DNA of 40,021 nt. Source: an uncultured Erysipelotrichaceae bacterium. GTDB lineage: Bacteria > Bacillota_I > Bacilli_A > RF39 > UBA660. Shown in pieces: positions 1 through 40,021 of this stretch. The stretch spans positions 1 to 40,021 of the forward strand of contig CACYFN010000027.1 in assembly GCA_902773675.1 (NCBI GenBank), written 5' to 3'. Under the pieces are notes generated by a model, which worked only from the letters and a program-made list of their open reading frames with translations, searched no databases and was not told the DNA's origin. Each line of letters opens with the position of its first letter. The stretch's first letter is position 1. The position numbers and the translations under genes were made by a program.

Positions 1-415
1 GTTTATCATCTTTATCTATTTGTTTTTTAGTATTTATTATATTAGTATTTATTTGGCTATGATTTTCAAACACTTGATTTTCAAGTGATAGATTTTCATA
101 CCTTTGATTAAAATTATATGGGATTTCATAAATATTATATCTATATTCTATTTTGCCACTTTTTGTTTTATCTGGAAATATTTTATCTATTATAAGATAA
201 TTATTAATTTTTAACTCTTTCAATCCAGATTTGATAGATGTAATATTTTCTTTACTTAGTGCAACTAATCATTTAATAGAGTAATCCCAATCACTAGGTA
301 AGGACAACATATATGATAGTAATCCCTTCGCTTTATAACTTAAATTTCTATCTTGTAAATGATAATTACTCATAACTGTATAATTTTTTGTTTTATTAAT
401 TCTAAACACTGACAT
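1..415 (-). pseudogene. Mobile-element replication/HTH protein, N-terminal part with in-frame TGA
   Basis: A minus-strand reading frame starts at ATG 415 behind a perfect GGAGGTG site and runs off the left edge. It begins MSVFRINKTKNYTVMSNY and continues with LSYKAKGLLSYMLSLPSDWDYS. This is the N-terminal pattern of the winged-helix replication-initiator-like proteins common on plasmids, ICEs and phages of Firmicutes. At 271-269 the frame is interrupted by TGA, where relatives usually carry Gly (KGL), so a GGA-to-TGA change is the simplest explanation. The frame then stays open with the expected continuation (LVALSKENITSI...), which suggests a recent nonsense mutation. TGG is used for Trp six codons earlier and TGA ends other genes here, so recoding is unlikely. 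The product probably belonged to the element adjoining the truncated dac gene. Confidence 0.65.
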
Positions 416-429
416 ACTATCACCTCCAA

Positions 430-456
430 AAATAAAAAGCCAGCATCTGGCTTTTT
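430..456 (-). terminator. Rho-independent terminator after truncated dac gene
   Basis: A perfect 10-bp stem (AAAAAGCCAG / CTGGCTTTTT, 434-456) with a 3-base loop is followed on the minus strand by a T-rich tract. It lies downstream of the carboxypeptidase fragment and upstream of the replication-type gene. The flanking A and T runs make it usable in both directions. Confidence 0.75.
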
Positions 457-502
457 ATATACAGTTTATAATAATACTTTAAAATATAAGGTTTATATGT
501 AG

Positions 503-913
503 TTATATTGTTATTTTTCCTTCTATAACTTGCGACTGCTTTTTTATCACTACTACATCATTACCACTAGCAATCGATACCCCTTTTACTAAGTCTTCTA
601 CACTCATCTGTTCCCCAGTTTCAAGAAGTATTTGACTTCCTCCCATACTAGATGCATTACTTGATACTGTTATCATATCATCCCATTTAATAGTTCCATT
701 TTCTATTGCTTCCATAATAAGAAGTAGGCTCATCATTTTAGTCATACTAGCAGGAGCCATTTTCTCATGACTGTTAAATTCAAATAATATTTTACCTGTT
801 GAATATTCCATTATAATGGCACTTTTAGCATTAGGAGCTAAAACAGTATCTTCCGCCTTAACAAAAGGTATAAACATAAACAAAACAAAAAACATAATAA
901 TTACTTTCTTCAT
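503..913 (-). pseudogene. Truncated D-alanyl-D-alanine carboxypeptidase (DacF/PBP5 type)
   Basis: The first 119 residues are a typical low-molecular-weight penicillin-binding protein. A signal peptide (residues 1-20, ending VKA) is followed by the nucleophile motif SMTK (56-59) and the SGN motif (116-118). Family members are about 380-430 residues and also need a KTG motif; this one ends at residue 136. After SGND the sequence leaves the family pattern (VVVIKKQSQVIEGK...) and stops. The break near position 556, with a mobile-element gene just beyond, suggests that recombination or integration removed the 3' part. Without KTG and the C-terminal anchor it should not be an active DD-carboxypeptidase. 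The start has an AGAGGTGG-type site. Confidence 0.8.
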
Positions 914-972
914 AATCCACCTCTAATTAAAAGTATGCGATTAATGTAATATTATGTTTTTATAAAAATTTT

Positions 973-2247
973 TTAATTTTTTAAAGAAGTAATAGGCACA
1001 ACAATAATACCATCTTCTCTTTTATATGCAGCATTAGAAAGCCCACAAATTATTATTAATGATTTAGGTGGAGTAGTTCCATCATCTATCATTTTTTTTC
1101 TGATTTTAAGTAAATTATTTGCAGCTTCATCAATTTGATTTGCACCTAATTTTATTTCTATTGCTGCATATTCACCATCAGACATTTCTATTATTGCATC
1201 TATTTCATGATTATCATAATCTTGATAATGATATACTTCAGCATTAAAGGTATCAGCATAAATTCTTAAATCTCTCTCCACTAATGCTTCAAATAAAAAT
1301 CCTAATGTTTCCAAATCATTCATTAATTTTTCTTCTGTTAAATTAAGTAATGATGTTGCAATAGAAGGATCCACAAAATGTCTTTTTTCAGATTGCTTAA
1401 TTCTTAAACTAGATCTAACTTTAGGTGAATATGGTTTTTGATTGAAAATTAAATATAATTTTTCAAAAATATTCAAATAATCAGAAACTGTTTCAACATC
1501 AATATTATTTTCTTCTTTTTCTTTAATATCCTCTTTTAGTTTATTATTTGATACTGTTGTTGATTCGTTTCTAGCAAGTGTTCTTAAAAGTAATTTCATT
1601 TTAATTGTATCTCTTTTAATATTATCAATTCTATATGAATCATCATCTATTATTTCTTCTACATATTGCTTAGGAATTAAAACTGCTTGTTCAATTGGTA
1701 GATCAATACTTCCTGGCCATCCGCCTCTTAAAATAAATTCAATTATATTTTTTAAACTAGTTTCCTTAGTCAATTTATTAATAGCCTTATTATTACATAT
1801 ATCTTGTAATGATACATCTCCACTTGAATCACCAGATTCATATAGACTCATAGGAAACATCTTTATTTTGCCAATTCTTCCAGCTCCTGAATGCATTATT
1901 CCTTTATGATTAGGAGTTGAAGAACCAGTTAAAATAAACTTTCCTTTTTTACCATCTTCGTCACATTTATATCTAACTGCATCCCATATTTCAGGAACTT
2001 CATTCCACTCATCAATAAGTCTTGGATTTTCACCTATTAAAATTGTATTAACATCTAATTGTGCAATTTTTCTATTCTGAAAATTATTATCAGGAGCTCC
2101 GACCAAAAATTCACTATTTGAATGATACCTAGATGTCCATGTTTTTCCACACCATTTTGGGCCTTCAATACATACCGCGCCAAATGTTTTTAAATATTTT
2201 TCAACTTTTTCATCAATTAATCTTTTTCGATAATTTTCATTTTCCAT
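973..2247 (-). CDS. DUF4143-family ATP-binding protein (AAA_14 ATPase)
   Basis: A 424-residue protein with an N-terminal P-loop, G29-PKWCGKT-36, and a Walker-B-like segment around ILIGENPRLIDEWNEVP. An LTGSS sensor-like motif follows, and the C-terminal half is nuclease-like (EIDAIIEMSDGEYAAIEIKLG, which resembles the D/E-x-K core of restriction-like folds). This is the usual AAA_14 plus DUF4143 architecture and length. The family is widespread in host-associated bacteria, and its function is not established. The gene is preceded by a sigma-A-like promoter and three phased repeats (separate entry). RBS AGAGGTGA lies before ATG 2247. Confidence 0.88.
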   Translation of the reverse strand: MENENYRKRLIDEKVEKYLKTFGAVCIEGPKWCGKTWTSRYHSNSEFLVGAPDNNFQNRKIAQLDVNTILIGENPRLIDEWNEVPEIWDAVRYKCDEDGKKGKFILTGSSTPNHKGIMHSGAGRIGKIKMFPMSLYESGDSSGDVSLQDICNNKAINKLTKETSLKNIIEFILRGGWPGSIDLPIEQAVLIPKQYVEEIIDDDSYRIDNIKRDTIKMKLLLRTLARNESTTVSNNKLKEDIKEKEENNIDVETVSDYLNIFEKLYLIFNQKPYSPKVRSSLRIKQSEKRHFVDPSIATSLLNLTEEKLMNDLETLGFLFEALVERDLRIYADTFNAEVYHYQDYDNHEIDAIIEMSDGEYAAIEIKLGANQIDEAANNLLKIRKKMIDDGTTPPKSLIIICGLSNAAYKREDGIIVVPITSLKN

Positions 2248-2266
2248 AGTTAGTCACCTCTTACTA

Positions 2267-2295
2267 ATTATATCACACAAAAAATATAAAGTGAA
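2267..2295 (-). promoter_or_regulatory. Sigma-A-type promoter of the DUF4143 gene
   Basis: On the minus strand TTCACT (2295-2290) and TATAAT (2272-2267) are exactly 17 bases apart, about 20 bases upstream of the ATPase start. The -10 is perfect and the -35 weak, which fits activation from the repeats just upstream. Confidence 0.6.
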
Positions 2296-2299
2296 TAGC

Positions 2300-2356
2300 A
2301 ATCCGATATATTTTTGATTTCTAATCCGATGTTTTTTTAAATTTCAAGCCGATGCT
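2300..2356 (-). repeat. Three ATCGG-containing direct repeats with 23-bp period
   Basis: On the minus strand ATCGG occurs three times, at 2353-2349, 2330-2326 and 2307-2303. Exactly 23 bases separate equivalent positions, and the context is partly shared (ATCGG[A/C]TT followed by an A-rich stretch). The array ends 8 bases upstream of the -35 element of the DUF4143 gene. A period close to two helical turns puts all copies on one DNA face, as expected for a multi-site regulator. Confidence 0.55.
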
Positions 2357-2415
2357 TTTTATTAAAATTGATTATCTATATTATTATTAATATAACCATT
2401 TTCTCATTAATAATA

Positions 2416-2901
2416 TTATCCAATCTTCTTTATATTTATATACATTCTTGAGTGATATCCATATTTATTATAAAAATTAATACCTATGTCATTATAAGCA
2501 AATACATCTACTAGAATATATTCACAACCTACTGATTTAAAATAATCTTCCATCTTAGAAATAAGCATATTACCTATACCTTTACTTCTTACTTTTTTAG
2601 AAACTATTAATTCAGTTATTTCTCCTTTTTTAGGACATTTATAATCTAGATAATCATATTCATTATATTTAAGTATACAACCCATAATTAATCCTAATAC
2701 TTTATTATCTTGAATAGCTAAATAACATTTACCATTATTATTCTTAACTTTTTCTAAATCTAAAATAGCCATTTTATCTCGATATTCTGGATGTACTTGA
2801 TCCAAATTATCTTTATCTATTGATACTAGATATTCTTCAAGTTCAACTAATAAATCTTTAACATCTTCTAAATATTTATCTTCATATTCTATTATTTTCA
2901 T
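2416..2901 (-). CDS. GNAT-family N-acetyltransferase
   Basis: A 161-residue protein with the GNAT fold order: N-terminal strand-helix (MKIIEYEDKYLEDVKDLL), a central CYLAIQDNKVLGLIMG strand pair, then the acetyl-CoA loop in the form ELIVSKKVRSKGIGNMLI (R/Q-x-x-G-x-G/A). It ends with the typical NDIGINFYNKYGY segment. The substrate cannot be told from sequence. The start ATG overlaps the TGA stop of the upstream ASCH gene (ATGA), so the two are translationally coupled. RBS GGAGAAGA lies inside the ASCH gene. Confidence 0.88.
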   Translation of the reverse strand: MKIIEYEDKYLEDVKDLLVELEEYLVSIDKDNLDQVHPEYRDKMAILDLEKVKNNNGKCYLAIQDNKVLGLIMGCILKYNEYDYLDYKCPKKGEITELIVSKKVRSKGIGNMLISKMEDYFKSVGCEYILVDVFAYNDIGINFYNKYGYHSRMYINIKKIG

Positions 2902-3257
2902 ATATCATCTTCTCCAAATAAATATTCTAAGTGAATAGCAAATACACCATTTTTCTTAATTGACTCTTCATATCCATCTAATTTATATATATTTTTAATT
3001 GCTTCATCATAGTCATTAGTAGATGAAGTTGTATATCTAGTACCTTCTAAAGTTAATAATTCTTCTAATGTTTTATAATAATTTACTTCTAATACTCTAC
3101 AATAAAATTTACCTAAATTATTACTAGTAAATTCTATAATGTCATTAGTCTTTAATTTACCATAATCATGTTTATTATCTTTATTAGTTCTAATTTCTAC
3201 TCTTTTAGTATTATTTTTAATAGCTAATGCAGCTCTATCATTTATATTTAATTTCAT
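2898..3257 (-). CDS. ASCH-domain protein
   Basis: A 119-residue protein resembling ASCH/PUA-like RNA-binding domains. It has the early K-R-V-E-I-R strand (residues 18-23), the KLKTNDIIEF segment and the FYCRVLEVNYYKTLEELLTLEG stretch. The common C-terminal end, KNGVFAIHLEYL, is also present. ASCH proteins are thought to bind RNA or modified nucleotides; no precise role can be given. It forms a two-gene unit with the downstream GNAT gene. The start at 3257 has a weak site (AGAGG, rather far upstream). Confidence 0.78.
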   Translation of the reverse strand: MKLNINDRAALAIKNNTKRVEIRTNKDNKHDYGKLKTNDIIEFTSNNLGKFYCRVLEVNYYKTLEELLTLEGTRYTTSSTNDYDEAIKNIYKLDGYEESIKKNGVFAIHLEYLFGEDDI

Positions 3258-3277
3258 AAATTTTAAAACCTCTAACT

Positions 3278-3943
3278 CTATTTTAATAATTTATTCTTTC
3301 TATTTAAAAACAATTCTTTATTACAATGATACTCTTTGGAAATTAATATTTCATTATCTTTGAAATAAGAAGATTTTTTGGTACCAACAAATTCAAAACC
3401 TAATTTTTCCATAATCTTCCAAGATGCTGGATTTATTTCAGCCGCCCCAGTATATATATCTGTTATTTCGACTTCATTGAACATAAAATCCAATACTGTA
3501 AGTGCTGCCTCTGTTGCAAAACCCTGTCCTTGGTATTTTGTGTCTATAAACCAACCTACATCTCTTATATTATCAGGTTTGTTATCTTTTGGTTGACAAG
3601 TAATTTGTCCAATAACTATTTCTGTGTCTTTAAGAAAAATACTCCAAGTATATTTCTGACTATCTTCTTGCATTTGAATATATTCTATTTTCTTTTCATA
3701 AAAAGGTTTTTGTCTTTCCCAATCAGATAATTGTTTCATAAATATCTTTCTTGCATTTTTTAAATCTTCTATATTATCTTTAGATAAATTATTTTTAACA
3801 AATATCCTATCTGGAGTAGGAAAATAATATTGATTAATATCTTCATTTATTAATATTTTCCATAATATATATTGTTCTTTCATTGTAGGAATTCTTAATT
3901 CTAGTCTTTCAGTATACAAATTTTTGAAATTAATTTTATTCAT
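3278..3943 (-). CDS. GNAT-family N-acetyltransferase (RimJ/RimL type)
   Basis: RimJ/RimL-like acetyltransferase of about 221 residues: it opens LYTERLELRIPTMKEQY, then has WSIFLKDTEIVIGQI, DVGWFIDTKYQGQGFATEAALTVLDFMF (acetyl-CoA loop Q-G-Q-G-F-A) and NPASWKIMEKLGFEFVG. Such enzymes acetylate protein N-termini or small amines; the substrate is unknown. An in-frame start at 3970 also exists, but the ATG at 3943 has a GTGGTG site at good distance and matches the family N-terminus, so it is preferred. Confidence 0.88.
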   Translation of the reverse strand: MNKINFKNLYTERLELRIPTMKEQYILWKILINEDINQYYFPTPDRIFVKNNLSKDNIEDLKNARKIFMKQLSDWERQKPFYEKKIEYIQMQEDSQKYTWSIFLKDTEIVIGQITCQPKDNKPDNIRDVGWFIDTKYQGQGFATEAALTVLDFMFNEVEITDIYTGAAEINPASWKIMEKLGFEFVGTKKSSYFKDNEILISKEYHCNKELFLNRKNKLLK

Positions 3944-4010
3944 ATATACACCACTTTCTTTATCTATCATATCTTACTTAATAAGTATATTAAATAATTA
4001 TTTATCTAAA

Positions 4011-4115
4011 TTATTTATCTAAACTATTAATATAATTATTAAATTCTTTAAATGTTAAATTAGGTTTAATTTCATAAAACTGTGTAATTGGTCTTGATAT
4101 ACCTCCTGATAGTTT
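4011..4115 (-). pseudogene. Out-of-frame C-terminal tail of the GNAT-transglutaminase gene
   Basis: Directly after the TAA at 4116-4114 another minus frame stays open for about 34 codons to TAA 4013-4011, giving LSGGISRPITQFYEIK and then LTFKEFNNYINSLDK. It has no start of its own and reads like a structured domain end. The two frames differ by a single base in the A/T-rich ATAAATAAA run, so a one-base indel that truncated the upstream protein is the likely cause. Confidence 0.5.
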
Positions 4116-5046
4116 ATTTATTAATAGTATTTAATGCTTCTTGTTCATTTTCATATTTATATATACCTATTCTATACCAATTAGGATGTTCTATATGATA
4201 TACATAATTATCTATATAACAAAGTATAAAACAATGCATATGTTCTTCACTATCTAAATCATTATAATCATTAGCCTCATATATACGGGTTGCAAACATC
4301 TTATTTTTTATATTTATTTTATTAAGTAAATAATGCATTAAATTAACTTGATCTATGCAAGTACCAATACCTAACTTTAGTATTTCATTTATAGTCATTG
4401 TTTTATATATTCTTCTAAAGTCTTTCATATTACCAATATGAATATCATTATTAATATCTATCCATCCATATCTAATATTATTTTTCATAAATTCTAATAC
4501 ATCATCGATATTTCTAAGATTATTTGTATTAGGTAAAAATTTATCAGTTTTAATTCTAACAATTACTCCATCTAATTCTTTATTAAACTTAATAATTTTA
4601 ATATCTTTATATATTTTAAAACCAACATCTAAAAATAATTTTAAACTATTTCTATTTCTTTCAAAAGAATCATATAAATAATCAATACCATTATTAAATG
4701 CCTCTTTAACTAATAATTTTAAACTATCTTTAGAATAACCTAAGCCTCGATATTTATCTTCAATAACAATTCCACATTCATATATATCATCATTACTATT
4801 ATAATGATAATTAACATATCCAATATATTTTTTTATACTAGTATCTTTTATATAAGCAAAATAACTATTTTTTATATTTCTTTTCCACTTATCATAATTA
4901 AAATCTATACAACCTGTATCATAATGATATCCTTGATATGATACATTATATCCGGCATTATAATTCATGGTTTTAGGATCACTTAATAACTTTTTATAAT
5001 AACCATATTGTCTTATTGTAGGTTTAATTAATTCAAGATTCTTCAA
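4114..5046 (-). CDS. GNAT acetyltransferase fused to a transglutaminase-like domain
   Basis: About 310 residues. The first half is a GNAT domain (YIGYVNYHYNSNDDIYECGIVIEDKYRGLGYSKDSL, where R-G-L-G-Y is the acetyl-CoA loop, then FERNRNSLKLFLDVGF). From about residue 190 it is transglutaminase/peptidase-like: IGTCIDQVNLMHYLL supplies the candidate Cys (about 230), EEHMHCFILCYID the His, and YHIEHPNW an acidic partner. The family function is unknown. A GTG at 5055 sits directly on the AAGGAAGTGA site, so the TTG at 5046, 8 bases downstream, is the more likely start. The 3' end appears frameshifted (separate entry). Confidence 0.72.
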   Translation of the reverse strand: MKNLELIKPTIRQYGYYKKLLSDPKTMNYNAGYNVSYQGYHYDTGCIDFNYDKWKRNIKNSYFAYIKDTSIKKYIGYVNYHYNSNDDIYECGIVIEDKYRGLGYSKDSLKLLVKEAFNNGIDYLYDSFERNRNSLKLFLDVGFKIYKDIKIIKFNKELDGVIVRIKTDKFLPNTNNLRNIDDVLEFMKNNIRYGWIDINNDIHIGNMKDFRRIYKTMTINEILKLGIGTCIDQVNLMHYLLNKINIKNKMFATRIYEANDYNDLDSEEHMHCFILCYIDNYVYHIEHPNWYRIGIYKYENEQEALNTINK

Positions 5047-5074
5047 ACTAATCACTTCCTTTTAATAATTATAT

Positions 5075-5099
5075 CAAAAAAACTATCATTAAGATAGTT
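5075..5099 (-). terminator. Terminator of htpG
   Basis: Stem AACTATC / GATAGTT (5081-5087, 5093-5099) is followed on the minus strand by a seven-T run. The stem overlaps the last codons of htpG. Confidence 0.75.
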
Positions 5100-6966
5100 C
5101 ATTACATATTAAATTAGCTAATTCTGTAGGATTTTCTATACTAAGCCCTTCAATAAGTCTAGCTTGAGCATATAAAATCTTACTATAATTTCTAAGTTCA
5201 TCTTTATTATCTTTATAAAGAGTATTTAATTTATCTACTATTTTATGATTAGCATTAATCTCTAATACCTTAGAAGCATTAACTTTTTCATCATTAGGCA
5301 TAGCATTAATAACCTTTTCCATTTCAATGGAAATATCTCCATCACTAATTAAACATACAGGATGATTTTTAAGTCTATTAGTAAATCTTACTTCTTTAAC
5401 ATCACCAATAGCTTCTTTCATTAAAGATAACATATCTTTACTATCATCATTTTTCTTTTTTAAAGCTTCTTTTTCTTCTTCAGTATCTAAATCAATATTA
5501 TCACATGATACATTAGCAAATTCTTTATCTTCATATTTATTTAAAACTTGTAATACAAATTCATCAATATAATCATTTAAATAAAGTATTTCAAAACCTT
5601 TATCTTTAACTTGTTCTACTTGAGGAAGCATATCTATTTTATCAATAGATTCACCAGAAGCATAATAAATCTTATCTTGACCTTCTACCATATTATCAAT
5701 ATATTCTTTTAAAGTAACAAGTTTTTTACCTTTAGATGAAGTAAACATTAATAAATCTTTTAATTTATCTTTATTAACTCCAAATGAATCATAACATCCA
5801 AACTTTAATTGCATACCAAAATTTTTATAAAAATCTTCATACTTCTCTCTATCATCTTTTAACATAGATTCAAGTTCTTTAATAATTTTAGTTTCTATAT
5901 TTTTAGCAATTACTTTTAAATTCTTATCTTGTTGTAAAATTTCTCTTGAAATATTTAAAGATAAATCAGGAGAATCAACTACACCTTTAACAAAACTAAA
6001 ATAATCAGGTAGTAAATCCGCACATTTTTCCATAATTAATATGCCATTAACATATAATTGTAATCCTTTTTCATAGTTCTTAGTATAATAATCATATGGT
6101 GCATGTGATGGAATATAAATAAGCGAATTATAACTAACAAGTCCTTCTCCTTTAGTATGAATAACTTTCATAGGCTTTTCATAATCAAAGAATTTATCAC
6201 TATAGAAAGTATTATAATCATCTTCACTTATTTCACTTTTATCCCTTTTCCATAAAGGAATCATATCATTTAAAGTTTCTACTTCACTAACAGTTTCATA
6301 TTCATCTTTAGATCCTTCTTTTAAGTGTTCATGAGCAACTTCCATCTTAATAGGATAAGTAATATAATTAGAATATTTTTTAATTAAACTCTTAATTTTA
6401 TAATCATCTAAAAATTCACAATAATCAACATCTTCAGTATCTTCCTTAATCTTAAGAATAATATCAGTACCAAAATTATCCTTATCACATTCAGAAATTG
6501 TATAACCATCAATACCACTAGATTCCCAAACATAAGCTTTATCTTCATTATAAGCCTTACTTATAACTTTTATATTATCACTAACCATAAAAGCAGAATA
6601 AAAACCAACTCCAAATTGACCAATTACATCAATATCTTCTTTTTTATCATTTTCTTCTTTAAAAGCTAAAGTACCGCTTTTAGCAATTGTACCTAAATTA
6701 TTTTCAAGTTCATCTTTATTCATACCACAACCATTATCACTAATAGTTAAAGTTCTATTATCTTTATCAACACTAATATTAATTACAAAACTATCACTAT
6801 CTACTTTAATAGATTCATCTGTTAAAGACTTATAATGAAGTTTATCAATAGCATCACTAGCATTAGATAGTAACTCCCTTAAAAATATTTCTTTATTAGT
6901 ATAAATAGAATTAATCATTAAATCCATTAATTTTTTAGATTCAGCTTTAAATTCTTTCTTTTTCAT
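5089..6966 (-). CDS. htpG: Molecular chaperone HtpG (Hsp90 family)
   Basis: A 625-residue full-length bacterial Hsp90. It is a cytosolic ATP-dependent dimeric chaperone acting on late folding intermediates. The GHKL ATPase signatures appear in order: [17 protein letters not shown] (N box), [25 protein letters not shown] and [17 protein letters not shown] (lid and G boxes). The middle domain carries the [13 protein letters not shown] motif, and a short C-terminal dimerisation region follows with no MEEVD tail, as normal in bacteria. RBS GAAAGGATGA. It is a single-gene unit with its own terminator and a CIRCE-overlapped promoter, so heat-shock control by HrcA is expected. Confidence 0.97.
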
Positions 6967-7011
6967 AATATCATCCTTTCATTAGAAATATAATATCCAT
7001 TTCCATAATAG

Positions 7012-7054
7012 ATTATAGCACCATTTATTAGCACAGTCAAGTAATGAGTGCTAA
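7012..7054 (-). promoter_or_regulatory. htpG promoter with overlapping CIRCE operator (HrcA site)
   Basis: 7028-7054 reads TTAGCACAG, 9 bases, GAGTGCTAA: the CIRCE inverted repeat with only two departures from TTAGCACTC-N9-GAGTGCTAA, both in one arm. On the minus strand TTGACT (7040-7035), 17 bases and TATAAT (7017-7012) form a sigma-A promoter whose -35 lies inside the operator. HrcA binding would therefore block RNA polymerase directly. Confidence 0.9.
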
Positions 7055-7059
7055 TTTTA

Positions 7060-7089
7060 TAAAAAATAAAAACTATTGATATCAATAGT
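7060..7089 (-). terminator. Terminator downstream of the two-component operon
   Basis: A perfect palindrome, ACTATTGAT / ATCAATAGT (7072-7089), is followed on the minus strand by a T-rich tract. About 90 bases of AT-rich sequence separate it from the histidine kinase stop. That spacer (7090-7178) shows only a loose GTAGT/ACTAC inverted repeat near 7107-7127. Confidence 0.65.
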
Positions 7090-7178
7090 CTATCTTGTAA
7101 TATTTAATAGGAATGTGTAGTATTTATAACTACATATTCATTATAATACATAATTATTAAATTTTTATTAAGAATTAA

Positions 7179-8444
7179 TTAAATTTTATTATTTATAGTA
7201 AATCTAATAGTAAGACCACCCATTTCATTATTATAAGCAGAAATAATACCTCCATGTGATAAAACAATCTCCTTACAAATAGATAAACCTAAACCAGATA
7301 TCTTTCTAGATTTATCAGTTGTATATAAAGGTTCAAATATCTTACTTAAATCTTCCTTAGTACCACTACCATTATCACTAACATCAAATTGATAATAATC
7401 TTTTATTTTTTTTACAGATATATTAATAATACCATCACCATCAATATATCTAACACTATTACCAATAATATTACTGAAAACTCTTTTAATCTTATTAATA
7501 TCAATATAAATAAAATCATTAATATTTTTAAAATCAAGTACTAAATCTATATTTTTATCATTTAAATCAATTTTATAATCTAAATTAATCATATCCTTTA
7601 AATCAGATAATCTAACACATTCAACATTTAAACTGCTATTTTTTTCATATAAATAATCTTCAAATTCATCTGATAAATCCTTTAAAACTAAAGCCTTTTG
7701 ATAAATAATATTTATATACTTATCCTTAGTTTTCTTATCTAATTTAGAATTAATAATTCTATCAGAATACCCAATAATAGATGTAATTGGTGTTTTAATA
7801 TCATGTGATATAGATGAAATAATTCTTCTTTGATTACTTTTTTCATCTTCTAAAGAATCAACTAAATCCACAAACTCATTTTGAATTAAATCTAACTCAG
7901 TTTTTTCTTTAATTTTTTTAGGTTTAATACCAAATTTATAATTTTTAATAGATTTTTGAACATTCTCAATAGGCTTTAAAAGTTTAAATCTCGTAACTAA
8001 AAATATAATAGAAATAATAATCAAAACAACCATTATTTCAAAAAAAGCTAAACTATTAATTGACTTAAAAATATCTAAACTACCAGGTTCAAATAACTTA
8101 ATCAAATAAGAAGTACCATCAATATTAACTAATCTACTAATATAATAATTAGTTCTAATATCCCATATATCAGCATTATTATATATAATTCTACCATCTT
8201 CATCTTCAATATATAAACTAGAAGAATGATCTTTTTGATATTTTTTAATAGCATCTATTATAGAATCAGATTCATCAAAATCATCAATTAATTCAATTAT
8301 ATTATCATTAACTTTATTTTGAAACTTATTAGTTTCTTCCTTAATACGAGGATAAATAAAAAGTCTAAAATAAAAAACAATAAGTGCTATATTAAAAATA
8401 ATAATAGCTAAAACAAATATAAAAGCAGTTTTCTTTATTTTCAT
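7179..8444 (-). CDS. Sensor histidine kinase
   Basis: A 421-residue membrane kinase. TM1 is about 6-30, an extracytoplasmic sensor about 31-130, TM2 about 131-151, then a HAMP-like linker. The HisKA box SSISHDIKTPITSIIGY has His214 as phosphoacceptor. HATPase motifs follow: N box VFSNIIGNSVRYI, G1 DVSDNGSG, F box IFEPLYTT and G2 ISGLGLSICKEIV. It overlaps the response regulator by 4 bases (ATGA), so the pair is co-translated. The stimulus is unknown; the size and the short extracellular loop resemble envelope-stress sensors. Its expression probably depends on the intron-interrupted leader of the upstream gene. Confidence 0.93.
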   Translation of the reverse strand: MKIKKTAFIFVLAIIIFNIALIVFYFRLFIYPRIKEETNKFQNKVNDNIIELIDDFDESDSIIDAIKKYQKDHSSSLYIEDEDGRIIYNNADIWDIRTNYYISRLVNIDGTSYLIKLFEPGSLDIFKSINSLAFFEIMVVLIIISIIFLVTRFKLLKPIENVQKSIKNYKFGIKPKKIKEKTELDLIQNEFVDLVDSLEDEKSNQRRIISSISHDIKTPITSIIGYSDRIINSKLDKKTKDKYINIIYQKALVLKDLSDEFEDYLYEKNSSLNVECVRLSDLKDMINLDYKIDLNDKNIDLVLDFKNINDFIYIDINKIKRVFSNIIGNSVRYIDGDGIINISVKKIKDYYQFDVSDNGSGTKEDLSKIFEPLYTTDKSRKISGLGLSICKEIVLSHGGIISAYNNEMGGLTIRFTINNKI

Positions 8445-9118
8445 ATATTATCCTTTAAAAACTTATAACCAACACCCCATATAGTTATAATGTATTTTTC
8501 ATTCTTATCAATTTTACTTCTTAAATTCTTTATATGTACAGCAACAGTACCAATATCACCATAATTACTTTCCCATACAGCATTATATATTTGTTCTTTA
8601 GATAAAACAATACCAGCATTCCTCATTAAATAATAAAGTAAATCAAATTCTTTAGAAGACAATTCAACTAATTTACCATTAACCTTTACTTCATAACTAT
8701 CTTTATTTATTTCAATATCACCGATTTTAAGAATATTATTATCTATATTTTTATTAAATCTCTTATATTGTCTAATATTAGCTTTAACACGAGCAACAAC
8801 TTCATCATTAATAAATGGTTTTGTAATATAATCATCACAACCTATTTCAAATCCTACTAATTTATCAACCGTTTGTACTTTAGCACTTATAAAAATAATT
8901 GGACAACTTACCCTATTTCTAATTAAAGCACATAATTCGGTACCACTCATACCTGGTAACATAATATCTAGAATAATTAAATCAAAATTATTAGATAAAA
9001 GTTCTAAAGCATCTTCAGCATTATTTCTTATAATTGTTTCAAAGCCAGCATCAACTAAAATATCAGATAATAATTCAGCAATTTCTAAATCATCATCAAC
9101 AATCAAAATCTTTGACAT
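8441..9118 (-). CDS. OmpR/PhoB-family response regulator
   Basis: A 225-residue regulator. The receiver domain has the acidic pair D8-D9, phospho-acceptor D51 in IILDIMLPGMSG, the T/S position in IIFISAK and the conserved Lys of that motif. The C-terminal winged helix is of OmpR type (SSKEFDLLYYLMRNAG, then VAVHIKNLRSKI and a GVGYKF wing). It would bind DNA as a phosphorylated dimer and partner the overlapping kinase. The ATG at 9118 has no Shine-Dalgarno immediately upstream because a group II intron ends six bases before it. Removing the intron restores AGGTGG-TTAG-ATG. Confidence 0.94.
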   Translation of the reverse strand: MSKILIVDDDLEIAELLSDILVDAGFETIIRNNAEDALELLSNNFDLIILDIMLPGMSGTELCALIRNRVSCPIIFISAKVQTVDKLVGFEIGCDDYITKPFINDEVVARVKANIRQYKRFNKNIDNNILKIGDIEINKDSYEVKVNGKLVELSSKEFDLLYYLMRNAGIVLSKEQIYNAVWESNYGDIGTVAVHIKNLRSKIDKNEKYIITIWGVGYKFLKDNI

Positions 9119-9123
9119 CTAAC

Positions 9124-11007
9124 GTCGAGTAGACAAGTCTCGACTTTCACCTCTCTTTTCTTAAGTGAGGGAAGTCTCATTGCCCCTCACAGAACCCATC
9201 GTGCCCTATTAAGGCAATAGCCAAATATCTTTGTATATTTTGGGTTCTACTATTGGAACTCTTTCAAGTATTTTATTAAATATTTGAATGCTAAGTCGCC
9301 TTTGACTTCTTCTAAATATACTACTTCTGAGTGCATACAATGTATGATAGTATATTTTGTATAATTCATTAAGCATACCATTTATTCCATAGTAAGCATA
9401 TAATCCTATTAATTTCTTATTTAATAGTTTTATTATATCTATAAACTTTGTTGTTGTTCTGTGTTCCTTAATCCATTTTGTAATTGCTTGATGTTTTAAT
9501 TTTCTTTTCTTCTTACTCATTTTATGTCCTACTGTATATTTGCCTGTTCTTGTTGTCCCATTGTAATGCATAAAGCCAAGAAAGTCAAAAGTTTCTTTTG
9601 TTCCTTTAAACCTTCCAAATGGAAGTATTCTCGTTTTCTCTTGTTCCATTTCCAAACCAAATTTAGCTAATCTTTTAGTTAATAATTTATATACTTGTTT
9701 TGCTTCGTTTTCATATTGGAACATTATTATAAAATCATCTGCATATCTTACCAAGTATGCTTCTCCTTTTAATCTAGACTTAATATACTTTTCAAAGAAT
9801 AAATCAAGTACATAGTGCAAATATACATTTGCTAGTATTGGAGATATAAGCCCACCTTGTGGTGTACCTTTATATGTTTCATGATATTTCATATCTTCCA
9901 TGTAACCACTTATTAGAAATCTATTAATATATCTTAGAAATATTTTATCTTGTATGTCATGTTCAAGAAATTTCATTAACCATTTATGGTCTACATTATC
10001 AAAGAAACCTTTTATATCACAATCTAATATGTAATTAACTTTATTTATCATAATTCTTTGATTTATTTCCCTTATTGCTTGATGACAATTTCTATTTGGT
10101 CTAAAACCATATGAACATTCTAGAAATTTACATTCATAAATTTCATTTAGTATGTCTGCCATTACTCCTTGCACTAATTTGTCTTCATATGCTGGTATTC
10201 CAAGTGGTCTTAATTTTCCATTTACCTTAGGAATATAGGTTCTTCTTACCGGTAATGGTTTGTAACTAAACTTCTTCATTCGTTCAATTAGATTATCTAT
10301 ATTATCATCTAGTTTGACTTCATATTCTTCTTTAGTCACTTTATCTATTCCACTTGCTTTGTTTCTCTGTTGTTTTCTATGCTGTTCTTTTAATCTTTCT
10401 TTATTGACAAAATGAATTAGATTTTCTACCCTGATATTTCTTTGTGCATAATATTTTATATCTTTTCGTTCATTTTTCACTTATTATTCCTCCTCTTGGG
10501 TTGTAAGTGTTTCTCTAAAGAAACGATTATTTGCTAGTCCCTTCGCTCCAGAGTCGTTACTTCTTTCATCACTACTATGAACTAGTCCGACTACTTATAT
10601 ATCTTTTGAATATCTTGGGTTAACCAAGTCCTTGTATATTCATTACCTTTTACTATTGGTGATTTTAAACCTTTTAGACTTAGGAATATATAAGTTCTCT
10701 CAGGTACGTATATAATAACTATGTAAAACTCGCCATGTCCTAAGGACCCCGGTAGATTTCTCATAATATCTCGCATAACGATATTACCGATATTGTTTGC
10801 TAGGTAGGTGACCCTATCAACATCTACTTAAATATGTTTTAACGAGGCTCAATAACTTCACGATTACTCATTACGGCTCGAATTCTAGTTCGCCTACGCT
10901 TAAACCTAATCTCACGATTTCGGTTCCAAGGCTAACTACTGGCTCTTTGCTAGAGATTACCAGATTGGCTTCCCACCAATTATATTACATACGCCGAACT
11001 GACGCAC
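9124..11007 (-). mobile_element. Group II intron (complete, about 1.88 kb) in the response-regulator leader
   Basis: The 5' end is GTGCG at 11007-11003 (consensus GUGYG). The 3' end is a domain-VI-like hairpin, GTCGAG...CTACTCGAC, closing at 9124 with a candidate bulged A seven bases from the end. A loop sequence CACCTA (10810-10805) is exactly complementary to the last six exon bases TAGGTG (11013-11008), giving a perfect EBS1-IBS1 pair and fixing the boundary. 10481-11003 holds the structured domains and has higher GC than its surroundings. The reverse transcriptase sits near the 3' end. I could not delineate domain V with confidence. The exons joined read AATAGGTG-GTTAG-ATG. Confidence 0.88.
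9209..10480 (-). CDS. ltrA: Group II intron reverse transcriptase/maturase
   Basis: A 423-residue intron-encoded protein. RT blocks appear in order: NKASGIDKVT (RT0/1 area), IPKVNGKLRPLGIP, YGFRPNRNCHQAI, LDCDIKGFFDNVDH, GTPQGGLISPILANVYL and the catalytic YADD at 246-249, then the maturase domain X (LIGLYAYYGINGMLNELYKIYYH). No HNH endonuclease domain follows, so insertion would rely on reverse splicing primed at a replication fork or similar. GTG start with a GAGGAGG site 8 bases upstream. The frame is intact, so the intron may be active in splicing and mobility. Confidence 0.95.
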   Translation of the reverse strand: MKNERKDIKYYAQRNIRVENLIHFVNKERLKEQHRKQQRNKASGIDKVTKEEYEVKLDDNIDNLIERMKKFSYKPLPVRRTYIPKVNGKLRPLGIPAYEDKLVQGVMADILNEIYECKFLECSYGFRPNRNCHQAIREINQRIMINKVNYILDCDIKGFFDNVDHKWLMKFLEHDIQDKIFLRYINRFLISGYMEDMKYHETYKGTPQGGLISPILANVYLHYVLDLFFEKYIKSRLKGEAYLVRYADDFIIMFQYENEAKQVYKLLTKRLAKFGLEMEQEKTRILPFGRFKGTKETFDFLGFMHYNGTTRTGKYTVGHKMSKKKRKLKHQAITKWIKEHRTTTKFIDIIKLLNKKLIGLYAYYGINGMLNELYKIYYHTLYALRSSIFRRSQRRLSIQIFNKILERVPIVEPKIYKDIWLLP

Positions 11008-11015
11008 CACCTATT

Positions 11016-11024
11016 ATTTTAACA
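11016..11024 (-). promoter_or_regulatory. Candidate extended -10 promoter between pyk and the intron
   Basis: On the minus strand TGT-TAAAAT (-10 hexamer 11021-11016) resembles an extended -10 element without a recognisable -35. Its predicted start would lie inside the last 5' exon bases, leaving too little exon for splicing. Either it is not the operon promoter or it makes unspliceable transcripts. Confidence 0.3.
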
Positions 11025-11031
11025 CAAATGT

Positions 11032-11064
11032 AAAAAAAAAGAAGATTAAATTACATCAATCTTC
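11032..11064 (-). terminator. Terminator of the pyruvate kinase gene
   Basis: Stem GAAGATT / AATCTTC (11041-11047 with 11058-11064) includes the pyk stop codon and is followed on the minus strand by nine Ts. The response-regulator leader starts only a few bases further on. Confidence 0.82.
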
Positions 11065-12500
11065 ATTAAATTACTATCAACATATTTCCTAGAATTTTCA
11101 TCTGATTCTACAAAACCAGCAGTAATTAATATTTTATCTCCACTTTCTAACTTTATACCTTCACGTTTAGCAAACTCTAAAGCACATTTCTTAGCTTCAA
11201 TAATAAACTTATCAATACTAGTTTCTCTCTTAGATACAAATGGATATACTGCATAATTAAGTCCAATTCTTCTACCTAATTTTTCATCTTCACAAATAGC
11301 TAAAATAGGTACTCTAGGTTTTAAATTACTTAAAATTCTAGCAGTTTTACCTGTATGTGACTGTACAATAATCATCTTAGCATCCATAATATCAGCACAA
11401 TTAATAACACCACTAGCAAGTGCTACACAATCTTTTTGATCATTTTCAGGTAGTTTAAATTTACCAGTAAAATCAACATATTTCTCAGATGCTTCACAAG
11501 TTCTAGCCATTGCACTAACAGTTTCAATTGGATGTTTACCAACAGTAGTTTCACCACTTAACATAACCGCATCAGTACCATCAAAAACCGCATTAGCAAT
11601 ATCAGCAGTTTCAGCTCTCTTAGGACGATTATTTTCCATCATAGTCTCTAACATCTCAGTAGCAACAATAACAATCTTACCCATTTCACGACCAATTTTG
11701 ATAATATTCTTTTGAATAGCAGGAATTTCTTCAGGTGGAACTTCACTTCCTAAATCTCCTCTACCAATCATAACACCATCAGAGTTTTCAAATATTTCTC
11801 TAATATTTTGAACTCCAAATAAGCTTTCAACTTTACAAATAATTTTTAAATCTTCTCTACCATTTTTCTTTAATATTTCTTTAATCTCCATAATATTTTC
11901 CTTACAAGAAACAAAAGAAATAGCTAAATACTCTCCTCCATTTTCACAAGAATATTTAATATCTTCTCTATCTTTTTCAGATACATATGGAATATTCAAA
12001 GGTTTACCAGGAATAATACAACTCTTACGACTTCCTAAAAATCCACCTTGTGTAATACGGCAAGTAACACCATCATCTTCAACAGATTCAACAACAACTT
12101 TCATTTTAGCATTTTCAAGCCATACTTCATCACCTATTTCAAGTGAATTAATTACACTAGGATGATTAAATGTAATTCTATCTTTATTACCAAGAACTTC
12201 TTCTTTAACTAGACGAATAGTGTTTCCAGCAACAAGTTGAGCACCCTCGTTACCTTCATCATCTTCTTCCATAACACAGCCACGTAATTCTGGACCCTTA
12301 GTATCCCAAAGAATTGAAATATTTTTTCCAGTTCTCTTTCTACACTCACGAACACAACTTAAAAATTGTTCTTTTTCTTCCAAAGTTGCATGTGAAAAGT
12401 TAAGTCTTGCAACATTCATACCATTATTTACCATTTGTTCCATTACATCAGGTTGATTACTAGCAGGACCAATACTACAAATAATTTTTGTTAACTTCAT
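11046..12500 (-). CDS. pyk: Pyruvate kinase
   Basis: Converts phosphoenolpyruvate and ADP to pyruvate and ATP in glycolysis. About 484 residues from the ATG at 12500, with TKIICSIGPAS at the N-terminus, MNVARLNFSHAT, WDTKGPELRG, the ADP/metal region ICKVESLFGVQNI, the signature GVMIGRGDLGSEV and the effector segment VATEMLETMMENNRPKRAE. The C-terminal allosteric domain is present (IIVQSHTGKTARILS). An upstream in-frame start at 12524 would place the AGAGGTGGAG ribosome site inside the gene, so 12500 is preferred. It is a single-gene unit between its own promoter and terminator. Confidence 0.96.
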   Translation of the reverse strand: MKLTKIICSIGPASNQPDVMEQMVNNGMNVARLNFSHATLEEKEQFLSCVRECRKRTGKNISILWDTKGPELRGCVMEEDDEGNEGAQLVAGNTIRLVKEEVLGNKDRITFNHPSVINSLEIGDEVWLENAKMKVVVESVEDDGVTCRITQGGFLGSRKSCIIPGKPLNIPYVSEKDREDIKYSCENGGEYLAISFVSCKENIMEIKEILKKNGREDLKIICKVESLFGVQNIREIFENSDGVMIGRGDLGSEVPPEEIPAIQKNIIKIGREMGKIVIVATEMLETMMENNRPKRAETADIANAVFDGTDAVMLSGETTVGKHPIETVSAMARTCEASEKYVDFTGKFKLPENDQKDCVALASGVINCADIMDAKMIIVQSHTGKTARILSNLKPRVPILAICEDEKLGRRIGLNYAVYPFVSKRETSIDKFIIEAKKCALEFAKREGIKLESGDKILITAGFVESDENSRKYVDSNLMKIDVI

Positions 12501-12525
12501 CTTCACTCCACCTCTCCAGGACATA

Positions 12526-12554
12526 ATTTTATCATTTTATTAAGAAAAAGTAAA
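12526..12554 (-). promoter_or_regulatory. pyk promoter
   Basis: TTTACT (12554-12549) and TAAAAT (12531-12526) on the minus strand are separated by 17 bases, about 25 bases upstream of the pyk start. Confidence 0.55.
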
Positions 12555-12574
12555 TATATTTCAAATAAATACAG

Positions 12575-12598
12575 AAAAAAGTAGAAATTTCTACTTTT
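12575..12598 (-). terminator. Terminator of the 712-residue surface protein gene
   Basis: A perfect palindromic stem, AAAAGTAGAAA / TTTCTACTTTT (12577-12598), overlaps the stop codon and continues into a T-run on the minus strand. Confidence 0.8.
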
Positions 12599-14735
12599 AT
12601 TCATAATTTGGAATAACCTTAATTCTATATCCATAATAATTAGCATATGTAGAAGTATAAGTTGAAGAAGAAAATTTAATTTTAACATAATTACCATTTA
12701 CTGTATAAGTAGTATCAGTAATAGAACTCTGAGTACCATAAAATCTAGTTAAATATGAATAATTTGAAGCACTACTAGAATTATATATATATATGCCTGA
12801 AGAACTAAAGTAGAACTGATAACTAATTTGAAGAGTAATTGATTTTGCTCCTTCAAAAGTATTTTCATATACTAGAGCAAAACTTTGACTTGATGGATAA
12901 GGATAATGCTCAGATTCAACAACAGGATAAGCAATTTTTTCAACATCGGAAATTATAACATCACCTTCAGGCATAACAAAAGAATTTCCTGTTATTTTTT
13001 CATCATTAACTTTAAATGAGGCTACACCACTATATGCATCCGAATTTACATTAATAGTAACCGTCTCGCCAGGTTCAGCTTCACCTTGTATAATTACATC
13101 AGGATCATTATATGTAATTATATTTTTAACTTTTATATAATGTATATCAGTTATATTTGCTTCAGCATGTGGCATCACAAAAGTATTACCATCAATTTTT
13201 TTACCATTTAATTTAAATGATAAAATTTGATAAGCAGCGTTAATATTAATAGTAACTTCAGATTCAATAGCAGCAGTTTCAGGAGCACTAATAAGTTCAT
13301 CGTCAGGAATATTTATATTAAAAGATTTAATTCCAACTTTATAAGGACTACCAGATGAACCATCACCAGAAATATATTCGGTATTTTCACTTAAATACAA
13401 TACAGGTCTAATACTATATGTTGAAGATACAGAAGAAGGTGAACTAACACAATTAGTTGATAAATAAAGTACTCTACCACCATTATTACTTTTTGAAGAA
13501 ATTGTAAAAGGATATTTATTAGATTGATACATCCAACTTGTATCATAATAATCATTAAAAGTAAAGAAATAATCACTTGGATACATTAATGCAATTTTAT
13601 TAAACATATAACTAGAATTATTTCTTTCCCAATTATAATATGTAAGACTAGATTCAGTTTTATTAGAACAATATTGATAATAATTATAAGGAATTTCAGA
13701 TTTATAATACTTAGAAGTACTTATCATTGATTTAGCAGAAGTAGACAAAGACTGCCAATAAGTACCACTATTTAATTTTTCATAATATGTACCACTAGTA
13801 ATTAGCGCAGAAGTAGTCGTTTCAAGAATAGAATCACTAATTATTTTTACTCTCTGTTGAATGTTTCCATATAAATCCTCGACCGGAAAAACTCCAATAA
13901 TTCTCCACTTTTCACAGGTAGAATTATCAGTTTCATCTGTACAATTAAAATAAATATAATTATTAGGAGATTGTCCAATATACCTATAATCTGTTAAAGC
14001 AGGAGTTTGAAAAGTTGCCGCTTGAGTAAACGTATGCATCTGATCTATTGGTGAAGATGAACTTGTAGTAAAGCCTTCACTATAAGAACGTTCAATAATA
14101 TAATCAGCAAAAGTAGAAGTTGGATAATATCCACCAAATACAAAATCTGTATCCCATATTTCCTGATATCCATCATATTGAGCAAATTCAATATTAAAAG
14201 TTAAAGTATATCTAGCATTATCATATCCATTCCCACTAGATACACAAGTGATTTCACTACCATCTTCACTCTCAGAACAGTCACTAGCATCTGCTTCAGC
14301 AAAAGAATTAAAAGAAACAGACTCAAGAAAACTTGAAGTACTTTCATCTTTCGATAATGGTTTTTTATAATAATAATATCCTTTATATTTAATCCAATCA
14401 TCAGTATTATCAAAATTTAAAGTAGTCAAATTTGAAATATCAGAAGGATCATCAAATACATCTCCATTTGCTGTAGTCCAATATTGGGTATAAGATAAAC
14501 GTACAGCAACATCAAAATCATTGTTATTGGTTGCAATTACTTGCTTATCAGTAACATCCCCAGGTTTCCAATGTTGAGGACTAATAAACCTTTCTGTAAC
14601 AGTAGTATTAAATGGTTCTGCTCCAAAACCAGTCAAAAAATCTAAACCATTTGAAAAATATGCTATTACAGCACCAACTACAAAAATAATTAACATGCTA
14701 AAAACTAATACAATATTTCTTTTCTTCTTCATCAT
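12597..14735 (-). CDS. Large SipW-type signal-anchored surface protein (DUF6273-like, CUB-like end)
   Basis: A 712-residue secreted protein. A basic start and a hydrophobic segment (about 8-27) end in AYFSNGLDF, like SipW-dependent signal peptides. Residues about 30-200 resemble the TasA/CalY-type beta fold (WKPGDVTDKQVIATNNNDFDVAVRLSY). The middle part (about 240-455) looks like DUF6273: YIGQSPNNYIYFNC, EKWRIIGVF and IRPVLYLSENTEYISGDG. Two beta repeats share GN[TS]FVMP. The last 110 residues are rich in Ser/Tyr and resemble a CUB-like beta sandwich. Substrate or partner is unknown. It is monocistronic, about 23 kb from the sipW-like gene. RBS GGAGTGAT. Confidence 0.75.
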   Translation of the reverse strand: MMKKKRNIVLVFSMLIIFVVGAVIAYFSNGLDFLTGFGAEPFNTTVTERFISPQHWKPGDVTDKQVIATNNNDFDVAVRLSYTQYWTTANGDVFDDPSDISNLTTLNFDNTDDWIKYKGYYYYKKPLSKDESTSSFLESVSFNSFAEADASDCSESEDGSEITCVSSGNGYDNARYTLTFNIEFAQYDGYQEIWDTDFVFGGYYPTSTFADYIIERSYSEGFTTSSSSPIDQMHTFTQAATFQTPALTDYRYIGQSPNNYIYFNCTDETDNSTCEKWRIIGVFPVEDLYGNIQQRVKIISDSILETTTSALITSGTYYEKLNSGTYWQSLSTSAKSMISTSKYYKSEIPYNYYQYCSNKTESSLTYYNWERNNSSYMFNKIALMYPSDYFFTFNDYYDTSWMYQSNKYPFTISSKSNNGGRVLYLSTNCVSSPSSVSSTYSIRPVLYLSENTEYISGDGSSGSPYKVGIKSFNINIPDDELISAPETAAIESEVTININAAYQILSFKLNGKKIDGNTFVMPHAEANITDIHYIKVKNIITYNDPDVIIQGEAEPGETVTINVNSDAYSGVASFKVNDEKITGNSFVMPEGDVIISDVEKIAYPVVESEHYPYPSSQSFALVYENTFEGAKSITLQISYQFYFSSSGIYIYNSSSASNYSYLTRFYGTQSSITDTTYTVNGNYVKIKFSSSTYTSTYANYYGYRIKVIPNYE

Positions 14736-14759
14736 ATCACTCCAATATACTCTATAAAA

Positions 14760-14788
14760 AGAATAACATTATTTTAATAAAATTTCAA
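14760..14788 (-). promoter_or_regulatory. Promoter of the 712-residue surface protein gene
   Basis: TTGAAA (14788-14783), 17 bases, TATTCT (14765-14760) on the minus strand. The start codon is about 25 bases downstream and the site lies just past the preceding terminator. Confidence 0.6.
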
Positions 14789-14794
14789 TATAAA

Positions 14795-14818
14795 ATAAAA
14801 AAACTTCCTAAGAAGTTT
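14795..14818 (-). terminator. Terminator of the alarmone synthetase/small-ORF unit
   Basis: Stem AAACTTC / GAAGTTT (14801-14807, 14812-14818) is followed on the minus strand by a T-run. It starts at the stop codon of the 40-residue ORF. Confidence 0.75.
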
Positions 14819-14939
14819 AATATTTCAACAATTTTTGTTTATTAATTGTAAATAATTTATTAATTTTTTCTTTTAATATTAAAGCATCAATAATTTTTTT
14901 AAAATTAAAATATTTACTATATCTATTTTTTGTAAACAT
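14817..14939 (-). CDS. 40-residue lysine-rich small protein
   Basis: A 40-codon frame starts at ATG 14939 behind a near-perfect TAGGAGGAATT site and stops at TAA 14819-14817, flush with a terminator. It begins MFTKNRYSKYFNFKK and is basic (about ten Lys plus one Arg), amphipathic and without a signal peptide. It lies 8 bases downstream of the alarmone synthetase stop, so the two are co-transcribed. No family is recognised. The strong ribosome site and operon position argue that it is translated; its short length keeps this uncertain. Confidence 0.55.
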   Translation of the reverse strand: MFTKNRYSKYFNFKKIIDALILKEKINKLFTINKQKLLKY

Positions 14940-14947
14940 AATTCCTC

Positions 14948-15559
14948 CTAATATTTACTTACTAATTCTTTTATATAATTCATTCTATTATCCAAATCAT
15001 CAATAATTTTAGAACTATCTACAAGTTCCTTCTTAATATTATCTGGTAATTTTTTAGAAAATTTATATTTTAATTTATGCTCTAAACTAGCCCAAAAATC
15101 CATCGCAATAGTTCTAATTTGTATTTCAGCTTTTACTTTTATAATACCAGTAGATAAATATACTGGAACATTTACAATCAAATGATAACTTGAATAACCA
15201 CTTTCCTTAGGATTCTTTATATAATCCTTCTCTTCTACTACTTCTAAGCAACTAGAAGTTTTAATAATATTAACTATTTCATATATATCAGATTTAAAAG
15301 AACAAACAATTCTCGCACCAATAATATCAAATATATTATTAACAATATTATCTATACTAAAATCTATTTTATACTTCTCTAATTTTTTCATAATACTATC
15401 AACACTTTTAACTCTAGTTTTAATATGTTCAATAGGATTATGATTATATTTATATTGAAATTCATCATTTATAACTTCTATCTGTGCCTCCAATATTTTT
15501 AAAGCACACATATAATTTATCATAATATTATTTATTTCAATTTCGTAATTTTCTATCAT
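14948..15559 (-). CDS. Small alarmone synthetase (GTP pyrophosphokinase, RelP/RelQ type)
   Basis: About 203 residues with only the RelA/SpoT synthetase domain; the HD hydrolase and regulatory domains are absent. Recognisable motifs are HIKTRVKSVDSIMKKL (basic substrate-binding strip), FDIIGARIVCSF (catalytic Asp region), ESGYSSYHLIVNVP and AEIQIRTIAMDFWASLEHKLKYK. Such enzymes make (p)ppGpp from ATP and GDP/GTP, usually under cell-envelope stress. An in-frame ATG at 15574 would lie upstream of the GGAAGGAGG site; the ATG at 15559 follows it correctly. A 40-residue ORF follows in the same unit. Confidence 0.92.
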   Translation of the reverse strand: MIENYEIEINNIMINYMCALKILEAQIEVINDEFQYKYNHNPIEHIKTRVKSVDSIMKKLEKYKIDFSIDNIVNNIFDIIGARIVCSFKSDIYEIVNIIKTSSCLEVVEEKDYIKNPKESGYSSYHLIVNVPVYLSTGIIKVKAEIQIRTIAMDFWASLEHKLKYKFSKKLPDNIKKELVDSSKIIDDLDNRMNYIKELVSKY

Positions 15560-15670
15560 CTTTCCTCCTTCCATTTTAATAATACAATACTATTGTTAAA
15601 TATTTGTGAAAAATATATTAAAATTGTTTTAAAAAATATAAAATAGTGGTATCATAATACTGGTGATAAT

Positions 15671-16609
15671 ATGGAAAAAACAAATAAAAAACCTTTAATT
15701 ATAACAATAATAAGTATAGCAATAACACTCATAGTAGGAATATCAATTTCTTTATATGTAAAAGATCAAAATTATAAAAAATCATATGATTATAAGTTAG
15801 GTAAATTAGGCTATTCTAAAGAAGAAATAACTAAAATAAAATCATTAAAAGAAGAACAAATTGATATTATATTAAATCATGAATATAGTGATATTATAAT
15901 AGATTTAATAGAAAGAAAATATTTTCTAAAGAAAAATCTAGATAAATATTTAGATTATATTAAAGATAATAATAAAGATTTAGATGATGCAATAGCTATT
16001 ATTAATGTAGGAGCAAATAAAGAATGGTATCAAGATCCAGTTGATACAGATATTTCTAAAGAAAATGAAATGCTTTCTAATAAATTTCATAAACTTACTA
16101 ATGAATACAATCCTGATGATCTAACTGATATCAGTAATGTATATTCATATGGAGAAAATCAAAAATTAAGGCGTATTGCTTATGATGCATTTATAAGCAT
16201 GTTTAATGCAGCAAAAAAAGAAAATATTACATTAATAATAAATTCATCATATCGTAGTTATGAAGAACAAGAAGAAATCTATAATAAATATGCAAAATGG
16301 TATGGAGATGAAGCAGATAAAATAGCAGCCAAACCTGGATTTAGTGAACATCAAACAGGACTATCCGTAGATATTCAATCTTATAATACCAATAGAGATA
16401 CCTTTGAAGAAAGTGAAGCCTTCAAATGGCTAGATAATAATGCCTATAAATATGGTTTTATCTTAAGATATCCTAAAGATAAAGAATATTTAACCGGATA
16501 TGCCTATGAATCATGGCATTATCGTTATGTAGGATTAGATATAGCCAAATATATAAAAGAAAATAATATAACATTTGATGAGTATTATGCTTACTTTATA
16601 GAAGAATAA
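15671..16609 (+). CDS. Membrane-anchored D-alanyl-D-alanine carboxypeptidase, VanY family
   Basis: A 312-residue protein with an N-terminal membrane anchor (about 9-29), a Lys/Glu-rich helical region (about 40-110) and a C-terminal VanY/peptidase M15B domain. Zinc and catalytic motifs are SEHQTGLSVD (His227, Asp234) and ESWHYRYVG (His283), with the substrate Arg in SSYRSYEEQ. It should trim the terminal D-Ala of peptidoglycan stem peptides outside the membrane. It may compensate for the truncated DacF-type gene in this window (inference). RBS GGTGAT; it stands upstream of a second VanY gene on the same strand. Confidence 0.92.
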   Translation: MEKTNKKPLIITIISIAITLIVGISISLYVKDQNYKKSYDYKLGKLGYSKEEITKIKSLKEEQIDIILNHEYSDIIIDLIERKYFLKKNLDKYLDYIKDNNKDLDDAIAIINVGANKEWYQDPVDTDISKENEMLSNKFHKLTNEYNPDDLTDISNVYSYGENQKLRRIAYDAFISMFNAAKKENITLIINSSYRSYEEQEEIYNKYAKWYGDEADKIAAKPGFSEHQTGLSVDIQSYNTNRDTFEESEAFKWLDNNAYKYGFILRYPKDKEYLTGYAYESWHYRYVGLDIAKYIKENNITFDEYYAYFIEE

Positions 16610-16642
16610 TACTTTTTTTTCATATAATATATTGGTGATTAT

Positions 16643-17218
16643 ATGTTTAATAAAATTAAAATTATAAAAGATCCTCATAAAATAGATGTCTTAGTAAATA
16701 AATTAAACAAATTACCAGATAATTATATACCAAAAGATTTATTACCTATAAATAGTAATAATACTATAAATATGCAATATCTAAGAAAAGAAGCTAAATA
16801 TCATTTTGAAAAGATGTGCGAAAAAGCCAAAGTAAAAGGATACACTATATTAGCAGTATCATCATTTAGAACTAGTGATTATCAAGAAAAATTATATAAT
16901 AATTACTGTTTAGAAAAAGGAATTGAATATGCAAATATGTGCAGTGCTAAAAAGAATCATTCTGAACATCAAACCGGTCTAGCAGTAGATGTATCAGATA
17001 TTAAAGGAGAATATAATAATTTTGAAAATACTAAAGAATTTGTTTGGATGAAAAATAATTCATATAAATATGGCTTTATTTTAAGATATCCTAAATATAA
17101 AACTGATATAACAGGATATAAATTTGAACCATGGCATTACAGATATGTAGGTACATATCTAGCTAAAAAACTATATAAAAACAATTTAACACTTGAAGAA
17201 TATAAAAATCAAAGTTAA
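16643..17218 (+). CDS. VanY-family D,D-carboxypeptidase without signal peptide
   Basis: A 191-residue paralogue of the gene just upstream, sharing SSFRTSDYQEKLY, SEHQTGLAVD (His109, Asp116), NNSYKYGFILRYP and EPWHYRYVG (His164). All metal and catalytic positions are kept. It lacks any N-terminal hydrophobic stretch and begins MFNKIKIIKDPHKID, so it is predicted to be cytoplasmic or exported by another route. It has its own GGTGAT site after a 33-base gap and ends in a shared terminator. A role in cytosolic recycling of muropeptides or on pentapeptide substrates is possible but unproven. Confidence 0.9.
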   Translation: MFNKIKIIKDPHKIDVLVNKLNKLPDNYIPKDLLPINSNNTINMQYLRKEAKYHFEKMCEKAKVKGYTILAVSSFRTSDYQEKLYNNYCLEKGIEYANMCSAKKNHSEHQTGLAVDVSDIKGEYNNFENTKEFVWMKNNSYKYGFILRYPKYKTDITGYKFEPWHYRYVGTYLAKKLYKNNLTLEEYKNQS

Positions 17219-17232
17219 AACTTTGATTTTTT
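17204..17232. terminator. Bidirectional terminator between convergent genes
   Basis: Stem AAAATCAAAG / CTTTGATTTT with loop TTAAAA, flanked by A and T runs. It serves the plus-strand VanY pair and the minus-strand gene ending at 17239. Confidence 0.85.
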
Positions 17233-17238
17233 AATCAG

Positions 17239-17973
17239 TTATAAATTTCTAGACTTAACTAATGATTTATTTTTAGTTCTTATATCATTAATTCCTCTAG
17301 GATTAAACTTAACTAACTCATATTGCCAAGCATCTTCAACCACATAAGAATTATCATCATATTGAATTCCAATATCTTTTATATTAATAGGTACTTCTAC
17401 ATATGGTAAATAATCATTTTTATAAAAATATATTTTAAACATACTTTTAATTGAATCAATAGATAATTGATAATTACGAGACAAATCTTCAAAACTAGAA
17501 TAGCATAAATCATCAGGATTATAAGCAAGCATAACAAGTAACTCATCAATTCTCCATAAATAACGTAATGCTTGTATTCTTAAACAATTGTTTAAAGTAT
17601 CAATATCAAAATCCATATTAATAATATTTTTATTTAATTTAAAAGTTTCAATAATAGTATCACCTTTAACACTATCTATTTTATGCCTATTCCCTAATAA
17701 ACAAATATTATCATTAATCTTATCACCAGATATATACCTATATATTTCAATATCATTTTTATGTAAATGCTCTAAAATAGAAGAACCACTTTTTAAATAT
17801 AAAAATCCATGTTCATATCCATTACTATCTAAAGAACCAAAACCAGTTATCTTATATACATCTCCATTTGCTTTATCAGAAGATAGTAGCTCATATTTAC
17901 TATCACTAATTCTTTCTCGAACATATAATTTTTTAAATTCATTTAAATTCAATTTCATATTTACAAAAAACAT
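17239..17973 (-). CDS. Hypothetical protein with a cupin-like segment
   Basis: A 244-residue soluble protein, not recognised. The segment GFLYLKSGSSILEHLHKNDIEIYRYISGD (about 56-85) reads like the first cupin motif (G-x-x-x-x-H-x-H), but a second motif is not evident. The rest is mixed helix and strand, rich in Asn/Asp/Tyr. RBS AGGGGAG precedes ATG 17973. The upstream DUF402-like gene ends 12 bases away, so both are probably in one operon. A function cannot be assigned. Confidence 0.7.
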   Translation of the reverse strand: MFFVNMKLNLNEFKKLYVRERISDSKYELLSSDKANGDVYKITGFGSLDSNGYEHGFLYLKSGSSILEHLHKNDIEIYRYISGDKINDNICLLGNRHKIDSVKGDTIIETFKLNKNIINMDFDIDTLNNCLRIQALRYLWRIDELLVMLAYNPDDLCYSSFEDLSRNYQLSIDSIKSMFKIYFYKNDYLPYVEVPINIKDIGIQYDDNSYVVEDAWQYELVKFNPRGINDIRTKNKSLVKSRNL

Positions 17974-17984
17974 AATAACTCCCC

Positions 17985-18503
17985 TTAAAAATCATCTAAA
18001 TATTTTTTAAAATCTATATTCATATACTTATTACTATTATTTTTTATTTCAGTTAATAATTTATCTTTAATATCATAAACCATACCTAGTTCCTCATAAG
18101 TAATATCTCTATTACTGAATGCTTCCAATAACTCATCTTCATCCAGAATTCTAGTTAATCCATTAGAATGTAATACAGTAATATCTAAGTATAAATCATC
18201 ATAAAAAGGTATATTAGTATTTTCATATAAACCATTATTCTTAGTAATATCAAAATAATATTCTAAAGGATTTTTTTTATCATCAAAAAACACTCTCAAA
18301 GCATAATTTTCACATTTAGGTACAACCTCAACAACATAATAATCATTATCCATAACACATAAATAATCTAAAATAATAAATTTTTCTCGAACATCAATTA
18401 ACTTTTTTATAGATAAATAATAATCATCATTATCTAGATAAATCTTAATTTGATATTTATCCACATCCCTTAAATAAGTACTAGATATAATCTTTCTTTT
18501 CAT
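17985..18503 (-). CDS. DUF402-family protein
   Basis: About 172 residues. It matches the DUF402 pattern seen in nucleoside tri-/diphosphatase-like proteins: central YYFDITKNNGLYE, then FYDDLYLDITVLHSNG (D-x-x-L-D strand pair) and LDEDELLEAFSNRDITYEE. Acidic residues on these strands bind divalent metal in characterised members. The natural substrate is unknown. The ATG at 18503 has a GAAGTGATT site; an in-frame start at 18524 lies before it and is less likely. It is upstream of the cupin-like gene. Confidence 0.75.
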   Translation of the reverse strand: MKRKIISSTYLRDVDKYQIKIYLDNDDYYLSIKKLIDVREKFIILDYLCVMDNDYYVVEVVPKCENYALRVFFDDKKNPLEYYFDITKNNGLYENTNIPFYDDLYLDITVLHSNGLTRILDEDELLEAFSNRDITYEELGMVYDIKDKLLTEIKNNSNKYMNIDFKKYLDDF

Positions 18504-18540
18504 GATAATCACTTCTTTAAACAATTATAACACCAAAATA

Positions 18541-18565
18541 AAAAAAAAACTAGATAAATCTAGTT
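18541..18565 (-). terminator. Terminator of the CotD-like gene
   Basis: A perfect 8-bp stem (AACTAGAT / ATCTAGTT) is followed on the minus strand by a long T-run. It begins at the stop codon of the Cys-rich gene. Confidence 0.8.
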
Positions 18566-18815
18566 ATTGAAATTGTGAACAACTACCACAATCATTATTA
18601 ATTACTTGATTTTCTTCAGAACATGAATATTGTGGTGTATAAGTATGTTTATAGATATGACGATTAATTACATGCGTATGTATTGGACATACATGAGGTA
18701 CCTCATGATAAAATTCTTTTTCAATACATTTATTAATAGGTGGCTCAACTATTTGTTGTTCACATCTTGGCATGCAGCACCCCATATTTCTATTAAAACA
18801 ACATTTATTAAACAT
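18564..18815 (-). CDS. CotD-like Cys/His-rich spore coat protein
   Basis: An 83-residue protein. Cysteines cluster at both ends (KCCFNRNMGCCMPRC and SCSEENQVINNDCGSC). A central His-rich block has VPHVCPIHTHVINRH followed by IYKHTYTP. The VPH-x-HPTHT-x-V-x-x-x-x-Y-x-H-x-Y pattern is that of inner spore coat protein CotD; short length and lack of a signal peptide also fit. The protein would be laid down by the mother cell late in sporulation and cross-linked through cysteines. It is monocistronic with RBS GAGGAGG. Alternative: a metal-binding protein of other function. The spoIIGA-sigE pair elsewhere in the window supports a sporulation role. Confidence 0.68.
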   Translation of the reverse strand: MFNKCCFNRNMGCCMPRCEQQIVEPPINKCIEKEFYHEVPHVCPIHTHVINRHIYKHTYTPQYSCSEENQVINNDCGSCSQFQ

Positions 18816-18830
18816 TTTTATTCCTCCTCT

Positions 18831-18851
18831 AGTTTATAATATGTATAAACT
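18831..18851 (-). promoter_or_regulatory. Inverted repeat in the CotD-like gene leader
   Basis: An 8-bp perfect inverted repeat (AGTTTATA, 5 bases, TATAAACT) lies directly upstream of the ribosome site. It contains CATATTATA, which fits the -10 form CATAnnnTA of mother-cell sigma factors, but no -35 at the right spacing was found. It could be an operator, an mRNA hairpin or a late sporulation promoter. Confidence 0.35.
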
Positions 18852-18879
18852 AAAATAATGAATAAGTCGTTTATCATAA

Positions 18880-19731
18880 TTAATATAATTTCATCTTAGT
18901 AAATTGATATGTAACATTATGAGCCTTTTCCAAAGATTCTTTAGAAATACTATCTAATAACATATATGGATTAATATTATCTTCACTACTATAAATACAA
19001 GAAAAACTATCTAATAATTCTTTATCAAATAAATTAATTCTATCTAAATAATTTATATAATCATAAAATTCTTCCTTAGTCATAAATTCTACTAATCCAT
19101 CATATAAAAAATCCATAATTAACATAATATAACAAAATAAATCACTATTTTCATTTGGAACATAAATATTATCTTCTTTTAAATACTTATTATCTAAATC
19201 TTTAATACCCTTTGAACATGTTAAATATCTAGAACAAAAAGGCTTATTATTCCCAATCTTACTGCTATCTAAATCACATATATTTAATTTTCCAGTTTTT
19301 TTATTGAAAATAAAATTATTAACATGCAAATCCCCAATAAAAAAAGGAATACTTTCTCTTATCTTCTTACAATACTCTAATATATATCCAATCTCTTTTA
19401 AATAATTAATTTTTTGTTTTAAAGAAACATTATAACTTTTAAGTAAATTCTCTAAATTAATGTTATCAATATAATCCATAGTATAACCAACTACACTATC
19501 CTTATAAGCAAGCATACTAGGTAAAACAAATCTATCATCAAATAAATCTCTCATCTTATCTAAATATTTGATAGTATATAACTTATTATCTAAATATGAA
19601 CTATTATCTGGAAATTTTTTTAATATCATTTTCTTACCATTCACAATTATTGGTATAATATATCCTTCAATATTAGTAAAATTAAATCTAATAGGATTAT
19701 CTAAATTATCACCTAATTGATATTTCTCCAT
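18880..19731 (-). CDS. Kinase-like (protein kinase/APH fold) protein, copy 1
   Basis: A 283-residue protein with a protein-kinase-like core. A candidate ATP-binding Lys lies in KKMILKKFPD, a helix C region follows, and MLAYKDSVVGYTMDYIDNINLENLL resembles the hinge. The catalytic loop is FFIGDLHVNNFIFN (Asp and Asn of the HxDxxxxN type) and the metal Asp is in KLNICDLDSSKIG. The glycine loop is not obvious. It shares most of its layout with the gene immediately upstream. Target unknown; a small-molecule or protein kinase are both possible. RBS AAGGGGAATT. Confidence 0.7.
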   Translation of the reverse strand: MEKYQLGDNLDNPIRFNFTNIEGYIIPIIVNGKKMILKKFPDNSSYLDNKLYTIKYLDKMRDLFDDRFVLPSMLAYKDSVVGYTMDYIDNINLENLLKSYNVSLKQKINYLKEIGYILEYCKKIRESIPFFIGDLHVNNFIFNKKTGKLNICDLDSSKIGNNKPFCSRYLTCSKGIKDLDNKYLKEDNIYVPNENSDLFCYIMLIMDFLYDGLVEFMTKEEFYDYINYLDRINLFDKELLDSFSCIYSSEDNINPYMLLDSISKESLEKAHNVTYQFTKMKLY

Positions 19732-19780
19732 ATAATTCCCCTTTCAAAAAAAAACGAGTAAATTATATCATATTTATAAT

Positions 19781-20644
19781 TTACTTGCAAATTTGAAATT
19801 TTCGTGTTTTTCTTAATGCCTTTTCTGAAATAGAATCTAATAACATATATGGATTAATATTATCATCATTACTATATATTTTAGAAATAACATCTAAAAA
19901 TTCCTTACTATATAACCTTTTACCAAATGATTTTAATGAATCTAAATAATTTAAAAATTGATTATACTCAGAAATATTCATATCTTCTACATATCCATAA
20001 TATAGATAATTTAAAATTAAAATAACATAACAATAAATATCACTATTTATATTAGGAATATATTTATCATCTACCTTAGGATATTTATTTTTAAATTTAT
20101 CAACCCCATATGAACAACATAAATACTTAGAATAAGAATGACTATTATTACCAATAGAACAGCTATCTAAATCACATATATTTAATTTTCCAGTTTTTTT
20201 ATTTAAAATAAAATTTCTTTCCTGTAAATCTCCAATATAAAAATTAGCTAACTTAGGATTTTTTCTTATTTTCTTTAAATCTTCTAATAAAACACCAATT
20301 TCATATAAATGTTTTACCTTTTCTTGATGAGGAAAACCAACATCATCTAAATATGTACCAAAATTTATCCCATCCACATAATTCATAATAAACCCAACAA
20401 CTTTATCCTTATAATGAGCTAAATATTCTGGCATAATGAAACGTTCATCAAAGCAATTACTATTCTTATCCAAATGATTTAAAGTATATACTTTATTATT
20501 AATAGTATCCTCATAAATAAATTTTTTAAATATCATCATCTTTTTATCAAAATCAATACTAATTATTTCACTTTCTGTATTTATAAAACCTAAATCTAAC
20601 TTTCTACCATTATATTCTCCATTAGATAAAATATACTTTTTCAT
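19781..20644 (-). CDS. Kinase-like protein, copy 2 (tandem paralogue)
   Basis: A 287-residue paralogue of the downstream gene. It shares the MMIFKKFIYED Lys strand, LAHYKDKVVGFIMNYVDGINFGTYL hinge, FYIGDLQERNFILNKKTGKLNICDLDS catalytic core and the C-terminal motif NPYMLLDSIS. The catalytic loop reads GDLQERN where copy 1 has GDLHVNN, so the two may differ in substrate or activity. The Asp and Asn needed for catalysis are kept. RBS AGGGGGAA. The copies are 49 bases apart and probably form one transcript. No family name can be assigned. Confidence 0.7.
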   Translation of the reverse strand: MKKYILSNGEYNGRKLDLGFINTESEIISIDFDKKMMIFKKFIYEDTINNKVYTLNHLDKNSNCFDERFIMPEYLAHYKDKVVGFIMNYVDGINFGTYLDDVGFPHQEKVKHLYEIGVLLEDLKKIRKNPKLANFYIGDLQERNFILNKKTGKLNICDLDSCSIGNNSHSYSKYLCCSYGVDKFKNKYPKVDDKYIPNINSDIYCYVILILNYLYYGYVEDMNISEYNQFLNYLDSLKSFGKRLYSKEFLDVISKIYSNDDNINPYMLLDSISEKALRKTRKFQICK

Positions 20645-20701
20645 ATTTCCCCCTAAGTAACAAATATTTTATCAAATATTTAAAAATAGTCAAATTAACG
20701 G

Positions 20702-22085
20702 TTATTTAAATAACCCTTTAAAAATACTATTACCAATTTTTCTACCAATTGTACTAGCAGCAGAATTAATAGTTCTATCAACTATCTTATTTGATCTTTT
20801 AGAACTTACCTTTTTCTTATTATATTTCTCTATTTCTTTATTTTTAGCATCTTGTTCTAATTGTTTTTCTTTTTCTATATTTTTCTTTTCAATAATTTCA
20901 TAAGCAGACTCTTGATCAATAATTTCATTATACACATCTTTTAAATCACTATTATTAATAATATTCTTAATAATGCTAATATCAGCAGTACCTAACATAC
21001 TTTGTGGAGGTAATATATATGCCCGCTCAGCAATATCAGGTTGACCATATTCATTTAAAAAAGAAACAACTGCTTCCCCAGTTTCCAATTCTTGAATAAC
21101 CTTCTCAGTATCAAAATTAGGATTTTCTCTAAAAGACATACTAGCAGCTTTAATCTTCTTTTGTTCAATAGGAGTATAAGCAATAAACACCTACTCCCTT
21201 AGAACGAATTAATTTAACTATCTGTGTAACCTTCTTAAGCATATCTGGATTCATTTCATCAAACAATAAATGAGCTTCATCAATAAAGAAAGCTAACTTA
21301 GGACGAGCTAAATCACCTACTTCTGGTAACTTATCATAAAGTTCATTTAACATCCATAACATAAAAGTAGAATATAAATTATAGTCTTTTACTAATTCAT
21401 CAGCACATAAAATATTAATATATCCTTCACCAGTATTCTTATCATACTTAATTAAACTCTTAATATCAAGTTCCGGTTCCCCAAAAAATATATCACCACC
21501 AGTATTTTCAAATTCTAATAATCTTCTTTGAATAGCACCAATACTTTGAGTAGTAATATTTCCATAAGAACTAATATAATCATTCTTATTATCACAAATA
21601 TATTTTAATATAGCTTTTAAATCCTTAAAATCAATAATAGGCATATTTTCATCTTTAGCTACTCTATAAGCAATATTTAAATTACCCTCCTGAGATTCAC
21701 TAAGTCTCAAAATTCTAGAAAGTAAAGAAACATCAATATTTTCTATTTTAGCATTAATAAAATGTCCACACTTACCATATATATCCCAAAATCTAACTGG
21801 AAATTTTTTAAATTCAAATCCTTTTAAATTTAGTTTACTAACTCTTTTACTAATATTAGAATTATCCACACCTTCCGAGCATGTACCAGATAAATCTCCT
21901 TTAATATCTGGAACAAATACAGGAATTCCCATCGTGCTAAAAGTCTCAGCTAACACTTTAACAGATACAGTCTTACCAGTTCCAGTTGCCCCAGTAATTA
22001 CACCATGACGATTAATCATATCAGGTGAAATACATAATTCTTTTTCTTCATTTTTGGCTATTACTAATTTTTCATTAATATACAT
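20702..22085 (-). pseudogene. HerA-like DUF853 ATPase split by internal deletion and frameshift
   Basis: The 5' part (22085-21165) begins MYINEKLVIAKN after a GAGGAGG site. It has Walker A GATGTGKTV, FVPDIKGDLSG, an Arg-finger-like NITTQSIGAIQRRL segment and Walker B FFIDEAHLLFDEM, and runs to KLIRSKGVGVY. Family members then continue with about 30 residues (FITQNP...LGNRVQHALR). Here that piece is missing, and the continuation AYTPIEQKKIKAA is in another frame, open from a GTG at 21190 to 20702. The C-terminal part keeps GEAVVSFLNEYGQPDIAERA. Both parts are otherwise intact, so the damage looks recent. An AAGGGAG site before the GTG might allow reinitiation, giving two proteins. Confidence 0.8.
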
Positions 22086-22171
22086 AATACCCTCCTCATA
22101 CCTCGTATTATAGCACTTAATTATAAAAAAAGCCAATATATTTAATAATATATTAACTTCTTTACTATTAT

Positions 22172-24118
22172 TTACATAAATAATTTTATAATTCTTTCTT
22201 TAATTTTTTCATAACTAAAATTCATATAATCAAGTACTTCATCCTTAGTACCACTTTTTCCAAAAGAATCAATTGATATTATATTATCCATAGTAGTAAT
22301 ACCACTTAATCCATACTTACTACCAGATTCAACTACAACTATTTTAACTCCTTTAGGTAAAATACTATTTTTATAATTATCATCTTGCATATCAAATATT
22401 TCTCTGCAAGGCATACTTACTACTCTAATATCATTACTAATCTCATTAACAATATTTATAACAATCTCTACATCACTACCAGTAGTAACAATAATACCTC
22501 TTAATTTACCCTGTTCAGGAAGTATTGTATATCCACCTTTTAAAGTACCAGATACACTACTACTTTCAAGCAAATTAACTTCACCTCGAGATAAAACCAA
22601 ACAACTAGGATTATTACTATTTAATATAATTTGGTAACATCCAATTAATTCTTTAGCATCACAAGGTCTAAAAACATTTAAATTAGGAATACTTCTTAAA
22701 CTAGCAAGTTGTTCAATAGGTTGATGAGTAGGACCATCACTACCAATATTTATAGAATCATGAGTAAATATATAAGTAACAGGTAAATTCATTAAAGCAC
22801 TCATTCTAATAGAAGGCTTTAAATAATCAGAAAAAGCTAAAAAAGTAGAACCAAATGGTCTAAAATTTAATAAAGCTAAACCATTTAAAATAGCTCCCAT
22901 CGAGTGTTCTCTAACACCAAACCAAATATTAGCACCATCCATACTATTACAATTAATATCACCTAACTCAGGAATATATGTCTTAGTAGAAGTGCCAACA
23001 TCACTACTACCACCTATAAAATTAGGAACATTATTAATAATAGTTTTTAAAATATATTGATTAGTATCCCTCAATGCTTGCTTATTAGTAAACTGCCAAT
23101 TGTAATTTATAATATCTCTCTTAATATTAGAATTAAACAAATAATTAATTAATTCCTTATTACCATTTAAAACCTTATCAACATATTCTTTATAAGCATT
23201 ATTACTATTAATATAAATACTATTTACTCTATTTGCAATCTTATTTTGCATATAACTTTTAGCTTTTTCATTAACATAAAAAGGTTCATTAGGAATATTC
23301 AACTTAATCTTTAACTGATTAATATCATCACTAGTTAATGGACAGCCATGTACTTTATTAGTATTTTCTAAAATAGAACCATATCCTAATTTAGTTTTAA
23401 TTTCAATAAAAACAGGTTTATTAGATCTTTTAGCTAAATTAATTACAAAATTTAATTTTCTTAAATCATTACCATTTTTAACTTTATAAGTTTTAAACCC
23501 AAATGATTTAAATCTTTTAATAACATCTTCCTTAAATGTATAAGAAGTACTACCATCTAAAGACATATCATTAGAATCATATAAAATAATTAAATTATTT
23601 AAATTCCAAGTGCCAGCTAGTGAACATGCTTCATAACTTATTCCTTCCATTAAATCTCCATCACCAACTAAAACATAAGTTTTAAAATTAAATAAAGATT
23701 TACTTGAATATTTAAATTTATTTGAAAGTATTTTTTCACCTAAAGCAATACCAACCGCTGTAGCCAGACCTTGACCTAAAGGTCCTGTAGAACATTCAAC
23801 TTCTGGAGTAACATTTATTTCTGGATGTCCTGGAGTCTTAGAATTAATATGACGAAAACTTTTTAAATCATCAAGTGTTAAATGATAACCACTCATAAAT
23901 AAAGTAGCATATAAAAGAGCTGACCCATGTCCTGCAGACATAATAAAGCGGTCCCTATTAAACCAATTCTTATCACTAGGATTTATATTTAAATGATTAG
24001 AATATATAGAATAAACAATTGGAGCAGCACTTAAAACAATACCAGGATGACCACTTCCTGCTTCATTAATCATATCAATACCAAGTGACTTAATATTATT
24101 TATAACTTCAATATCCAT
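22172..24118 (-). CDS. tkt: Transketolase
   Basis: A 648-residue thiamine-diphosphate enzyme of the non-oxidative pentose phosphate pathway. The N-terminal half has SGHPGIVLSAAPIVYSIY, DRFIMSAGHGSALLYATLFM, GPLGQGLATAVGIALGEK and the ThDP/metal motif LVGDGDLMEGISYEA, closed by DSNDMSLDG. The pyrimidine domain has GVREHSMGAILNGLAL (catalytic Glu) and THDSINIGSDGPTHQPIEQLASLRSIPNL. The C-terminal domain ends FGKSGTKDEVLDYMNFS. Length is normal. RBS GGTGATAAT. It follows a 36-codon ORF and is probably in the same transcript. Confidence 0.97.
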   Translation of the reverse strand: MDIEVINNIKSLGIDMINEAGSGHPGIVLSAAPIVYSIYSNHLNINPSDKNWFNRDRFIMSAGHGSALLYATLFMSGYHLTLDDLKSFRHINSKTPGHPEINVTPEVECSTGPLGQGLATAVGIALGEKILSNKFKYSSKSLFNFKTYVLVGDGDLMEGISYEACSLAGTWNLNNLIILYDSNDMSLDGSTSYTFKEDVIKRFKSFGFKTYKVKNGNDLRKLNFVINLAKRSNKPVFIEIKTKLGYGSILENTNKVHGCPLTSDDINQLKIKLNIPNEPFYVNEKAKSYMQNKIANRVNSIYINSNNAYKEYVDKVLNGNKELINYLFNSNIKRDIINYNWQFTNKQALRDTNQYILKTIINNVPNFIGGSSDVGTSTKTYIPELGDINCNSMDGANIWFGVREHSMGAILNGLALLNFRPFGSTFLAFSDYLKPSIRMSALMNLPVTYIFTHDSINIGSDGPTHQPIEQLASLRSIPNLNVFRPCDAKELIGCYQIILNSNNPSCLVLSRGEVNLLESSSVSGTLKGGYTILPEQGKLRGIIVTTGSDVEIVINIVNEISNDIRVVSMPCREIFDMQDDNYKNSILPKGVKIVVVESGSKYGLSGITTMDNIISIDSFGKSGTKDEVLDYMNFSYEKIKERIIKLFM

Positions 24119-24162
24119 ATTATCACCATATAAATTATAACATGTTAAAAAAGATAAAACAA

Positions 24163-24273
24163 TTATCTCTTTACAACAGCACTAACAGCTGTTGTATTAT
24201 CCTTACCGCCATGAATAACATCATCTAAATCTTTATAAAATCCAAATTTTTCAATAATTTTTTTATTCATCAT
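24163..24273 (-). CDS. 36-residue small ORF upstream of transketolase
   Basis: A 36-codon frame with a good AGGAGATGG site before tandem ATGs (24273, 24270), ending at TAA 24165-24163, 44 bases before transketolase. It begins MMNKKIIEKFGFYKDLDD and ends GGKDNTTAVSAVVKR. The end resembles the C-terminal strand of PP2C-type phosphatases (G-x-x-DN-x-T-V/A...), so it may be a decayed remnant. It could equally be a genuine leader peptide or small protein. Confidence 0.38.
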   Translation of the reverse strand: MMNKKIIEKFGFYKDLDDVIHGGKDNTTAVSAVVKR

Positions 24274-24315
24274 ACCATCTCCTATATTATATAAAAAATT
24301 TAAAAATTTAAATTT

Positions 24316-24347
24316 GTAAAAAACTAAATAATTCCAAATTATTTAGT
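24316..24347 (-). terminator. Terminator of the two-TM protein gene
   Basis: A perfect 11-bp stem, ACTAAATAATT / AATTATTTAGT, with a 3-base loop is followed on the minus strand by a T-run. It overlaps the stop of the gene at 24339. Confidence 0.85.
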
Positions 24348-24809
24348 CTTAAACTTAATTTGACAATTACTAATCTTCTTAGCTCTATCTATTTTTATAT
24401 CAGATTGAGTATCTCTAAACACTAAATTATAAACACTCTCCCACATAATAACCCATGCAAGTATATCCGCAATATCAGTAATAGTATTTATTAAAGGCAA
24501 TAAATTCTTAAATATCAAAATAAATATACCTATTAAAAATAAAATAGCATTAATTATTTTTCGCATTTTTATATCTTCTATACTATACTTAGTTTCTAAT
24601 CCAAAATGACTACGTATAGCAATAACAACTTTTTCTTTGTCTTTAGAATCCAACTTTTCCTTAGTAATAATATCTATCTGCATTTCTTGTTTTTTTACTC
24701 TCGAACATCTATTCTCAATATAAATAGCCAAATCATCAGAAATATCATTACTATCAAACTTATTAAATATATCATCTATACTATCAACATTTATTTTAAC
24801 AATTTCCAT
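24339..24809 (-). CDS. Hypothetical membrane protein with two TM helices
   Basis: A 156-residue protein. The N-terminal cytosolic part (about 1-85) is charged, followed by two close hydrophobic helices (about 86-105 and 108-130) and a short basic tail. The soluble part resembles no family known to me. The start ATG lies 3 bases after the stop of the gene at 24812, and its AAAGGAGAATAAG site overlaps that stop, so they are co-translated. The operon partner is a phospholipase-C-like hydrolase, but this does not define its role. Confidence 0.65.
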   Translation of the reverse strand: MEIVKINVDSIDDIFNKFDSNDISDDLAIYIENRCSRVKKQEMQIDIITKEKLDSKDKEKVVIAIRSHFGLETKYSIEDIKMRKIINAILFLIGIFILIFKNLLPLINTITDIADILAWVIMWESVYNLVFRDTQSDIKIDRAKKISNCQIKFKTK

Positions 24810-24811
24810 AC

Positions 24812-25450
24812 TTATTCTCCTTTATCACACAAATTTAAATCAATTAAATTAGAATAAATAATATCAACACATAAAGATATAAACTTATGAATATTCTCCA
24901 TATTAAAAACATATTCTTTTGTTTTTTTAGAATTTTCTATTATCTCTCCAGCTTTATTAACAATTAAATATAATTTATCCATAGGTATTTCCTTAATAAT
25001 ATTATCAAATTTAGGTAATTCATTATAAAATATTTTTAAATCTAAATCATATTCATCAATTATATCAATATTGATATTTGTATAATCATTATAAATATAA
25101 ATATAAGCCGTCTTACCGCTACATTTAACAACAGTTCCATCCAATTTAGTTATATAATTATTTTCATTTATTTCAGGAATAAAATACTTAAACCATAAAT
25201 AATCTGTATATAAATGAATATAATATCCAAGAACAAAATCATCATTTAGATTATTCTTATAAACATTTAAAAACTTATATAAATCTGGTATATTTTCATC
25301 ATCAACTGCAAAATGACTTATCATTTTTCTTTCTCCAATTAATTTAGAAATATCAGGTGCAATAGTACCAATTAACAACTTTTGTTCATCTTTTTTTAGT
25401 TTTTTATTTAATTCATGAGCAACAGCCATATGTATCATTGAAGACGCCAT
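24812..25450 (-). CDS. Zinc-dependent phospholipase C-like/HD-like hydrolase
   Basis: A 212-residue soluble protein with spaced His/Asp metal-binding positions. These include SMIHMAVAHELN near the N-terminus, GTIAPDISKLI, MISHFAVDD and LGYYIHLYTDYLWFKYF. This arrangement is that of the small bacterial zinc-dependent phospholipase-C-like family (alpha-helical, often annotated as hydrolase). No signal peptide, so a cytosolic substrate is likelier than secreted lecithinase activity. It stands just downstream of the broken VOC gene and leads a two-gene unit. RBS AAAGGAATT. Confidence 0.68.
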   Translation of the reverse strand: MASSMIHMAVAHELNKKLKKDEQKLLIGTIAPDISKLIGERKMISHFAVDDENIPDLYKFLNVYKNNLNDDFVLGYYIHLYTDYLWFKYFIPEINENNYITKLDGTVVKCSGKTAYIYIYNDYTNINIDIIDEYDLDLKIFYNELPKFDNIIKEIPMDKLYLIVNKAGEIIENSKKTKEYVFNMENIHKFISLCVDIIYSNLIDLNLCDKGE

Positions 25451-25464
25451 AAAAAAATTCCTTT

Positions 25465-25856
25465 CTAATTATTAAATCTTAATAAATATCCATCAGGATC
25501 CTGTATTAAAAATTCTAAATCATTATATATTTTATCATTTACTTGGTAATTATGTATTTCTAATTCTTTAAATATTATTAAATTTTTACTCTTTATTAAA
25601 TTAAATTATACAATTCAGTAACATTAGAAACACTCATACTAATATTAATTCCTCTACCAAAAGGATACTCCATATCTCCAACATTCCAAATATCATTTTC
25701 CTCTTGTATCATAATTTGATTACCTTCAAGTTCTAAAAAGCAAAATTTATCATCTATTCTTTCATATATTATTTTAAATCCTATACTTTTATAAAATTCT
25801 TTACTTATATTTATATCACTAACACTCAATTCAGGTATTAAACTATTAAATTTCAT
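25465..25856 (-). pseudogene. VOC-family (glyoxalase/bleomycin resistance) gene, frameshifted
   Basis: The 5' part has the VOC start LIPELSVSDINISKEFYKSIGF, FCFLELEGNQIMIQEE and GINISMSVSNVTELYN, and stops at 25598-25596. In another frame the expected C-terminus continues to TAG 25467-25465: KNLIIFKELEIHNYQVNDK, then LIQDPDGYLLRFNN. At the break the minus strand reads AATTTAATTTAATAAAG. Removing one 5-base copy of the tandem repeat restores a continuous frame (YNLIKSKN). A 5-base tandem duplication therefore explains the shift. Intact it would be about 130 residues, normal for one VOC module. The start overlaps the rdgB stop. Confidence 0.85.
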
Positions 25857-26415
25857 TATTATCAATCTTTCTTTTTAAATCCATTAAAGCCAAATATCTA
25901 GCACTTATCTTATTTTTTTCATAACTATCTAATTCAGCTAATGTTTTACCATTATCAAGTTCAAATATAGAATCAAAACCAAATCCATTAGAACCACGCA
26001 TAACATTAGATATATTACCTTCTAGTATACCTTTACCTTCTATATAATCAATGCCATTATAATAAACAATAACACATACAAATTCACATGATCTATCATT
26101 ATATTTATTTACTTCATTTATTAAGTATTCATTTCTATCTAAATCAGTTGCATTATCTCCTAAAAATCTATGAGTATTAACTCCTGGAAATCCATCTAGG
26201 CAATTAATACATAAACCTGAATCATCAGCAATAACTTCTTCAAGAATTAATTCATATATATACTTAGCTTTCTTTTTAGCATTCTCTAAAAAAGTATTAC
26301 CATCTTCATCAATATCACAATTAATATTTTTATCTTTTAAAGAATATATTTTATAATCTTTAAATATATCCTTAATTTCTTCTAATTTACCTTTATTATT
26401 ACTAGCAACTACCAT
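25846..26415 (-). CDS. rdgB: XTP/dITP pyrophosphatase (RdgB/HAM1)
   Basis: A 189-residue nucleotide-pool sanitising enzyme that hydrolyses XTP, ITP and dITP to monophosphates. It starts MVVASNNKGKLEEI (S/T-x-N-x-x-K substrate loop), and carries NTFLENAKKKAKY, VIADDSGLCINCLDGFPGV (metal-binding acidic pair) and a C-terminal GFGFDSIFEL ... TLAELDSYEKNKISARYLAL block. Length is typical. The ATG lies just after the stop of the MBL gene with GGAGTAAG as ribosome site, so it belongs to a four-gene unit (P-loop kinase, MBL, rdgB, VOC). Confidence 0.95.
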   Translation of the reverse strand: MVVASNNKGKLEEIKDIFKDYKIYSLKDKNINCDIDEDGNTFLENAKKKAKYIYELILEEVIADDSGLCINCLDGFPGVNTHRFLGDNATDLDRNEYLINEVNKYNDRSCEFVCVIVYYNGIDYIEGKGILEGNISNVMRGSNGFGFDSIFELDNGKTLAELDSYEKNKISARYLALMDLKRKIDNNEI

Positions 26416-26418
26416 ATC

Positions 26419-27054
26419 TTACTCCATAAGTACTTTTACATCAGTAATACCTTCTAATAATTTTTTAAACCTATATGCATCTTCTACTGTACCAACAATA
26501 GTTTTATAATGAATAGGAATAACTATACTAGGTTTAATACTTTTAATTAATTCTGAAGCTTCCAATACATCCATAGTATAAACTCCTCCAATAGGTACAC
26601 ATGCAATATCACATTTAATATTTCTTATTTCATCTATATTATCAGTATCCCCTGCAACATAAATAACATTATCTAAATTAATAATATAACCTACCCAATG
26701 ATATTCTTTCTTATGAAAGTCTTTATTTATATTATAGGCAGGTACTGTACTAAACTTTATAAAATCAATATTATAATTATTATTTACATCAACCACTAAT
26801 ATATTATCTTCATTAAATCCAATATTTTTTACCTTTTCTTCTAAATCATATGGAATTACAATCTTAGTACTATCCTTTTTTATACACATTATATCATCAT
26901 TACTAAAGTGATCATAATGAGAATGTGTAATAAATATATAATCAGCATCCTGATTATATTTATTATTAAGTAGATAAGGATCAAAATATATAATTTTATT
27001 ATCATATTTAATCCTTAAAGCACTTTGACTAATTAATTCAATATTATTTATCAT
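26419..27054 (-). CDS. MBL-fold metallo-hydrolase (UPF0173/YtkL-like)
   Basis: A 211-residue metallo-beta-lactamase-fold protein. It carries the metal motif THSHYDHFSNDD, then YVAGDTDNIDEI, ACVPIGGVYTMDVLEA and a late metal His in IVIPIHYKT. The core opens IELISQSALRIKYDNKIIYFDPYL, typical of the UlaG/YtkL-like group whose substrates are mostly unknown. The start overlaps the upstream kinase gene by 11 bases with AAGGAGTTAAAA as ribosome site. RdgB follows 3 bases after its stop. Confidence 0.88.
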   Translation of the reverse strand: MINNIELISQSALRIKYDNKIIYFDPYLLNNKYNQDADYIFITHSHYDHFSNDDIMCIKKDSTKIVIPYDLEEKVKNIGFNEDNILVVDVNNNYNIDFIKFSTVPAYNINKDFHKKEYHWVGYIINLDNVIYVAGDTDNIDEIRNIKCDIACVPIGGVYTMDVLEASELIKSIKPSIVIPIHYKTIVGTVEDAYRFKKLLEGITDVKVLME

Positions 27055-27538
27055 GTTTTAACTCCTTTATAAACTCTTTAGCTTTTTTTTCATATTCATC
27101 TAAAGTAGTATTAATTATAATATAATCATAATTATAATCTTCAACAGAAGCATCTGAATAATTAGATGTTATTTTATTTTGATTTTCTCTTTTAATAAGT
27201 AAAGAATAAGCACTAAACTCATCAACTACCCTTTTAATTTCCTCAGGCTCTCTAATATGAATAAACATAATATCATTATTACTATTATTAAAAATATTAA
27301 CTGCATCCTTAATACTATTAAAAGCCATATCATTATATTCGGTAGTTAACTTCTTTAAATCTGATAAAAACTTACGATCCTTTTCAGTCTTCTTACCAGT
27401 CCATCCAATTACTCTAGCAACCTCTTTAACTTTATCAATAGATGAAAAATTATAAACACTTGCATACTTACTACACAATTCTACAAATGTATCTTTACCA
27501 CATCCACCAGTACCATTAATTACAACTATTTTTTTCAT
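27044..27538 (-). CDS. P-loop nucleotide/nucleoside-type kinase
   Basis: A 164-residue kinase with Walker A GTGGCGKDT (9-17), resembling deoxynucleotide monophosphate, phosphomevalonate and dephospho-CoA kinase folds. Downstream are a FLSDLKKLTTEYND helix, a FIHIREPEEIKRVV segment and the terminal YDYIIINTTLDEYEKKA strand-helix. The LID region with basic residues is near LLIKRENQNK. Substrate is not clear from sequence. It is first gene of the unit running to 25465 and starts after a GGGAGGGTAT site. A candidate extended -10 (TGC-TAAAAT, 27561-27556) lies just upstream. Confidence 0.78.
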   Translation of the reverse strand: MKKIVVINGTGGCGKDTFVELCSKYASVYNFSSIDKVKEVARVIGWTGKKTEKDRKFLSDLKKLTTEYNDMAFNSIKDAVNIFNNSNNDIMFIHIREPEEIKRVVDEFSAYSLLIKRENQNKITSNYSDASVEDYNYDYIIINTTLDEYEKKAKEFIKELKHDK

Positions 27539-27599
27539 TTATACCCTCCCATACCATTTTAGCACATTTACAAAAATAAAAAAATAGGATTACATCAAT

Positions 27600-27628
27600 T
27601 TGACATTCATAAGACATTTTGTTATAAT
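27600..27628 (+). promoter_or_regulatory. Consensus sigma-A promoter of the NlpC/P60 gene
   Basis: TTGACA (27600-27605), 17 bases, TATAAT (27623-27628): both hexamers match consensus perfectly at optimal spacing. The leader to the GTG start is about 40 bases and carries AAAGGAG. Confidence 0.92.
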
Positions 27629-27674
27629 CGAAAATGTGTGTCGCTAAAAAAGGCATACAAAAAGGAGAATTAAT

Positions 27675-28400
27675 GTGAAAAAGATATTTAAAACATTATT
27701 ATTAGTTTCTATTTTATTACTATCTAATACATTTATATTGGAGGTAAGTTCATTAGAAACAGGCAACTATGAAATATATCCAATTAAACAAGAAGAAAAT
27801 ATATTATTTAATAAAAATAATAATTCAGTTTTAAAAATAGTGATAAATAAAGAAAAAATAACCAAAAGCATTTTAGAAACTAATAATACTATTGTTGAAA
27901 TGGAAAATGAAAGAATAGAAAGAGAAAGACTTGAACAAGAAAGAATTGAAAGAGAAAGACAAGAGCAACTTAGACTTGAACAAGAAAGAATTGAAAGAGA
28001 AAGATTAATAAATAGTTATAATGAAAACTATGTACAATTTGATTCAAGCAATAATGATTTAGCTAGTTTTGCTCTACAATTTGTAGGTAATCCATATGTT
28101 GCAGGTGGATCATCACTTACCGAAGGAACCGATTGTTCAGGATTTGTAATGAGAGTATATGAACATTTCGGAATATCTCTACCTCGTACCGCTCCAGCTC
28201 AAGCAACAGTAGGATATGCAGTATCACTAGATTCTGCTCAACCAGGAGATATAGTATCATACGGATATAATAGTATAGTAAGTCACTCAGCAATTTATTT
28301 AGGTAATGAAAGAATTGTTCATGCAGCAACACCAAGAGATGGTATTACAACTGCAAGTGTATATATGATGCCAATTATAACCATAAGAAGAATAGGATAA
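27675..28400 (+). CDS. Secreted NlpC/P60 cell-wall endopeptidase
   Basis: A 241-residue exported peptidoglycan hydrolase. A signal peptide covers about 1-26, followed by a linker and a heptad-like Glu/Arg/Gln-rich repeat (about 77-111, with ERERLEQERIERER) expected to form a coiled coil. The C-terminal NlpC/P60 domain has catalytic Cys154 in GTDCSGFVMR, His204 in VSHSAIYLG and His216 as third residue. Such enzymes cut gamma-D-Glu-diaminopimelate or Lys bonds during growth or separation. GTG start with AAAGGAG; the overlapping ATG meets TGA at once. The consensus promoter and shared terminator make it an independent, probably strongly expressed unit. Confidence 0.93.
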   Translation: MKKIFKTLLLVSILLLSNTFILEVSSLETGNYEIYPIKQEENILFNKNNNSVLKIVINKEKITKSILETNNTIVEMENERIERERLEQERIERERQEQLRLEQERIERERLINSYNENYVQFDSSNNDLASFALQFVGNPYVAGGSSLTEGTDCSGFVMRVYEHFGISLPRTAPAQATVGYAVSLDSAQPGDIVSYGYNSIVSHSAIYLGNERIVHAATPRDGITTASVYMMPIITIRRIG

Positions 28401-28428
28401 AGAATTTACTTTATCCTATCTTTTTTTT
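28394..28428 (+). terminator. Terminator of the NlpC/P60 gene
   Basis: Stem AGGATAAAG / CTTTATCCT, then ATC and eight Ts on the plus strand. The convergent gene ends inside it (28416); on the minus strand the T-tract is weak. Confidence 0.85.
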
Positions 28429-29291
28429 ACTTTATTTTTTTCACTAACAATTTTTTCATATGGAATATCAGGGTTTAATAATCTAGATATTCTCACTTTA
28501 GAAGTATTATTAATATTAAAATTCATTTTCTTTATATCTTTTAAATCATATTTAATAATAGGAACATCTACTTCCACAACCCTATATTTATTAATATTTA
28601 TACAATAAATAAAATATTTTTTAATAACAATTTTATTATCTTTAATTTTAACATTAATTAAAGGACTTTCAAATAAAGAATCATTTAAAACTATATTTTC
28701 TAAATCATAATTATCAAATATAGAATAATAACCTGTTTCATAAACTTCATCCATCCTAAGTTCAGCTTTTAAAATATCAGAAATAATCTTTTTACTAGGA
28801 ATAACCTTATCATTAATAATTCTACCATTGATAATCATATTATAAACTATTTCATCATCACAACTAGTAAATAATGATTCAAGTTCATCATAATCTTTAT
28901 AATATTCTCTACGTTCTCCATCTTTAATAAAACTCTTTATTAATATTGCATCCCTACCATCTTTTAAAACACAATATTGAATACCATTACCAAATCCATC
29001 ACCAAATACAAAATAAGAATCATTATAATTAAATAATTGATTAACAAACTTAAACATATTTGGAAAAATAAATCTATTATGCATAGGAATACTTGAATAA
29101 GGAAAACTGAATCTTCGATCATCCTCTAAATACTTATTAATTTGAAAATCAGTATATTCATTATGATGATAAATAATTTCATGGCTATCAAAAATAGTAA
29201 TATTTTTTAAACTAGGAATCATCAATTGAATACAATCACTACCAACATATAAATTATCCAACTTTTTAACCATTATTTCATTTTCTTGCAT
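28416..29291 (-). CDS. Hypothetical protein
   Basis: About 291 residues from the ATG at 29291 (GAGAGGAGAA site; an in-frame start at 29306 precedes the site). No signal peptide or TM helix. An aromatic-rich N-terminal half has DSHEIIYHHNEYTDFQI and PMHNRFIFPNMFKF, followed by a strand-rich C-terminal half. The layout loosely recalls the two kinase-like proteins in the window (a YCVLKDGRDAILIKSF strand) but no catalytic loop is visible. Function unknown. It is monocistronic and convergent with the NlpC/P60 gene. Confidence 0.65.
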   Translation of the reverse strand: MQENEIMVKKLDNLYVGSDCIQLMIPSLKNITIFDSHEIIYHHNEYTDFQINKYLEDDRRFSFPYSSIPMHNRFIFPNMFKFVNQLFNYNDSYFVFGDGFGNGIQYCVLKDGRDAILIKSFIKDGERREYYKDYDELESLFTSCDDEIVYNMIINGRIINDKVIPSKKIISDILKAELRMDEVYETGYYSIFDNYDLENIVLNDSLFESPLINVKIKDNKIVIKKYFIYCININKYRVVEVDVPIIKYDLKDIKKMNFNINNTSKVRISRLLNPDIPYEKIVSEKNKVKKR

Positions 29292-29343
29292 AAATTCTCC
29301 TCTCAATATACTAATTCTAACATATCAAAAAAAAGAAGTAAAG

Positions 29344-29365
29344 AAAAAGAAGAATTATCTTCTTC
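29344..29365 (-). terminator. Terminator of the GGDEF gene
   Basis: Stem GAAGAA / TTCTTC around the stop codon, followed on the minus strand by a T-rich tract. Confidence 0.6.
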
Positions 29366-30326
29366 TATCTAAACCAAGTACTTTATAAGTATCACGCTTA
29401 TCCTCTGATAATAATATATCAGCTTTCTTATATAATTCTTTATAAGATTCATTATTTTCTCTAACCACAATTCCAGAATTAATAGCAAATATTTCATTAA
29501 TATTTAAATCAATATTTTTAACTTCTTCTTTAATAATTAACATCTTAAGTATTACATCATCTAAAGATTCCGTATTAGAAATTAAAGAAAATTCATCTCC
29601 ACCAATTCTATATAAACTTGTACCAGTTAAAATTTTACATTTCTTACCACTTGCATCAATAGTATAAAAATACTTAGGAAAATGCCTTCTTAATATTTCC
29701 GCAGTCTTATTAATATATTCATCTCCATATGCATGACTATAATTATCATTGATATTTTTTAATCTAAATAAATCAAATAAACCACATAATAAATAATCAT
29801 CTAATTTTATACTTTCAATTCTTTTATCATACGCAGATCTATTTCCTAACCCAGTTAAAGAATCTATTTCTGCAGCTCTATAAAGTGGTTTATATTTTTC
29901 ATAATTAGATAAAATAATTCTCATATAATCAACAAAAACATTAAGAAAATTTTTATCAACATTTATATCAGAATAATCATAAGTAATTGCAACAACATAT
30001 TTAAAATTTTCAAAAAATACTGGAATAAACAAATTAGTTTTTATATTCTTCTTATTAGATTTAAAAATATAATATTTACTATCTTCAACATATGCTTTTA
30101 AAAGATTTAAAATAGTAGTTGTATCACTAGAACTATTTACCATCATAGGTTGATTAAATTTATGAATATAATCATCATTCTCATCTGTTCTATATATAAT
30201 AACATCACTTGCATTAAATATTTCCTTAGAAACATATAAAGATTTTTCTATTCCTTCTCTTATATCCTTATATCCAAAAGCAGTAGAAATAATAGAATAA
30301 ACCGAATAATAATTATTATTCTGCAT
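29355..30326 (-). CDS. GGDEF-domain protein (putative diguanylate cyclase)
   Basis: About 323 residues. The N-terminal part (about 1-145) has GAF-like features (ASDVIIYRTDEN, NLFIPVFFENFKYVVAITYD). The GGDEF domain follows: DSLTGLGNRSAYDKRI, FDLFRLKNINDNYSHAYGDEYI and the active site RIGGDEFSLI (242-246). The signature is complete, so cyclic-di-GMP synthesis is possible. No clear RxxD inhibitory site is seen. The minus frame is open further upstream through the tRNA gene, but the ATG at 30326 with a GGGTGGTG site is the real start. It is the only c-di-GMP-type gene in the window. Confidence 0.88.
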   Translation of the reverse strand: MQNNNYYSVYSIISTAFGYKDIREGIEKSLYVSKEIFNASDVIIYRTDENDDYIHKFNQPMMVNSSSDTTTILNLLKAYVEDSKYYIFKSNKKNIKTNLFIPVFFENFKYVVAITYDYSDINVDKNFLNVFVDYMRIILSNYEKYKPLYRAAEIDSLTGLGNRSAYDKRIESIKLDDYLLCGLFDLFRLKNINDNYSHAYGDEYINKTAEILRRHFPKYFYTIDASGKKCKILTGTSLYRIGGDEFSLISNTESLDDVILKMLIIKEEVKNIDLNINEIFAINSGIVVRENNESYKELYKKADILLSEDKRDTYKVLGLDRRR

Positions 30327-30340
30327 AAAAACACCACCCG

Positions 30341-30369
30341 AAAATAAAAAACTAGATATATACCTAGTT
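30341..30369 (-). terminator. Terminator downstream of tRNA-Met
   Basis: Stem AACTAG / CTAGTT (30350-30355 with 30364-30369) is followed on the minus strand by TTTTATTTT, between the tRNA and the GGDEF gene. Confidence 0.7.
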
Positions 30370-30381
30370 ATAATCAAATTA

Positions 30382-30458
30382 TGGTAGCGACGGGGAGATT
30401 CGAACTCTCGACACCATGGGTATGAACCATGTGCTCTAGCCAACTGAGCTACATCGCC
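30382..30458 (-). tRNA. tRNA-Met (CAU anticodon)
   Basis: A 77-nt cloverleaf including encoded CCA. Acceptor GGCGATG pairs with CGTCGCT (two G-U pairs), D-arm GCTCAGTTGGCTAGAGC, anticodon stem CATGG / CCATG with loop TTCATAC (anticodon CAT), T-arm GAGAGTTCGAATCTC, discriminator A. The acceptor starts with a pair (G-U), so it is an elongator and not initiator Met. A CAU tRNA could also be tRNA-Ile2 after lysidine modification; sequence alone does not exclude that. Confidence 0.95.
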
Positions 30459-30476
30459 AAAAACATAAGCAATATA

Positions 30477-30505
30477 ATAATACCATATTTTCTTATGTTT
30501 TACAA
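30477..30505 (-). promoter_or_regulatory. tRNA promoter
   Basis: TTGTAA (30505-30500), 17 bases, TATTAT (30482-30477) on the minus strand, about 20 bases upstream of the mature tRNA 5' end. Confidence 0.6.
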
Positions 30506-30522
30506 TACCTAAATTAATTTTT

Positions 30523-31029
30523 TTACTTAACTTTAATTCCTGGTATTCCAACAACTGTAGAATTAGCATCAATATCTTTAAGAACAACCGCATTCGCACC
30601 TATCTTAACATTATCTCCAATAGTAATATTACCCAGTATTTTAGCTCCACTACCTATAAAAACATTATTACCAATAGTTGGATGCCTTTTACCTTTATCC
30701 TTCCCAGTACCACCTAAAGTAACACCATGAAACATAGTAACATTATCACCTATTATAGCTGTTTCTCCAATAACTACCCCAACTCCATGATCAATAAATA
30801 AATTAGAACCAATTATCGCTCCTGGATGTATTTCAATACCAGTTATTCTTTTCCCTTTTTCAGAAATATATCTAGCCATTATATAATGCTTTTTTAAATA
30901 TAAATAATGAGCAATCTTATAATATATCATTATTTTAAAACTAGGATACATAAATACTTCCCAAACACTATTTATAGCCGGATCTTTCCTTCTTATTAAT
31001 TTTATTTGATTTTTAATATATTTAAACAT
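30523..31029 (-). CDS. cysE: Serine O-acetyltransferase
   Basis: A 168-residue CysE/EpsC-type enzyme making O-acetylserine for cysteine synthesis. A short N-terminal helical part ([29 protein letters not shown]) precedes left-handed beta-helix hexapeptide repeats: [59 protein letters not shown] and VVVGIPG. His in IDHG and the GGTGK loop are the catalytic and substrate signatures. Compared with E. coli it lacks much of the N-terminal domain, as common in Firmicutes. RBS AGGTGGTAAT. It is monocistronic. Confidence 0.94.
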
Positions 31030-31076
31030 ATTACCACCTAATATATTATATAAATAATAAAAAAATTGGTATAAAC

Positions 31077-31103
31077 AAAAAAAGTAAATAACAATTATTT
31101 ACT
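31077..31103 (-). terminator. Terminator downstream of the 274-residue gene
   Basis: A perfect 9-bp stem AGTAAATAA / TTATTTACT with 3-base loop, then a T-run on the minus strand. It overlaps the stop codon of the gene at 31095. Confidence 0.85.
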
Positions 31104-31919
31104 TATAGTTTTAACTTTACAACTTCTACCATTATATGACATAGTTTTAAAAAGTCCATTTATCAAAAAAATCATATAATCAAATTCATCAATTTCTTTA
31201 TATTTTTTTTCTTTTAAATAATGTCTAACATAATTCATATCTAATTGATTACCATAGATATATTTCTTTATATTTGATGGTAAATACAATAATAATTTGG
31301 ATATTTTATCATAATCAATAAAAATATTGTAATTATCCTCAAAACTAATAAAATCATATTTCTCATAAATACTCTTTAATAAATCATAATCCTTATTAAC
31401 TAAAGAAATATTATCATTTGATTTATAAGATGACATTGCATACATGTTTAACATAAGATCATAAAAATTTTTATTATGCTCACTCAAAGATAAAGAACTT
31501 ACTATTAATGCGTTCTGCCTATTTCTATTTATTATATCATCAAACTCATTAATACTTTTAATAGTAATAAAAGGTCTTTGAAATATTTCAGCAAGACTTA
31601 TATTATTCCAATGATAAATATCACTTATAAACTCACTTCCACTCATTAAAGTATAATCAAATATATTATTATTATCAATAATCCCAATATAATGAATAAA
31701 ATCATAACCATCTCTATACAAAACATTTGAATACATAGAAAATTCTTGTTCATTATTATTTTCTTGCCAAGACCATATATCATCAGTAACTAATATTAAT
31801 TTATATGCTTTTTTATAAAAATAATCACCAATAGCATAACAAAAGCATCCTAAAACATCAGGCCTAGTACTTAAAAACTTATTAATATTTTCTATATCAT
31901 TATTATAATTTTCATCCAT
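31095..31919 (-). CDS. Hypothetical protein downstream of sigE
   Basis: A 274-residue soluble protein. The N-terminal half (about 15-120) alternates strands and helices ([47 protein letters not shown]), loosely recalling nucleotidyltransferase-like folds. No conserved G-S-x-D motif is present. The second half is helical. It lies 49 bases downstream of sigE where B. subtilis has sigG, but it is not a sigma factor. Function unknown. Co-transcription with spoIIGA-sigE is possible, since no terminator is seen between them. Confidence 0.65.
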
Positions 31920-31968
31920 TTATTTATCACCACTTTCAAAGTATAACACATAAAAATATCAAAATCAA

Positions 31969-32652
31969 TCAACTCTGTATACATTTTAACCTATTAATAA
32001 CTTTTTTTTCAATTCTAGATATATAAGATTGACTAATACCCATTAAATCAGCAACTTCCTTTTGTGTTAATTCCTTATGATTAAAAAGTCCATATCTCAT
32101 AATCATTATTTTTTTATCTCTTTCATTTAATTTAGATATCTCTCTATATAATAATTTTCTTTCTAATTCTTCTTCAATAACACGGGTAACAACATCTTCA
32201 TCAGTGCCTAAAATATCTTCTAAATGTAGCTCATTACCTTCACTATCATAACTTAAATTATCTTCAAAACTAACTTCACCATTTCTTTTTTTATTTTTTC
32301 TTAAAAACATAAGTATTTCATTATCAATACAACGAGAAACATAAGTAGCTAGTTTTATATTTTTATCTAATTTATAAGTATTAACTCCCTTAATTAAACC
32401 AATAGTACCAATACTAACTAAATCTTCTAAATCAACTTTAGTATTTTCATATTTCTTAGCTAAAAATACTACTAATCTTAAATTATGCTCAATTAATTTA
32501 CTTTTTGCATTCAAATCTCCATTCATACTTTTCTCTACATAAAACACTTCTTCTTCTTTAGATAAAGGCTCCGGTAATTTATCTAAACTACCAACAAAAT
32601 AAACATTAGACTTAAATAAACTAATAATAAAATTAATAATTTTCTTTATCAT
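31969..32652 (-). CDS. sigE: Sporulation sigma factor, SigE type
   Basis: A 227-residue sigma-70 family factor. A hydrophobic/basic N-terminal extension (about 1-25, MIKKIINFIISLFKS) precedes YFVGSLDKLPEPLSKEEE, matching the pro-SigE leader and cleavage region. Region 2 follows: NLRLVVFLAKKYENTKVDLEDLVSIGTIGLIKGVNTY and IKLATYVSRCIDNEILMFLR, then region 4 with EVADLMGISQSYISRIEKK as helix-turn-helix. It directs mother-cell transcription after septation in B. subtilis. It overlaps spoIIGA by 4 bases, exactly the arrangement of protease and precursor. RBS GGAGGG. Confidence 0.93.
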   Translation of the reverse strand: MIKKIINFIISLFKSNVYFVGSLDKLPEPLSKEEEVFYVEKSMNGDLNAKSKLIEHNLRLVVFLAKKYENTKVDLEDLVSIGTIGLIKGVNTYKLDKNIKLATYVSRCIDNEILMFLRKNKKRNGEVSFEDNLSYDSEGNELHLEDILGTDEDVVTRVIEEELERKLLYREISKLNERDKKIMIMRYGLFNHKELTQKEVADLMGISQSYISRIEKKVINRLKCIQS

Positions 32653-33422
32653 ATACCCTCCATTTTATTATTTAATAAAACATCCACTCCATCTAAATTA
32701 ATACTATCAATAATACCTAATAATATATTATTAAATACCATTTTATTAATAACTACCTTATCTATCTTAATACATTTAACTAAACTACTACCACTTACAG
32801 TATTAAGTGGTATATACCTATATTTATCAAAATTAAATATTAATTTCCTTTTATCAATTAATATAACTTTTTTATGTGTAATAGGATCAATTAAATTATT
32901 ACCACTATCCATATAACCAATTAAATCTACATACTGATTATTTAAATATATTCTAACATTATAATAATTAGAATAATTACTTTTATAATTTTTTATTTCT
33001 TTTACATAAAAATACATTATTAATGGAAACAAAATAATAATTAATGAAATATTAATACTATATTTATTATGATAAAAAATAATACCATCATGTTTAGAAA
33101 ATAAATTATTAACTAAGTATAATCCCCCTCCTAAAAAAATACTAATAAAATATAAATAAATAATGTTTTTTATAGTGTATTTTATATCTCTATATCCAAA
33201 CCCAATTAAAATCATCATAATACTAATTAATATCTTAAAAATAAATAATAAAAAATTACTAATATTAAAAAATAAAAATAATATACTTAATCCTCCAAAA
33301 AAAGAAGCATATATAATTCTTATTAATTTAACTCTTCTTTTAAGTAGTATAGATACACCTAATAATAACATAAAATCGAAAAAGAAATTAATAATCATTA
33401 CTAAATCTAAATATACTATCAC
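32649..33422 (-). CDS. spoIIGA: SpoIIGA-like pro-SigE processing aspartic protease
   Basis: A 257-residue membrane protein. It has five closely spaced N-terminal TM helices (first about 140 residues), then a cytosolic domain with the aspartic-protease motif YMDSGNNLIDPITHKKVILID (Asp172), and the end NKMVFNNILLGIIDSINLDGVDVLLNN. SpoIIGA is thought to work as a dimer triggered by forespore SpoIIR, cutting the SigE pro-sequence. GTG start at 33422 with a GGTGA site. Its stop overlaps the sigE start (ATGA), which supports the assignment strongly. Slightly shorter than the B. subtilis protein. Confidence 0.92.
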   Translation of the reverse strand: MIVYLDLVMIINFFFDFMLLLGVSILLKRRVKLIRIIYASFFGGLSILFLFFNISNFLLFIFKILISIMMILIGFGYRDIKYTIKNIIYLYFISIFLGGGLYLVNNLFSKHDGIIFYHNKYSINISLIIILFPLIMYFYVKEIKNYKSNYSNYYNVRIYLNNQYVDLIGYMDSGNNLIDPITHKKVILIDKRKLIFNFDKYRYIPLNTVSGSSLVKCIKIDKVVINKMVFNNILLGIIDSINLDGVDVLLNNKMEGI

Positions 33423-33440
33423 TTAGATCACCAAAAAAAT

Positions 33441-33469
33441 TATAAAATAAAAGACACATTTAATGTGTC
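33441..33469 (-). terminator. Terminator between the paralogue pair and spoIIGA
   Basis: Stem GACACAT / ATGTGTC (33453-33469) across the stop codon of the gene at 33460, followed on the minus strand by a T-rich tract. Confidence 0.8.
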
Positions 33470-33807
33470 GTATTATCTGTTAATAATCTAATTTTAGCAT
33501 TTTCAAGTTCCATTTTATCAGCATAATTCATATCTTCTGGTTCTTCATATACTTCTTCTAATGCATTAATAATAACATCACTCATATTAATTCTATGACC
33601 TTTTTCATCAATAGAGTGATAGTATTCATTATCAACCATACCACTTTGATATCTATAACAAGCAGCTTCACATAATAATAAGTATTCTTCTTTAGTTTTA
33701 ATGAAACCATAATTACTAAATGTTAAAGCAATTAACTTAAGAGCCCTTTTAGTAACATCATATTCATTTAATAAAAATTTAATTTCTTCTTTAGTAAGTT
33801 CAAACAT
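33460..33807 (-). CDS. Hypothetical protein, tandem paralogue A
   Basis: About 115 residues, all-helical and acidic. It starts MFELTKEEIKFLLNEYDVTKRALKL and contains SNYGFIKTKEEYLLLCEAACYRYQSG. The same pattern (E-I-x-x-L-L-x-x-Y-D-[VI]-T-[KR], SN[YF]-x-FIK-[TS]-K, LCE-x-AC-x-RYQS) recurs in the gene 35 bases upstream. The ATG at 33807 follows GGTGGTGAAG; an in-frame start at 33837 lies before that site. No family recognised. Confidence 0.7.
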   Translation of the reverse strand: MFELTKEEIKFLLNEYDVTKRALKLIALTFSNYGFIKTKEEYLLLCEAACYRYQSGMVDNEYYHSIDEKGHRINMSDVIINALEEVYEEPEDMNYADKMELENAKIRLLTDNTTH

Positions 33808-33871
33808 ATCTTCACCACCTGCGTAATATAATAGCACTAAAATAATAATAAATCAAATATAAAAAGATAAA

Positions 33872-34234
33872 TTATCTATATCTACTAATACCACCTAAAG
33901 ATTGTTTAACCTTTTTAAATTCAAGATTTTCTGTCTTATTTAAGTTTTTAGGATTATCAAAAACTTCCTTTAATGACATCAAAACAATATTAGATAAATA
34001 AATTTCTTTAGGTCTATTAACATAATTCTCATAAATAATATTAGTATAATATTTAATATCAAATTTTTCACTTTGATATCTAGAACATGCTATTTCACAT
34101 AATTCATAATAACTATCTTTAGATTTAATAAAACTAAAATTACTAAAAATATACATAAAATAACCAAGAACATCTCTAGTAATATCATATTGTTCTAATA
34201 AATCATCAATTTCTTCATTACTTAATTCATACAT
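33872..34234 (-). CDS. Hypothetical protein, tandem paralogue B
   Basis: A 120-residue paralogue of the downstream gene, sharing EEIDDLLEQYDITRDVL, SNFSFIKSKDSYYELCEIACSRYQS and the NIVLMSLKEVF helix. Length and helix layout are conserved while most surface positions differ, so the duplication is old. RBS AAAGGAAGAA overlaps the end of the exonuclease gene upstream, which ends 3 bases away, so the three genes form one operon. Role unknown. Confidence 0.7.
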   Translation of the reverse strand: MYELSNEEIDDLLEQYDITRDVLGYFMYIFSNFSFIKSKDSYYELCEIACSRYQSEKFDIKYYTNIIYENYVNRPKEIYLSNIVLMSLKEVFDNPKNLNKTENLEFKKVKQSLGGISRYR

Positions 34235-34236
34235 AA

Positions 34237-34845
34237 TTATTCTTCCTTTAATTTATTATATCTAACAACTATAGCCCTATATTTAACTAAATCACCTAAA
34301 TCATTAATTTCATTTAGTTCTAATTTTTTAAGCATCTTATAAAATATTAAAGCAGTACCTTCAGAATCATAATCAGCTCTATGATGCTTATCTTCATCCC
34401 ATTCTATATCATATCTTTTAACTAAAGTAGCTAAATTATGAAATCTTTCATGAGATTCTAAATACCTAGATAAACCCAAAGTATCAATAACAGTATTTTT
34501 AATTTTACCTAAATCATACTTTAAATAAGCCATCTCTAAAAAAGATAAATCAAATCTTGCATTATGAGCAACCAATGGATAATCTCTACACCAATCCATA
34601 AACTTAATAACCATATCTTTTTCATTAGGTTTTCCCTTTAACATATCATCAGTAATACTAGTAATCTCACTAATCTTAGGATCTAATAACCTACCAGGAT
34701 TAATAAGTTCATCAAATCTATCAACTATTTTACCATTCTCTATCTTAACAGCGCCTATTTCAATAATAGAATCACCTTCATTAGCTTTTAAGCCAGTAGT
34801 TTCTAAATCAAATACAATATATGTATCTTCAGATAATTTCTTCAT
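34237..34845 (-). CDS. DnaQ/PolC-type 3'-5' exonuclease
   Basis: A 202-residue DEDDh exonuclease. Exo I YIVFDLETTGLKANEGDSIIEIGAVKI (Asp, Glu), Exo II VAHNARFDLSFLEMAY (Asp) and Exo III HHRADYDSEGTALIF (His, Asp). The layout equals the proofreading domain of PolC or a stand-alone epsilon-like protein, without a polymerase domain. It may act in DNA repair or RNA degradation. RBS AAGGAAG. It leads the unit with the two paralogous helical proteins. Confidence 0.9.
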   Translation of the reverse strand: MKKLSEDTYIVFDLETTGLKANEGDSIIEIGAVKIENGKIVDRFDELINPGRLLDPKISEITSITDDMLKGKPNEKDMVIKFMDWCRDYPLVAHNARFDLSFLEMAYLKYDLGKIKNTVIDTLGLSRYLESHERFHNLATLVKRYDIEWDEDKHHRADYDSEGTALIFYKMLKKLELNEINDLGDLVKYRAIVVRYNKLKEE

Positions 34846-34861
34846 AACATACTTCCTTTAA

Positions 34862-35036
34862 AAAAAAGCCAAAAGAGAGATTACCGAATCGAATAAAACC
34901 TAGTCTCCTAGGTGGGCATCACATCATAACCTTTAGGATCCCCAGTTAAACTGGGCTTTCAACACCAGCTATGAATTAGATTCCCTATTATATCGATTAG
35001 TAGGTTTTTCATATAGGTATATCTCATCTTTCAGCT
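34862..35036 (-). ncRNA. ssrS: 6S-like structured RNA (about 175 nt)
   Basis: No open frame. The expected transcript starts 7 bases after a -10 box, at A35036, and its first 16 bases pair with its 3' end before the T-run: AGCUGAAAGA-U-GAGAU with AUCUCUCUUUUGGCU, one bulge. Four further pairs follow (UACC/GGUA). Inside are AAUCGA/UCGAUU, AAAACCUA/UAGGUUUU, a perfect CCCAGU/ACUGGG hairpin and a CCUAG/CUAGG hairpin. A long closing helix, an internal open region and this length are the 6S RNA design, which binds sigma-A polymerase. The 3' helix is also the terminator. Family identity is inferred from structure, not from alignment. Confidence 0.62.
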
Positions 35037-35042
35037 AAATAA

Positions 35043-35071
35043 ATTATAACATACTTCTAAATTCTATTCAA
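35043..35071 (-). promoter_or_regulatory. Promoter of the 6S-like RNA
   Basis: TTGAAT (35071-35066), 17 bases, TATAAT (35048-35043) on the minus strand. The predicted +1 coincides with the first base of the closing helix of the RNA. Confidence 0.85.
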
Positions 35072-35072
35072 G

Positions 35073-35124
35073 TATTTTCTTATAAAAACACAAAAAGATA
35101 TTTTCTTATAAAAACACAAAAAGA
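35073..35124. repeat. Perfect 26-bp tandem duplication
   Basis: Two identical 26-base copies (35073-35098 and 35099-35124), each beginning TATTTTCTTATAAAAACA. The copies lie between the 6S-like RNA promoter and the terminator of the 747-residue protein gene, and the T-rich tail of that terminator lies inside them. Confidence 0.95.
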
Positions 35125-35141
35125 AGATAATTATTATCTTC
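35110..35141 (-). terminator. Terminator of the SipW/TasA-type cluster
   Basis: Stem GAAGATAA / TTATCTTC (35123-35141) is followed on the minus strand by TTTTTGTGTTTTT. It closes the operon-like block that starts at 39810. Confidence 0.8.
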
Positions 35142-35151
35142 TTCAATATTA

Positions 35152-37395
35152 TTAATATCCTAAAGCAGATTGAGCTGCGACAAATTTAGAATAATGATCT
35201 GTATACCAAGTATTATATTCAGTACTTGTCCATGTACTATAATCATGCCAACTACCAGCATAGAATCTTCTAAAGAAACTATTATTTTTAAGTGTTAAAT
35301 CCTGATATGCAGGAACACTTAAAGAATCTGTTTGAAATAAATTATCAGCAGGTTGATCTACATTTTTCTTTCCGTTATTAAATATAACGTTAGTATAACC
35401 AGCTTCAATAACTGCTTTATATGTTATATCACTTACTTTATCACTAGCAGTCAAATGATCCCCTGGCCAAGTAGTACTTGATGAACTATTCCACTTATGA
35501 ACAAATGGTATCCAATTATTACTTCCATGTGGATCTGCTGCAACAACATAGAATACCCTAGTACCAGAACCAGAATATAATTCTGGAGCAAAAATCTGTC
35601 CTATATTACTTGTAGCTAAATCTACATCTATTGTTTTACGCATATTTATATTATTAAACACTACTTTATCATAATAGAAAATATTTTCTCCTGCCAAAAC
35701 AGTATATTTAAATATTTTTTTATCATTATCAATCTTTGTAGCTTTATAATCATTAGTTGGACTATCAAATGAATAATTAGAACTATTAACACCATTAGAA
35801 TCATATAGATAAACATATACATCTTCTGAACTAGTCCAATCTGGAGGTAATTGGAAATATATATTACAATCCCAAATAGCATATAAATCAATTACAGCAT
35901 CATAATCACTAGATAAACCACTTACAGTTTGATGATCAGTATAATTATTACCAGTTCCATCAGCACTAGTATTCCATTTTTTAAATATACAACTAGTTCT
36001 TGTAAATGAATTATTAGTTAATGCTTTTGACTCATTATAAGCAAAATCCATATCACTCATCGTACCAGTACCACCATTTGCATTAAATCTAATTTTATAA
36101 TGAGGTGTTATATAACTGATACGAGCATATCCATCTCCAGTATTACCTGTCATATATGATGAACCATCATGAGTAGGCATACTTAAATTACCAGCAATAG
36201 TTTGTCCATTTATTAATGTAGAAGTATTTACATAACCAGATCCACCACTTCCAGCCATTCCACCGACAGATCCCATACTTGAATTATTAGCAAGCTTATT
36301 ACCACCATACCATCCACCTCCAGCTCCAGCATCAGCACCTGAATAACTTCTTATAGCATCTGTGCCTTTACCGAATGTTCCATATATATACATATTTGTA
36401 TCACTTTGAGATAATTGAGATGCACCTGGAATTTCAAGTCCATAATAATATACGTAACTACCATTTATTAATGGTGAAGTTCTATATTTATAATAGACAA
36501 AAGCAGAACCTCCTAGTTGACCACCACCAAAACCACCAACGCTATAATAATTAATTTCTGTACTACTATATGATCCACCGCCACCACCGGCTACAAGTAG
36601 TACATCGCTTTTATTATTTTCAAAATTTTTTAACTCACCAAGATTATTGGTTGCAAAATGAGTTGCTCCTCCGCCTGATCCTTGATAATTTTTAATAACA
36701 TCCAAAAGAGCTTGCCCTCCTCCATTATATCCACCTTCTAATGTTGTTCCTTTAACAGAATTCATAAGTGTTTTACCTTCACATCCTACTACAACATAAA
36801 TTTCATCATCCTTATTAAGATAAACTATACCATAAGAATATCCACCTTTTCCTCCTTCTATAGCTTCAAGTGTTTTAGAACCATTAATATTTTCAGGTAC
36901 AGATCCACCTTGTGCTCCCCAAGCTTCAAGCAAATAATAGCCATCACTATTTGCAGTAAATGTTTCGACACTTTCAGTACAAATATAATCATTCAATTTT
37001 GTAGTATCATCTAAATAACTACTATCAAACCATTGAGCAAATAAAGTTATTACACCTCCATCAATACTACTTAAATACATTATTTCTTCATTATCTCTAT
37101 AATTTTGTCCAGAACCATTTTGTTCTGTATTCCATCCTAAAAACATCTTATCTTCATTTACAAACGTATTTGAAGGTAAAGTTTGAGCAGAACCATACTT
37201 ACAGCTAATATCACTCATGTTACCTGTTCCACCATTTGAATCAAACTTAACTGTATAAGTTGGCTTTGTTATACTTAAATTAATATTATTATTAAATGTT
37301 GCTTTAAATTTACTAAAAGTTAAAGGCAATAAAAATATCGAAATTATAAATATAATTAAATAAACCTGCCATTTTAATCTTCTTTTTTTTCTCAT
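35152..37395 (-). CDS. Multi-domain surface protein: InlB-type repeats, ALK-like Gly-rich domain, CBM26-like module
   Basis: A 747-residue secreted protein. The signal segment (about 9-27) is followed by SKFKATFNN, as in SipW substrates. Then an InlB/Listeria-Bacteroides repeat (YTVKFDSNGGTGNMSDI to LFAQWFD), and a Gly-rich domain (about 150-430, LLEAWGAQGG, GSGGGATHF, LLVAGGGGGSY, GAGGGWYGG, GDGYARISYI) like the ALK/LTK glycine-rich fold. A second InlB-type repeat (YKIRFNANGGTGTMSD to DLYAIWD) follows. The C-terminal end (IYFQLPPDWTSSEDVYVYLYD, TTWPGDHLT, YTNVIFNNGKKN) resembles a starch-binding CBM26 module. Likely a glycan-binding surface adhesin, last in the cluster; the ligand is inferred only. 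Confidence 0.82.
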   Translation of the reverse strand: MRKKRRLKWQVYLIIFIISIFLLPLTFSKFKATFNNNINLSITKPTYTVKFDSNGGTGNMSDISCKYGSAQTLPSNTFVNEDKMFLGWNTEQNGSGQNYRDNEEIMYLSSIDGGVITLFAQWFDSSYLDDTTKLNDYICTESVETFTANSDGYYLLEAWGAQGGSVPENINGSKTLEAIEGGKGGYSYGIVYLNKDDEIYVVVGCEGKTLMNSVKGTTLEGGYNGGGQALLDVIKNYQGSGGGATHFATNNLGELKNFENNKSDVLLVAGGGGGSYSSTEINYYSVGGFGGGQLGGSAFVYYKYRTSPLINGSYVYYYGLEIPGASQLSQSDTNMYIYGTFGKGTDAIRSYSGADAGAGGGWYGGNKLANNSSMGSVGGMAGSGGSGYVNTSTLINGQTIAGNLSMPTHDGSSYMTGNTGDGYARISYITPHYKIRFNANGGTGTMSDMDFAYNESKALTNNSFTRTSCIFKKWNTSADGTGNNYTDHQTVSGLSSDYDAVIDLYAIWDCNIYFQLPPDWTSSEDVYVYLYDSNGVNSSNYSFDSPTNDYKATKIDNDKKIFKYTVLAGENIFYYDKVVFNNINMRKTIDVDLATSNIGQIFAPELYSGSGTRVFYVVAADPHGSNNWIPFVHKWNSSSSTTWPGDHLTASDKVSDITYKAVIEAGYTNVIFNNGKKNVDQPADNLFQTDSLSVPAYQDLTLKNNSFFRRFYAGSWHDYSTWTSTEYNTWYTDHYSKFVAAQSALGY

Positions 37396-37413
37396 TTTTT
37401 ATCATCTCAAATT

Positions 37414-37902
37414 CTAATTAATTTTTTTTTGAGTAAATACTACATCAACCTTAATTTTCTTATTAGTTTGTTCATCGGCATACAATTCAGCTTTAATTTT
37501 TAAAGTGTGATTCTTTGAAGTATTAGATGCATTCGCATTAAATGATCCGACATTATTAAATTGAACTTTTCCAGATGATACATTTTTATAATTATTATTA
37601 TCTAGCGCAACTTGCACACCAATTGGTAAATTTGATATAACAATTGAATAATTAGTGGCTACCTCTGATTTACTTGTAACAGTTAATGTATACGTATCTA
37701 TATTATTACCAGCCACTAAATTAATATCCTCTGTTGGTATGTTTGCTAATACATCCCATTTAGCAATTGATAAACTACCTGTCTTATCAACACTACTTGA
37801 AAATTTAGAATAAGTTCGAATTACAAAGAATGAAGTTAATAACACTAAATAAAGAGAAAAGAATACAATAAATTTCTTTTTTAATTTTCTTTTTTTCTTC
37901 AT
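37414..37902 (-). CDS. TasA/CalY-like SipW-dependent protein
   Basis: A 162-residue exported protein. Basic start (MKKKRKLKKK), hydrophobic segment about 11-28, then TYSKFSSSVDKTGSLSIAKWDV. This is the SipW-type signal-peptide end and shares SSVDKxGSxxxAKW with the protein at 39211. The rest is a beta domain with the TNYSIVISNLP and SKNHTLKIKAELYA strands seen in TasA/CalY-like proteins. Such proteins form matrix fibres or surface layers. Its first 98 bases overlap the end of the signal peptidase gene in another frame; RBS AAAGGAGT lies inside that gene. Confidence 0.82.
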   Translation of the reverse strand: MKKKRKLKKKFIVFFSLYLVLLTSFFVIRTYSKFSSSVDKTGSLSIAKWDVLANIPTEDINLVAGNNIDTYTLTVTSKSEVATNYSIVISNLPIGVQVALDNNNYKNVSSGKVQFNNVGSFNANASNTSKNHTLKIKAELYADEQTNKKIKVDVVFTQKKIN

Positions 37903-38362
37903 ATTTTTTTACTCCTTTCTTTTTATCAGGTATTAAAATTGTTATTATTAAGCCAAATACAAAAGCTAATATAAGTGTTTTAGGTTTAGAAAACAAGTAG
38001 CAAAAAAATCCAAAAAATTTAAACTTATAAATTACTTTACCAACAATATCACCTTTTTTAATAGGATCATCTATTGTGTTATTAGCATCCCCTTTTGTAA
38101 CTACTTCATTATTATCAATAGATACAATTCTATGAGTTATATATTCTTTATTTTTTTTATAAGTAATAACATCATTCACTTTATAATTTTTACTTTTTTT
38201 TATAATTACAACATCATTTATATGAATATAAGGTTCCATGCTACCAGATACAACTCTAAAAGTTCTAATTCCAAAAAAGGAAATATTAAAGAATGAAAAT
38301 GTATTTATAAGAACTATTAAAATACAAATTCCAATTAATATCCTATAAATTATTGTTTTCAT
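37805..38362 (-). CDS. sipW: Signal peptidase I, SipW (ER) type
   Basis: A 185-residue membrane protease. TM1 about 8-28, catalytic Ser41 in VVSGSMEPYI, then the Ser-His dyad His77 in YITHRIVS, where bacterial P-type enzymes have Lys, and the VVTKGDANN motif (Asp92). A second TM lies about 117-142. This Ser/His arrangement defines the SipW/ER-type family that processes TasA-like proteins, and TasA-like genes flank it on both sides. The last about 32 residues are read from DNA that also encodes the next protein's signal peptide. Start overlaps the upstream stop (TAATG). Confidence 0.93.
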   Translation of the reverse strand: MKTIIYRILIGICILIVLINTFSFFNISFFGIRTFRVVSGSMEPYIHINDVVIIKKSKNYKVNDVITYKKNKEYITHRIVSIDNNEVVTKGDANNTIDDPIKKGDIVGKVIYKFKFFGFFCYLFSKPKTLILAFVFGLIITILIPDKKKGVKKYEEKKKIKKEIYCILFSLFSVINFILCNSNLF

Positions 38363-39126
38363 TAATTAGCTATTTCTTCAAAATAAAATCTAATATTTAA
38401 TTTATATTCACTAGTCATATTCTCACCAATATTTGTATCATTAACATCATCATCAAACCATTTCCAATCTAGTTCAAAACTATCATAATTACTAGCTTTT
38501 AAATTTTTGAATTCAGTTTTTAATTCATCAGCACTTACCCAATTATCATCATTACCTATTATATAACTACCATTTCTTCTTAAACGATATTTTAAATTAA
38601 TATTATAATCACTTTGTTCATACATTTCAACATAATATTTTATATCAACATCAGAAGTATTATTAACCTTAAATTCATATGTATTTGAAACACCTGGAGC
38701 TATTTTATTAGTATAATTAAATGCTGCATTATTAAAAATATTTAAATTTTGTTGATATATATAATTACCATCTTTATCATCTACAAATACTTTACCAATT
38801 ATATCTTTATCAGTATCTTCATCAAATACAGGTATATCATTATTCTTATTTGGTTTATTGCTATTTATATTAATATTTTTAGTATTATCGTTATTATTTT
38901 TATCATCATTTACAACTGGGCATTCTTCTTTAGGACAATTTATATTTATATTAAATACATCGGTATTCCCTGTTTTAATTTTATAAGCGTCATCATTATT
39001 ATTAGAATTATTACCATCTTTTTTACAACATTTAGTTAAACATAATAATATAATTATAATAATTAATATAGCTATAATAACCCAAGATATAATTTTTTTT
39101 CTTCTTTCTTCTTTGTATTCTTCCAT
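38362..39126 (-). CDS. Membrane-anchored TasA-like accessory protein
   Basis: A 254-residue protein with a charged N-terminal (MEEYKEERRKK), one TM helix (about 12-30), CCKK and a long Asn/Asp/Lys-rich linker (about 35-105, repeated NININS and NKNN patterns). A C-terminal beta domain follows, with NKIAPGVSNTYEFKVNNTSDVDIKYYVEMYEQ and the later LDWKWFDDD strand. The IAPG[VT]S... segment also occurs in the protein at 39211 (KIAPGTSGSFDIEVSN). Here the TM is not of SipW-cleaved form, so it may stay in the membrane and anchor fibres. It overlaps sipW by one base. Confidence 0.75.
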   Translation of the reverse strand: MEEYKEERRKKIISWVIIAILIIIIILLCLTKCCKKDGNNSNNNDDAYKIKTGNTDVFNININCPKEECPVVNDDKNNNDNTKNININSNKPNKNNDIPVFDEDTDKDIIGKVFVDDKDGNYIYQQNLNIFNNAAFNYTNKIAPGVSNTYEFKVNNTSDVDIKYYVEMYEQSDYNINLKYRLRRNGSYIIGNDDNWVSADELKTEFKNLKASNYDSFELDWKWFDDDVNDTNIGENMTSEYKLNIRFYFEEIAN

Positions 39127-39187
39127 ATTTTCACTCCTTTTTATTATTAATTAATTTTCATAAACAAAATATTACTACTTTGCTTAT

Positions 39188-39208
39188 GGAAGTTAAATAA
39201 TAACTTCC
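39188..39208 (-). promoter_or_regulatory. Intercistronic hairpin after the first TasA-like gene
   Basis: A perfect 8-bp stem GGAAGTTA / TAACTTCC begins 2 bases after the gene stop, without a T-run. It could act as an attenuator or mRNA stabiliser, making the first gene more expressed than the rest of the cluster. Confidence 0.5.
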
Positions 39209-39210
39209 TA

Positions 39211-39810
39211 TTATCCACCGATAGCAACTGCTGAGAATGAATCAGCAGACATTGCAGTAGCACTAGGTGTAACTTGTGTACCAACAATATGAGCTTTAAA
39301 TGTTAAAGTTTGAGCTGCAGCTCCATCAGTAGTATCAGCACTATCTCCACCAGTTGTTTCATATGGCCACTCCCAAGTTACAGGAATAGTTGCAGTATGT
39401 CCTTTTTGAAGTGTTCCAGTAATTTTCTTTGTCATACCAGTAGTATCATTCATAGCAGTACCATTTTGTTTAAATACTAAATTTGTAGGCAAATTAGATA
39501 TATCTGTAAAAGTAATTTCATAATTAATACCAACTTCTGAATTTAAATTAGATACTTCAATATCAAATGATCCGGAAGTACCTGGTGCAATTTTAGAACT
39601 TGCTAATGTAGATGCATCAGCCGTTGGAGTAATAGTTATAGATAAATTACCAGCAGTATTATCATCATTAAAAGCCCATTTTGCAACTGTAGCAGATCCA
39701 TTTTTATCTACACTACTTGTATATTTAGCAAATGTTCCAACTACATATACACTAGCAACACCAACTAACAGCAAAATTACTAATAAGCTTAATGCTTTTT
39801 TCTTTTTCAT
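39211..39810 (-). CDS. TasA/CalY-like major surface or fibre protein
   Basis: About 199 residues. A SipW-type signal (MKKKKALSLLVILLLVGVAS, ending at FAKYTSSVDKNGS) precedes a Ser/Thr-rich beta protein: TVAKWAFNDD, LSITITPTADAS, KIAPGTSGSFDIEVSNLNSEVGINYEITFTDIS and a later WEWPYET strand. This matches TasA/CalY-type fibre-forming proteins. First gene after a strong promoter, with a hairpin behind it, so probably the most abundant product of the cluster. The ATG at 39810 follows GGTGGTG; an in-frame start at 39858 precedes that site and is less likely. Confidence 0.85.
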   Translation of the reverse strand: MKKKKALSLLVILLLVGVASVYVVGTFAKYTSSVDKNGSATVAKWAFNDDNTAGNLSITITPTADASTLASSKIAPGTSGSFDIEVSNLNSEVGINYEITFTDISNLPTNLVFKQNGTAMNDTTGMTKKITGTLQKGHTATIPVTWEWPYETTGGDSADTTDGAAAQTLTFKAHIVGTQVTPSATAMSADSFSAVAIGG

Positions 39811-39881
39811 TTTTTCACCACCAATCCTCACATCAAACGACAGAATTCGCACAACCAATATATGCTCTCCTATCTATACAA

Positions 39882-39910
39882 AGTATATCATTTATCAATA
39901 GTCTTGTCAA
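39882..39910 (-). promoter_or_regulatory. Strong promoter of the SipW/TasA-type cluster
   Basis: TTGACA (39910-39905), 17 bases, TATACT (39887-39882) on the minus strand. The leader to the ATG at 39810 is about 65 bases. A perfect -35 and a good -10 suggest high vegetative expression. Confidence 0.85.
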
Positions 39911-39947
39911 TAAACTAACAATAAAGATAGTGTAAAATGGTTTCGGA

Positions 39948-40021
39948 TAGACAAAAAAAGAAAGACCGGTTATAATAGTTAATCACAAACAAAAACTTAA
40001 ACGGAGGTCTTTCCATGAACA
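39948..40021 (+). other. Promoter, leader and start of a plus-strand gene (probable transposase) at the window edge
   Basis: TAGACA (39948-39953), 17 bases, TATAAT (39971-39976) form a plus-strand promoter. CGGAGGT (40000-40008) is a strong ribosome site and ATG 40015 starts a frame of which only ATG AAC is visible. An AAAGACC/GGTCTTT inverted repeat spans the region. A short, GC-richer leader with an own strong promoter, placed divergently beside the cluster, resembles the left end of an insertion sequence, but the coding part is missing. Confidence 0.5.

Follow-up and report, generated by a model that had tools for sequence, protein, structure and literature searches.

A SipW-type gene cluster of an uncultured Erysipelotrichaceae bacterium with a membrane-anchored subunit homologue, a large modular protein and a conserved intercistronic RNA element

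Even for Bacillus, in which TasA polymerises by means of an N-terminal donor strand and TapA starts the fibres by donating its own N-terminus (PMC9674648, PMC10151520), it is not settled how fibres of the SipW/TasA type attach to the cell or what their ends carry. The same question is raised by five ORFs of an uncultured Erysipelotrichaceae bacterium, which lie on the minus strand from 39810 to 35152 of the window (the 40,021-nucleotide stretch analysed, a whole contig, CACYFN010000027.1, of a 1.46 Mb genome in 94 contigs). In the order of transcription, they encode TasA1, ANCH, a SipW-type peptidase, TasA2 and ADH (Table 1), which agrees with the gene order given in the first-pass annotation. 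The member set had been described there as unusual, and the presence of a membrane-anchored subunit and a modular protein does set this SipW-dependent cluster apart from tapA-sipW-tasA. The end of the ANCH ORF coincides with the start of the SipW ORF (38362), the SipW and TasA2 ORFs overlap by 98 nt (an unusual overlap, also present in a close relative), and the gap between TasA2 and ADH is 18 nt; thus, the five genes look like one operon. The likely start of TasA1 was the ATG at 39810, which is preceded by a ribosome-binding site, the listed TTG at 39858 being located upstream of this likely site. The promoter-like site upstream of TasA1 matched the consensus at 11 of 12 positions and was the joint best in the region, where the total number of such matches was that of shuffled sequence.

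Table 1. Positions of the genes and predicted elements of the cluster in the window.
Feature	Positions	Strand	Description
Promoter-like site	39882..39910	-	TTGACA-17-TATACT with TG extension, just upstream of TasA1
TasA1	39211..39810	-	199 aa; SipW-type signal peptide and beta-sandwich subunit; probable major fibre subunit
Intercistronic RNA element	39127..39210	-	Hairpin 1 (39188-39208) competes with a long hairpin that takes up its 3' arm
ANCH	38362..39126	-	254 aa; N-terminal TM helix, KTGNTDVFNI, Asn-rich linker, C-terminal TasA-fold domain (model)
ANCH juxtamembrane motif	38947..38976	-	KTGNTDVFNI (PTGNVDIFDI in relatives); conserved; modelled as beta strand
SipW/ER-type signal peptidase	37805..38362	-	Ser in GSM, His in THR
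TasA2	37414..37902	-	162 aa; second subunit-like protein, SipW-type signal peptide
ADH	35152..37395	-	747 aa modular secreted protein: SipW-type N-terminus, Flg_new, glycine-rich domain, Flg_new, CBM26-like C-terminus
ADH glycine-rich domain	36112..36948	-	aa 150-428; PF12810 (ALK_LTK_GRD), E 7.6e-35
ADH CBM26-like (starch-binding) segment	35362..35508	-	aa 630-678; PF16738, E 6.5e-5

A scan of 84,980 species genomes for relatives yielded 47 loci in other genomes. Nearly all of these have titles that mark them as MAGs, many come from the rumen or the gut of rabbits, and their depositors labelled them as Bacilli, Clostridia or Erysipelotrichaceae. TasA1 was located immediately upstream of ANCH in 43 of the 45 testable loci, SipW and TasA2 followed within four genes in 33 and 35 of 42 loci, respectively, and an additional SipW was found ahead of TasA1 in 21 loci. 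In the same genome, a second cluster on contig C2 combined TasA1, ANCH, TasA2, ADH, a TED/SpaA protein and a sortase, without SipW, and further pairs of TasA2 with an adhesin were found on C65 and C60. Since the gene order recurs in the 47 loci of other genomes and, without SipW, on C2, it is not due to chance; the neighbourhood on whose conservation the first-pass annotation had staked its reading was kept across genera. The distribution of the system is patchy: of the 291 genomes examined from this family, 27, belonging to 26 genera, contained ANCH relatives.

The assignment of the third gene to the SipW-type peptidases was confirmed by a match to TIGR02228 of 81.8 bits (cut-off 51.85) and by the GSM...THR active-site motifs, which carry the Ser and His of ER-type S26 peptidases; the score against NF046067, the equivalog model of Bacillus SipW, was 64 bits, below its cut-off of 190. 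The sequence motifs reported earlier were also recovered: SSVDKxGSxxxAKW as SSVDKNGSATVAKW in TasA1 and SSVDKTGSLSIAKW in TasA2, and IAPG[VT]S as IAPGTS in TasA1 and IAPGVS in ANCH. An LPxTG-like sorting signal was found in none of TasA1, TasA2, ANCH and ADH, nor was a sortase found among the ORFs of the window cluster, and a sortase-assembled pilus was rejected for this cluster on these grounds.

Profile comparison with hhalign showed that TasA1 is homologous to TasA2 (E = 5e-10) and to ANCH (E = 8e-8) after removal of the signal peptides, and the three were mutually homologous in full-length comparison as well. No Pfam or NCBIfam family was matched by any of the three. Full-length profiles matched camelysin and BsaA; these matches were rejected, since they vanished once the signal peptides were removed and therefore reflect signal-peptide similarity, and no match of the camelysin/TasA or BsaA profiles to TasA1, TasA2 or ANCH was left. 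PF12389 (TasA/camelysin) matched neither these three proteins nor any other in the genome, and among 30 TasA1 relatives it matched one (E = 0.012). The TapA model TIGR04087 had no match in the five proteins and one among the TasA1 relatives (E = 0.016), and the BsaA model TIGR04090 had none among the cluster proteins; the BsaA family is present elsewhere in the genome, at 12597-14735 of the window and on C51. Sequence searches of the PDB with the TasA1 and ANCH profiles and with the C-terminus of ADH returned nothing relevant. The cluster is best regarded as a variant of the SipW-dependent fibre systems, and on profile evidence its subunits are not members of the TasA family.

The folds were assessed on AlphaFold2 monomer models of moderate confidence (pLDDT 72.7 for ANCH and 69.1 for TasA1) using Foldseek. 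The ANCH model matched the TasA fibre 8aur with a probability of 1.00 over 189 columns, with a weak E-value (0.01) and TM-scores of 0.34/0.37, as well as TasA 5of1 (probability 0.99) and the archaeal thread subunit 7pnb (0.89), while collagen-binding and other beta-sandwich domains ranked equal or higher by E-value. The best match of the TasA1 model was the domain-swapped E. coli common pilus subunit EcpA 3qs2 (probability 1.00, E = 7.6e-4), followed by the type I fimbrial protein BPSL1626 and then by endospore appendages (Ena), and not by TasA; in this model, strand 31-42 directly follows the signal peptide. The E-values for TasA were weak (0.005-0.01), and the TM-scores were 0.3-0.4. In these models, the matches of highest probability, all weak by E-value, agree on strand-exchange fibre subunits. 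Hence, the folds predicted for ANCH and TasA1 do not appear unrelated to fibre subunits, the TasA fibre and strand-swapped pilins being the structures matched, and the term "TasA-like" used in the first-pass annotation can apply only at the level of the modelled fold, at which alone the subunits are linked to TasA, and fails at the level of profiles, where no TasA/camelysin match was retained after signal-peptide removal.

ANCH keeps its N-terminal TM helix and has no SipW-like cleavage region. The strict pattern of its juxtamembrane motif and variants was matched in 26 of 48 sequences. The linker was, as previously described, rich in Asn (24-25%); in relatives, four PASTA domains (2.8e-26) or four Big_2 domains (1.8e-57) take its place. 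PASTA domains bind peptidoglycan, which supports ANCH as a wall-crossing anchor and is consistent with its proposed placement at the base of a fibre.

ADH carries the N-terminal strand pattern (the strict form was found in 17 of 33 sequences) and lacks the subunit domain; therefore, it could only end or decorate a fibre, and it may be placed at the tip. Its CBM26 score of 23.4 bits is just below the Pfam gathering cut-off of 28.1, whereas the C2 paralogue of 342 residues, with the end of which the C-terminus of ADH aligns (E = 5e-48), passes this cut-off (34.9 bits, 1.7e-8). The two Flg_new repeats, the ALK_LTK_GRD domain and the CBM26-like C-terminus are in line with the modular adhesin described earlier, for which the binding of glycans is probable judging by the domain content. 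The last gene of the related loci encodes a large product that differs between loci both in length (about 500-2,700 aa) and in content, which can be Flg_new arrays, Big_2, DUF285, repeats that resemble beta-helices by eye, or a Y_phosphatase3 domain at the C-terminus.

The spacer between TasA1 and ANCH, which in related loci mostly has a length of 65-125 nt, contains a structured RNA element. The median folding z-score, calculated against dinucleotide shuffles, was -5.2 in 39 homologous spacers versus -1.4 in 65 other gaps of the same strand and similar length from the same loci (Mann-Whitney p = 2e-15). The short hairpin (hairpin 1) is located directly after the tasA1 stop codon, and since its 3' arm is common to both structures, the short and long hairpins are mutually exclusive. 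In each of two distinct sequence groups, the long hairpin had a higher covariation score than any of 500 shuffles; these shuffles ignore relatedness, and sliding the partner by 1-3 columns, which respects relatedness, also lowered the score. For hairpin 1 alone, within one sequence group, covariation was weak. In 22 of the 39 spacers, both alternative arms were present at p <= 0.05 according to a strict test, which replaced a lenient version that did not separate the spacers from the controls; the arm sequences vary by group (GGAAGTT, AAGAATAAT, CCTAAATGAAAG). In the genome, the short hairpin occurs in exactly two copies, each behind a tasA1 gene, and no Rfam family matched the element. An intrinsic terminator behind tasA1 was rejected, because a U-rich tail was found in 1 of the 39 spacers, so that the element is not a plain terminator, and a terminator scan found none at this position. 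The element is likely to result in unequal amounts of TasA1 and the downstream products. A precedent is the sipW-bsaA operon of C. perfringens, in which a terminator is predicted to follow bsaA and both a short and a read-through mRNA occur (PMC7395162); the RNA element described here can be likened to this site, at which part of the transcripts end after the gene for the major subunit. The conserved, covarying element with competing folds in the TasA1-ANCH gap is new here.

Taken as a whole, the operon probably builds a sortase-independent fibre of the donor-strand type, with ANCH as the base passing through the wall and a variable, probably glycan-binding tip. According to this scheme, TasA1 (major), TasA2 (minor) and ADH would be exported via Sec, and cleavage by the SipW-type peptidase of the operon would free an N-terminal strand (SSVDKxGSxxxAKW and its equivalents); the freed strand would complete the beta-sandwich of the next subunit and thereby give a polymer, as in TasA and strand-swapped pilins. 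ANCH, remaining uncleaved, would be held in the membrane by its N-terminal helix and cross the wall by its linker, and its homologous domain, perhaps together with the juxtamembrane strand, would form the base where the fibre starts; it may accept the TasA1 strand, donate its own juxtamembrane strand, or both. TasA1 would make up the rod, with TasA2 perhaps as an adaptor and ADH at the end, where its glycine-rich and CBM26-like parts would bind a glycan, and the RNA element behind tasA1 would keep TasA1 in excess over ANCH and the products of the downstream genes.

A different role of ANCH is conceivable, since SipW-dependent fibres are known to be assembled with the help of proteins such as TapA and CapP (PMC10151520, PMC13082335) and the conserved juxtamembrane strand of ANCH could be donated like the N-terminus of TapA: TasA1 and TasA2 would then form loose extracellular matrix fibres, ANCH would be a TapA-like membrane chaperone rather than a base, and ADH would be an independent secreted adhesin. 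This is unlikely, however, given that ANCH keeps its TM helix, that relatives have PASTA or Big_2 in its linker, as expected of a wall-crossing anchor, and that ADH is co-encoded and has the common SipW-type N-terminus. Still less credible is the absence of any fibre, in which case the products would be monomeric beta-sandwich proteins, some secreted and some bound to the membrane, that display carbohydrate-binding or enzymatic domains on the cell surface for nutrient capture (e.g., of gut starch), for although the CBM26-like and glycine-rich domains, and in other relatives the Y_phosphatase3 end domain as possible enzymatic cargo, would suit such a function, three homologous subunit types are encoded along with SipW, the modelled folds match strand-swapped fibre subunits, and the conserved RNA element that follows tasA1 would suit unequal subunit amounts.

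The proposed anchored donor-strand fibre can be compared with known systems. With tapA-sipW-tasA of B. subtilis, the cluster shares a SipW-type peptidase within the operon, SipW-type signal peptides, a beta-sandwich subunit (at the fold level) and an accessory protein that could start fibres; it differs in the lack of sequence homology beyond the signal peptide, in an accessory protein that is a TM-anchored subunit homologue and not TapA, in the added large modular protein, second subunit and RNA element after the major subunit gene, and in the gene order TasA1-ANCH-SipW-TasA2-ADH. The sipW-bsaABCRSD operon of C. perfringens likewise combines SipW with several small exported subunits that give a sortase-free polymer (PMC7395162), and in the part of its description consulted it appears without a TM-anchored subunit or giant adhesin; the BsaA family is unrelated by profile to TasA1, TasA2 and ANCH. 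The TasA-CalY-CapP system of B. cereus gives a heteropolymer that is processed by SipW without the need for a sortase and is assembled with a helper linked to the surface (PMC13082335), as would be the case here, but the helper CapP is a secreted protein of the DUF4047 type whose C-domain carries repeats, whereas ANCH is a TM-anchored subunit homologue, and CalY and TasA belong to the camelysin family. Gram-negative donor-strand pili (EcpA, type 1 fimbriae) provided the best matches to the TasA1 model and follow the same logic of base, rod and tip, whereas the cluster described here is without a chaperone or usher gene and would depend on Sec and SipW for export, the cell presumably having a single membrane.

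Tentatively, and with considerable reservation, the cluster may represent a distinct type of donor-strand pilus of uncultured gut Bacilli, in which a membrane-anchored, wall-crossing subunit homologue would be the base and SipW would release the rod, while the variable tip would act as a donor only and could bind starch, be rich in repeats or bear a phosphatase; the ratio of the subunits would be set by the conserved RNA with alternating hairpins after the rod gene. In this bacterial family of small genomes, a large variable end protein is encoded together with a homologue of the subunits whose membrane helix is retained and which in relatives has wall-binding PASTA domains. This gives a testable architecture of fibre base and tip in bacteria of the Gram-positive type and a likely means for uncultured gut bacteria to hold on to glycans.

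The intercistronic RNA element located behind the gene of the subunit-like protein TasA1 can form two mutually exclusive hairpins and matched no Rfam family, and within the genome, the hairpin was found at tasA1 loci only. The contig end (39950–40021) looks like the beginning of a gene with a strong ribosome-binding site, possibly encoding a transposase. Since the contig ends at 40021, the upstream neighbourhood of the cluster is visible only up to that position. The D-Ala-D-Ala carboxypeptidase gene, situated elsewhere in the window, looks interrupted.

Location of additional features in the window and in related loci
Feature	Location	Strand	Remarks
Intercistronic RNA element	window 39127–39210; spacers of L116–L162 (47 related loci from other genomes)		behind tasA1; conserved
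6S RNA gene	window 34862–35040	minus	immediately downstream of the adhesin (ADH) gene
BsaA-family SipW-dependent-type proteins	window 12597–14735; L013 (contig C51, same genome) 7511–9647		separate from the cluster
Group II intron	window 9209–10972	minus	catalytic RNA and reverse transcriptase of 423 aa
D-Ala-D-Ala carboxypeptidase gene	window 503–913	minus	truncated, 136 aa; adjoins ATPase-like gene
Second cluster, same genome	L012 (contig C2) 2216–7278		without SipW

The second cluster encodes a protein of the TED/SpaA thioester-isopeptide type together with a sortase. Among the BsaA-family proteins, the window copy was assigned to TIGR04090, and the copy on contig C51 was accompanied by its own SipW-type signal peptidase. 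It should also be mentioned that open frames of 700–811 aa containing a SipW-like peptidase were observed at three loci (L096, L097, and L098), where they adjoin a second SipW and subunit-like genes.

In some giant relatives of the ADH adhesin (L088, L090, and others), the C-terminal 200 aa contain a Y_phosphatase3 domain, in which the HCxxGxDRTG motif was present. This tyrosine-phosphatase-like domain is apparently exported as the terminal part of a surface fibre protein.
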